Origin: Lineolata rhizophorae
Taxonomy: Eukaryota > Ascomycota > Dothideomycetes > Lineolatales > Lineolataceae
DNA length: 64,000 bases
Assembly: GCA_010093515.1 (NCBI GenBank)
Contig: MU001689.1
Span: forward strand, 303,502 to 367,501
Direction: 5' to 3'
In this document: positions 1 through 64,000 of the stretch, one piece after another
Layout: every line of letters begins with the position of its first letter
How positions within the stretch are numbered: position 1 is the first letter of the stretch
Notes under the pieces: generated by a model
Seen by the model: only the letters and a program-made list of their open reading frames with translations
What the model was told of the DNA's origin: nothing
Databases searched by the model: none
Position numbers and translations under genes: made by a program

Positions 1-1497
1 ATTCTGGCTTCTTTTGACGCGTCCTGGGGCATTGGTGGTGGAGGAATTGAGGTGTAAAGTTGATGGACGCGTCCAGACGCGAAGCTGACCGACCAGGGGG
101 TCTGACCGACCAGGGGGTGCTACACGTTAATGAAAGGAAAAAAAAGTAAAGGTAACTTAGACTAAATATACTTCGCGGGCGGTATAGAGGTCACGTAGAG
201 AACCGCTCAGAGAGGGAACCGAAAAGAAACTTAGGCAGGGACCTCCTACTCTACTACAATATATACTCTATAGTATCATAACTCTAGATGTGCTTTTCAG
301 CTCAAACAGCAGCAGACAATTCGGGGCAACCTAGAGGTCTGATGAGTTGGAAGGACAGATAGTTCCCATTGCAGGCAAATATCTTGTTAATACGTCGATA
401 TACTAAATGATTTCTCTGCGCCTATCTGAAGTTCGAACAAATCTCACTATTCTATCGCCTACTGAGGTAAACCGCACCCGCTTCTACTCAGCAGTCCACC
501 GGACGAACGAAAGCCACTTGCACCAAACCAAAAAGAGTTTTGTTGAAGCTTCTCGGAGAAGCGTGACCGACTGCCGCAATGAATCTAGCGCGCTGTATTA
601 CTACGTAGTACTCCGCGCTCGTGTCCGGACATGCCGAGGCCTGCGTAGCCGCTCCAACTGAAGGAACTCGTTCGCTCTGAATCGTGTTCGCCCCACGATC
701 GACGGCTCGACGAAGCCAAACCGTAACGGGAAGGTCTGGCACTATCAGCACGCAGCAAGCCGACGCCGCGAACCGATGGCAGGCCAAGAAGCGGCACACG
801 TGCGATAACTGCGGCCCCTGGCGAAAGAACCGGAGCGAACCAGACGCGGCATCGCGGGCAACGCTCCGACCGGGCGCGGTCTCCAACGATGCGCGCCCCG
901 CCCGCGGACTCGTCCCACCCTTGCACACAAACCCAGCTTCCAGGAACAGAACCGCCGTTCCGTTCACCACGGACCCCCCTCTGCCGTCCGGCGGCCAGTT
1001 CGCGCCCTCTCACTAATGCTCGAAAGCGCGTCCCCACTGATATCATCGGCCGGCTCCGATGCTTCTAATCAGCGGCGGCGAATCCACCGCATGGATCCTC
1101 CTTGGCGCTGTCATTGGGCAGGCTGGCCGACTCCTTGTAGCCGTCCTAGCTTGCTGTTCGGCAGCGCCGGGGCTGGCGAGAGGGAACCTCCATGCTTGCT
1201 GATACGATTGTCGCGTTATTACTCGTCGGCCTACTAGTACCTGACCCGGCAGTGCGGGGTGTGCCTATAGTCGACAAGGGAAGCTCCTCGCCGCCTTTCT
1301 GGACATCAATAAATTGGAAGCTTCCCCGGCCCAAGCTGCATCAGGGTTTCCTCCTTACTACCCCATTCTTTGAGCTCCTTCCTTCGCGGGCGCGCTCAAT
1401 TGGTCCGTTTGGAGCTTGTTTCGCGCTCTAGGGTGCTGTGATTCCCATCATCTGCCTGTGCTATCGCCTGCTACCTAATTGGGCCTTTTCAGAAACG
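1..1497. other. Gene-poor left edge
   Basis: No convincing gene is visible. Open frames of 60-160 codons lie on both strands around 400-1430, overlap each other and match no family I recognise. A 17-base unit is repeated twice in tandem at 85-118 (GACCGACCAGGGGG core). The last few hundred bases before 1498 should hold the promoter of the SurE-like gene. Confidence 0.5.
85..118. repeat. 17-base tandem direct repeat, two copies
   Basis: The unit beginning CTGACCGACCAGGGGGT occurs at 85-101 and again at 102-118 with no mismatch. It lies in noncoding sequence at the window edge. It may be chance slippage or the edge of a larger repeat outside the window. Confidence 0.8.
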
Positions 1498-2876
1498 ATG
1501 AGGTCTTCAATTGCGGCCGCCGGCCTGGCGGCACTCACAGTTGTTCCGTCAGTACAAGCTACTAAGGTTTTGCTGAACAATGACGACGGGTGGTGGGAGG
1601 CTAATCTCCGCGAGACGTATCGTCTACTCTCCGCGGAAGACGGCTTTGATGTGCTCCTAGTCGCCCCAGTTACGGGTCAGTCCGGTACCGGCGGAAGCGT
1701 ATGTATACTTTATTCTCTTCTTTTCATTATGCGGTTGACCTCAACTTTCCGATTCCGGTTCCGATTCCGATTCCACCTCTTATTCAGACAGACTTCATAT
1801 GCGAATAGTTCACTCACAACGCCTTCTGCAGGCCGAATACTCCGAAGACCCCTACCTCTCCTACCCAGGCCAATACGACTCTGTCCCCGCCGGCTCTCCC
1901 GCCGTTGGCCACGAGCCCGACAACGACCGCATCTGGTATTACAACGGCACCCCGGCCGCCTGCGATTTCGTCGCCTTCGACTACGTGATCCCGCAGATTT
2001 GGGGCAACGGCACGCTGCCGGACTTGGTCGTCACGGGGCCCAACACTGGGCATAATCTTGGCCCCTTTGTCTTCACGTTGAGCGGCACCGTCGGCGCTGC
2101 CTACGCGGCCGTAAGCAGGAATGTTCCCGCGATCGCGGTCAGCGCAGGCGATGTCGCGGGCGGGCATAGGCCGTATACCGAGGTCAACGAAACCACGCCC
2201 GCGGGACTCAAGGATCCGGCCACGATTCACGCCGAATTGACGGTTAAGTTTGTGAAGGAATTGGTGCAGAGTACGCGGAGTGGGAATCGGTTTTTGCCGC
2301 TGGCGTACGGGCTTAGGTGAGTCGAAGTCGATCCTTCCACCCAAAACAAGGAGGGTGAAAATATTGAACAAGACGCGGATACTAAATGATCTCGACTCCC
2401 CAGCGTCAATATCCCCGACATCACCTCTATGGAGGACGACTCCTGCATCGATCCTCCTTTCGTCCAAACCCGCCTCACCGGTTCCGCCATCACCGACATC
2501 GCTGCCCAGGAGGACGAAAGCTCCTCCGAACCGCCGGTCTTCCATTACGAGTCGATCTACTCGGACGCCGTCAACGAGTGCATCAACGGCGATTGCGACC
2601 TACCAGGCGAGACGGCCGTGGTCGAGGACTCGTGCACATCGTCTGTTTCAGTTTTCACGATTGATTACGATGCGCCCGATACGCATGTGACGAAAGGAGT
2701 GTGGAATAAGCTGAAGCCGCTGGTTAAGGGCGACGAGGGGAGCGGGCATCATTGGCGGAGAAGGGGTGCTAGTAAGTGGTTTCGAGACCCCGAGAGCTGT
2801 GGAGTGAAAGTGAGGCTAATAGGAATCTGCAGATGCGAAGTACCTCGGACAGAGGAACTATCGGAGGCCGTCATAG
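1498..2876 (+). CDS. SurE-like phosphatase/5'-nucleotidase, secreted
   Basis: Four exons fit: 1498-1698, 1832-2316, 2404-2771, 2833-2876, giving 365 residues. The first 21 residues are a signal peptide ending in VQA. Mature protein starts with the SurE metal site (LLNNDDG), followed by the SGTGGS loop and the GPNTGHNLG asparagine motif, all expected for the survival-protein SurE fold that removes phosphate from nucleotides and other monoesters using a divalent metal. A signal peptide implies secretion or a vacuolar/wall location, as for fungal SurE acid phosphatases. The middle splice is well fixed by the phrase YGL|SVNIPDI across the join and a TACTAAAT branch point. The last intron (2772-2832, GTAAGT...CTGCAG) replaces a longer unspliced tail; it is preferred because of its strong signals. 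Substrate cannot be told from sequence. Confidence 0.85.
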
Positions 2877-5006
2877 TCTGTGGTAATGAGTGGGCTGCTA
2901 GGAGAGTGTTGAGATGAATTCGCTCAAGTCGTAATGCTTGTATGATAATCACGAAAAGGAAGCGACACTCGTGCGTGTTCTCTAGGAGAAATGAGTAATG
3001 TCAAAAAGTCCAGTTGATTATGCTGGTGCGTACGACGCCGCCTCAAGGTCACTGTGGTTTCTGGATGATAAGCACCAAGAAGTTGAAGAGTGGTTATTCA
3101 CTTGGTTGAAATAGCAACGCTAGATAGGCTCGACGTCATTATCTACGCAAAAGCTTCTCTTCAGCTGTCTACGTTCCCATTTGCGGTTCCCAAGAAGATT
3201 TCAAGCTTTTTGAATTTTCTGATTGACTGCGTACATAGGCTGTGTGGAGGTTGAAAGATGAAGCGTATTGCAAAGTATCAAAGAGTCCGTAGGTCAAGTC
3301 CATGAGTGATTCGCTTGGACGCATCTCCTAGTTGTCCACTTCCCCAAGAAGAATTGACTCAAATTCGTTCAAGCTGGGTCTAATAATTGAAACATGAAGC
3401 AGGATAACGAAAAAGTGGGCACGTGTTATGCACTTGAAAATTCCACTGATGCCTTGAGACTTGTAGAGCGCACCGTGTCGGAGCATGAAGCTGGTCCTGC
3501 GTGGCGCAGGCGAGGCCAGTGGCGACCCGTGCTGACTACAGACTTTGTGTACCACGCCAATTAGTCAATCCTGTTGTCAACGGAAAGGGAACATGGCTCG
3601 ACTGATGTCATAGTTGCTAAAGTCTGAAGTGTATAATAAAATGTGTCAAGATTTTTAAAGCAGTCTAAGTACTTAAGCTTTTATAATGATATTGGTCAAA
3701 CTTCAATGTCAGTGGGAGGTGTGCTTAACGGTGTTACTCTAGTTTGGCAGAACCCATATCGCCTTTTACGCCTCACCAATTTACCTAGCAAACTTCACTT
3801 TGAAGCCAATCTGCCTCAACTGCCCGAACGGGAATCCTCCCGAAATGTCCATGCTTGCCGCCAATGCATGTTGCAGTTTATGATTGAACGATTCCATCAG
3901 TCGGATCGAGACGGATCGCCGGCATAGTCACAATCCATTCGATGGGCGACTGGTTTCCTGTCCCTTAGCTGGAAAGAGTCTAAAACTGCTCGAATTGCCG
4001 ATATTATCCATAGCGGGGTACGCATGGTCTGGCGGCGTACCCGATCTTAGTACCATCTGCTGTTACATTTCCATGCCAACGTTTCGTGGGGGCGACGCTC
4101 CATGTTACGAAATCTTCGTCAAAAGGTTTGCACAGCATTGTGTGGCGTGTGATAGTCGACATCAGCTGAAAAGAATCGTCGTAAGCCTTAAGCGAAGTAC
4201 GGCAATATTCCCTACCTTGTGTCCGGACCTGTTCTCTTCACTACGTGATGGCGCAGACCAATAATAGGACGGAGTTCGCCCCCGCGATTCCTTCGAAGAT
4301 CCGACGGCACTGCCCACGCACCTCCGCAGATCAGGCGGTGGAGGCCGGAAGCAAACTTGCAGTTCACTGGTTCTCGAAAACAAAAATGGGTCCAACTGAT
4401 CTCAAACAAATTGCGTGGCAAAGCTTAGCGCTTGGTTCATCTACTTATGAGCACTGCGAACCTGGGGTTCAAATCCTTCTCTATACGCGGTCCCAGGTTG
4501 CTGGAACCTATCCGGCGCCAATCGTGCTTGCTCTATCAATCTACGCTTTGACGCTTATGAACGTCATTTTTGATAGAATCTCCAGGCCATTGGGCAATAT
4601 GGACGGACCTATAACCATTTTCAGCCAAGCAAGGGGGAGTGGAAGTGGCTGCGGCTGCGGCTGAGCTCGGTGGAGATGCACCTCATTTGTGAAGCGACGA
4701 CGAGTGAGTCCGAGATATTACAGTGTTAGACTCTCACTGCCCCATCCATGACCTGATGGAGGATGAAGAAGTCCGACATGTGTAACGAGATGTTACACTG
4801 CGTACACCGCCTTGCCATTGCCTCAAATATTCCGTCAGCTAAGGAAGCTTCAAATAACATTTTGAGCTGTGAAAAGGTTATATAAATGAACGCTACGTTC
4901 CGCTGCTCATGGTGAAAACAAGCTCGAGTAAGCACAACCATCTGCACACACTACACAGTCTTTTGAACAACCCCTAAGACCGTTGAGCCTTCCAGGCATA
5001 CTCAAA
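2877..5006. other. Long intergenic gap
   Basis: About 2.1 kb with only short, unsupported open frames on both strands. The stretch at 4451-4475 resembles a tRNA T-arm but has no matching acceptor stem. The final part should hold the promoter of the small secreted protein; an AT-rich piece with TATATAAA lies at 4881-4888. Confidence 0.5.
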
Positions 5007-5569
5007 ATGTATACCAAATATTTTACCTCCGCCTTTTTCCTCACGCTGTTGGGCCAGTCCCAGGTTGCCTCAGCCTTATGGGGGTGCCCCGACTCCGGTT
5101 CCAGAGCAGGCAAATTCCTCATCCACTACACTCCTGCCAGGAATTCGAACTACATGAATCCAGACAGTGGCTGTCACGGCGGCGGCGGTGACTATGACTC
5201 CTGGGTATGTCTCTTGCGGTTTTTCCCTTCCACCAACTGGGGTGGTCGACATATCATCATCCTCCAAACACAACACTGATAACAACGCCTCAGGTCCGCA
5301 TCTGCCTCCCCAAAAACGACGGAAGCTACTCCCAGATCCATGCACGGGGCACTTGCTGTGGTTCTGGTCACCCTAAGACTTTGCACCCGGACCAGACGGG
5401 GCTCCCGAAGGACATCAAGATCCACAATGGCCACGGCTGCTCGACCGAGGGGGCCAATGCTAACCTCGACAATCTGTGGATCACGTATCGGGGCACGCTG
5501 CACAACGTGCCTGATGACCCCAATTGCAGTGACCCCGATCACGGCTCTACCTGCGAATTCAGCATCTGA
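5007..5569 (+). CDS. Small secreted cysteine-rich protein, unknown
   Basis: Two exons (5007-5204, 5294-5569; intron GTATGT...CTCAG, 89 bases) encode 157 residues. The N-terminus is a clear signal peptide of about 23 residues ending in ASA. The mature protein of about 134 residues has eight cysteines, including one adjacent pair (TCCG), is rich in Gly, His, Asn and Asp, and has no membrane span. I do not recognise the family. Size, secretion signal and cysteine content fit the loose class of fungal secreted effectors or antimicrobial proteins, but nothing in the sequence proves such a role. It stands alone in a gene-poor stretch and is convergent with IES1. The ATG at 5007 is chosen because the hydrophobic core follows at once. 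Confidence 0.7.
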
Positions 5570-6151
5570 GGAGTGTCGGCGCAGATTTTGGATGTTCTTC
5601 GATTGGAAGATTAGCGGTGAAGAGATGGAACGCCATCTGGCGATCACTTTCAATTATAGCTCATGAAATACCACGCGACGGTCTTTAAAGTCACTGAGCT
5701 TTACTTTAACATTCAGTTTCCTACATTGTACGTGTGCTACTAACTAGTGTGGGTGGAGTGACGCTGTTTGCAATATATCAATAGGCCTTGACAGGAAGTT
5801 CGACGTCACTGGCGTGAAGCACCGACTACCCTACTGACAAGCACTAATCCGCCCACCTGTTACCATGAGGCATACGGGCGTTGCTAGGTACAGTTGTAAG
5901 TACCTTGCGCATATAATATGCCTTAGCCGTACTCATTATAATTTTACCGTTAGCCTATAAGTAACCCTGCCTAGCTAGGTCTTACCCAAAACCCTACAAC
6001 TACGCCATACGCATCTGAGTTCTACTGAATTCTGCCGCTAGCAGTAGCACGCCCACAAGTATCGCAGCATCCCAAGCCCAGCATACCTACATAATGATCC
6101 CCAACTCCAGCCGCAGCCAGCAATTTCCCCATTACTCCCAAAAGAATCTCA
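5570..6151. other. Intergenic gap between convergent genes
   Basis: This AT-richer stretch should hold the 3' untranslated parts of the secreted protein gene (+) and IES1 (-). No coding or RNA feature is seen. Confidence 0.6.
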
Positions 6152-8895
6152 TCATGATGCCGCCGCTGCCCGCGCCGACGGTCCTCTCTTCAGCGAGTTA
6201 CTTGCGTGGTCCATCTTCGCATCCTCATCCTGGTCAGAGAAGTCGGACTCGGCCTCCTCATCCGCATCCGGCATGTCAGCATCTTCGTCAACAATAGCCT
6301 TGATCGGCACCTTGGCATCCTGGCCCCCCTCGGCCTCATCCCCCTCCCCTTCGCCATCGCCATCGCCATCCATATCCACGTCCGCATCTCTCTCAGCCTC
6401 GGCCTCGGCCTCAGCCTCCATTTCCGCCTCGGCTTCCGCCTCAGCCTCGTCGCCCTCGTCTTCTTCTCCATCCTTCTCCACCTTCCTCTTCTTGCGTACC
6501 TTCTGTGCCCCGCTATCGCCAACCCACTCGATGGCGATGGCACCGCCACCAGGCGCGCCCTTGTCCCTCTTGACCTTCCGGGCGACCAACCCGCCTCCAC
6601 CCCACCTATTCAGTCTCCTACCTACCCTCCTCACGGCCGAGGTATACGCGCACGCTTCCTCGCCGTCGTCCTTCCGCTCGCCCAGCTCCGTTGCCGAGGT
6701 CCCCACTCCCGCGAAGCCGAGGTAGCCCTTGCCACCATGCGCGGCGAACATGGCCGCCTGGTCCTCGGTGCCGTTCAACACACCGCCCATGGCCAAAAGT
6801 TCTTCTTCGGAGTCGTACCCGTCCGGGAGGGCCTTGAGCCTGCGCCAGGAGCGCGCGAACGCGCCCTCGCGAAGCCGCCGGCGCCGGGCTTTCTCATGGT
6901 CGCGCCGCAGCTGGCGGTCCAGGATGTACTCGACGCGCTCCTTGCGGTACTTCTCGACGGCGAGCTGGTGCGTGGTCAATGGCCGGGACCGCTTGTGCAC
7001 TGCCGTCGGGTCGGCCCCGTTGAGCGGCAGGTAGAAACCGTGCGGGCCGGTGGATGAGACGCCGATTCCCCCAAATCCAATACTAGAGCCTTCACCCACT
7101 CCGCCAGGCGAAGACGCGCTGTGAGCTGTGTCTAGCTTGTGCTTGAGCCCGCCGCGCCCACCAGCTCGGCGCCAGTTGCCCCGGCCGGGCCGCGTGGGCG
7201 CTGGTGCTGCCGACGGCGTGTCGTCGTTGAGCAGCGTGTTGATGCGCATGCCACCGGGCGTACCCGTGCCGCCACGGGCGGATCCAAACGGAGGGCTAAC
7301 TGAGCGTGTATTATCTGTGTCCGAGGGGTATTCCACGAATGCTGTCTTCCCACTACGGCCGCCGCGACCGCCAGCACCAGACTGGCGTGAGGGCGCCGGC
7401 GATTGGCCGGGGGTGCGCGACGAAGCCCCTTCATCCGAGCCCGTGACGGAAAAAATGGGGTTGCTGTTGTAGGCCTTCTTCATGCCACCGCGCTTAGGAC
7501 CGGAGACGATGGGCGCCGTGTCCGAGGCGAGTATGGCAGCGCGTTCTTTTTGCTTAGCCTCCCCAAAGGAGAGCTCCTCATCTGTGTCGACGTTCTCTAG
7601 CTTCATCTCGGCCTCAGATAGGGCGCGTAGAGTCGGTACCTTTACGGGTAGACCCTCGGTTGCATCGCCTGCTAGGCCCGGCTGTCCAGGTCCGAAGGGG
7701 TTCGAAACGGCATCCTCGTAAGCGAAATTGCTTTCAAGATACCACCACATGAGCCAGAGGAAAGCTGTGGCGCGCGAACGACTGCTAAGCGCTTGCCGCA
7801 TGACAAGATCGAAGAAGTCGCGCGGCGGGAAGAAATGGATCTCAGAGATCTTGGGGGCGTACTGCGCGAGTACGAAGATGAGATTGACTGGGTTAGTTCG
7901 CGGGATGGGATGCGACATAATTTCCTCAATCGTACTTGGTTGCTCCGTGTCTTCCGTGGCACCTTTGAGGATAGATTTAAGACGCGGCGCATCCTGAAGT
8001 TGCTTGTAAGCATTTGGGTCTTGGTGAGCTTGCAACGAGGGAATCGAATGATACGTGCGGAGCTGAGCTCGCATCTCCGGGAAGACTGCCCAAATATTAG
8101 CGTCACACGTCCCATGGTGATCCTATGCCGGGCAATTGTAATCATGGGCCATAACTCACAGTTCAGCGTCGTGTTCATCCTCCCCACATTCACAAGCAAA
8201 CAGACCATAGCCATATTGATCGCGGCCGCTCTCTCCGTCAGAAGCTTATCCTTCAAAATCTTACTGCACTTGCTGCTCTTGGCCATGGCATCTAGGTAGA
8301 TATCCGCAAACGTATGGCCGCCCGTACCATCCGAAATCTTGTGGAATACCTTCTTATCGTCTTCGAAGACGTAGCGCAGGAAGTCATACTGGATGTCGTT
8401 GCGCCACAGGGGCACGCCATCCTCCTTCTTGAGATGCCGAATCTTATTGCCGGAGTAGACCGAGCTCACGCTGCCGTTAGCATTGCGCCGCGTCGTCGTC
8501 GTCGTCGCCGTGTACATGGGCGCGTCCTTGCCTCCTTCTTTGCCATTCCCGTTCTTCTTGCCCACAGCTCCTTCCTTCTCGTCAGCTTCCGGCTCCTCGA
8601 TTTTCACCCGCGACCCGGCCGCGCCTCCGCCGCTAGCGGACGCGCTCGCCGGCGAGCCGGCCGCATCGCCGCCGCGCTCTTCGGACGCAGATGCCGTGCG
8701 AGCTCCGGCTGTCGTGGCCGGTCGTGCTGCCGTTGACCGCGTCGGCGACGCTTCCGAGGCGCCGCTCGCCGCGAACGGGTCGGCCGGGTCGGCGAGAATG
8801 TGGCGGATGGAACTGCGTGAGTCGGGCTGTGCGCCCGGGTCGGCGGAGCGCGGCCGGTTGGTCGGCGTAAAAGACGACGGGCTGCCGCCTTCCAT
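6152..8895 (-). CDS. IES1: INO80 chromatin-remodelling complex subunit Ies1
   Basis: Exons on the minus strand are 8895-8160 and 8085-6152 (74-base intron, GTGAGT, branch GCTAAT, GGGCAG), giving 889 residues. The conserved Ies1 core spans roughly residues 150-400: it includes GVPLWRNDIQYDFL, the RMNTTLN|FFPEMRAQLRTYH join across the intron, DAPRLKSILKGA, NPVNLIFVLAQYAPK and AFLWLMWWYLES. The N-terminus and the C-terminal half are low-complexity. The tail has long runs alternating Glu-Ala and Asp-Gly with basic patches. Ies1 is a fungal-specific subunit of the nuclear INO80 ATP-dependent nucleosome remodeller. The protein is somewhat longer than yeast Ies1 (about 690 residues), mainly from disordered sequence. 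The acidic/alanine tract at 6300-6470 is internally repetitive and may vary in length between strains. Confidence 0.88.
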
Positions 8896-9609
8896 GGCGG
8901 CCGGCGGACGGCGACAATCAGGGGTGTCGGTCGTTTGTGATGCTGGCTGCCTTGAGAACGGATTTATTGTTCTAGCGCGGTTTGCAAGAGCTTAAGGGCG
9001 TGCAAGCGAGAGATGGGCGTGTTGGACAAGCTGGTGAGCGCTAGAGAGAAAAAGAAGGTCTAAGGAATGTAGAGACAAGGGTAGTAAGACGGCGTCTGAT
9101 CGTCTAACGATCGCGTGTCCCGAAAGTTGGTTGTTGGTCAAGGACACATTGTTGTGCAGACGGGCGAGAGGGTGATGGGAGGAGAAGGAAGGGGAAGGAA
9201 GGGAAAGAGGTGCAGGCCGTGGGCAAAACGAAAAGAGAGGCGAGCAAGTACGCGAGGGTGGTGGCGGGTGTGGTTGGGCGCGTCGGACTTTGATGGAAGA
9301 TTTGATGATGCGCTCCTGCGGCTCTACTAGGGAGCCATGGGGAGCTTGTCGCATCCGCGCCTGCACGCTCGTTGGCCGCGCCAGCCTCGGCCCAACTGTT
9401 ATTCCGAGCTATTGCCCAGTGTGGCAATCAACTGCGCGCATCGCATGATTTGGACCCCACAACTAGCGGTATGATTCACGCAAAGCTGCTGGCTACCAAA
9501 TCATTCATAGCACTGGAGAACCTAAATATACTCCATGAAGGGCAGTTCACATGCTTCACGTCCAATCACACATTCAGAAGCACTAAGGTACCTAGGACTT
9601 GGTGAAAGA
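8896..9609. other. IES1 upstream region
   Basis: Noncoding as far as can be seen. It has pyrimidine/purine-rich stretches (9170-9240) and should hold the IES1 promoter and 5' leader. Short frames here have no recognisable product. Confidence 0.5.
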
Positions 9610-11370
9610 AGGCAGTCTCAAATGATCTATCTCGATTCATCATTTTTGCCGAAGAAAGCAAATTGAAGGAAAAGAAGCCACAGAGAAATGAACAAAGTTA
9701 AAACAAAGGCTATTGGTTTCAGAAAAGAAAGGCAGAAGCAGAAGCAAACTTTTTTAGTTGATCCCATCATCCAGATCGTAAGAAAAGAGGTCATCCCGAA
9801 AAGAAACCTGAAGGCCCATTTCGCCAAGCCCACGGCCACTATAGCGAAAATTACTAGGTTCGTAGCAGGCCTATTAAGGAATCCCCTCTTCCCATCGCCG
9901 GTAAGAATCTGACCCAGCCAGCAAACTCATACATTTGGGTCGGCTTGCCCTGCCTGCCTATAGGCAACGCTTCCTTTCCCTTCCTTTCCCCTCTTCTTCT
10001 CCCATTACCATTTGACGAGAGCAAGTAGAAAAAGGAAAGCCGTTCCCCGGCCGAAGCCATCCTCTTTCTCCATTCCCATGTATCCCTCTCGGTGTTCGCT
10101 AGAGACTGGCTATCCTCAGCTATCCCTTCCGAACCCACCATTACGTGAGAGGTCAGTATGTACGAGAGGATAAAGACGGAAAAGAGAAGCCCGAAAGCTG
10201 CCAAGAGCACGCAGAAGACAAGTAAAAACAAGCAGCCTTTCTTCCTCCCAAGCAATTCAGAATGACCCATTCCATCAGAACGCGATCCCGGTTCCCGGGG
10301 GCAGAAACAGCAGTAGGTAAGCTTTTATCCCGCACCAGCCGTCCGGAAATAAAGGTGAGAACGCCCCGAAATGAACTTTTGTCGCGACTCTGAATCGCCG
10401 TGTCGTAATGGCCCGGAAAAGCAAGAAAACTTAAGATACATGCACCGGGTCCCGTTGAAATAAAAACGCAAGCCATTCTAATCGATTCGTGGGAGCGGGC
10501 ACCATCTCAATGAAACCCCAGGCTCGGTTCCCTCCCACGCAGGACGGAGAGACCCCAGCGCATGTATGCAAGAGAGAAAGTGAAGGCATAAAAGAAATTT
10601 CCAGAGACCGACGCTTCATACGACCGAGAGGATGCTGGAATCGGAATTTGGTTCTTGTGATTGGAGGTGTAGTCAACAGGAGTTGTTTGTGTTTTTGAAA
10701 GTCGGTGGGATAAAAAAGAAAAAAAAAACAGCATTCATTGTAAGGGAAAACAGTAAAACAAATCGTCGGCAGCCGAGAGCCCGAGTGAAACGAGATCTAA
10801 GGTGGTTGATGCCTCCCCAAGCAGCACCGAAAAGGAGCCAGCAGTTCTAGCTGGATGTTGTGTGGAGAGATTGCGTAACTGGTCGTCAAGGCGGGTGGTC
10901 CGATTCCGCAGTGCATTTTCCCATTCCGATAGAAAAGCAGGCCCTCTATTGTTCGCCATGAAAAAGAAAGAGTTTTCAATTTGCAAAATTGGCGATGACG
11001 GGGGCCCGCCTCATCGTCGGTGGAAGGAAAAACCGATCGTGGGCCGTGAAATCTCCATGTTCTTTGGTCTTGTCGGGTATCTTGAAGAGAGCAGGCAGTT
11101 ACGCAAAGTGGAAAGCAACGCTATCTATATGCTGATCGGGGTTATGAGAGCAAGTTCCGGACCGTCGAATGCAGCAGCCTCCGATTTGTCGAAAGCTTAA
11201 AAAAAGTCGCAGAGAGGACATGGAAAATTAGTAAAGTAAAGAAATGTATGAAAGCCATTGTGAAGAAGCAGCGTGCCTCTTCAATCGACCCCAGGTTTGT
11301 AGGCGTCATCCTCATTCCGAAACAGAAAGCATTGCAGCAAGCAAAGTCGAGCCTGCCGATATAAGTCGAC
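9610..11370. other. Anomalous block of unlike composition, no recognised gene
   Basis: From about 9610 to 11370 the sequence changes character. It is full of short A/G-rich runs (GAAAAGAAAG types), with CCC/GGG triplets and few CpG-rich codons, unlike the GC-rich genes on both sides. The minus strand carries several medium open frames (for example 10476-10153 and 9839-9627) with hydrophobic, Phe/Leu/Ser-rich predicted peptides, none in a family I can name. The look reminds me of organellar DNA, particularly large plant-type mitochondrial genomes, but that is an impression and not a match. It could equally be a lineage-specific intergenic spacer or decayed foreign DNA. Block edges are approximate. 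Confidence 0.35.
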
Positions 11371-11419
11371 TCAGAAGGAAGAAAACGCCACTAGAGGGGT
11401 CGTCGATTTCGTAGAGTAA

Positions 11420-13556
<2,137 letters not shown>

Positions 13557-14698
13557 GTCGGGCAGGCGTGATGTTTATGATTTCGATGGGCTTTGGGTGA
13601 TCTCGCTCGTGACGTTTGGGAGAGGAATCGGAGCAGAAATGATTAAGCGGCTCAGAAGGGACGCAGAGAAGATGTTCAGCCGATGTAGTCGCCTATATGC
13701 AGGCGCGTGCTTGCCGACGCGGTGGCGAGAGTGGTGGGCTGAAGAAGAAGCGTGGAAATGGCAGGCGGAAACGCGCCTGAAACCGCTCGTGCTGAAGGAA
13801 AAAAGGTTGAGGAAACGGCGGCCGGGTCCTCAAGAACTTTTTCTCCAAACGAGCGTTTGCAAAGGGCAAGAAAAGAAAGGAAGGGCAGACGGGGGAGGAA
13901 GAGTAAGGTATGCGGGAGAGAGTTGCGGCTGTTTGTGCGTGGGTGTTTGCGGGTGCGGTGTTGGTGTGAAAGTGAGGAGGGAAGGTTGGCGGAGCGGAGG
14001 AAAAGTCGGGATGGGGAATTTTGAGGCGATCGGAGACAGTCAGACCTTGGCCGTTCTGGCGTGGCGACGCTTGACTTTTCGGCCGCGGGCCGGGGGCTCG
14101 GCCAATGGCGAGGCGCGCGGCGTGCCTTGGACGGGCAGTAGGGGCAATGCGGCAAAGACCGCCCGCGCTCGCCCGACGCCGGCCTATCGCGCCTACGTAC
14201 GCTCCGCCAGCCTGCGCTGCACCCGCCGAAGTATCGGTGAACGATTCTGGGCCCCAACAAGCCGCCGGGCATCCCGCCTGTGACGACGCCCGCTTCCGCA
14301 TGCGCCGCCCGCCGCGACCCTGCTGAAAACTTTCACTCTGCTCGCGCCCTAATTCGCACGCTGCCCCTGCCCCTGGCTGACGGCCTTAGTCGAGAGATAG
14401 GCACTCCTTGGCCCGGAAAATAAAACAATCTGATTTCAACCTCGTCCACAGGTCGCATGGCCTCCGAACTATGTGTGTAGGTAGAAGGTTGGAAGTCCAA
14501 CGCCGCCTAGACCGCGACCCGAGAGTTTTGCATCACCAGATCTGCACGTGCGGCTACCTGCCTGCCAACCAGGCGCAAGCATTCCTTCGCAGCCGCACCC
14601 AAACAGCAGTCAAGTATTTGCTTGCTTGCTTGCCTGTGTAGTTTTCCGAACAGCTCGGGCGATGCTTTCAAAAACGAAGAATATCCTATCTACCCATA
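13557..14698. other. DED1 upstream region
   Basis: About 1.1 kb between the DED1 start and the 3' end of the cyclophilin tail exon. It is GC-rich, with purine-rich runs at 13790-14000 on the plus strand (pyrimidine-rich in the DED1 leader direction), as is common for highly expressed fungal housekeeping promoters. Overlapping open frames in all frames reflect the GC content and are not supported. Confidence 0.5.
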
Positions 14699-15096
14699 TC
14701 AAACCATGCTTTTGTGGAACCGTCCCTGGGTCTGCGTCCTGCTCTTACGAGTTCGGAGAAACACGGCTACCGCGCCAACGATAACACCGAGGAAAAAGAA
14801 CTTCTGCATCATGCTCAGCCCCTCTTCCGACATGGCCACCGCTGCTCCTCCCTCCAGCTCTGGCGCAATGTCACTACCGTACTCCGGCGACTTGGGTGTC
14901 TCCGGTGTCGTGATCGTTAAGTCCAATTCGTCTCCTTCGCGAGCAGGCTCTGAGGAGCCGACGATATCTTGTGGGGAGTCAGAAATCAGGGCATAAAGAC
15001 CAACCATCACACAACCGCTGAGCCGCAAGAGGCAAGGGGAAAAGGAGACAGTAGCCGGCCCCGGCTGTTTTCTCTACAGCTCCTCGTGCGTCACAC
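14699..15096 (-). other. cypB: Alternative 3' intron and tail exon of the cyclophilin (membrane form)
   Basis: After the HEEL stop the same reading frame stays open for about 120 codons, to 14699. A candidate intron at 15096-14968 (129 bases, GTGTGA...CACAAG, CTGAC near the 3' end) starts 23 bases before the end of the HEEL reading frame and removes the retrieval signal together with its stop. Joining exon 15312-15097 to 14967-14699 keeps the frame and gives 292 residues in all. The new tail has an acidic Ser/Thr/Pro-rich linker, then one hydrophobic span (KFFFLGVIVGAVAVFL) followed by RTRKSR, and ends about 20 residues later. This reads as a type I membrane anchor with a short basic cytosolic end. 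Alternatively the frame from the ATG at 15007 could be a separate 102-codon gene, but there is little room for a promoter. The splice sites are inferred, not shown. Confidence 0.6.
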
Positions 15097-15953
15097 CTTC
15101 TGATTCCATAGGCAGCTCGCCGCTTTTTGCGATTTTGACCGTCTTGAACGGTCGGTCGCCACCACCCTTCTTCACGTTTTGAACCGCATCCACCACGTCA
15201 TAACCCTCGAGAACCTCTCCAAACACGACGTGGCGGCCATCTAGCCACGACGTGATGGCAGTCGTGATGAAAAACTGGCTACCGTTGGTGTCCTTCCCCG
15301 AGTTCGCCATACCTGAAACACAGCATTGTCAATTCTTGTTACGTCGCAAACGTGTCCGTGTCGAACATACTTAGAATGCCCTTCTTGCTGTGCCGTAGCT
15401 TGAAGTTCTCGTCAGGGAACTTCTGGCCGTAGATGGACTTCCCGCCAGTGCCGTCGCCGTTGGTGAAATCACCACCTTGGATCATGAAATCCTTAATGAC
15501 GCGGTGGAAGGTGGAGCCCTCATATCCGAAACCCTTCTCGCCAGTAGCCAGAGCACTAATTAAGTAGATTTAGCTGTATGTTCTAAAGCGCCATGGTGGA
15601 TGTGTTTTACCGGAAGTTCTCTGCAGTCTTTGTTCAGTTAGCAATCGCCCAAAAGTGACTCCATACTGTGCACGCAAATAGTAGAGCGCATTACCTTAGG
15701 AACAGTTCTGCCATACAGCCCTATCACAATTCGCCCCATCGGTTCATCATCATGAGTGATGTCAAAGTACACCTATGCGCCCCGTCGATTTAGCGACCCG
15801 ACTTTGACGTCAAACGAAGTCAGCCTTAGAAATCCGTACCTTGTTGGTGACTTTGGGTCCTCTTGGTTGCTGTTCTTCTGCCTGCGCAAGATAGATCGAG
15901 GCGACCGACAGAACGAGCAACAGCGAAAGCAGGAAGCGCTTGAACGATGCCAT
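15074..15953 (-). CDS. cypB: ER cyclophilin B, peptidyl-prolyl cis-trans isomerase (HEEL form)
   Basis: Five exons on the minus strand: 15953-15840, 15772-15695, 15627-15611, 15555-15371, 15312-15074, giving 210 residues. The first ~25 residues are a signal peptide. The cyclophilin domain follows: [75 protein letters not shown] and the drug-site tryptophan in [11 protein letters not shown]. The catalytic Arg, Phe and Met of the [11 protein letters not shown] segment are present. The protein ends in HEEL, a KDEL-type retrieval signal, so it should act on folding proteins in the ER lumen. Exon 3 is only 17 bases. The gene is divergent from uS13m, with 254 bases between the starts. A second, spliced 3' end is possible (see the next entry). 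Confidence 0.93.
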
Positions 15954-16207
15954 CTTGGACTTCTATACAGTCTATCGAAGGCTGGTGAAGCAGGTAAGAG
16001 AGCGTGGAGTGGCTCAAGGAGTGCGTGTCCTCGAGGCGCCGAGCGTGGTCCGAGCGCGTATCCGAAACGCTCTGCACGTGATAAGTCGCTGGGTCCTGGA
16101 CAATTCGGCTTTCTGCGCGCTCCACAAGCCGCGGCAGACGTGCGGCTCCGCGACAACAACCAGTCCATCAATTCGTCAAAGACCATTGTGAAGGGGAACG
16201 GTTCGAG
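15954..16207. promoter_or_regulatory. Shared divergent promoter, cyclophilin and uS13m
   Basis: Only 254 bases separate the divergent start codons at 15953 (minus) and 16208 (plus), so the promoters and both 5' leaders must overlap or be very compact. No TATA-like box is obvious. Confidence 0.55.
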
Positions 16208-16752
16208 ATGGTAAGAATGTACGCAGCAATTTTGGGCGCCCAACTACTAACTTGCCACCAGGTTTTCATACTCGGAATCAACTTCTCCGAGCGAAAGATG
16301 GTCGCCGTATGTTCGCGCAATCATTTTCGTCCAACGCGCTTTCGAGCCGGACACAGAAACCATGGCTAACAGCTTCCTAGAAAGCCCTCCAGGGGTTTTT
16401 TGGCATAGGGCCGTCGGTTAGCCGTACTATCATGGCTCACCACCACATCCACAAGACCTGTAGAATCGGCCAGCTGAGCCAGGACCAGGTCGTGAGCATG
16501 CAGTCCGAGCTTTCAAACATGACGATCGAGAACAATCTACGTCGGAAGATTTTGGACAACATCAAGCGACTAAGAGATATCGGTGCATACAGGGGTAGGA
16601 GGCATGCTATGAATCTACCAGTGAGGGGCCAGCGAACAAGAACGCAGGTGTGTTGAGAGGCCCGAGAAACCAAATGCTTTCCAGGGGATTGTCTAACAGG
16701 TCTACAGATCAAAACTGCAACGAAACTCAACCGGGTCGAGCGAAGGTTATGA
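16208..16752 (+). CDS. SWS2: Mitochondrial small-ribosomal-subunit protein uS13m
   Basis: Four exons (16208-16210, 16262-16306, 16381-16647, 16708-16752) give 119 residues. The start codon alone forms the first coding exon: ATG is followed directly by GTAAGA, and translation resumes at VFILGINFSERK. The body matches S13: GFFGIGPSVSRTIM, DIGAYRGRRHAMNLPVRGQRTRTQ|IKTATKLN, ending in RVERRL. This protein sits in the head of the mitochondrial small subunit at the subunit bridge. Introns are short with clear branch points (ACTAAC, GCTAAC, TCTAAC). The homology call is firm; the first exon rests on splice logic but gives the expected N-terminus. Confidence 0.92.
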
Positions 16753-17061
16753 CGTCTTGGATCTCATCTTCTATCACAAAGCATATTCAGGCGTTTCATA
16801 ATTGCTGGTGTGCATACTAGCATTATAAAGATTTCTGTAAACTAGGGCCATTGTACATTAAACTATCGTTCTAGCCAACATGGAAGTTCTTTCAGCCTGC
16901 TGCTAATTGACGTTAGGTAACTAGATCATTATTGGCCTTTCAGCCCGAGATATTTCGAGCCTCGTCTATCCCTACTTATTCTAGAAGTCACTAAGCACAT
17001 GACATGTCGGCAACACTCCGTACTTCGAGGACAGCAATTATCTCCCTTAGTAGACAACGAT
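16753..17061. other. Convergent intergenic gap
   Basis: This AT-rich 309 bases between the 3' ends of uS13m and the dienelactone hydrolase holds no further feature that I can see. Confidence 0.6.
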
Positions 17062-17974
17062 TCATCCAAGATACTTCTTGAACCATTGAATACCTTGTTG
17101 TTCCGCATCATCCATGGCTTGCCTATCTTTATCACTACTCCAATCCCCTCTCAACGCAAAGCCATGCACTTGATCTTCATAAATTTTCACCTCTGTTGGC
17201 ACACCCTGCCCCTGTCCCTGCTTCATCTCCATTAACCCTACAAGCTGCTTCTGCTCCGCCTCTCCTACCAAGCTATCCTTCTCGCCCAGAGCCAGACTCA
17301 GTGGCTTCGCCACCGGCTCCAAGTCCGTCGGTCTCGCCAGCAGCGACGGATGGCACGCGACGGCCGCATCCACCGCAAGGCCGGGTTCTGCCCCCCTGTG
17401 CGTCGCCAGAATCGCGTAGCGCCCGCCCCAGCAGAAGCCGATGACGCCCACCTTATCAGTGCCCGGGATGAGCCGCACGGCGCGGATGAACTGCTCCATG
17501 AGCGGTTTCGTGACGGCCTCGCGGTGACGGATCAGCCAGGGGCCCAGGGTGGCGCCGACTTTGGCCGTCTTCGCCGCGCTAGCCGTCAGAGAGAGCTGCT
17601 CGCGCTCGCGCAACGAGGGCTCTACGTCGTCGAGGAACGAGATGGGGAGCGAGTCGCCTTGGTGCAGGTCCGGGACGTAGCAGCAGAAGCCGGCTTTAGC
17701 GTAGTTATCGGCGAGGAGCCGAACGTTAGGGAACTCGTAGCCGAAAACTAGAATTGGGACGGAGGCATATCGCGTCAGTTGTCGCACACTACAGCTTTGC
17801 ATATGGGCTTTACTAACTGTCGGTAAGGAATATGACGGTTTTCTCTGTTGAGCCGGTCTCCGGCTCAGAGATGTAGGCTTCCAGTCCTCCAATTTGGGAG
17901 ACATGGCCTTTGGGCTTGCCCTCTTTAACCTTTCCTGAGAGGCAGCACGAGCTCATGCCAACTCCGGTAGACAT
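17062..17974 (-). CDS. Dienelactone hydrolase family protein
   Basis: Exons 17974-17818 and 17747-17062 (70-base intron GTTAGT...TTCTAG) give 280 residues. The join restores the family phrase LTDIFGYEFPNVRLLAD. The alpha/beta-hydrolase nucleophile is a cysteine in GFCWGG, the acid is the Asp of LGEKDSLV, and the catalytic His lies in DQVHGFALRG, the complete Cys-Asp-His triad of this family. In bacteria the enzyme opens dienelactones in chlorocatechol breakdown; fungal members are numerous and mostly uncharacterised, so the substrate is unknown. No signal peptide is seen, so it is likely cytosolic. The start is the first ATG in frame, just before the conserved SSCCLSG segment. Confidence 0.9.
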
Positions 17975-18246
17975 TGTTGAGGAATATCAATGCGCGCAGC
18001 GAATTGAATTATAATCTGGGAACAAGAGCTCCAAAGATTCTGCGTATAGATTTCCAGTTGTCGTGCCATAAAATCTCCAGAATATAAGTCTAGCGTAACT
18101 GTATAGGGCCGACGCGGAATAACATCATACTACGCGTGGATTTCTTGGGAGTATCTGACGTACACTGGTGGCGGGCGATAAAATGAAAGTGGATGATAGA
18201 TTTTGACTTTATATTGCATAAATCCAGAATTTGCATTCTAAGTCTT

Positions 18247-18341
18247 GGTTGTATAGTGTAGGGGTTAGCACGAGGGATTCTGATGCCTCTTCTCATGAAT
18301 CAGAAACTTCCCTAAACCCCGGTTCGAATCCGGGTACGACC
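18247..18341 (+). tRNA. tRNA-Gln (anticodon CUG) with a 24-base intron
   Basis: The acceptor stem GGTTGTA pairs with TACGACC (one G-T pair). D-arm stem GTGT/GCAC, anticodon stem AGGGA/TCCCT, and T-arm CCCGG-TTCGAAT-CCGGG all fold. The anticodon CTG is at 18280-18282. The intron, 18284-18307, lies one base 3' of the anticodon, the standard eukaryotic position. Its ATCAGAA can pair with TTCTGAT around the anticodon, as the splicing endonuclease requires. A run of T starts shortly after the 3' end (18348 onward), serving as a polymerase III terminator. The mature length is 71 before CCA addition. Confidence 0.95.
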
Positions 18342-18344
18342 TTA

Positions 18345-18370
18345 AAATCTTTTTACTTTTTTTCTTTTTG
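18345..18370 (+). terminator. Polymerase III T-run terminator of tRNA-Gln
   Basis: Successive T tracts (five T, then seven T, then five T) lie within 30 bases of the tRNA 3' end, the usual RNA polymerase III stop signal. Confidence 0.8.
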
Positions 18371-19455
18371 TCTTCGCTACCTGGTGTTTCAGTCCCATGC
18401 CCTCCTACAAAGTTTTGTGTCTATGTGTGCGCTTCATTTTCGTATAACAGGCCTAAAAAGTGTTCGTTCGGCCCGCCTCTGGACGGCGAACTCTGTTAGC
18501 GGGATCATGTGCAAAGCACACTGCATTGTGCTAGCCAATTACATATCCTTAAGTTCCCCGCGTTAGCGCAGATTACAGACACTAAAGCAGAAGAAATTTT
18601 CTCTAGAAACTAGTCGCTCCGAATTCCCCGATGCACAACTCGCGACACAATCACATGCAAGCTGCAAAATTGGAGCCGGCTTAGGCTCCAATCGAGCCCC
18701 GGCACCTGCGCTCCCCTTCGTCTTGGCAAGCAGCGCAGGATGTGAAACCGTGCCGCGTCAGCTGCAGGAGCGGAGCTGTGCTTTGTTGAATTCGTCTGCG
18801 TCTGCGGTCAGTAAATCGGTGGGACTGGTCTGGAGCTGTGATATTGGCCCAGCCTAGCCGTCGGCTTTGGCTCCTTTCCCTCAGAACTTGGGCTGTTTGA
18901 AGATCCGCAGGCTCCGTAGCGGCCCCTGATCCAAGATCCAGCTAAACGCAAGAACATGTGGGGCCCCATGCCTATGTACGGATACAGGTCCAGCAGTTGG
19001 TCCTATCTAACACATGAGTCGGCGACCCGATTGATTATTTTACGGAGTACTTAGTTCATTCAAGCACTCTAAATCTTCACAAAAGCTATTTAACCGAAAA
19101 GCGCACTGCGGACCCATAACTGATTGATAACTTGTACATAGCACTGAGTACTTAATTGATCTATTCCAAGCATTACAACACCGAGCACCCACAACCAACG
19201 AGCACATTTTTCTTTAGCGCAATAATGATATCCATAGATGCACTACCGCACGCAGACTATAAAATGGACTGTTGCATTTGATGCATGTCTTTGAGGGTTT
19301 CTGCCTTGTCTTCCGAGGTAACTGGATCACGTGAATGGCTTGTGTTTGGTGTTCACTCAGACGACAAGCCCCGGCTGAGCGACGATCGGAAAACCTAGAG
19401 ACAACGCCGTTGCATACCTGTCATCAAGCCATCAGCACCTACACTATTCATTCAA
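18371..19455. other. Intergenic gap
   Basis: About 1.1 kb with no supported gene or RNA. The last few hundred bases would be the promoter of the CorA-like gene. Confidence 0.5.
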
Positions 19456-21317
19456 ATGGCTAGCACCTCGCAGCCTAGCATGAACACTCAAGAATCTTAC
19501 CCTTTCAAGAGCGCGCACTTCGACCCGGTTCAAATATCAGGTACCCATGTTCAACATCTTCTACGCAAGCATATTCGTTTTGCTACAGCGTCAAGTCTCT
19601 GGTGTATTTCTATAGAGGGTTTCAAAACATGTAAGTTGAGGTTGCTAGATCCAAATATCCTTTAGCTCCGACGTAGTGGCCTTTTTCAACTACGGAGTTC
19701 AAACCGCGCAGTCTTTCGCGTCGTGTATCAGAGCCGCTCCGAGTGTATATGAAACAAAAACTAATGAAACATCCCACGACAAGCTCAAAATTACTTGAAT
19801 GGCGATTCTTCTCTTGCTACCGCTTTGGACAATCTTGAGGTTTGTTTCAGAACCGAGTTTGGAATCTATACTAGCTTTCAATAAGCTTACACCAGTGATC
19901 ACCTCAGTTAACTAGAGAGAGCAAGGAGCGCAGAGTCGATGTTTTGTAAGTAAATGTTGCTTCTACAGATACGTATTCTACTGACAATTGCCCTGTAGCT
20001 TTGGGTGGCTCCGAAATAGCGCCAATATTTCACTATCTCTGCCCATGTTTCTTCGTCTTGCAGAGGATACGGCTATTCCACCGCAGTTTATAGAAGTTCT
20101 CTCATCGAACAACGGCTGTTATGCATCATCCCAAGTCATAGACGAAAGCAGTGGTGATCCCTCCATATGCCGTACGCACTTTCAGTTATTTAACGTACGT
20201 AATCTCGGTAGTATGTTGCTAATGATTGATTTTTAGATATATACTTCAAGATGCCATGGGGACCTTACTTCAATGGAACCGCCTATTTCGGGTACCACAT
20301 CTATACTAGGAGGGCCATTGCTCTTTCGTTGTTTGACAGAACGATGCACGATGACTTCATAGAGATCTACAGCAAGGGTGGTTCCAGCGCTACTGATCCG
20401 TTGGCTGTTTTGAGCCTATTGATCATCGAAAGCCGCAAGCATCTCGAAGGCGAGCGCAGGAAAGTGGACGACATTGTTGTCAAGAGGGAGAGCGAAACGG
20501 GAACGACATTCATCAATGTTAGAGACCAAATTGTCGCCCCAATAGAGGCCTATGCCTCCCTTTACAACAGAGTGCAAGACACAAATCAGCACGTCATGTA
20601 CTTTGAACGGACTGTTGAATTTCAAGTGGGACTAGTGCATTTCTTGATACAGCAGCATGACGCGCTGACCAAAATTCGATTCGATGCTTCAGCGGACAGC
20701 AGCGAACGAATCAGGGTCAAAGTCGGGGCGCAGAGAGTAACCGACTCGTTGAATATGAGTGCGACCTTGATAGAGCAAATGCTAGAGCAAGTCCGTACTC
20801 TAGCTGCGCGCATCAAGATCCAGATTGCACTTGTGAGTCTATTATCATTTGAGATCGCGAGAATCCATATTGACGTTGACTCAGGTTGAAGGTAGGTTCA
20901 ACCAGTACAACAGCGAGAACACTGTATCGATCGCACGAGAAACCAGACGGGATAGTGTCTCGATGAAAACGATCGCCGCTCTGACCATGGTCTTTTTGCC
21001 TGGGACCTTCACTTCGGTTTGTAGCCAGGAGAAACGCATGATTCCTTGTCGATTCAAGACTAACCTCTCCAAAGGCTCTGTTTAGCATGACCTTTTTTAA
21101 CGCGGACCCTGTCGAGGCCGGCGGCGATCTCAGAGTTAGCAGCAGCTGGTGGATTTACGCTGCTGTGACAATCCCGCTGACCATCGCGGTTCTCATGTGT
21201 TGGATTCTGTGGATTAGGTATAGAGGAGATGGCCTAGGAATCACACAGTCTGGATTTCTGAGGCACAATGTGATGTGGTTGAAAGGGAAAGTGACGAGAA
21301 ACCACAAACGTTCCTGA
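19456..21317 (+). pseudogene. CorA-like fungal membrane protein, 5' part apparently frame-broken
   Basis: The 3' two-thirds reads well through GT-AG introns: 19908-19945, 19999-20171, 20237-20832, 20885-21016 and 21075-21317. Typical features of fungal CorA-like proteins follow: ESYPFKSAHFDPVQ near the start, ALDNLE|LTRESKERRVDVF, AEDTAIPPQFIEVL, a long helical DPLAVLSLLIIESRKHLE region, EGRFNQYNSENTVSIA, and SMKTIAALTMVFLPGTFTS before two membrane spans. The 5' part (19456-19839) is in three frames: one in-frame TAG near 19664 with a frame change near 19650, and a one-base loss near 19785 (the change from ...TSHDKL to QNYLNG). No pair of good splice sites explains these, so the copy looks decayed, unless the breaks are assembly errors. 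The expected role is a Mg2+-channel-like or signalling membrane protein. The GMN motif of true CorA is not seen; its place has SMTFFN. Confidence 0.65.
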
Positions 21318-21560
21318 AGAATATATTGTAGCCTTTTCGTCATATATAGTCATATTGGGCGTAGGTGCGTGTTTGTACTCTCAGGCATTTCACAGGCAGT
21401 TTGAGAACTCAGGTCTAGTCAAGTATAGTAGACGACTCTTCACAAAGCCCAGCAACTGATACCGATTCATAAACTTTCTCGAAAGGCATACCACCCTCGA
21501 CAGCCTCACTAACATCTAAGTACTAGTCGTCGTTTTCATATACACACATCGAAGTGCATA

Positions 21561-23828
21561 TCACTCAGGTGCCTCGACTCCATTCGATTCTGACTTACCA
21601 CCCGGCATTTTAGTCTCCGCCTTTGGCACGATGAAAACAGTTGCTCCATGCCGTCCCTTAAACCGCTGCCATCTGCCTAGTCTATGCTGCTGAGCTGTAG
21701 CAACAACAACACAAAGCTGCTGCTCGCCTTCCGCTTCGCCGAGTTCAAGCACCTGAATCCCATTAACCACGCCACGAAGCGGGCAGTTCGTTCCAGGTTC
21801 GAAATTCTTAGGCGGCTTGCTCTGAACCTCCGCCACGCTGCCATTATTCTGCACTTCCATATTACTTCCGTGTTCATTCTCAAGCCCATCGTCCTTAACG
21901 GCACCCCGCTTTGCCAGAGCGTTCAACCCCTTCAGCTGACTGCTGTCGACTTCACCAAGAGCCCCCACTGCTTCCAAGCCCGCCTTCTTCCCACCCCTCT
22001 GATCCTCCCACCACCGCCACACTCTGACTCTGCCATCCCAGCTACCGCTTAAAAACACATCCGAGCCCGGCACGCTCGCCAGAGCCGTGACACCTCTTGG
22101 CAAGCGCTGGCGCTCCCACTTCCGCGGATCCGGGTGCACTTCAGCGGCGAGCTCATCAAGAGATGGCGGGTTGTCGAGCCCGTGCGCAAACTGTATCGCC
22201 GCAAGAGACTTCTTACGGTGTACGGAGAAGAGCTCGAGAGTTCCTGTAGCGGAGCCCGTGATGAAATGAGTGGGTGAAAGGGGAAGCACACAGTCGAGTG
22301 AGGAGGCCACATTGACGTAAGAAGGTGTGGTGATGCCGAGAGCTGCGTCCCCATCCGTGGATGCTAAGATGCCGTTGGGGGGTCTGCTCTCACTGCCCAG
22401 TTTTCTATTTTTGGTCTCCTTGGTCCCCTTGGTCTCCTTGTCCTTGTTGCCGCCGCTGCCGCCTCCGCGGAACACTAATTGGCTCTCCTCAACCACCTTC
22501 CATAGCCGCGCCGTCCGGTCGCGTGCTCCTACGCTGATGCAGGTCTCTTCTGTCCCTAGGCCCGCTCGCACATCTAGGACATCATCCTGGTGTCCGAATA
22601 GCGTCTCGACATAACCTATCGCATCATGAGCCACCGTCCATACTTTAATCGTCCGATCAGTGCTTGCAGAGAACAGTTGCTGCGGCCGATTCGCATGCGA
22701 TGATATTCCTCCAATCACAGGAGCCACGCTTTTGAAGGACAGGGCAGTAATGGCACCACGATGTTGGCCCTGAAAGACTTTGAGCAGGTTGAGTGTTTGC
22801 TTCTGCGGTTTTTGAGGGTGTTGTATCGGTGTGGTAGACCAGATGGCAAGGGTGCCAGCAGCAGAACCGGCGGCGAGGAAGGAACCACAGGGTGAAAGGG
22901 CGATGGAAAGGATTTTGCGGGATTTGCTAGCTTTTCGAGTGCTTGAAGGATGGTGGTTCGCGGTATTTGGGGTTGGGAGGCGGGCATATGCGGTCTGTCG
23001 AGGGCGGCTTGACGGAGTGTTGTTGGAGCCTTGGGGTGCTTGCTTAGTTGACTCCTCTGACGATCCTCCGTTGTGGCTCTCTTCCATATTCGCACCTTCG
23101 TCCCAACTCGTTCCATTCGCCATCTTTCGTTCCGATTTTCCCTGGCCACTACGATCTGTCCTTGACTGAAGTGCCATGCCCTTCATACTCCAGCCGACAA
23201 CGCTCCCGTCCTCTCCAGCGGTCCAAATTGTTCCGACCTTACCCGCACTATCCCTTTCGACAACTCCAGCCGCCACACCCGTAATTTTCTGTCCAGCCCT
23301 AAATCCAACGCCGCGTGCTGCACCCCACCCAAACTGCTCCACAATATACCTATAAACCTTTCCCTGGCTCTGCGCCACGTCCGCCTTCAATCTCTGTGCG
23401 ACCAAGTCGCGCCCAGCAAGTAGCTCGCGATCGATATCCTCCGCATCGAATCCAGCCTCATCGACCACTACTTCCCGCCTCACGCGCTCGAGGTACCGCT
23501 CCGCGAGGCGGCGTCGCCGGGCCGCCGCAGTGGTGTCTCTGCGATCGTCGTCGCTTGCACCCGAGACGTCCGACTCCACGTCAGACGACAGGTCTGAGAG
23601 TCCTTCCGAAAGCCGCTCAGCCGCATCGTCGGAGAGATCGCTGCCCGATATTGACTCTTCGCGGGCTTCCTTGCGGCTTCGCGGAGCGGTGTTTCGCCGC
23701 TTGGACGTGGCGCCAGATTGCTCGCTGCGCTTGCGTTTCTTTTGCGACGCTGGTGTCGTGAAGAAAGAAGACATGGCGCTCCGTCCTTTCCTTCTGGTTG
23801 CGATTGAGCCCGGCGTGGGCGGAGACAA
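21561..23828 (-). CDS. RRP9: U3 snoRNP protein Rrp9 (U3-55K), WD40
   Basis: A single exon of 755 residues. The N-terminus is basic and Ser-rich (nuclear/nucleolar), followed by an acidic stretch and the Rrp9-specific helix segment RRRRLAERYLERVRREVVVDEAGFDAEDIDRELLA with QRLKADVAQSQGKVYRYI. The remainder is a WD40 propeller (for example LFSASTDRTIKVW, TCISVGARDRTARLW, VFLSGSWDGRVRVWRW) carrying long fungal low-complexity loops, which explains the length over yeast Rrp9 (573 residues). Rrp9 binds the U3 box B/C RNA and is needed for early 18S rRNA processing. The second Met, at 23774 (MSSFFTTPASQKKRKR), fits the family start better than the first at 23828, so the true N-terminus may be 18 residues shorter. 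Confidence 0.9.
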   Translation of the reverse strand: MSPPTPGSIATRRKGRSAMSSFFTTPASQKKRKRSEQSGATSKRRNTAPRSRKEAREESISGSDLSDDAAERLSEGLSDLSSDVESDVSGASDDDRRDTTAAARRRRLAERYLERVRREVVVDEAGFDAEDIDRELLAGRDLVAQRLKADVAQSQGKVYRYIVEQFGWGAARGVGFRAGQKITGVAAGVVERDSAGKVGTIWTAGEDGSVVGWSMKGMALQSRTDRSGQGKSERKMANGTSWDEGANMEESHNGGSSEESTKQAPQGSNNTPSSRPRQTAYARLPTPNTANHHPSSTRKASKSRKILSIALSPCGSFLAAGSAAGTLAIWSTTPIQHPQKPQKQTLNLLKVFQGQHRGAITALSFKSVAPVIGGISSHANRPQQLFSASTDRTIKVWTVAHDAIGYVETLFGHQDDVLDVRAGLGTEETCISVGARDRTARLWKVVEESQLVFRGGGSGGNKDKETKGTKETKNRKLGSESRPPNGILASTDGDAALGITTPSYVNVASSLDCVLPLSPTHFITGSATGTLELFSVHRKKSLAAIQFAHGLDNPPSLDELAAEVHPDPRKWERQRLPRGVTALASVPGSDVFLSGSWDGRVRVWRWWEDQRGGKKAGLEAVGALGEVDSSQLKGLNALAKRGAVKDDGLENEHGSNMEVQNNGSVAEVQSKPPKNFEPGTNCPLRGVVNGIQVLELGEAEGEQQLCVVVATAQQHRLGRWQRFKGRHGATVFIVPKAETKMPGGKSESNGVEAPE

Positions 23829-24119
23829 CTAAATGGAAGGGAAAATTGTTCGTGGGGATAGAAAAAGAGCCGCGTTAGGTTTGAAATTTGCTAGGAAATT
23901 TTGTCTAGCGGGCGGCAAAACTAGGGTCCCCAAAGGCGGTGTGAAGCAGGCGCGCGCCAAGCTCGGAGCTCTGGCTCGCGAGGCAGTCAAGCTTCCGCGT
24001 CCATCATCCCAGAGCTCTAGCACCCGACACTTCACCAAGTCCGCGTCCACCATTCTATCGCCGCTCCTAATCTTCTCGATACCTCCCATTCCACAACTAG
24101 GAACTCCGACATAGCGACC
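23829..24119. promoter_or_regulatory. Shared divergent promoter, RRP9 and PRE1
   Basis: 291 bases separate the divergent start codons. No obvious TATA box is present, as expected for compact housekeeping promoters. Confidence 0.5.
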
Positions 24120-24988
24120 ATGTAAGCCCAACGTCGCCTTGTCCCTCTCCACCTCAGCCCCAAAGCCATCTAACCTAGCATCATAGGGAAGTGCTCCTAG
24201 GCATAACGGGCGCCGACTTCACAATCGTGGCCGCCTCCAAGGCGGCCATGCGTGGCGCCACCATCCTCAAGTCCTCCGACAATAAGACGCGGGACCTGAA
24301 CAAGCACACGCTGATGGCGTACTCGGGCGAGGCGGGAGACACAGTGCAGTTCGCTGAGTTCATCCAGGCCAACGTGCAGTTGTACAGCATGCGCAACGAG
24401 ACGCATCTGAGCCCGTCGGCCGTGGCGTCCTTTGTCCGCGGCGAGCTTGCCGAGAGCTTGCGCTCCCGGAAGCCCTACATGGTCAATCTGCTGCTGGGCG
24501 GCGTGGACCCCATCACCGAGAAGCCGAGCTTGTACTGGTGCGATTATTTGGCTGCGCTGAGCAAGGTACCGTATGCGGCGCATGGCTATGCCCAGTAAGT
24601 AATGTCGCTGTGTTTTTCTTGGGCTACGTCTACTATGGGGGCAAATGTTGCGTAGGTAGGAGTTGCGTGCTGAGCAGAGGCGCTAGATGGCCTACTTAGC
24701 AGCGCAGGTCTCTCGAAGCCCTAGAAAAGAAACTCGCACTAAATACAAGCAAGATTTGTGTGCTAACAATGAGGACTGTAACTTAGGTATTACTGCCTTT
24801 CAATCCTGGACAAGCACCACCATCCGGACATAAACTTTGAGCAAGGCATGAAGATCCTACGCATGTGTAGTGACGAGCTGCGGCGGCGGCTGCCTATCGA
24901 CTTCAAAGGTCTCATCGTCAAGGTTGTAACGAAGGACGGTATACGAGAAGAGGAGTTTGTGGACGATAAGATGATTACAAGCGCGTAA
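24120..24988 (+). CDS. PRE1: 20S proteasome subunit beta-4 (Pre1)
   Basis: Three coding exons (24120-24121, 24187-24594, 24787-24988) give 203 residues, close to yeast Pre1 (198). The start codon is split by an intron: AT at the end of exon 1, then GTAAGC...CATAG, then G of GGAAGTG, giving the family N-terminus MEVLLGITG. Unspliced, the ATG would be followed at once by TAA. The body shows ADFTIVAASKAAMRGATILK, SGEAGDTVQFAEFIQANVQLY, a short PYMVNLLLGGVD strand and AHGYAQ|YYCLSILDKHHHP. Beta-4 lacks the catalytic N-terminal Thr and is structural, at the interface of the two beta rings. The second intron is 192 bases. Confidence 0.94.
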
Positions 24989-26134
24989 GGGCGAATTGGA
25001 GGTGGGACAAGACGCCTGGGCGGTATGAATGAAGGCGGTTCAGAGGGCCGTGTATGCCTTTGTACTATGGCATCATTATCTGGCGCAATTTTCTGCGATA
25101 GAATAGGTATAGCACTAAGGGAAATTCAGGGCATTGATATGGATGCCCGTTGGAACGATGATCTTCTGTAGATGCTCTTTAGCGCTTTAAGGTTCTTACC
25201 TATGCTCATGACCACACTCACGATCGCAGCTCCATCAGTCCAATGAAAAGACCACAAAGGAGATCCATTGGCTCAGTAGTACTTCTCAGGCCTTTCCACA
25301 AAAGCGTTGGTGAACATCGGGAAGTCGACCTGGCGCAGCCAATCACAGTAATGTCCGGGGCCCACCCCGGCCCGCCTCGCGTCCGGCGCGGGTACAAAAG
25401 CTCGCCTCGCCCACGTCCCTCTTCCGCTCCCCATCAAAAAGCCACACGGAGTCTGCCACGACCGCCGCTTTCCCCCTAGCGCGCTGCGTTGCCTGTCGCA
25501 ATCTGCGACTCGGCTCCGGAGAACGATATTTCTCTCGCTAGGAAACCTTCCTCTCGGTGCCGTTTTGTGGTGTGGGAGATGGGTGTCGAACGCGAGAGGA
25601 CATGCAAGAATTTTTCTTCCTTTGTATGGTTGCCCGGTGTGTAATTGTCCGCCGACATGTGAAGTGAGCCGGGTGTGCTACACAGATAAGGAGTATTGGT
25701 GAGCGTGTTGCTTGTTGAGGGGTTTGTTGGCTTAGACAGGCTTTTCATGATATCTCTTTGAGACTGTAGTAAGGGTAGAGTTGAGTGACTGCATGTATAA
25801 CATATCGCGGTGACTCCCCTTTGGAAACTACCCCTGCGTGAAATTTTGTCTCTTGATTTAGATTTCATAGACGGACACCACCCGACGAACCTCTTTGAAA
25901 TGCAGACCTTTGAATCAGTAACAAAATTGTTAAAACAAAAGATGTAGGCATAACTCATTTAAATGCACCCAAAAAGAACCAACCCCATAGGTATTCATGT
26001 CTTGCCTATTCACTAGCCGTGAAGACTAGTATACAAACTCGTGGGACAAACCTACTTAACATCTCCTAGCTTGCCAAACAAGCCATCTTACTTAACCAAC
26101 ACTTACACCTTCTCTCATCACCCCCCTATCCATC
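24989..26134. other. Intergenic gap between convergent genes
   Basis: About 1.1 kb between PRE1 and the membrane-protein gene. One 160-codon minus frame (25958-25476) has no recognisable features and no splice-supported partner. Nothing else is seen. Confidence 0.5.
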
Positions 26135-28682
26135 TCAATCAACATCCTCCCCCCTCGCTGTAGCCTTCTTCAATTTCTTCTCCCTTCCCAATTTCCCCCA
26201 CCCGAACCACTTCCTCCCCAACCCCGTTACCACAACCCACTCAACACCCCACACTCCAAATATAACAAGCAACTCTATCGCACAGCACAAAGCCACCTTC
26301 CCCACCAACTGCCTCAACTTCCACCTCTCTCCAGCCCTCAAGCCTCCGAGCCCCAGGCCCGGCATCCATAATCCCCATCCTAGAGGCCTCACTGCGCCCG
26401 CGGCCGCACCTGTAGCCGCATCCGCGGCACCTCCCGCGTCGACGACAAAGCTCCCCGCCGGCGTAGCGAGATACGTTGTCGCGACGCATCTATACAGCAC
26501 GGCGTTCAGCGGCATCGTGAGCGCGTTCGCTAGCCAGTCTGCCAAATGCCCGGCTAGAAACGCCGCAGGCTCTTCCGATAGCTCCGTGACGCGGTGCTGC
26601 GGGTTTGGCGGCGGTGGTATGAACCCGGTCGGCGGCGGCGGTGGCGGCGGTGGCGGCGGCGGCCACATTGGTCTTTCCGCGTCCTCAAAGGCGCCGCCTC
26701 CACCCCTGCTGCCGAACCACCCACGCACGCGCGCCCCGATGGTGCGGTCCAACCAAGCGGCGAGGCCCGCACGCGGGGCACCGGCGCCGGGCGTGGTGCC
26801 GAGTTCGCGGCGGGTGTACGATGGGTCGACTGGGCCGCCCATAAAGACCTGCTCGCCTTCGCCATAGGCGGCGGCGGCGGCGGCGATGGCGGCTAGCTGC
26901 TCGTCTGGCAACGCTATCTCAAGGTTCACGGTACCGGACTGGATGTTGCCTGAGGAGATGCGGATGGTTGCGTCGTCTGGGTTAGGCGGATCCTCGGGCG
27001 TCGTGGAGGACACCGGAGAAGGGGGCGCGCCCCAGGTTGGTTCGCCGGGTGGCGTGGGCGGGTCGGTACGTGAGCGAGGCAAGTGACTGAGAGGCGTGGA
27101 TGTGGCGCGTCTAGGCGGAGCGCTAGAGGGAGATGTTGTTCGCGTGGCTTGAGGTTGTGTATCCGTTGGTACCGCGGCATCGGTTTGGGGGTTAGTAGTG
27201 GGGGAGGGTATCTGAAGAGGTGCTGGAGGTGCCGGAGCAGGGGTCGAAGGCGGTGCTGCTGCATGCGAAGCACTTAGGAGTTCCTCTGATACGGGTATAT
27301 TCGGTGCGGCGATACCGTTCGGAGCAGCTGTAGGTGGAGGCTGTGGAGGAGCTTGTGGCTGTACGGGTGGCAAGGGAAACCTTGGTGGAAGATGGACATT
27401 GGCCGGTCGTGGACGTCCCCACCCTAGAAAGGAAATGAAACGATCGGCCAATTCATGTCGACGTGGGGGACTATGAAAAATCCTTCGGTCCTTCAACAAC
27501 TCAACGGAATATGGATCTGGGTTGTCGGGCAATAGTATGCTGGCTTGGAGCACGGAATTGATGGTGTCATGTAGGTAAACGGTGAGTTGCCGATTCAGGT
27601 GCAGGAGAAAGAATGGCGACAGAGAAACGGCCTTTAGCCATTCAATTAAACTGCCGCTTGTGAAAATACGCGGGGTAGGTATTGGTTGAATGATGGAATT
27701 TGACGAGAATGGGATAAAGGACCTCAGGGGAGGAAACAAAGGTCTTGTAGGGATAAGGTGCAATTGCTGTAGAATGGCATGGACCAGGAGAGGCGTAAAT
27801 GTGACCTCCATAAACATGTATACACTTTGAGCACGAATTAGCTAGTTACGCACCAAATATATTCGTACATGGTACGGAAAGTAACTTACAAGGCATAGAG
27901 CAAAGGTCGACACTTCATTAGAAGGTTCCGAGACTTTCGCGAAAGTTGCTGCGAATGGAGAAGAAAATCATCAAAGAGCTCCGAAGCGAGGCCAGCCCAT
28001 TGCATCCCATCGTTGGTTATGAGGGTGAGAATGTAGACGGGTAATCCGGCCGTAAAGAAGCTAGGCAGAGTCTGGGATCGGAACGAGCCCCGAATGACGT
28101 TGGCAAAGGTTGTTTTCAAGGGCCAGTTGATATCGAATGTCTAGATACCATCAGCCAGACGATCAATTATAATTTTGGATCAAAGACTTTTACCAAAATG
28201 TTCTTCGCGATAGTAGCAATCCACCAGTTGCAAGAATCCTCTGCAATAGCAGCACCGGTGCCTACTAGACCTCCTGCGACTCCTTCCCACTCCACCAGAT
28301 CATAAACTTCCGGATCTATCTCATCCTGCGATTGTGAGCGGCTCTTCAGAGGGCTAGTACGGACACATACGCCCACAGCAGCAAGCACGTCGTTCTGCGC
28401 TCTCCTCATATCACGTGCTGCTTGTCGCGTTCGTGGGTTGTATGGATGGCCGCGCTCGTCGTATAACTGGACATAGTGTCCTAAACGATCCGTAGAATCT
28501 GATTGCTCTGAACGACCCCTTTCCTCTCGTGGACCGCCCCGTTGTCCACTTGGCTGCTCAGAGTCGTCTTGCCGCTCCGGGCCTGTGTCTTGGACTGACG
28601 GCACCGGGAGTTCAAATGCAGAACGGCCCTGTAGCTCAATCAGCACATTGAAATATGCACCGAATGCAACGACTAGTAGCAT
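26135..28682 (-). CDS. Fungal multipass membrane protein, unknown function
   Basis: Exons 28682-28194, 28140-27890 and 27824-26135 sum to 809 residues. I do not recognise a named family. The first ATG opens directly into a hydrophobic span (LLVVAFGAYFNVLIEL). Further likely spans or re-entrant segments are TAGLPVYILTLIT, FVYMFMEVTFTPLLVHAIL and, near the C-terminus, VALCCAIELLVIFGVWGVEW. Between them lie a disordered Arg/Glu/Gln stretch (residues ~30-100) and a long Pro/Ala/Ser/Thr-rich region with a poly-proline run. The C-terminus is basic (KWFGWGKLGREKKLKK). Intron phases match and all signals are GT-AG. A further upstream exon (ATG at 28766, MGRQAYMLRMAL) could join in frame, but only through a 36-base intron, which is too short to trust. 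The location could be any internal membrane. Confidence 0.7.
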
Positions 28683-29396
28683 AAAATCTACAGCCTAGGT
28701 CTTAATACAGCTCGTGAAATGGATGCTCACCAAGGCCATGCGCAGCATATAAGCTTGCCTACCCATGTCAGCGCCGTCGGGACGCGTATGTTCAACGTGC
28801 TGCTATCACCACGCCGGCGATTGTGATCAAGTTGGTTGTGTTTGATCGGCCATACTCTGCCTTAGAAATACGATAAAAAAGCGCTGCTTTCCCGCCTAGA
28901 AGGTCGGTTATGTTTAGCATAGAAGGAACAATGCTCGGTGACCGGGTTTGGTACACCTTCCACTAGACGCAAGTTCACGTGACCGGTTGTAGCCCTAGAT
29001 CACGTGACTTGAACCTGACTCATATTTCGACCTACTGGCTACATTTTTGGACTGAGATTGAATCACAGTTGGCGATGCCAATTCCCAGTCCTCGGCCCCC
29101 TGAGTTGCAATCACTGCGCCCTTCGTTAGCGTACAACGATGATTGCTGTCGTAAGCTGTTAGCAATAAACCAATCATGCGCATCGCTTCTGATCCTTGCA
29201 CGATGTCGGTCTGAAACAGAGCGCCGACAATCCCATCACATGTCCGACCATCATGCTTGCGGGGCTGACGTATTCGCCTAACAGAATCCGCCAAACTGTG
29301 AGGCTGTGCAGTCCCGAAGAATATGCTTCTTAGAGGAAACAATTGCAACTTTCAGTGATCTTTGCGTTTTCGAGCTTTCAATTTTTCTAGTCGCTT
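28683..29396. promoter_or_regulatory. Divergent intergenic region
   Basis: About 0.7 kb between divergent starts, serving as the promoter region for the membrane protein (minus) and the unknown protein (plus). It contains TCACGTGAC at 28976-28984 and ATCACGTGACTT at 29000-29011, two CACGTG E-box-type palindromes only about 24 bases apart, a plausible bHLH-factor site pair. Confidence 0.45.
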
Positions 29397-30711
29397 ATGA
29401 TGTGCGGACACACGCGCTGGTCTCGTAGACGAGGCTGCTGGCATGGACCTTACTACTACCAAACTTCCCCGGCTCCGCGTTCCTCGAGCTACATCAACCA
29501 GCCCGCGCCTTCTCCAGACTACAACCAAATACCTGGAAGCCCGCGTGCTCCTTCAGAGAATCAATCGCATTTGGCGAGGCAACCTAGCCTAGTCGGAAAG
29601 CAAACTTTCAACTCCGTTCCCTCAAGTCTTTACGAACTACCCACGACAGCTCCAACCCGAGCTCCGTCGAGAACGACTAGCCTATATGGGGCAGCACCGC
29701 CATTAAGACATGACTGGGAAATGCCCGTACCGACTATACCAGAGTTGCCGGACAGTTCTGTAGTCGCGGCATTGGCGGCGCCTAACCACTCTAAAGGAGT
29801 TGCAAGGTAAGTGCCTAGAGTTCTTGCCCGTGAATTTGTTGCTTATCCGAATGTGAGGATTATAAATTTGGCGTGCTAAAAGCTTTCATATCCTAGTAGC
29901 GCCGACCCCATAATGGAACTTGATGGCCGACAAATCTATCCTTATCCTGCAGGCATGGTAGAGCTTCCCGGCTCCGAACCCATGCCTCCACAACAGAGCC
30001 GACCCCCGCTCTTGACCCGATCTGTCTCTTCCGCAAGCACATGGTCTAGATCGCCTATAGTACATACACCGAACGATAGAAGGGGATCATGGATGGGCCC
30101 TCAGTCAACCAGCAAAACCGAACCTCCGTTAATGACGCCCGCATTACCACCCAAAGCGTCCAGATACGATGTCCGCATCTTTTGCCAGCGGAAAGTCAAT
30201 CATACGCACGAGCGACTGTTCGAAATCCCCCGCGACGTTGCCGAGTTTCGGCGTGCAAAGCTTTCGCTACTTCCAGTGGCTGCGGGCAGACATCGCCACT
30301 TTTCCCTCGATGTCGCTTTCGGGGAGCTCGATAGGGATTTAGCTAGTTTACTGGAGAAGCATTTCCTAGGTATGTCTGTTCGCAGAATGATTCCTCTAGA
30401 TGCTTTAGCTGTTATATCTGGCAAAATTTCGTTGACCCCGCCCTTGCTAACTATACCCTAAAGTTACCGGGGATACTATGAATACGGCATACGAAGTGTC
30501 CAGCGAGCGGGCAGATAGACCGATTCGCCAAGTCTGGCCACTAACAGTGGCTTACTCGGGCACGGAATCTCGACTGTTTCTTGAATTCCGAAGCCTAGCT
30601 GATTGTGAGTCCTGGCTTGGAGCGTTTTGGATTGTTACAGCAACTTATAGAGCCTCGCCAGGTGCAACTTTTGATTCCGATTACAGCACAATGAAACGCT
30701 TCGTGCAATAA
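29397..30711 (+). CDS. Unknown fungal protein, disordered N-half and folded C-half
   Basis: Three exons (29397-29806, 29897-30369, 30464-30711) give 376 residues with intact phases. The first ~220 residues are Pro/Ser/Gln-rich and probably disordered. The last ~150 alternate hydrophobic strands (ERLFEIPRDVAEFRRAKLSLLPV, HRHFSLDVAFGELDRDL, WPLTVAYSGTESRLFLEF) and finish with a helix-like segment DCESWLGAFWIVTATYRA. That strand series with a Trp-containing end helix loosely resembles a PH-type fold, but I would not name it on this basis. No membrane span or signal peptide. The start is the first ATG of a double ATG; a further upstream exon cannot be excluded. A related fragment lies 1 kb downstream. 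Confidence 0.6.
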
Positions 30712-31560
30712 CACGCGCATTTTCTCAGGACTCTAAACATGGCTGTTGAATAAGGTCCGTTAGTTGGTAATGTGTAGGATCGTGACTATGAGATAGAAGT
30801 TCGGCGGTTGCCAATTTCATTGGGGATTCAACCACAGATTTCCTGCACGACAATTTATAATTCTTCAAAGTTTTGGGCGTTCTCACCTTGTTTGCTCAAC
30901 AATCTTAGATTCTTGAGAATGCTGTTGTATAATGAGCAACGAGTTCAGTCAGATCAAATTGTCGACATCTGCACTTCTCTTAAAAGTATTTAGTTGCTTG
31001 CTAGTTGTAGCGGCAGACATCGAATTATCTTCATGCTAATGCAGTCCTTATCTAAAGCCGTCACCGTTGAATCTAAATTGTAATCCCAGCATCTACAAAC
31101 ACTACATGCCTACTTATTACGAGGCGCAGCTATGGAACTCTCTTCTTTCTTTTCCTTCGCAGTCCCAAAAACGAATGTAGAGCCGCTTCACCACACATAA
31201 TACATAATTGTTGAGAGCCCGGGATAAAAAGCCAACCACGAGCGCCACACCTACTACACGAGCCATAAATATTCATCAATACCCTATTCTGGCTAGGCCT
31301 GAGATTTTCAGCAAACCCAAGGGTTCACTAATGAATAGAATGTTCTAGAAGGGTCGCCGGAGCCCCGGTTTTCAAATTTGCACACGAGTTGACTATGACC
31401 GAAGCCCCCAACTTGCGTCGGGCTAGACGGGGCCGAAATCAACTGGTACGGATTAGCATCGTCGATCGAACCTGCAAATGCAGTTCAAGGCTCTTAGTCC
31501 ATAAGCCACCGGGACGCTCTTAATAGTCATTGTTTCGCACCATTCTCCGTCACTACGTAA
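30712..31560. other. Intergenic gap
   Basis: An AT-rich 0.85 kb without a supported gene. Confidence 0.5.
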
Positions 31561-31950
31561 GCTGAGTCTCTCATCTTCGACACCCCTGATCGCGCAACGA
31601 CCGCCACGGCAGCTGCCCTCGGTAGCAGCTCCGGTAGCAGCTCCAGCAGCATTAATACCAGTTCCAAGTTGTTGCTAGGTGTAAGGGCTACATACGCCGT
31701 TCATGCCCTTCGCCAAACCAAAATCCCAAAAAAGATTAATGACTGGACGTTTGTTCTCGGGCTACCTTGTCGTATTGGAGAGTTCCGTTCTGGGAAAGAC
31801 ACTCTGCTCTTTGTCATCGCTGGGAAGCACCAATGCTTTGCTCTAGATCGTGCTTTGGGGGAAAGGACTGTCGAATTGCTAAATCGCTTTGAACCTGTTC
31901 AGAAGGTATTGCTTTTAAAAGTGGCGTGCTCTCCTGTTTCAGCTCAATAG
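31561..31950 (+). pseudogene. Partial copy related to the 29397-30711 gene
   Basis: The frame is open from 31561 to 31950 without an ATG. It encodes a Ser/Gly linker and then a segment that aligns with the upstream neighbour: GLPCRIGEFRSGKDTLLFVIAGKHQCFALDRALGERTVELL here against EIPRDVAEFRRAKLSLLPVAAGRHRHFSLDVAFGELDRDL there (shared EFR, AG-K/R-H, F-x-LD-x-A-x-GE). The alignment stops close to the equivalent exon-intron junction (GTATTG here, GTATGT there). I see neither a clear first exon nor the final exon. It is best read as a diverged tandem duplicate that lost its ends, or a gene whose other exons I cannot recognise. Confidence 0.45.
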
Positions 31951-32718
31951 TTTCTAGGCCTCCGGGGCATAGAAGATTTTGAGTACTATGCCATTTCCAA
32001 TTGTCTGTATTATAAGAGAGTAGAATAACAGACGACCTTACAGTATTGAAGTTTACCTCTGAATTTCAGTAAAACATTTCGCCAAATAGATTGTGTTAAG
32101 CTTGCATTTCTTGCTCCTATTTTACTTTAAGTGTTACCTGGGGTAGAAGCAAATATAAGTTAGGGACTTCAATTTTCATGCTGATTGGATAATGCTCATT
32201 CCACAGATATGATTCATGCTTAGGCGGTTTGTAGTGTGTGTGGTTAGAGCTCTGCACATGAGAAGCTCGTGATAACCGAACATGCGAAATGATACACTTC
32301 TTGTGCGGTGGAAGAGCTAGCTTAAAATAGCCCGTATTGGAACTTGGCAATACTGCTTACGATGTCTTGAAAACGTCCGGGAACTTCATTGCTTCTCGGC
32401 TCTCCGACACTCCGGGGAGGCGTCACATTTGTTTGGATCTCCATGAATAGCCGAGAAGGGCACTATGACAGTGCCTACCAAAGTAATCCTTGATACATCC
32501 GCTATTTTTGGGGTATCCTCCTCGAGAATCCCAAAAGCCATTTCCCACGATTGCAAGAGCTCAATCTGGCGCCGTTTCCAGAGTTCCATTCCACTCCAGA
32601 TAACACAGCAACACTAAACACCCAACCGTCCGCGGCTGATCGCCCTAGCAACATTGAAAAGACCAACCTCAACCACCCTCATCAATATGTCCGATCCAAT
32701 CCTATAGAACTAGTTCCT
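31951..32718. other. Intergenic gap between convergent units
   Basis: AT-rich. Short frames on both strands are unsupported. Confidence 0.5.
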
Positions 32719-34331
32719 TTATCGAGACCTTGTCACCACGTCAACCGTGTCCATGTCCTCAATTTCCGTGTCTTGCATCATGTCTCCTGGCATAAGCTGG
32801 TCGCCATCAAACAGGAGTTTGATTTCATGCCCATGGGGCACCTCACGCTCTCGACGGAATGCCTCGGCGATGCGTTCAAACATTGTGTCCTGCATATCGC
32901 AAAGGCGTGAGTGATACAGCGGAGTAAGAGCGAATAAAAAGTGAACACAAAACTCACAGGCTTGACGGACAGCTTGAAGTCATTGTAACCCTTCCCCTTC
33001 AATATAATCCTGATCACCTTCGCCTTCTCGTGCGTTTCTTGCTCCTTCGCCTCCGTCTTCCCATACGCGTCTGTACCCGCCCGAATTTCTCCGCCCTGCG
33101 CCGCCTCTTCTCCTTTCGGTTTCAATGCCCTTTTCTTATTCTCCTCAAAAATATCCTTATTCACCGCCTCAAAATGCAGATGGACTTCGCCCACCGGATT
33201 AACATCTACGCAGTCCTCACTGATGCTGAAACCGTCGCCGCCTAGGCCATCCCTATAGTCGTTCACGTCGATGCCGAGGCTCCTGCACGAGCTGAAGTCC
33301 CACAAGCGGCGGTTCCGCCACGTGAGGAAGACGGACTGCGTCTGCGGACCGCTCATGCCCTGGCTCTCGCACCAAGCCTGTCGCACCACGCCTAGCTTCT
33401 GCGATAGGTGCCGCTTGACGATGAGCGGCATCGTGCCGGGTAGCTGGGAGTCGATGTATATGGCGACGATGGGGTCGTCGTCCTCCTCACCATCGCCTTC
33501 GCCAGTGGGCGAGAGGGCTAGGCTTGCGGCTCGGCTGCCGGTCGAACGCTGCTGTTGTGGCAGCTGGAGCGCGCGGATGCGCGCGTCTTGCTCGCGCTGT
33601 CGGCGCTCCTCGCGGGCGAGTCGGGTGAGGTACGCAAGGTCGTCGGTCTCCTCGACGTCGGAAGACTTGTCCGAATTGGCGGTATATCTGGTGGCATTGG
33701 TAGCTGTATTATTGTGAAGCTGGTCGTATGGGCGCTCCGGAAGGTTCTGCGAAGAGGTGTAGTCATCTTCGTCATCATCCAGCGCAATAACGTCGTCCTG
33801 ATTCGGCGGACTCTTCGCGCTCGTATTGGCTGCCTTGATAACATCATCGTACCGCTGTGCCAGAGAGTTCGGATTCCTCGCAACCGCCGAAGACGGCTCA
33901 TTCAACCCGACACCCGAATCCCACTGCGCACCATCCCTCTCCCCACCCGCGAAATCTCCACTGCTCCTTTCCTCCGTCCCGCCTCCACCATCCGCCCTCC
34001 TCCTCTTCCGCTCCCTCTTCTCCGCCTCTTTCGCCTCCCTCCGTGCCTTCTTCTCCCGTTCCTTCCGCTCCGCCTTCTCCCGCTCCCGCCGCTGCTTCTC
34101 CTCCCAAATCCCATGTATCGCGCTCCTGCCGCGGCTGAAGAGGTCCGCGTCATCGTCGCCGCCATTGACATTGATATCGGCGGTGTTCGCACCGCCGTTG
34201 GGCGTGCTAGTTGCGCTCCCAGTCGCGCCGGCTTGCGCAGATCTAGTACGCTTGAAAATGCTGCGCTTTTTCGGAGGTGGGTCGACGGAAGGCGGGGCCG
34301 CATCGGAGGCGCTGGGAGGTACGCTTGTCAT
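32719..34331 (-). CDS. Rad60/Esc2-type protein with two SUMO-like domains
   Basis: Exons 34331-32958 and 32889-32719 (68-base intron GTGAGT...ATGCAG) give 514 residues. The N-terminal half is disordered, with a long Lys/Arg/Glu helix (residues ~75-120) and acidic patches with SUMO-interaction-like sequence (DDVIALDDDEDD). Two ubiquitin-like domains follow: residues ~285-365 (IVAIYIDSQLPGTMPLIVKRH...) and the last ~75 residues, where the intron falls inside the domain (YNDFKLSVKP|DTMFERIAEAF, ending KLLFDGDQLMPGD...DTVDVV). This matches the RENi family (Rad60, Esc2, NIP45), which mimics SUMO to bind Ubc9 and supports recombination and replication-fork stability. It lacks the terminal Gly-Gly, as expected for mimics. 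Divergent from LSM6. Confidence 0.85.
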
Positions 34332-34909
34332 AGTGGGCGTGTGAGAGGCTTCGCGTCCAGAGAATGCCGATGCTTTAGTAGGTGCTGAATGGGTGGGGCT
34401 GAACCCGAGCTAGTCGTCCGAGCTGGTCTCGAGTGTTTAGGCGTCCTGAGAAGCGCGGCTAGATATATCGTGTAGGCTTGCGCACAAGCTGTGGCCAAAG
34501 ATACTTGAGATAGAGGTGGGGCGACACCAGCGGCAATGTTGGGCGATTCGAGCTTTTAAGAAGTTATTGTGCGAGTGTGTTGATGTCGAGATCAGTCGAG
34601 GTACATACCCTCGGTGCCGCGCTAGGTTCGCAATTGGCTAGCGCAAATAGGTATTAGCGGATCGGCAAAGTGTGGCGGTTTGAGCAGGGCGGCAGGAAGG
34701 GAGCAAGCGAGGTGGCGGTGCAGCCGTGGTGCCAAGGCTGGACTTCATCGCCTGGCGGGCGGGTGTGGAAGGCTGCGCATCTAGCCAAACCGGCTCAAGA
34801 CTCACTTCTCGGCACGCGTTTTGAGGCAGAAAGGAAAACACGCGACCTCAGCCGGATTCAGACTATTCCTTTAAAACGGGAATTGAGAAACGGATTCCGA
34901 TCTGCAAGC
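34332..34909. promoter_or_regulatory. Divergent promoter region, SUMO-like protein and LSM6
   Basis: 578 bases separate the two starts. An open frame runs through much of the right half in the LSM6 frame without coding support, so it is probably untranslated leader. Confidence 0.5.
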
Positions 34910-35382
34910 ATGGAGAACGGCGCGGGAGAGGCAAAGGATCCATCTGGGTTCTTGAGCGAGATCATTGGCGCCCCGGTCACCGTGAAACTCAACTCGGGCG
35001 TCGTTTATAAAGGTAGGTACAACATGCATCTTCAACGGGAGCGACTTGTATAAAGCTGTTGTTCGTGAAGTCATATGTCCTTCCACGCATTCCTCCTATC
35101 TTTCGAATATCCCAAGACATCATTTTTGTATTTTCGTACGACTAGAGAGTTCAAATTAACCAATTTTTTGATAAATAGGAGAGCTCCAATCCGTTGATGG
35201 CTACATGAATATCGCCCTCGAGCAGACTAAGGAGTACGTGGACGGCAAGCTGCGCCGCAACTACGGCGACGCATTTGTGCGCGGCAACAATGGTCCGTCC
35301 ATGTTTAACTTTTCTACCCCCGTCCGTACATACCATATACTAATTCATTTGAGCAGTCATGTATATTTCAGCGGACACTTGA
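34910..35382 (+). CDS. LSM6: U6 snRNA-associated Sm-like protein LSm6
   Basis: Three exons (34910-35012, 35179-35292, 35357-35382) give 80 residues, the usual LSm6 size. The Sm fold is complete: Sm1 [37 protein letters not shown] and Sm2 DAFVRGNNVMYISA. Joins across both introns restore conserved text (VVYKG|ELQS and RGNN|VMYIS). The second donor is GTCCGT, weaker than its neighbours, so the short last exon could be skipped or retained at times; without splicing the frame would run on for about 20 residues. LSm6 is in both the nuclear LSm2-8 ring on U6 and the cytosolic LSm1-7 ring of mRNA decay. Confidence 0.93.
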
Positions 35383-36100
35383 CGGAATTTTGTTGTTTCT
35401 TTTATAGGATGGTAGAGTTCACGTTGGAGAGCCTAACACTGAGTAAGGGTACTAGTTGGGGAGAAACTTTTCACGCCAGAGCCTGGCGTCACTCGGTAGC
35501 GTCCAGAGAAAAAAGCAAATCAACTAGAACCACTACGACAATATCATAATGATCACAAAGATGCATTGTTCTCGACGCTATCATCAAGTACCAACCTGAA
35601 GTCGACAATTTGATTTGCCAGTGTCCGCACGGACCTCAAACTACTACGGCAGTCTACAGCAGTCGAGCCCATTTTCGTGCTCTTCATCCATAGCAATGGG
35701 TAAACTAAACTGTCCCAACTCGTCCCATGTGATGGTATTAAGCATGATCGAAACACAAAAATGGAACAAAAGAAAAACACCAGTCCATGCAGCCAAATAT
35801 CAATCTATGCGCCCTCGCTCGAATGTGTGATGTAAAGGTGACGGTCCTTCCAGGTCCAAGCTCGTTAAATCATGTCGTTAGAGGGACACGGGGAAGAGAA
35901 AAACTTGCAAAACAAAAGTAAAAGCGATAAGAAATCAGAAAGAGCAAAATTCGCCATGCAGCCAAAGCAGACAACAAACGGAGACCAAGACCAGTGCAGG
36001 ATTTTTGACAAAGCAAAAGGGAAATGCTGTAAACAGTTTTCATCCGCACACATGAAATGTCGATATAAGCGCACCTTCCCACCAAACCGTGGGACGTCCT
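35383..36100. other. Intergenic gap between convergent genes
   Basis: Untranslated 3' regions of LSM6 and the RING gene. No other feature is seen. Confidence 0.6.
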
Positions 36101-36734
36101 CTAATACCTACCCTCCGCCACAGCACTCGCTCTCCTGTCAACACCCATCCTCCCCAAGCTTGGCCCCATCCCAACGCCCGCGCCCAATCCCACACCTCCA
36201 GGTCCATTCCTCTCCTCATATCCCGCAACTCCTGATCCACCACTGCTACTGCCCCGTCGTCCACGATACATTCCCTCGTCACGATCGACCAAGCCCTGCT
36301 GCGTCCCCGCGATCCTTGGTTGCGACCCTGCTCCACCGCTGACCGCAGGAGCACCACCACCAGGAGGCACAGCAGAGCGCCCAGCGCTAGGACCTAGACT
36401 CGGCCCTCCTTCCCGTAATCCATTAGTCATGCCCGACATATTGTTGTTCCCGGTCCAATCCCCAATGTTCCGGCCGCTACCACGACGCATCATGCCTGGG
36501 CTAGAGGCGCTGGAACTAGCCTGACCCGACGTAGACGGCATCGGCCCCGCGGCCTGGTTCTCGGGTGAGCGAGTGCCACCGGACGTGGAAAGACCCCGGG
36601 AGGGGTGCGGCGGACCAGAGGGAGAGGACGTCGACATCCTGCCATTAGTATTATTACCGGGTCCTGCGGTGACGGTTTGGCTTGGCACGTTTGAACTAGA
36701 GGATGCAGAAGGCTGCCTCTGCTGGTGGAGCTGC

Positions 36735-36776
<42 letters not shown>

Positions 36777-39700
36777 GGGGATTGATGTTGACGAGACGTG
36801 GGTCCGGAAGACGCCGCAGCACTCGCGGGCGGCGAGACGGGCCCAGCTGGCGGAGTTACCGAATTGGACGGGCTGTTGATACCATCGGCACCGACACTAC
36901 GAGTCACGCTAGACAAGCGCCTTGGCTGAGCACCGGTGGCGGGAGCACCCCCGGAAGTAGTGGTCGGAGAAGACGACGTCGGCCTGCCGGCTTGAGAGAC
37001 ATTGGCGGTGCTTTCGCCGCGCTGCTGGCGTCGGTGTGCGGCGAAAGGGTTTGTATCGACGTCTGGCGCTAGCCGATGTGGCTCTAGACCAGCCAACCTC
37101 TGTCTCTCGAGCTCCTCGGCCCTTTGCCTCATTAGTTCCTGTCCCCGACGGCGCACCTCTTCGCGGCGCACCTCTTCGCCTGTGAGATTGGAGCGATGAG
37201 ACGGCCCACCGACGGGGGGAACAGCGCTCTGCGCGGAGGATGCGGTGGTGCGCGATGGGGCAACGGGAGACATGGGGGCGGCTCTTTGGTAGTGGAATTG
37301 CTGTTGCTGGGGCGATATTGGACGGGTCGCGGCCGTAGCCCGATGATCGGAATTACGGAGTGTGCGGGTAGAGGATTGGCTTTGAAGGCGGGGCTGCGAC
37401 GGCTGCGAACGAAGGTGGATTCGCGAAGATTGTGGTCTGATGGCTTGTTGCGGTACAGCGTACTGACCCGGATCGATAATGCTGGCCTGGGATGGCTGCG
37501 TACGAAGAGTCCTAGTAGACCGCGGGGCGCGCAACGTTGCATTGGAGGCTTGTTCACGTAGGCGCTGGGTAGATTGACGCGGACGCGGGCGGAAGAAAGG
37601 GTTCAATGGGTTAGGGAATGCCCTGGGTGCCATGTTGAACCCTGGAGGTTGATATGCTGGGACGAAACCATTCGACCCACGACGGCTGGCTGCGGAGCCA
37701 GGTCGGGACCCTACGCGGCTCGCCGGACGATCAATTATATCTGTTACGGTTGGCGGGAAGAAACCAGGGTTAGGAGGCCCGTGGAATGGCGATCTAAGGG
37801 TAGAGGGCGAGTAATTGTATGACGAGTTCTCCATAGAGTTTTGGCGAATCTGGACTCCTCCCGAGGCATTGGAACTTTCAGACAAGGAATTTCTGGACGT
37901 CCTTGCCTGCTCTCCTCGGGAGGGAGAGTTCATTGGGCCCCCAGAAATAATGCTATCGAGAGAAGGAGTACGAAGGCGGGCTGGAACGTTAGGCGGAGAA
38001 TGAGGCGATAGCGCGCCTGACGCATGGCTACCTTGTGAAGCTGGGCGGTTTCTGTTCGCCGTACGCGGCCGCTGGACAGGTGTGGCAGCCCGTAACTCCA
38101 AAGCATCAAAATAGTTGGGGGCGCTAGCCCTAGAGATGTCGGTAAGATGCTGGGCGAACATGTAGCTGATCCGAGGATCGTATTCCGGCTGGCGAGAGCC
38201 TTGACGATTGCGCCGCCGATTTGGCTGAATAGAGGTGTCAGACCCATCGCCGTCATCCGCATCGTTTGGATCTCCCAGAGAAACGCCGCGGCCGTTGTTT
38301 GTATCCCAAGAGGGCGGTCCCCGAACCGGTGTCGAATTGCGCAACCGCAGCTGGGATGGACGTGATCGAATAATAGGCCCGTTCATAGGAATATCGCCAT
38401 CCCTGTCCTGGCCGGCGTCCGAATCATCATCGTCAGCTTGATCTCCGTCTTCATAATTAGCAGCTGACTGCCTAGATAGAACCGAACTCCGGCGCCTTAG
38501 CCCGCGCGAACCATCTAGAATGCGAGACGACCCAGCACGGGAAGGCGGGCGAATAGAAACGTTTGGTCTATCTGCAGTAGGCGTTAGAGAACGGTCCATT
38601 CGACTTCTTTCATTGGAGCTCGCAGTCATTGCCCACCCAACAGTCGTCCTCCCTCCATCACTGTCATAGTCATCCTCTGTCATCTCCTCATCCACGTCTT
38701 GCTCCAACGGCGACCATCCTTGCTGGTGTAAAAGAGCTTGGCGGTCCTCTTCAAGGTCCTGGACAACGGAAGCGGTATCGTCATTGGTGCTTTCGGATGG
38801 AGTGATTTGCCTTCGGCGCCGCGAATTGACCTGTTGTTGGCGGCGTCGCGCGCGCCCACTATGATCGATGGGACCTTCATCTTCATTGTCGTCCTCAGTT
38901 GCCCTGGAAGCACTGGACGATGTATCGGAAATGACGACTGGCCGGCGACGCTGAGACCTAGACTGAACAGGTTCGGGCTGAGGCGTCCGACTTGCAGCCG
39001 AGCTGCTCATATCGGAGGCCTCTTCGCTCTCATCGTTGATGAACCCACTCATAGAAGAGTCCCCGTCATCAAGCCCCTCTTCGTCTTCTTCTTCCAGCGT
39101 GCCCATTTCTGTGTCTTCAGATATCATTTCCGATTCCAGACTGGCACTGTACGACCGCCTTCTGCTTCCGGCAGCACTATGGGCGGCTCGTCGACGAGGA
39201 CCGCGAAAGGGGGGCTGACCTGGCATATTCTGAGGAGGCATATTCCCATTCAGCCACTCGTTCACGAGATACTGGTAGTCCTCCATTGGGTAGTCGAACT
39301 CGTCATAGCCGAAGCCGTCATCCATATCCTCCAGGTCCAGGTCGTGGTCAAGATCTTCGCCAGACAAGTCTTGCTCGGATGTCTCGTCCATGTCACTGAA
39401 TCCAGCGAAGCTGTCGCCCCAAGTCGCCCCACCACCTTCGTATTCCCACTGCGCGAGGCACCTGTCACACTCCAATGCACCAGGTTCGAGTTCCCAGGTG
39501 CACATGGGGCAACGGTCGACGCCATCTTCCTCGTCGCGAATCGGGCGTCTCCGCGGTGGGCGTTGTCGGAAGCAGCCTCGGAACAAGCCTCCTGTCCTCG
39601 GATCCTTGTTGTTCCTATCCTTCAAAACGATGTCTGCCTCCTCTTTCTGCCACGTTAAATGCTGGTCGAGAGTTTCGCCGCCCGGTAGGAATTCGGTACG

Positions 39701-40487
39701 GTTCATGAAGATGACGGCCATTTCGCGAACCTGGACGCCAACGAAAGTTAGGAATCCGTTCTTGCGGAGGGGAACTACACATAACTTACGAGATAAGCCG
39801 GTGCCGGGGCTTGAGTGACCATGCCTCTGCAGTCCGGACATGTCTTGTGCTCTTTGTTGTTCACAAACCAAGTGCAGAGACACTGCAATGTAGATTAGAA
39901 ATAGAATTTTCATGGAGTTGTTGGTCTCATACAGTGTAGCAATAGGTATGGCCACATGAGGTGATGTACGGTTCGTACATCAGCTTGTCACAAATTTTGC
40001 AAGTGATGATCGCCCGTAGACTGTCGAAGTCTGACCGAAGCGACTTTAAGAGCTGAAGTGACGGGTTAGCATACATTCAGGCGAGCAAGATGAAGACAGA
40101 GAAATGCTAGGGCGATGCACAGGAGTGGAAAAGGAATGGCCATACCTCTTCGTTCTTGCTTGCCTGGCTGGTATCTTCCTGCCGCCTGACAATCTTGGCC
40201 TTCAGGCTGTCTTTGCTGGCGCTATGTGCGGGTCTGCTGTCAGAATTTGCCGCTCTGGCCAACGGCCGCGTCCTCGCGCCAGGCAATCCAGAAGGCTTGA
40301 CACCGCTCGGCGAGCCGGGCGGTTGCGGAGGCATGGTGGCTCCTTGCTTGCCCGGGGAGACGTTGGACAGGCTTGGAGTGGCAGACGCGACCGATGATTC
40401 AGTCGGCGTCTTCTGGCGGGCCGCCCGCGAGCCCGAAGGAGCGGCGGCAGCTGCAGGGCTGGCCGCCGCGCCCGGTCGTGTGTCCAT
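36101..40487 (-). CDS. Large RING-finger protein, probable E3 ubiquitin ligase (Psh1-like RING)
   Basis: Four exons, 40487-40146, 40052-39933, 39882-39790 and 39730-36101, give 1394 residues. After a disordered Ala/Ser/Pro N-terminus, a C3HC4 RING sits at ~132-172 (CKIC...CGHTYCYTCLC...CPDC), with an intron inside it. Then come a helical block (YLVREMAVIFMNR) and a second zinc-ribbon-like CxxC...CxxC (~259-276). The remaining ~1100 residues are acidic, then Ser/Pro/Gln/Arg-rich and disordered, with a 12-CAG poly-Gln run. The RING and following segment resemble yeast Psh1, which marks mislocalised centromeric histone for destruction, but the long tail is not in Psh1, so this is only a suggestion. 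The start at 40487 is chosen as the first ATG before low-complexity sequence in frame; the frame stays open further upstream. Confidence 0.8.
36737..36772 (-). repeat. (CAG)12 trinucleotide run encoding poly-Gln
   Basis: Twelve perfect CTG units on the plus strand (CAG on the coding strand), flanked by CAA and CGG codons, lie in the disordered tail of the RING protein. It is likely to be length-variable between strains. Confidence 0.9.
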
Positions 40488-42073
40488 GAAAGCACCGGGC
40501 GGCGGCGTAGCACGGCAGGATGCAATCCAAGGGAAGAGGGTAAAGGAACGCGGGGCCTCGCGCTCGACAGCCCGAGCAGGCTCGTGGAGCCGGGCCTTCT
40601 GATCCCCGAAGGGGTGGTGGATTTTCTGGGAAAGAGTGTAGACGCGAGGATGGGGTCCTCCTCGCCCTTGGGGGGGTGGCAGATTCTGGTAGAGTGGGAC
40701 TGCTGGCGCGAGCGGCGGCGGGCGGACGGCATGCCCAGACCGCGGATAAGAAAAGCCCGACTTAGGTAAGCCGCCAGCCCCCGACCATTCAGCGCCCCCT
40801 CCAGCCGTCCCGCCTGATCGTGGCCGTTCCCACCGTCCACCTCGCCTGTTCCCGCTTCGGCATCCCGCCCCGTGCTTGCATCCCCAAGTTTCCTTACCTG
40901 CGTGCGCCCTAGGCTGGCGGTGGCGTCCCTCCCCCACGCACCGCTGTTCTCGCGTTGCTTTTACCCCCGCAAAACCTATAAATCGCTAGTACCCGCTCCC
41001 AGGGGATCCGCTGCAAGCCCTTCGTCCGCTCGGGGATGACGTGCTCTTCTGCACCGCTCGTTCCAGGCGGGTTGATTCGGCGCTCTGAGACGCGCTCGTG
41101 GCGCTTTACGCGTTCGAAATTTTAATCCGCCAACCCCGCCGAGGACCGCTGTGGGCCGGGCTAACAGCTTCTCCTCTTCTACCCCTCACATGAGACCCGT
41201 CCAGAATGTGGGGGCGCCGGAAGCATTTATTGGATAGGCGTCTGCTGTCTTCCTTGCCCAGTTCCGAATATTACTCCTTCCCCTTTCTCCCTTCCTGTCG
41301 TCCTTCTGCTCCTTTTTCCTCCTTACGCTTTGCTCACCCAAAGCTTTGCGAGACCCTCCCCCCCTATTCTCACTCGCCCATCTACGATCCAGCAGAACTG
41401 TTGCGAAGTTTCAGCATGTGCAATAGTTACTTTCTGAAGATTTGCTCGAGAATAATCAGCATCACCTTTCACCATCAAGAGTCCTCTCTCGAATTTTGGG
41501 TGACTGCCTGCTGGTGCTGTGTGCGGTTTCGAATCGACCGATCGTGGAGAACGAAAATGGCCCCATGCGACAAATTCTGGCCATGCTATCCTCCATTTAT
41601 GCGACTACCCCTAGCGAAATGATGCCGTCACCACCCTGTTGCGACCCGAACTTGAAAGTTTCGAAAAGAGGATCGAAGTGTATTCCCACTGCAGAAAAGA
41701 CCTCGGCCGAGGGCTTGATTACATGGACCGAAGGACTACCTATCCGACAAAGAAACATCAAAGGCCGTGACTGCTCAATCACACCCGAAATCCGTCCAGC
41801 TGCAACTGTGGTAGACCGAACAGTGCACTCAAAGTCGCTGTCACTTTCTCATTACCCTCTCACCCTTGCAGAACTTGCCCCAACATCCAGAGATATTGAG
41901 GCTAATTGAACATGAACGCCAGCATAAATAAGGCAGAAGTTATTAGAGTCTTCTTTGATACAAGAGACTTCGCTATCGTAAAAAGGAAGTCATTACGCTA
42001 AGAAGAACAATCTATCGCGAAAGTGCCCATGAGGAGAAGTCTGCGCACCGAGCATCAATTCACACGTGAATTG
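40488..42073. other. RING gene upstream region and gap
   Basis: About 1.6 kb. The part to ~41200 is GC-rich and should be the RING gene promoter/leader. Frames at 41206-41622 and 41442-41909 (plus) overlap in different frames and have no recognisable domain, so I do not call them genes. Confidence 0.45.
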
Positions 42074-43494
42074 TTACTCGACCCTAGCACGTTTGGCGGG
42101 GCGCTCCGAGGAGCTCTTACCGCCGACGACGACATCGGGGATTTGGATCTCGTCCATGTAGCCGACTTGCACTTTATCCTCCTCGACCATCTCGTTGTTC
42201 ATGTGCTTCAAGAAGGCCTCCTGCTCGGCCAGGAACTTCTTGAATGCCGTCGTGTTCATCTTCTTGCCCGAGCGGCGGCGGTCGCGGAGCTGGCGGAGCT
42301 GCTCCCGGATGCGTTCTTCGAGTATCTCCATGCGGTACTCGCCAAACCCGTAGTAGAGTTCGGAGAGGTCCGAGATGGGGCGCACCGTGGTCAGCACCGT
42401 GTCGTCACGGATGTGGGGCGACTTCGGCCTGAACGAAGTCACCATGGTGATGCGCTCCTGCGCGCCTAGCGCGCGGAGCGCCTGATGAGTGATGTACCGT
42501 CCCTGCAACACTACAGCGCAGCCCTAACTTCTCTGTTAGTATCCCATGTCATGTTATAATCACATGATTACGCTTGGCCTTGATAGTGGGCACTGGCGAT
42601 GAAAAGGAGAATCGGTAGAGAGGTGTAGTTCGCGGCAACTCACCATCTGCGGTCCGCGAACCTTGAGCACGTTGCCATCGTTCGCCAGGAGCGCCGTCTC
42701 GCCGCCCACCATGTTGGTACAATCGCTCAGCATCAGCACGCAGACGAAGGGATAGCTGTCCGTGTGCCAGCCGACGATGGGCTTGTCGTCCTCCCAAGGG
42801 CAGCCGGCGATGCCCTCGTCATCGGCGTAGAAGCGCTTCTCGTTGGAGATGACGGCGAGCTCCTCCTTGGTCTGCTCCTCGGACTTGACCGACACGTTGA
42901 TGTGGCCGAGCTCGAAGTCCATGACGGGAACGAGGTCGACGCCGGCGATCTTCGAGATGATGGATAGCGTCTCGGAGTTGTTCCAGGCATCGTAGATGAA
43001 TGGCGCATACCTTGCAGGCACGAACAGCGCGGTCAGCTATCGCGGACGATGATCGCTAGATCATGACCGTTGGAAGTCGCAACTCACTTGGGCGAATAGC
43101 CGCGCAGCTGGCAGGCGGCGATGTTGCTCGAGTACTTGCACTTGTCCATGACGACCGGTTGGAAGATCTCGTCCCTCATCTGGCCGATGGCTTCCGGAGA
43201 GAAGAGCTGGAACGGCTGACAGACCGCGACGGGCGACACTCCCGCATCCTCCGGGAAGCCGAGATCCTTCATCTTGATGATTTGGGACGGTTCCTTGTAG
43301 GTAATATGCTTTGACGGATCAAAGTTGCTCGACCCGCTCGGGCCCGTCGCCTTGGATGGAGTAGCCTGGATAATGGGCTTCCAGTTGGCTTTGGGCGTCG
43401 CCGCCGGGGCTTGGGTCATGACAGTGGCCCTAGAGCGCGTCGTCGTCAGTTGCACCGTTCTAAGAGAAGACCGCAAGAGACCAAAGGGAAACAT
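42074..43494 (-). CDS. 2-oxoglutarate/Fe(II) dioxygenase family protein
   Basis: Exons 43494-43088, 43010-42644 and 42523-42074 give 407 residues. The iron-binding pair is HTD at ~218-220 (GWHTDSYPFVCVLML), with the distal His in GRYITHQALRALG at ~271 followed by an Arg suited to bind 2-oxoglutarate. GGETALL between them fits the double-stranded beta-helix. This resembles the fungal group with an N-terminal YKEPSQIIKMKDLGFPEDAGVSPVAVCQPFQLFS segment. The C-terminus is a long basic/acidic helix ending near a KRARVE patch, which may be a nuclear signal. An Arg/Thr-rich N-terminus (FGLLRSSLRTVQLTTTRSRA) could be a mitochondrial presequence, or the second Met may be used. The substrate is unknown. 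Confidence 0.85.
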
Positions 43495-46417
43495 GATTGA
43501 GGAGTTTCCCGGCCGTCTGAAGAGCTTGGATCAAGGAAGACAAAGTGTGTGCCGCGGGGATGCAGAGGAGGATTGTGGATTGTGAGAGATGCAGGAGGTG
43601 GCAAGTTCAAAGAGAGGTGCCTTTCATGCTGAGAGGCCTGGTGCGGGCACGAAAACATCTCCTCGTTCACCCGTCGAGCGCTCTCAACAAAGTGTCGTGC
43701 TAGGGGCGGCGTATAGATCGTCCCATCACAACTGAGCACAATCGCTACTCGACGACAATGGCATTTGAAACACAATCAAGAAGGCTTCCAGAGACAAATT
43801 CTCACTCACATTTCAATTTGAAGGTGTAAGAGGATGCACAACAATCAAGTCAAAGGGGCGCAGTGGGTAAGAACTGGTGGGACTTGGGCCCGTACGAACG
43901 TAAGTCAAAATGGATTTGAGAAGAATACTATCGCGATACTGACTATCAAAAAACGGTGGAAACAGTCGAAGCCTATATACTCGTCCAGCCCGTGGAGGGT
44001 AGCAAGGGCTCTAGATGCTCATGGTGCCATCTCGACTCCAGCGGAGCGCCAGAAGTGGGCGGGCCCAGACGGATCGGACTGGCCACGACGATGCACTTCA
44101 CTACCTGTCCCTGTTCACTCCTGCTGGCTCTCCACTTGAGCGCTATGAGTGGACGGGGAATGTCATCTTTTCCCTTATTTTGTGGAGCTACTCCCCATGG
44201 CCACAGGATTGGTATCTTTGCCGGCTACCAATGTGCGGTTATCTTATCGGCGGTCGGACCGAGTGAATGGCTATTGGGCCTCACACTATGGACCTTCTAT
44301 CAACAAGCCTTGCTAGCTCTGGCGGCGACCACGACTTTCGATGCCTCATCAATGACATGTGGAGGACGTGTCCTATACTGTTCGGCGCACTCAAACGGAT
44401 TCTATTTCTGTTCCAGGAAATGACGCTGTTCCTAGTAGTTGCAGCGAATTTTTTTCACTTGCGCTTCTCCCTTGCGAACATGGCAAAGGACGCGTTTTCG
44501 ACGCGGCGCTCCATTATTTTCTCGTTTCACGGAGACTTTCTCGAAGCGCGAAAACGTAATGGCCTCGTCAACCGTCGCCCCTGGCGCAGGTAGGTACGCT
44601 CTACGAAAAGAACTAGACGGCAGAAGTGTTCTCTCTGTCGCCTCGAGGACGGCATTCAGACGGCAGCTCGAAGACGCCACCGGCCAGCCACGACGGACGC
44701 CGACTTCAGCACGTGCTCAATCGACCGTGGCACCATTGACAGGAGGTGTGGAGGACTAGAGTCGCAGTCGCCATCAAAGAGGGGCTGTTTTGATGATGCG
44801 GCTTCAAGATATTCAAGATGAATGGATTTGTTTTCCCTTTTCGGTATTTGCGGAGATAGGTCGACGCCTCCCTAGCTCGAAGGATCCCTGCAGGGCGGCG
44901 TGGTTAGTAACGACTATCATCGGAAGCGCCGCGGGCTTTCGACTGCTCACCACCGTATTCGGCGGCGCGTTGGCTGGGCCTCGCCGTGCCCATGGCACCA
45001 TTATGGCGTCGCGAGCCTCGTAACTATTGCGAGCAGACCCGCTCCCAACCGTAGCGGCGCGCCTGGCTTGCCCCTCCCCTCGTCCCCAACTCACAGATCG
45101 CCGGCGACTGGGGCCCGCGGCTTCATGCCCGATCTGGCCGGCCACCCGCTCATAGCACGTAATAGTATTTTTCCATTGGGCTGCGCGCTCGCTGCAGCAT
45201 CGTCTGAGCTTCCGCAAAACGTCGCGTTCCCGCGCGCTGAGACAATCCCGAATGATCTGGACGAAGCTGGCACGCGCGTCGGCACCAATGTCGGGCCCAG
45301 CTCGAAGTGCATGCAGGACGGACGAGGAGCGGCAAGGAGCGGCCAAAAGCAAGCCCAGCGCTTCCGTAGGAACGGAACAGTAGGCCCGAGCTGCACACAC
45401 ACGCAAGGGAGAGAGGGATGGTGGGAACCTGCGGCGAGGGAACAAGCAGCCGTCGACGAAGGGGGGCCAGGGGCCTTGATGCCCGGGCATCCAGGCCCGC
45501 GTCCGGGAAGAACATGTGGCTGCTCGGACGAGGTCCACAACATTGCGCATTGCATAATTGAACCAGCGGCCGAGGGGCCACAGCCAGAGTCTGCACGCCC
45601 GCCCGCGCGCCTGCTCCCAAGGCACAGTGCTAGCCGTGGGCGGCGGTGACGCGCCCGGTCCCGGGGGGAGGTGGGGAGCGAGGCGTCGACCAGGCCCACG
45701 CCCCTCCTGGAATCGCGGGGTACTTAGGCCGTGTCACCGTCTCGTCCGTCACCTCCTCCGACCCAAGCCAAGCTGCCCCATGGCCACTGGCGCCGCCGCC
45801 GCCGGGACGCCGCAGCGCCCAGAGCCACTCCATCTCCATTGCTGGCCGGCTGGACTCCCCCTGCTGCTGCGTCCTGGGGCAGCCCGCTGCACATGTATGC
45901 TGCGCGCTCCCGACTCGTCGTCCGGCGGCCTCGCGGGTATGGCTGGCGCACTCTCTCGCCCAAGCGCGTGCCGAGACGGGGCCTTCGGCATTGTCCAACC
46001 GCGTCACGGGTCCCTCGTGCCTGCGACGTGCATGGCCCGCTTGCGCCCGTGGCCGCCGCAAGGTCTGCCGCGGAGAGAGACCCAGCAGAGAAGGCCGGAT
46101 GCAGAGAAGTCCTAGCTCGAGGGGGCCCGGCCGGCGGCGTCCAGGGCTTCCGTCCAACAGGCCTCGCTGCGCAGGTTGCCCAATCTCCGATGAGGCGTGC
46201 GGGTAGCTATCGATAAGCGCGCTGCGCGGGCCCCCGATCGGGCCTGGGGCGGCTTTGTATTTATCCCGAAGCCGGAGCCCAAGCGAGGCGCGCGCCCCGG
46301 CCGCCGCCGGCGCAAGCTTCGACCTACCGCGTCCTTCCGAACTTGCGCTTTTCCCTTACCCCCGTCCCAATCGCGCCCCGTGGAAACACTCCCGAGTCTG
46401 TTTCAGGGGCCGTCGCC
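43495..46417. other. Long GC-rich divergent intergenic region
   Basis: About 2.9 kb between the divergent dioxygenase and COX23 genes. From ~44800 to ~46350 it is very GC-rich, producing long overlapping open frames on both strands (up to 270 codons). These peptides are Pro/Ala/Arg/Gly-rich, overlap each other on opposite strands and show no domain, so I treat them as composition artefacts. I see no RNA gene. Confidence 0.45.
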
Positions 46418-46980
46418 ATGGCGGAGAAGGAAGGGGACAACCCGTGGAGCAAGGACGTGTCCAACAGGTTCAACAGGTACGCGGCGATCCATCCCTAATT
46501 GCACGTCTCGTGATGCATCCACCCTCCCCATACAACAAAGCACCGCATTGACGTCGCCACAGCAAACGTTACAGCGAGTATTTCGACCCGTGCCAAGAGG
46601 CGGCTGACAGGAGCATACGCTGTCTGCACCGTAATCCCGGCGATAAAGACATGTGCCAGGATTACTTCCAGTAAGTTGGCACGATGCCATCCACATCAAC
46701 AGCTTCTACGAATTATGTTCCACACGACACTATCATCTTCAATTCTTCCGTCCCGACCCAATCGACCCTTGCTGATGGAGATGTGCTTGTCGCTCGAAAA
46801 AGGGCGTATCGTGATTGCAAAAAACAATGGGTACGTGTGTTGTGCCTGTCCCCGGTCCGCCAAGACACGGGAGAAAAGAACAGTCTGTTTTTTAACAGTG
46901 AGATTGCTAATCGTCACGTCTATCGCCAGATGGAGGCCCGGAAGGAGGAGAAGCGCCAGCAAGGGTTCAAGCTATGGTAG
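46418..46980 (+). CDS. COX23: Cytochrome c oxidase assembly factor Cox23 (twin CX9C)
   Basis: Four exons (46418-46476, 46563-46670, 46803-46830, 46930-46980) give 81 residues. The CHCH fold is plain: YFDPC-x9-C (QEAADRSIR between the cysteines), then MC-x9-C (QDYFQAYRD), then [13 protein letters not shown]. Both CX9C pairs are intact. Each splice restores conserved text ([29 protein letters not shown]). Cox23 is a small soluble protein of the mitochondrial intermembrane space, imported by the Mia40 disulphide relay and required for copper-dependent assembly of complex IV. Exon 3 has only 28 bases. Confidence 0.93.
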
Positions 46981-48540
46981 CCATTGCTCGACGCGGCCGG
47001 ACGTGTCGCGTGCTGAGTGAGAAATGAGAATGAGGGGTCGAATGCGACGAGATCAGCGACCCGCAGCTTCGCAAGCTGCGGAGCATCCGGCATTTCTGGT
47101 GTTAAAAGACAGAGAAAAGAAAAAGCGTGCCCCGTGTTCGAGTATCTCTTGTACAAAAACAGGTCCAATTTTCCGCTCCTTCCTATCTCCAGTCTTTGAG
47201 AGACTCGACTACTCCTCCGGTCAAGATAAGGTGAAGGCCCGAATCTTCTTCATCCGTTGTTCTGTTGATAGTGGCATAGTGGCATCTCTAGGCTCAGTGA
47301 CGGGGTCCGGCCTGGTTGAGCGCTCTCGCTTTCCAAGGCTCCCCTATACCGTCTTTGTATCACAAACCCCCCTCTTTTTTTTCTAAGACTTGTCTGATAG
47401 CTGTGCATCCGAATACCCGGGGCCCCGCTCTTGCGGTTATCGTCCAGGTGGCGGAATCGCGACCACATTTCCTACTAGTCCTAGACCGCGTTCTAGCCTT
47501 CAAAATGAGCTTCTCTGGCGCAGATCGGAAGCTACTGTGCTTTCCTCTTCCTGCAAGTGTTGTGGTCCCTTGCACTGTTGTTCGTGTGAGCTTGGGGGTG
47601 GGGGCTTTGTGCGCGACATACAGGCCGAGGAGCTGAGGCAAAGCTTAGCTGCTGTACACGAAGCCCTGGAACTGTTGTGATCCTGTGGTTAACTGGTTGC
47701 TTCCCGCGGGGGATGGTACTAACGGGAAGGAGGAAGACTCAAAGATCCGAAATGCCTGAATAATGACTTTAGTCTGGGCGGGGCTTTTCGGTCCATTCTC
47801 GTACGAAGTTGAATGATAGGCCGGTGCCAAGAGTGGAGTGAGCATGAGCTGCGCCTATGGACGATCCTTCGGTGAGTTTTGCTATAAATCCTAACTATCA
47901 CTAATTACCCTATCAGGGTTACCATGGATTTTTGAAGGGGCACCCATGAATTTTGAGTGATTGAAGTTTCCGGCCGATCTTCTGGTTGATAGTCAACTCC
48001 TTCGGCTACCTTGGAGCACGCGAACATTCGCTACCATGGGCAATCGAATCTATCCGACCGTAGAATATTTGGCGTGGTAGTTTCACCCGTTCAGTCGTAA
48101 CTCAAAATTGATAGCAAAATCAGAAACAAAGTGAATGCTCCTACTCATTTTCCCATTCTATATGTTCAGTCTTGGTCCTACTAGCTCTGGCCATCTTCTA
48201 CACCAAATATCTGGTTGTATTCAGTCCTTGACAAGTAGCAAGAGGCTCTCGAAGGCAGAGTGCGGTACCTGCCAAGAGTTCTGGATTCGGGGGCAAATCG
48301 GCCCGCGTTTCATGCACCCCAGCCCACCTGTAGCAAAGTCCCTGGGCGGGTTGTGCGTTTCGGGCAGATCATCAATTTAACGCCCGAAACTCGAACCGAG
48401 CCTCGTTTAGAGGACAACTTGCCTTTCGTCGTTTTGCTGTGTACCATGAGAAGCAGCTTCGAGTGAATTCCCCACGTTACCTGAGCAGAATAAGAGCTAG
48501 AAGAAGGAGCGGATAAGTCCGTTCGTGTGCCGTCTCCACC
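46981..48540. other. Intergenic gap before MDM20
   Basis: About 1.6 kb containing the COX23 3' end and the MDM20 promoter. Overlapping short frames are unsupported. No tRNA is seen. Confidence 0.5.
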
Positions 48541-51500
48541 ATGTCTAACCGCCTTACGCTGGCTAAGGTCGACGAGCTCGACAAGACGTACGGCCGCAAC
48601 CACAAGCAGGCGCTCAAAGACTGCGAGAAGAAGCTTCAAAAGGACCCTAAGAACGTGGTATTGCAAGTACGGTGGAACCCTACCCCCTTTTTTTCAGGCC
48701 TGCATTTGCCCCGCATATTCTTAAAGAGTTTCCCCATTCTCCTTTTTTTGGTGCAGAGACTGAAACAAGAGATTGGGGCGCGCGACGCCAAAATGCTGAT
48801 GTGGACCTGATCCCGCAGATCTGGAAAGCCAACCTGCTCTGGAAATCGCCGAAGCAGAAGGACGAGGCCTGGGACGTGTGCATGGGCCTGTGCAAGCGGG
48901 AGCCGCCAATTACGGACTTGGAGATCGTCGCGCGCATCCATGAATTCGCCGGGTTGGTGCTCTCGCGCCAGAACAGCTCCATCAATTCAGCCGGCAAGGA
49001 GGTCCAGTCCATGTGGCAAAAGGCGGCCAAAGCTGCCGGCAAGAATCAGAGCAATGTCTTTATTAGCATGTTCCAGACGTCCGTCAAGCTCGATTTGTGG
49101 AGCGATGCGCAATTGGTATGTAGACATGTTAGTTTGTTTACCTCATTGGGCTTGTTTTCTGTTCGATGTTTTCACTCAACAGAAATTCTGTCAGCATCTA
49201 GCCCCTCCACGATTATTCTAATAATTTGCGAGTGTTGACGTAACTGTATCAACTAGGCTATGCTAAACCTCCGCAATCTAAACCGCGATGAGCCGAAATA
49301 CTACTTCGGCTACATTGCCGTCTCGCAGCTGGCAGCCGACAACGTCCGCGACGTTGATCCTAAGGCTGCCGAGACGGATAGCAAGTGGGCGTTTGCATTC
49401 CTCTCAAAAGCCGTGGAACAAACTTTGTCCAATCCCGTAAGTATTTATCACGTGACTTTTCACTTCAGCAGAGGGCAAACTAGGTGAATCTGACCAAGCG
49501 AATCCAGTCGGCTCGAAATGCAGTTGGCTCGCTCAACGAGCTCAGGCTCGTCGCCCAGATCTATCGTAAGCAAGGGAAACGGAAAGAACTCCTATCCATC
49601 CTTGACAACAAGGACATCGGCATAACGTCGAAGGTCGGCAAAAACGATCCGGAGTTCACCAAGGCCAAGGTCGAGCTCATGGAGGAAGAAGAAATGTATG
49701 CAGACCTATATAAGTTCTGCTATGACATTCTTAAGGCCGGCCTGAACGCCCCAGATGGTTCCGTTGAGACGAGTGATTGGAGCATGTGGAGCCACCTCAT
49801 GCAGTCTGCGGCCGAACTTCCGGGCAAGAAGGATGGCAAAGAAGTTGAGGAACTGATTCAGGAATATATGGCAAGAGAGCCGTCCCAGAAAGAACGGAAC
49901 ATTTGGATGGCATACCTGTCTAGTTCGAGGATTCCCAAGGATGCGCCTCGGGTTGACATTGAGCGTTGCAAGAAATACTTCGACCATTTCTTCGAGCTTC
50001 ATTGCTGCTTCACCGACTTGCGTCATCTTGTCATTTCTCTCGAACTCGACGAACGCGGGAGCTTTGTGGAATATACCATAAGCTCTACAAATGCGGCTCC
50101 GGAGCCAGAGGACAAGGCTGACCAGTTAAAGTGGATAATGAAGAAACTTAACAGCCTAAAGTTTGAGTATCTTCTCCGGGCAGCCAAAGGAGACAAACAG
50201 ACCTTGGAGGCATTTGTGCGGAAGTGCTTGGATCTCTATAAGAAGCGGTACGAGTTGGATGTAGACGCTTCGGGGCCCATCGCGGGTGATGAGGCTGCCG
50301 TTCTGGCCATCATGTGTCTCGTCAAACTACATGATTTGACTACCAGTAAAGACGTCATATCCGCGGAAAAGTACTATATCCAAGCAGCGGCCCTTTGCCG
50401 ACCATTGATTGAGAAGTCTCCAGCGGATCGACAGGTTAGACTATTTGCCGTGAAGCTCTACATGCTTCTCGGCCTGGGCTCTATGGCGTCGGAGCAATAC
50501 CTCTTCTGCCGTATCAAGGAGATCATGCAAGACACTCTCTCCCACACCCTTTTCTCACGTCTCTCAATAACCCATCCTTTCCCTTCCACCACGCCTGCAT
50601 CGATGCGGCTTGAAAAGCCTTTCCGCGACTCGTGCACCATGCTCCAGCAAGCCCTGACCATCTATGAACGTTCCATCAGCAAGATTAGAGGTTTCATGGG
50701 CCAGGCGCTGCCAACTTTCCAGTTCGACAAGGCCCTCGAGTTCAACGACATGATCATCAGGCTCTCGACGTCGTACACTGTGCGGTTGTTGCTGGTCGAA
50801 TTTGGCCGCATTTGTCGCCTACGCGGCCAGGAACAAAGCGCGCTGAATTACGGCAGTGTTGATTTTGGTATTTCTAACCACACTCTTCAGAGTTCCTATG
50901 GAAAGAAGTGGCTAAATCTCCTTGTGCGAACAGATGATTGGCTTAGCAAGCTATCTGACAACCGAGACGATGGCATCACTTATGACTTTGAGCCGCCGGA
51001 CTTGACCCCATTCGCAAGCAGGATTAGGAATGGGCCTGTGCCAAACGTAAGTCACTAACTTATACGAGCTTTTGAGATCATAATGCACGGCTTCTAATGC
51101 GTTCACTAAGGCCTACTGGCTCGCCGTCTCCATTGACGCTGAAGCCACGTTCAACCTCATCAGCACCAAGAACTCCCCAGACCCGTCCCTCAAGGCCATC
51201 AAGGCCGTCCTAACCAAAGCCACAGACGATGACAAGGCTGGGCTCACCCCAGCCGAGCGCTTCAGCGCCCAAGGCTGGTCCTTGCTCGGCCTCGCCGCGC
51301 GGCGCTTCATCGAAGGAGCGGGTGCCGCGGGCACCGACGGCAAGACCGCCCCCGCCGACGCCAACCAAGTCCTCACGGACTTGGACGCGTGGGTCGCCGA
51401 GCTCAAAGCGGCGCACGAACCCAAACCGGACACCGAGGAGCCCCTCATCACGACCTCGGCCGCGCTCCAGACGTTTTTCCTCCACATGGACGCGCTCCGC

Positions 51501-51827
51501 GCGGTCGCCAAGTTCGCCGACGTCGCGCAGAGCCTGCTCAAGCAGAAGGGGCACGAGCTCGCGGGCATGGTGCCCAGGGAGCGTGTCGCGCAGCTGAGCG
51601 CCGCTGTCAAGGACGCGTTCGAGCTGGTGAGGAAGAGGGCCAAGTTGGGCGAGGATCGGCTGCAGGAAGGCGGGCTGGGGAGGCTGGTCGAGATGGTGAG
51701 GGAGGGGCCTACAGGCGAGGCGATCGAGGGGTTGGTGGGCGCGCAGAAGGTCGAGGAGTGTGCGGCCGAGTTTAGGGATAGTGCATTGGATGCTTTGGAG
51801 GGGGTTATGATGGTGAAGTTATCTTGA
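48541..51827 (+). CDS. MDM20: NatB N-terminal acetyltransferase auxiliary subunit Mdm20
   Basis: Five exons (48541-48666, 48819-49115, 49257-49436, 49484-51046, 51111-51827) give 960 residues. TPR-like helical pairs fill the N-terminal half: HKQALKDCEKKLQKDPKNVVLQ|IWKANLLWKSPKQKDEAWDVC, then IYRKQGKRKELLSILDNKDIGITSKVGKNDPEF, a hallmark region of Mdm20. For the first intron I chose the acceptor at 48818 because it rebuilds a continuous TPR; a nearer acceptor (CAG ending at about 48759) gives either a stop or extra unrelated residues. Mdm20 anchors the catalytic subunit Nat3 to ribosomes to acetylate Met-Asp/Glu/Asn N-termini and affects actin and mitochondrial inheritance. The C-terminal exon is long, charged and helical. 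Confidence 0.88.
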
Positions 51828-52279
51828 GCTAGCGTGGCTTGGTATAGCAGGAAGGGAGAAGGGTGAGAGGATAGAGAGTAGATCATAGACATGGCGGCAA
51901 ACATGCAGCAGCGAAGTACGGGGATGGGTGTTTGCGTTATCATGCCTGGCTCGACAGGGTCTGCTACTATCTCATTCATCAAAAGGCTACGGATTCACAT
52001 TGCATTGCTGAACAAAAAAGCTAAACATCATCTACATCTCAGAACGGCACTATTTCAAAATTTGCATTTATTCTCTACGACGGGGAAAGAGGGCCACTTA
52101 AAAAGGGCAGAAGCAGAACGAATACAAAAGCATACCAAGCCATTCAATACGCCATTCCAAATTGCTACCTTTGTTTTTGGGGGGGGGAATATCTCAGGGT
52201 TACGAAAAGCTTAGAAACTCCTACATCAACAATTGCACTACACGTCCAATGCAGCCGCTCTTCGAGAATCCCGCTAGAC
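51828..52279. other. Convergent intergenic gap
   Basis: 452 bases with the 3' ends of MDM20 and UTP13 and no further feature. A run of ten G is at 52179-52188. Confidence 0.55.
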
Positions 52280-55211
52280 CTACACCAATCCGCCCGCTCC
52301 TCCACCGAAAACCTCATCCATCTCCCCCAGCGTGAACTCCAACAGATAACTCTCCTCCACCAATTCATCCATCCGCCGATAATGCCTCTCCGTATAGGCC
52401 CTCATCGCATCCAACACGTCCGCCAAGCTCGCCCTAGCCGCCACCCCTCTCCCACGCCCAGTACCGCCATCCAGCCCATCCGCCCCCTTCCTCACCCCCT
52501 TCAGCCTCTCCCACCGACTAGCCGGATACCTCCTCACCAACACGCCCAGTACGCGCTGCGCCACCGGCGCCGTCCTCGCATTCGCATTCCAGTCGCGCAC
52601 CCTCAGCAGCAGGCGCCACAGCTGCGCGTCTGCCAGGTCGGCCAGAGCGTCGTCGACGTCGGCACGGCCCGACACGCTGCCGGGCTCGGCCTCGTCGGCT
52701 ACGGCGGTCAGCAGCGCCAGGAGCCGGCCCGGCTGGTCAAGCTGCAGGGCCAGCCCGACGGCGTCGCGGAAGTGGCCGCCGCGCGCGAGGTTCTGCAGGC
52801 GCTGGTCGGCCTCGACGCGCTGGGTGGCGGTGGTTGCGGCGGCGGCGGCCGTCGCGGCCGTGGTGTCAGCCCAGAAGGTGAGGACGCCGTCGCCGCCGCC
52901 GGAGACGAGCGCGTGGGAGGGGACGGAGGCGGAGGACGTGGAGGATGGGGAGGAGCGCTGATGGAGAGGTCGCGCCGCGAGCGCCCAGACCCGGTCGGTG
53001 TGGTTATCGAGTGTGCAGGCAGACTCGCCGCTGGAGAGGTCCCATATCTTGACTAGGCCATCGCCGCCGGCGGATGCAACAAGAGGCGGACCGAAATTAC
53101 GGTTCTGCTGCATGACGGACTCGTCATCGGTGGAAGGACCCCGCGGGGGTGGCAACCAGATGACCTTGAGCACGCTGTTGGTGTGGCCTTCGAAGGTGAG
53201 GAGGCAGCTGTAGTCCGCGAGACTCCAGATCTTAACGGTCTTGTCCCCGCTGCCGGTTAACAAAAGACCTCGACTACTTGTAGGCGCACCCACAACCGTC
53301 GTCGCCTCCTTTGGCCCAAATGCTACTGTCCACACGCCACGCTTATGGCCGCGGAGCACGCCGATGGTTTCGCCGGTTTCGATGGACCAGATCTTAACGG
53401 TGCGGTCCTGGGATGCGGATGCAAAGAGTGTCGAGTTATGGTTGGTGTCTATGGCGTTGATATCTTTGTCATGCGCCTTGCGCGTGTATACAGCACGGGG
53501 TTTGGTGTTGCTACTTTGAGAAAGTACTCCTTTTGCGACCGATGACATGTCCCAGCGCTTGACCGTTTTATCTTGAGAGCCAGTGATCATATATGAGGGT
53601 GGATGTTGAAGAGGTTCTTTATACGCATGAGACGACTCTTGCGGTACTGAGTGTGGCAGGGATATCGCGCCAATTGATTCCGCGTGGCCAGTAAAAGTTC
53701 CAAAGCATGAGAAGTCATTGGTCTCGGGATCCAGCTTCCAAAGTCGCGCAGTATTATCTTTCGCCCCGGTTGCCAACCAATGTCCCGACCAGTCCACGTC
53801 CATGCATATTATGATATCTTCGTGACCGCGTAGGATACTCACATCTGCCCCGAAATACTCACCACCGATTTCATCCTCTACTAGCGGAGGCCCGGATGAT
53901 AGGGAGATGATTCTGATGTCTTCCAAATTTGTGGCAAGAGCTAGATATGAATAGGCTGGTCCGATGTATGCGAGGTCAATGACCTCGTCGTGAGTTCCCG
54001 AAATTCGGCGCATAATAGGCAGTGGAGGGCACTTTATGTCTAGCGGTAGTTCGGAAAGTGTCGAGAGCGTATGAAAAACCAAGGTCTGGTCGCCATGTAT
54101 GGACAACAAATAGGGAAGGTTTTGGTGGTAAATAATGTCCAAAATTGTTTCTGTTTCCGTTCCTGTCTCTTGCTCTTGAGTCAATTCGTTGCCAGTGTTA
54201 GTTACCCACAGTCTCACCCGAGCATTCTCTCCGCCGGTGAATATTAGAGCGCCATTCCTAAGAAAACCACAAGCTTCGATGCCTTCGAGCACTGGAATAG
54301 TGTTCCGTATCTTCCACGTTCGAACGTCCCAAACCATGATTGTCTTATCTCGGCTGCCGGATACCAGCGCGTTCTCCTGGGGCGAGTAGTCGATACACCG
54401 CACTACTGAAACGTGCGAATCCAACACCGCGAGCGAGCTCCGTCTGTGCAAATTCCATATCCGGACCTTCCCATCTTCTCCTCCCGATGCTAGCCTAAAG
54501 CCTAATGTGAGTTCATCTTCCGTGTCGCCATCGTGTATACCATTGAGCCGTAGTTTCTGTTTTCGCTTTCTCTTGGCGGACTTTTCTGCATCGGCTGCGC
54601 TGGGTTCGACCTCGAAGAAGCGCAGGGCCGAAACGACACCACTGTGACCGTGGAACGTATGAGTGATGTAGCCACCTCGAATATCCCAGACTTTAACGAT
54701 GCCATCAGCACCTCCAGTAGCCAGGAGCGTGCTTGTTCTGTCGACTGCGGTGGTGACGACCGGCGCGGCGTGCGGCTTCAGCGTCCGAAGGAGCTGGGTG
54801 GCGAAAGGACCGTCGGGAGAAGGTTTCAGGGCATATATGCGCATTGATAAAGATCGCGAGCATATTATGAGGTGTGATGTCGAGGGTGCCACTTCAACGA
54901 GTTAGTCGTGCATTAGCCGTGTAGCTCGTACTAATAGTTTGCTCACAAGATAGCGACGTGATAGTCTCTCCGTCCTAGACTAGATGTCAACATGTCAGAC
55001 CCCAAGATACACCTTTTACACATAGTCTACATACCCCCTCTATTCGCGCAAGCTCCTCCCCGGTTCGAATATCTGTGAGTACGGCATCCTCATCCAGACA
55101 AGTCGCCAAAACCCGGCCATCTTGGCTGAGTGCGACACCGCCTCCGCTATAAATTGGTTGGATGGTTTTGAGTGGTTCGAACGTCGGCTTGAGCGCAATC
55201 TTGGTAGCCAT
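52280..55211 (-). CDS. UTP13: SSU-processome WD40 protein Utp13
   Basis: Exons 55211-55035, 54974-54947 and 54891-52280 give 938 residues. The middle exon is a 28-base micro-exon (DGETITSLS), fixed by GACATCTAGTCTAG before it and GTGAGC after it. Two WD40 propellers are visible: many GGADGIVKVWDI, SGSRDKTIMVWDV, TGAKDNTARLWKL, SASQDRTVKIWSI, TGSGDKTVKIWSL and SAGGDGLVKIWDLS repeats. The tail is the Utp13-specific helical domain (QRLQNLARGGHFRDAVGLALQLDQPGRLLALL ... LVEESYLLEFTLGEMDEVF). The protein belongs to the t-UTP/UTP-B U3 processome module that assembles on pre-18S rRNA. Divergent from eIF3m. Confidence 0.94.
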
Positions 55212-56066
55212 GCTGGCCAGTTCCAGAGCTATATGAAAATGCAATGGAAGCTGGTTTCAATGCGCATGCGGCGCATGGCAATTCGCGGGACAGTACTCTG
55301 TAGGAAATTTTTGGAAGCTTGGGATTGCGGCCGTTATCGATAACAGAAATTGCACGTGAGGATTTCGGCTAAGGCGCACGAGTCAGTCGCCCCCAAATGC
55401 AACGAGTCAGTTCAAAGGAATATACTGCAATACTGGAAGGTGTACGGAGTATACGCCAGATTATTCTATCACCATAGTATATTAGCTTATGATCAATTAG
55501 AGACCTAAAAACATGTATTTCCGGGGCTATGTTAGACGGCGCGCAATGGCCGTTGTCTTCCCTTTTAATTAGCCATCTAGTTTTGTCGCAGTTGTGCTTT
55601 TACCTACATTGTCCATAAGATCACTGGGCAAAAACTATGCGTAGACTTGGAATGACCCGTCTGTCAGTAGAATGTTGAGTGGTTGAGTAGTTCACTCCTA
55701 ACCCCAATAAAGCTCCTGAAACCACGCAGGCTTTTGCTTGCTACTTCACGGCGGCAGGCAGGCACTAACACCTAGCAGGCAGCTATTCGCTCGATAAATG
55801 AAAGTAATATGCCAACAATATTGAACGTTATTGCCTATAGCCGCTGCTATTTGACATCCCGAGGCTCCTCTACTTGTAGAAGTTACCGGGGGCCCTAGCC
55901 GATTTGGTAGGCGAACGCGCCAAGATTTCACGGTCCCACGTCCGCACACGAGGCGGCAACCACCGCCCCTCGCTTCGTCCGCTATACGCGCTCGTTCTCT
56001 CCCGGACATCTACGTTTACACCGGCGCTGCTGCCGCTATTCTTCTCAAACAGTGTCAGCGTACACC
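55212..56066. promoter_or_regulatory. Divergent promoter region, UTP13 and eIF3m
   Basis: 0.86 kb, AT-rich in the middle (55430-55580), with no supported gene. It should hold the promoters and leaders of both translation-related genes. Confidence 0.5.
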
Positions 56067-57503
56067 ATGCCGGCACCTACAACCACCCTCCTCATAGAGG
56101 GTTCTTTTGAGGAGCTCGCCGACGAACTTGCACACTACGTTGATAATCTGAAAAAGACGCATGGCGACGAGTCCTCAAATATTCAATCCGAGATCCAACC
56201 TCTGCTGCAGGATGACAAGAAGGTGGATACACTAAAGAAGATAGTCGCGGCAAGTTCGGTACTGAATAGTGCCCCAGAGAAGGGTAAGTACATAACAGAC
56301 TGTGGCCTATATTAGTATTTTTCCTGTGACGGATATCTCATGGAATATTATCGCGCAGAATTCGTCGCAGCCTACAATCTCCTCATCCACCTGGTACATC
56401 AGTCCGGCGAAATTAACACATTCCTTCCACGCATCTGCGGGCATCTTTCCGCGCCCATCACATCATCTCCGGTCAACGGCCCCGGGCTCGCGCTCTCTGC
56501 TCTCAGCACAATTTTCAATACCCTGGATCCTGATGACGATGTGCGCTACCATGTTTTCCTTGCGCTTCTGCGCGTTGTGCGATCCGCATCAGCCTTTGAT
56601 GCCCTCAAGTCGCAGCTCAAGCACATCGACGACTGGATTAAGGAGTGGGACATCAGCGAAGCGGACACACGCAAGGTATACATGGCATTGTCAGACGTGG
56701 CAGGCGAGACGGGCGAGACGGATACGGCGTACGAATATCTAATTCGGGCTCTGCGCACCATCGAAGCGGGAGCACCGGCTAGCTCGCCCGAGGCCCGCGG
56801 ACTAGCACTTAAGGCGCTCAAGGCCGCCCTCGTCTCGCCGACGCACTTCGACTTCCAAGACCTGACCGCGCTCGACGCGATACAAGCTCTGCGTAAATCG
56901 GACCCCACATATTACGAGCTACTCGAGCTGTTCACGTCGGAAGGGCTGGACGACTTCAATGACTTCAAGGACGAACACGACGGGTGGATCGAGTCCGAAG
57001 GTCTCGACGCCGCGGCGCTTAACCGCAAGATGCGCCTGCTCACGTTAGCCAGCCTAGCCGCCTCAGCGCACCAGACTCGCTCCCTTCCCTACGAACGCAT
57101 CGCCAAGGCGCTCCAGATCCCCAAGGAAGACGTCGAGATGTGGGTCATCGACGTGATCCGGGCCGGGCTCGTCGAGGGCAAGCTCTCCCAGCTCAACCAG
57201 ACATTCCTCATCCACCGCAGCACCTACCGCGTGTTCGGCGAGAACCAGTGGCGCGAGGTCGCTTCCAGGCTCGACATGTGGCGGACCAGCCTCATCGGCG
57301 TTCTCGGCGTCATCAAGAACGAGAAGGAAGCTTTCATACAGCAGAAGCAGAACGAGGTTAGGGAGCTAGAAGCTAAGATGAGTGGTGCGGGGCTGGGGAG
57401 CGGCGGCGGTGGCGGTGGTGGGAAGAGGCATAGGGCCGGTGCGCAGGTTGCAGCCGGAGGTGCGGGTGCCGGTGGGGCTGGGGGTGATGTGGATTTGGAG
57501 TAG
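56067..57503 (+). CDS. eIF3m: Translation initiation factor eIF3 subunit M
   Basis: Exons 56067-56283 and 56359-57503 (75-base intron) give 453 residues. The protein is a helical repeat followed by a PCI domain at roughly residues 220-390 (YYELLELFTSEGLDDFNDF, YERIAKALQIPKEDVEMWVIDVIRAGLVEGKLSQLNQTFLIHRSTYRVFGENQWREV), characteristic of eIF3m and not of the related CSN7. The C-terminus adds a fungal Gly/Ala-rich tail (GSGGGGGGGKRHRAG...GGDVDLE). eIF3m is part of the octamer core of eIF3, which loads mRNA on the 40S subunit. Confidence 0.93.
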
Positions 57504-58573
57504 GGTATTTAATGACCAAAGAGGGTGGCGAATGCTGAAGTACTTTTGCTGTTATCTGCTTCCGGTGTTGTACCTTTACTTGTTCGCAATCATGCTAGGT
57601 CACGAAAAGCGAGGTTGAGGGAACGATAGAGCGGCAGTAGGCTAGTCGGATAGACAGTCAGGATATTTTATTTGGAGAACACTTCGAAAATTATTTTGGC
57701 CTCTCCAAACTAGCCAATCTCGGTTTTACTAGCCAGCAGGAGTTGTTCCGTTCAGTCATCATTCCCTGGTCACTACTTCACTCCTCAAATCCTACTGAGT
57801 ACCTAGAATGAGAAAAAAGATAGTACTGTGGGTTTAGTTGAAAATTAGCATGCCTCGATTGAACGTGCAAAGGACACAAGAAAGAAAAATAATAGAAAAA
57901 AATAAAGAAAATGAAATTGGTATTCTTTCACAGCGCACAGACATGTTAACAGAGACCTGTGCGTCGTATATATTTTTGAGAGTCAAAATCTGACAGCTTC
58001 TCATCTCGCTCTAGCAGAATTATCCAAATTGTATGCAGTATATCAAAGGGGTTAAGACAGTTTCTGAGCCGTAGTAGCATAATGTACAGCGGCAAACTGA
58101 AGGCAGACCAGTAAAGCCTAAACAAGGTATTCTGCAGAATGAAGGTGCTACCTTTTTTTTTTTTTTGAAGGTAGAATGATTCAACATGAATAAATGAATT
58201 CATGATTTGCACTGTATTAAATCCACTCGTCAGCGTGTTCCATTACCAGGCTTGCGTACAAAAATTTCATGGTGTGCATACACAATTGCGTTCCCGCTCT
58301 AAGTCAACAACGTATCCAAATTCTACCAAACATACGAGTACATCGCTAGTTGTCAAAAGTGATGCTATGAAAATATACCATAGGTTAAAAATTTGGAAAG
58401 ACAATGTGGTCCAAAAAGAGGAGCCCGTCCTCAATCAAGGAGTCGGTACGTCCTTCCAGAAGCTACCTCCTACAGATAAATTGTACCGTCGTTGACTATG
58501 ACTAGCAACTTACCGCCTGATGAGAATTTCGGTTAGCCCCACACAGAAAGGTTGAGTCTGACTCTCATCTACA
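57504..58573. other. Intergenic gap, AT-rich
   Basis: About 1.1 kb with poly-T (ten or more T at 58153-58165) and A-rich runs. The short frames are not supported. Confidence 0.5.
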
Positions 58574-59011
58574 CTAAATACTAGGGGCTTCAGAGTCATT
58601 TATCTTCCTTGTCTCTAGTTGATGTCCGGCTGGACCTAGATACGGCAATGCCAGCCATTCTCCAGAACCATCAAACTGCGTGAGTGATAGCTGCCCTCCA
58701 GCCATCGAACCTCTCAGCGGAATGTAAGTCAGTCGCCCTGTGTCGTACAAGAACATACTAGAATTTAATTGTACATGAAACAACTTTCCAGCTGGCGAAA
58801 CCCGCGAAATAGAATATGTCGAATAGGGGCCTCGACCTACGTCCTCTGGATGAATATCGAGTGTCTTAGTAGATTCGCCTTGTAGTCCCTCAAAAAAAGA
58901 TGGCGAGTCTACAGTGTATACTAGCCATTTGCCATCTGACGATAGGAAAGGTAGCCGACCCTCAATAACGGATGGTAGTTCTTTGAAGAAGATATTTGCA
59001 AAATCCCAATT
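58574..59011 (-). pseudogene. Orphan coding fragment, beta-rich, unknown
   Basis: A frame of 145 codons without an ATG near its start reads like real protein: PFLSSDGKWLVYTVDSPSFF, HPEDVGRGPYSTYSISRVSPAG, MFLYDTGRLTYIPLRGSM and GSGEWLALPYLGP. The regular SDGKWLVY / SGEWLALP pattern is that of a beta-propeller blade series. Codon use is AT-rich in keeping with the region. I found no splice-supported upstream exon carrying the rest; another frame just upstream (59147-58962) has a possible WD-like phrase in a different frame. It may be the 3' end of a decayed WD-repeat gene, or a terminal exon of a gene I cannot rebuild. Confidence 0.4.
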
Positions 59012-59149
59012 CTAAAGACTGAAGACGTAACTGAGTAGTACACTTGCTATTTAAACACAACATCCTAGACAGAAATTTAGTGCCGAGCGTTTGTCCAAGT
59101 TGGCTTTCTCGAGCGTCACGAATGCGTAGAGAGCAATTTTCAAACACAT

Positions 59150-60553
59150 TATATTAGGGTAAGGTATAGACGGAAATGTGCGGATGCTGCATTCTAATTC
59201 CTAAACACTTAATGCACTCAATAGGTTTCGTTTTAAAGTACTCCCGAGACGATCCAAGTAGAGTTGTATTTGAAACAAAGGCCTCTAGTGTCTATGTAAG
59301 TATTGTCGGTGCTTACACCATATGCTTAGATAGTGTTAGGCAAACTTGTGCTTAGAGCCATCTTTTATACCATCCATGCTTATACCTTAGCCCTATAACA
59401 TACTCTGCTTAATTCGGCAAGTATATGCTCTAATTTTGCTTGCCTAGAGACGTGATAAAGAAGTGAATTAGCTTTTATATGAGTCTCACACGAAATAGAT
59501 ACATAAACTCTCTGCGTAATAGAAATATTACTTTTGATAACTGAGTTAACTCGTGCACGCAGCGCAATCAAGTATAGCAAGGCTACTTAGGTTTCCGAAG
59601 AGAGCGAAGCTCTGTAGACCTTTCACTGTCAAGTGAATCGAAGAGGGCCCTGCAAACGATGCGAGCAGCAAAGAGGGCCATAGACCCGGCCTCGCACAAC
59701 AAGTATTATGAATGTCTCTATGCGGCCTTAAGGCCTTGCATTTTATTCTCGAAATTCCTAACCTCCATGTGACTTGCTTTGGCCCGCATGTATTCCCGAG
59801 GCTTGCAAAGGACGGACGTCTGTTTGTAGATGTCGGAAAATATTTCTTGAAGCCGGTCCAAAGTCTTGCGGGCATTTCTCAATATCGCCTGGAGTCTTTG
59901 TAGATCGGACCAGTCTTAGACCGCCGCAGTCATCGTGCCTTTACGCACTTCGTACTCAAATACGGCTAGCGAGAAGTGGAAAGCATCTCCTTGGCTTGGA
60001 ACACATGGCCAATCGGATGTTGACAGATAAGAGGCTGCTTGGAGGGTATGCACCATAGCTGGCCTTTCAAAGTCACTGTTCGGGACAACCGCTAATTTAA
60101 GACTGTAGGCGAATCCAGTGCTGGCTCATGCTGCCTGGAAGGATTCGTCCACCCATGTTAGTTCCTGACCCTAAGTATGTCGTACAACTAACCCTACACA
60201 ACAACCACCCTATGTCAGAGTTTGCTCTTACACAGGACACGCCAGACAAGCTTGACATGGTCGCTAGAAGGTGATATTCCCAGAAGAAAGCAAAGGCAAA
60301 AGCCGACAAAAGAAAAAAGGGAAAGGCAAGTCGGACACAAGGAGAGACCTTTAGCGTTATAGCAGCGTTACACGTCCATCATATGGAACCAATGGCCCCG
60401 GTCGAGATCCTATCCTAACCCTACTCCGACCAAACAGCCATAGTAATCAAAGACAACAGAGTAACAGTCAAGACCGACAACGGAGAAACCCAATGCCGCC
60501 CACCATGTCTGCTCCCCACCGCAAACCATCTAACGCGCCTCATCCCTCCGTAT
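59150..60553. other. Intergenic gap
   Basis: 1.4 kb, mostly AT-rich, with no supported gene or RNA. The right end is the 3' region of the RhoGAP gene. Confidence 0.5.
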
Positions 60554-63500
60554 CTAATCATCCATGGGCCGATCCGACAACTCCACACCCCTATGTCCTC
60601 CATGTCCCTGCGTTTCGTCCGCTCCACCCAAACTTCCTACACTATCCCTCTTCCCCAACGTCACTCCCGACGCAGCCGACCCCACCGATCCCACCAAGCT
60701 CTGCCTCGCCAGCCCCCCGGGTGGCTTACGCGGGAACCGCCCGCCCGCTTGCGCGCCCGATCTCCCCAGCGAATTGCGCTTCTCGACACCACCCGCGCTG
60801 CCGGCGTCGCTAACGGGGCTATCCACCGCCGTGGGCGTCTGGACCGAGCCGTTGGCGGCCGGGTGGTATCCGACCGTGGATATGGGCGCGGGGGCGCCGG
60901 CGGCGGCTACGGGCGGGACGCGGTACGGGCTGGGTGCGGGCCCCGGCGCGATGGGACCCGGCTCGCCGACGACGGGGCTCTGCTCCGCGGAGCCGGGCAC
61001 CTCGAGGCTGTTGCGGACCTGGGCCGAGGCGCCGGCGCCGCGCCGCTCCGTCGGCGACGTCTGGATCGGGAACCGCGTCTCGGCCGACGAGATGCCCGTC
61101 GTGGAGCGATCGCGGCGGTGCGAGGCGGTGCGCGGCGAGGCTGGCGGCGCCGGCGACGATGCCCGGCTGCGGTTCGCGATTGCGCGCTGGCGCTCCTCCA
61201 TGTGCGCGCGGCGGTTGGACTCATCTGTGGAGATGGCGCGCTGGCGGCCGCGCGACGTGGAGGCACTGGCGCCGGAAGTCGAGTGTGAGAGCGCCGAGGC
61301 GCGCTTGAGTTCGCCGAAAATGGCATCCTTGTGCGCGAAAAGGTCACGGAGGAGACGGTACGAAAAGCGCTCGTTCATGGTGAGGGAGGATTCGGAACGC
61401 GGGCGCAAGATGCATGGCGCGAGGGAGTTGGCTAGTGAAGAAACGTAGGGTTCGTCGGCGGAGGTCAGCTCAATCAACCGGGTGAAGTGGGTAACAATAG
61501 CATCGAGGGTGGCGATATTGGCAAGACGCAGTTGTCCGAGAGTGGACTGGATGACTGAGACCCTTGCGGCATCCTCCGAGGTAGGCCCGGTGCTCGTGTA
61601 AATAGTCTTGATGATCTCGTAGACATGAGAAGAGACAAGGGAGTCAGGAAGCTCAAGCAAATACAACTTGAGCACGCTTGCCACTATCGTGATCTCGTAG
61701 TTGTCGAGGATGTCAATAGGGAAGGGTTTGCCGGTGTTGATCTGAGCGCGAAGGTGGTGGGTAGCGCCCAGGGGCACGTCAACGAGCCAGATTCCGCGAC
61801 GGGCCTCGTCACCTTCAAGATCGGGATAGTCTGAAGACAGAAATTAGTTCAGTCTAAGAGATGGCTTACATCATACTCACGGTTATCAAGGTAGGTCAGA
61901 AGTGTCGTCACAATTAGGGGGACCCGCTTGCGATCCGACCGCGCACGTGCCTCTAGATCGACGCCGAAAGTTTGCTCTGCAGAAGAATTTTAGCTAAGAA
62001 TAGAGGGTCAGGGCGCACGTGGCTGATCTTACCGTCAACCGAGTTGTAGTAATTCTCGTACGTCATCACCCTTGGAACAAACGGTCCAGTACGATAGTTT
62101 TCGAGCATGTACCTCAGGTCGCCCAATGGTTGCACCGTCTCCTGGAAGAGCATCATATTGTCGACGTTGCTCTGCAGGCTCGGGATGACGTTGCTGATGG
62201 CGCCAGAGAAGTCGAGGATGACGGCCTTGATAGCCTTCAGCCGATCAAGTTCGCACCGCTCCATGAACTTCAGATGCTCCATCATGGCCTCCTCGAGGTT
62301 GCAGCGCAGCGAGTCAAGCTTGCGTATAGACAGCTTGTAGCGATCGTCAGCCTCGCGGGCCTCGCGGCGCAGGCGCTCGGCGGGTGTCTCATTCGGGTGG
62401 GCGTTGTTGAGAGGGTTCCAGCCCGATAGATATTCGCTTACGACGCCCGTTGGCGTGTCGACGCTGTTGTCCGACATGGCGGAGGAAGCGCGCTCGATTT
62501 TGCGTCTCTCAGGGATTCCGGTTAGCTGGAAGACCTTGGGCTTCCACTGGTAGAACATCCTCGAGCTGTTGGCGAAGGTGTTGCCGACGTTGCCGACTAG
62601 GCGCAGAAAGCCGTGACCAACCATATCCTGACCTATGCGCTCAGCGTAGCTGATGCTTGTGGCTCCAAGATGCTTCTGTATATATTCCGTGATATCAGAG
62701 CCCGTAGAAACATTTTGATAGACACCCAGAACAGGCACGCGTGTCTCCCCCAGCTTGATGGTCTCGAGCATATGAGTGAGTATCTTCTTAACCTGCTCAG
62801 GCGTGTACGTCTCGTCTCCTATGTCTAGAGGTTCATCTTCCGCGTCCTCGGGCTCCGAGAGCTTCACCGTCGGGATGTTCTTGGGCTTAGGGCTCTGCGC
62901 CACCTCGCTTTGGGGGTCTTGGAAGGCCAACTTTTCTTCCTCGTCCAGGTCCTCCACTAGGCGACATTTGTTGTAGTATTGGGAGCGGAACTTGCGCACC
63001 GCTTCCGCCTGGCGGTCGTGCAACTTGATCCGGTTGTGTAGGTCATCCTGCGAGTTTTGAACGCGCGCCGCGTGCGCCTCCGACCAACGGGTGAAGGGAT
63101 TGACGACGAGCTCTCGAATGTTTGACGCGATCTTCCTGTGCGCATTGGCAGCCTGGTCCATTTCGACGCGCAGGCCATCATATGCCTATAGGAACCCAAT
63201 GGGTCGTCAGTATTCCAATGTTGACCCGCGAAAGCAGCTTTGCTAGCCGCGACTCCGCCCGTCTTCCAAATACAACATTCCCTCCATGCCGTACGCACCT
63301 TCCTCACACTTGCGCCGTCATCTCGCGCAAACCCGCTCGTCAGACGTTCCGCCGCGGGCGCAATGTCTGCTAGTCGCTGCCCGTACAGCTCCTCCGCGTC
63401 GGCACGCATGCGCGCGATGGTCAGGACCTGCTCATTCTCCTGCACGCCCTGCTGCAGCTTGCCAAAGAGCACGCCGAGGCCTTCGGGCAGGACAACGGGT

Positions 63501-63661
63501 AGAGAGTCAGATTTCTTGGATAAAGATGCTCGGATGGCAGACTTGGGTTTTTGCGGCCACGGCTGCTGCTGCTGCTGCGACCCGGTGAAGGTGGTGGTGA
63601 TGCGACGCTGCTTACCGCCTGCGTAATCAGGCGACCAGAACGAGTTGGCGAAGCCCGACAT
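60554..63661 (-). CDS. RGD2: F-BAR / DEP / RhoGAP protein (Rgd2 type)
   Basis: Exons 63661-63299, 63185-62033, 61976-61881 and 61830-60554 give 962 residues. The order is an F-BAR/FCH helical region (from ~residue 45: VLFGKLQQGVQENEQVL...EELYGQRLADIAP), a DEP domain inserted in it (~230-325; DITEYIQKHLGATS...GHGFLRLVGN), the rest of F-BAR, then RhoGAP (~505-700; FGVDLEARARSDRKRVPLIVTTLLTYLDN|HYPDL...) and a Ser/Pro/Arg-rich disordered tail of ~260 residues. This architecture is that of yeast Rgd2 and fission-yeast Rga8-like proteins, which bend or bind membranes and turn off Cdc42/Rho GTPases at growth sites. Where most RhoGAPs carry the arginine finger (GIFRxxG), this protein has GIWLVDVP, so catalysis by the usual residue is uncertain. 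Confidence 0.88.
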
Positions 63662-64000
63662 GCTGCGTGGATTAGCCCTATGATGGCGAGCGCTCGTCGG
63701 TCGCGATCCTTCGTGATGCAAGGGGCTGCGAGACAGGCTCCCAGGCGGAGGACAAAACGAGCGTGTGCTGGAAACGGGGAACGCTTATATCGTGAACTCG
63801 TGGACCTCGGGCCCGGTTGCAGGGGGAAGGCGCTTGCGCAAGTTGAGCGTTGAGGGCCCCGGACGCGGGTGCGCAAGGCCGTTGGAAAGAAACGAAACTG
63901 GCAGCAGGGAAGAGACTCCGATGGGGGGTGCGGTGGTGAAAGAAAGGAAAAAGGCCGTGTGTGCTCTGGGATGGGGTTTGGAGCAAAGGACCGCAGGAGA
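63662..64000. promoter_or_regulatory. RhoGAP upstream region at window edge
   Basis: 339 bases, GC-rich, likely leader and promoter of the RhoGAP gene. In-frame codons upstream of 63661 (an ATG at 63721) would add 20 residues but lack the family look. Confidence 0.45.

Follow-up and report, generated by a model that had tools for sequence, protein, structure and literature searches.

Does a single fungal gene for a cyclophilin of the endoplasmic reticulum (ER) encode both a soluble enzyme and a membrane-anchored one, with the fate of one intron deciding between them? The question arises from a Lineolata rhizophorae (Dothideomycetes) contig, of which we analyzed a stretch of 64,000 nucleotides, here called the window. 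On its minus strand lies a cyclophilin gene whose reading frame ends with HEEL, a KDEL-type ER-retrieval signal, while a potential intron takes in this ending and leads to a second one with a transmembrane segment. We put at roughly four in five the probability that this one gene, CypB, yields a soluble ER enzyme when the intron is kept and a type I membrane enzyme when it is removed.

Anatomy of the gene and its last intron

The gene starts with an ATG at 15953 (Table 1). Position 15312, the upper bound in the original prediction, is where the last exon shared by both forms begins, not the gene. The genomic span is 1255 bases, and 880 bases separate the ATG from the TAG after HEEL. Residues 40-195 match the cyclophilin-type prolyl isomerase domain PF00160 (E 1.3e-50), and an N-terminal signal peptide is predicted from hydrophobic residues 7-25 (KD19, the hydropathy peak over 19 residues, 2.13; AlphaFold2 helix 2-27). 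A search of solved structures gave 161 distinct sequences, and the best of the 60 listed is a cyclophilin B chain that matches residues 10-207 and ends short of the transmembrane segment. Judged by these sequence features the gene is the fungal ER cyclophilin CypB, with predicted prolyl isomerase activity. A CYPB with HEEL was reportedly described in Aspergillus niger by Derkx and Madrid in 2001.

Table 1. Features of the CypB gene in the window (positions are those of the window).
Feature	Position	Strand	Remarks
Exon 1: ATG, signal peptide, start of mature protein	15840..15953	-	frame agrees with database entry P0001
Exon 2: cyclophilin domain	15695..15772	-	
Exon 3: 17-nt micro-exon, TAENFR	15611..15627	-	
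Exon 4: cyclophilin domain	15371..15555	-	
Exon 5: end of cyclophilin domain, common to both forms	15097..15312	-	
Intron 5: 129 nt, GTGTGA...CTGAC...CACAAG; retention gives the HEEL form, removal the membrane form	14968..15096	-	junction conserved in relatives
HEEL retrieval codons (15088-15077) and TAG stop (15076-15074), inside intron 5	15074..15088	-	CAC GAG GAG CTG TAG
CTGAC, branch-like site 10 nt upstream of the intron end	14978..14982	-	compared with the consensus as generally known
Exon 6: acidic linker, transmembrane segment, basic tail, TGA stop	14699..14967	-	
Transmembrane segment, residues 256-276 of the 292-aa form	14750..14812	-	KD19 2.07; AlphaFold2 helix 256-278
C-terminal HKSMV, the Lineolata version of a conserved [EDQ]K[ST][ILMV][AV]-like end	14702..14716	-	

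Intron 5 runs from GT at 15096-15095 to AG at 14969-14968, and its 129 nt are 3 x 43, such that joining 15097 to 14967 keeps the frame, in phase 1, across an Asp codon (G|AT). When the intron is retained the protein reads ...SEGVTHEEL before the TAG and has 210 aa, with signal peptide, cyclophilin domain and KDEL-type end. When it is spliced the KDEL-type end is gone, and the protein continues as ...SEDIVGSSEPAREGDELDLT...MMQKFFFLGVIVGAVAVFLRTRKSRTQTQGRFHKSMV to a TGA, giving 292 aa in which an acidic linker leads to one transmembrane segment and a short basic tail; this form is identical to the L. rhizophorae database entry P0001 over its full length (100%). The arrangement originally proposed, a frame closed by HEEL and TAG, a GT-AG intron of 129 bases and an in-frame tail with a transmembrane span, is thus confirmed on the DNA. 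Among the gene's five donors, that of intron 5, GTGTGA, alone has G at +3; the other four have A. No RNA structure was detected over intron 5 that would explain the choice of end (z +0.80; 156 of 200 shuffles fold equally well or better).

The hydropathy of the tail peaks at 2.07 over 19 residues (MMQKFFFLGVIVGAVAVFL), near the value of the signal peptide, and the spliced form combines a signal peptide, a cyclophilin domain and one C-terminal transmembrane segment, an architecture from which we infer type I topology. The AlphaFold2 model of this form has a mean pLDDT of 62, with the linker at low confidence and a helix over residues 256-278; as the well-known cyclophilin core is also given low confidence, we use from the model the tail helix alone. 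In its own frame the tail scores +0.053 per codon; the two remaining sense frames give -0.745 and -0.423. None of 2000 base shuffles reached its score, a rough measure given that its reference is two other open reading frames of the window and that shuffles may contain stops. The tail frame is more than chance. A search of the L. rhizophorae genome with the tail listed a single copy and no second one.

Elsewhere in the window, positions 18247-18342 on the plus strand hold an Rfam tRNA match (96 bases, 52.8 bits) that ARAGORN, with the settings used, did not report, and which is perhaps an intron-bearing tRNA gene.

Both ends among homologues

Three protein searches, two of which each gave the best 120 of 7993 scored proteins while the third, made with the tail only, yielded 30 of 70 candidates with E no higher than 1, together retrieved 211 distinct proteins. 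Classed by what comes after an SGEL-type anchor, they comprise 96 proteins with a long tail, 89 with a short KDEL-like end and 26 with neither, counts that depend on the queries and are not frequencies. The 26 are other or multi-domain cyclophilins and partial records; a long-tail protein of Aureobasidium pullulans (P0058) also fell among them, its anchor lying outside the range of the rule. A KD19 of at least 1.6 is found in 95 of the 96 long tails, P0091 being the exception, and every one of the 30 tail-only matches belongs to the long class, P0029 at E 0.099 only. The 89 short ends are HAEL (44), HVEL (15), RAEL (10), RGEL (9), HEEL (3) and others (8). HAEL, HVEL, RAEL and RGEL are putative retrieval signals.

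As read from the lineages of the named genera, the long forms come from five classes of Pezizomycotina: Dothideomycetes (Lineolata), Sordariomycetes (Monosporascus), Eurotiomycetes (Exophiala, Arachnomyces), Lecanoromycetes (Usnea) and Leotiomycetes (Botrytis). The short forms include Scedosporium (Sordariomycetes) and Lepraria (Lecanoromycetes), and many of the named entries are gene predictions. The lack of conservation that would have spoken against a two-ended gene did not appear, as the proteins of relatives keep both the KDEL-like ends and the tail. The accompanying statement that fungal ER cyclophilins are normally soluble calls for a qualification: in many Pezizomycotina the database model is the tailed form.

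Conservation along the long form is uneven. Among 42 of the 96 long forms that were aligned, the commonest residue has on average a share of 0.89 in the core, which falls to 0.19 in the linker, rises to 0.52 in the transmembrane segment, drops to 0.24 directly behind it and reaches 0.71 over the last five residues. All 42 have Lys 259, where the helix begins. The last five residues fit [EDQ]K[ST][ILMV][AV] in 65 of the 96 long forms; HKSMV of Lineolata comes near this pattern but, beginning with H, falls outside it. A variable linker followed by conserved elements is the picture expected of a tether, and the conserved C-terminal end may be a sorting signal. Compared with viral contigs, the alignment of 42 long forms gave 4 loci, and an alignment of the tail gave 14 pattern matches, none of these 14 a confirmed relative.

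Outside the Ascomycota there is P0002, from the basidiomycete Steccherinum ochraceum, in which a CypB-like domain is followed by a Pro/Ser/Thr-rich linker, a hydrophobic stretch and then a second cyclophilin. Going by this one fused gene model, the tailed form may be older than the Pezizomycotina.

The junction between core and tail carries a signature of its own. With a phase-1 intron that starts G|GT, the short form is bound to have Gly at the junction, and the long form an amino acid encoded by a G-initial codon. Of the 89 short forms, 83 have Gly there and the other 6 vary in length immediately ahead of their end; of the 96 long forms, 95 have G, A, V, D or E, the exception being P0028, which has an insertion. 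The columns upstream of the junction are also rich in Glu, which makes the long-form half of this signature weak by itself and the near-constant Gly of the short forms the stronger half. Taken together, the junction residues fit a phase-1 splice site. Gly is followed by Ile in 75 of the 89 short forms, which, if the Gly codon is GGT, would give a donor GTAT plus A, C or T. Such a donor lacks the generally preferred G at +5, which is a sign of weakness. Lineolata has Val (GTG) in place of this Ile, and a G at +5.

The same junction bears on whether the tail is a separate downstream gene, or the splice an artefact of annotation. Gene predictors can misjoin exons, and in three Sordariomycete CypB models (P0129, P0130 and P0144) the membrane tail runs directly into a Trm112 domain (PF03966), probably by fusion of neighbouring genes. 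Against this, the long forms share one point at which the CypB core gives way to the tail, and all but one of them have a G-starting codon there; moreover, P0029 holds core and tail on a single contig of 1013 bases; we regard a separate gene or an artefact as very improbable. PF03966 had no match in the L. rhizophorae genome, which for a domain of 40 positions, searched with introns ignored, does not imply its absence.

Read-through of the HEEL stop codon, put forward as a second route to the tail, is unsupported. The frame is indeed open from the TAG to the TGA at 14701-14699, but the stretch between the stop and the acceptor scores -0.274 per codon in the read-through frame, and another frame scores higher (-0.002; the third, -0.525). 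Moreover, long forms join directly at the junction, and a KDEL-like word is found near it in 2 of the 96 long tails, P0092 and P0125. The word in P0092, FKGELD, sits well downstream of the junction and looks unrelated. We consider it extremely improbable that the tail is reached in this way. The other case, the long-form model P0125 of Hypoxylon sp. FL1857, reads EGSHEEH at the junction, as if a donor just 3' of the HEE codons had been used.

Identical cores and the balance between the two forms

In an all-against-all comparison of 96 long-form and 89 short-form cores, four long/short pairs proved identical over 202 of 202 core residues and diverged at the predicted junction: P0029/P0068, P0025 (Pyrenophora teres)/P0152, P0074/P0203 (both Pyrenophora tritici-repentis) and P0044/P0172 (Alternaria conjuncta and A. 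incomplexa). In a fifth pair, P0046/P0177 from Aureobasidium melanogenum, 199 of 202 residues agree. P0074 also has a 9-residue insert at the site of an upstream intron. As the short form closest to Lineolata among the matches listed agrees at 162 of 202 residues, Lineolata itself is without such a pair.

The pair P0029/P0068, both from source lgn, comes nearest to transcript evidence; P0029 lies on one contig of 1013 bases and P0068 on two, the longest of 1220 bases. Both contain complete frames on contigs shorter than the genomic span of the window gene, and we infer that these contigs are assembled transcripts, although for the short form P0068 the length argument alone is insufficient, given that only 880 bases lie between ATG and TAG in the window gene. 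Relatives have long and short forms on identical cores, one pair on such transcript-like contigs, and a single locus may give rise to two mRNAs. Within the same genera, long forms start their tails at two in-frame places a few codons apart (P0044 and P0074 versus P0010 and P0025), which suggests a second acceptor or differing annotation.

These pairs also bear on a division by lineage, in which each species would make mainly one form and the database models simply disagree. Most entries among the matches listed do show one form per species. However, the Lineolata DNA has both ends intact, P. tritici-repentis and A. melanogenum each have both forms in the database, and the cores of P0029 and P0068 are identical, and we find such a division distinctly unlikely.

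We have established the anatomy and exact frames of the gene, the conservation of both ends and of the junction, and the presence of both ends on identical cores in relatives. Conserved ends and identical-core pairs support the original prediction of one gene with a soluble HEEL form and a membrane form, and both mRNAs are probably made in Lineolata as well. Two further ideas of that prediction, that the splice is regulated as a switch and that the enzyme may be sent along the secretory path, are hypotheses. We suggest the following scheme. The last intron begins just upstream of the retrieval codons. If it is kept, translation would end at the TAG and give the soluble prolyl isomerase, which its HEEL would hold in the ER by KDEL-type retrieval. 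If it is removed, HEEL and its stop would be lost and the product would be a membrane cyclophilin whose catalytic domain faces the lumen. If the last donor is used incompletely, part of the mRNA would keep the intron, and early polyadenylation inside the intron would be another route to the HEEL mRNA.

The soluble form is probably the commoner of the two. In the short-form query, among the best 120 of 7993 scored proteins, rows with jgi or lgn as their only source comprise 50 short forms and 1 long, while rows from other sources comprise 39 short and 20 long, 10 of the 120 being neither (Fisher p 1.2e-5, for rows that are not independent, were found with a short form as query, and may reflect a preference of gene predictors for the spliced form). 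On the meaning we attach to these tags, the jgi/lgn-only rows would be mostly transcripts; if so, the HEEL mRNA is the main product, and the rarity of the long form among them suggests that it may be a minor one.

The same 50 to 1 ratio would also be expected if both mRNAs exist but only the HEEL form works, the spliced form being rare, functionless splicing noise, a reading with which the G at +3 of the intron 5 donor also agrees. Noise, however, would not preserve a transmembrane segment and a C-terminal end across five classes beyond a variable linker, and we think this reading unlikely.

Comparison with known systems

Fungal cyclophilins of Group G (CypB) have a signal peptide that directs them to the ER (PMC1618848), and they share with the retained-intron form the cyclophilin domain, the signal peptide and the KDEL-type end; the part of that account available to us mentions no membrane-anchored second end. 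In architecture, with no common descent of the tail implied, the spliced form resembles two cyclophilins of S. cerevisiae: Cpr4, a secretory-pathway cyclophilin that has a putative transmembrane domain and belongs to Group H, reported in Saccharomycotina only, and the membrane-associated Cpr8 (PMC1618848). Unlike the spliced form, both are products of separate genes. Another membrane-associated cyclophilin is Drosophila NinaA, which complexes with rhodopsin and is required for rhodopsin to leave the ER (PMC3433705). NinaA differs in being a dedicated animal gene, for which the part of the source consulted mentions no soluble partner, and a common descent of the tail is not implied. By analogy with NinaA, the membrane form of CypB may fold or escort client proteins at the membrane.

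Choosing the location of a protein by splicing is not new in fungi. Conserved alternative splicing gives two functional proteins in the case of the peroxisomal isoforms of fungal PGK and GAPDH and of SKI7/HBS1 (PMC4207609, PMC3597508), which differ from CypB in the genes and compartments concerned. In plants, intron retention and exon skipping of rice OsCYP19-4 give isoforms at different locations (PMC4964526), but this is a plant gene, and the portion of the report considered describes no choice between a retrieval signal and a membrane anchor. A genome-wide splicing study of Sclerotinia sclerotiorum includes isoforms that gain or lose transmembrane domains; in its main text the words 'cyclophilin' and 'isomerase' are absent. 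The open-access literature gave no account of two alternative ends of a fungal CypB, which is weak evidence as most subscription journals were outside its scope. The kind of event is thus known, as fungal dual-location splicing. What we did not find described in that literature is its occurrence in this gene, the pair of signals involved and the way they overlap a splice site.

Alternative splicing that yields two functional proteins is described as much rarer in fungi than in animals (PMC3597508). If our reading is true, CypB would be a widespread example of it in a core folding enzyme, simple to read out as soluble and retrieved versus membrane-anchored, and with an unusual overlap of a protein-sorting signal and a splice signal. 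We point out that deletion of CypB in a species with the tail would then remove two proteins, of which a HEEL-ending cDNA would restore one.

The closest parallel is perhaps PTC7 of S. cerevisiae, in which one intron, kept or removed, sets the location of the protein, one form residing at the nuclear envelope (PMC3597508). The arrangement is reversed in that the membrane form of PTC7 arises when the intron is retained and that of CypB when it is spliced, and PTC7 splicing is reported as conserved only in most Saccharomycetaceae, in the section of that paper considered. For both SKI7/HBS1 and PTC7, splice forms have turned into gene pairs (PMC3597508). As a tentative extension, which we hold to be possible but doubtful, CypB may be an old switch, present in at least five classes of Pezizomycotina, between a retrieved soluble enzyme and a membrane-anchored escort; in most relatives the Gly-Ile codons just ahead of the retrieval signal would also serve as a weak 5' splice site (GTAT plus A, C or T), and splice efficiency, for instance under ER stress, would set the ratio of the two. 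Yeasts, in which soluble and membrane cyclophilins of the ER are separate, would then have the subfunctionalised version of this pair, as reported for SKI7/HBS1 and PTC7, which would give the yeast membrane cyclophilins a testable origin.
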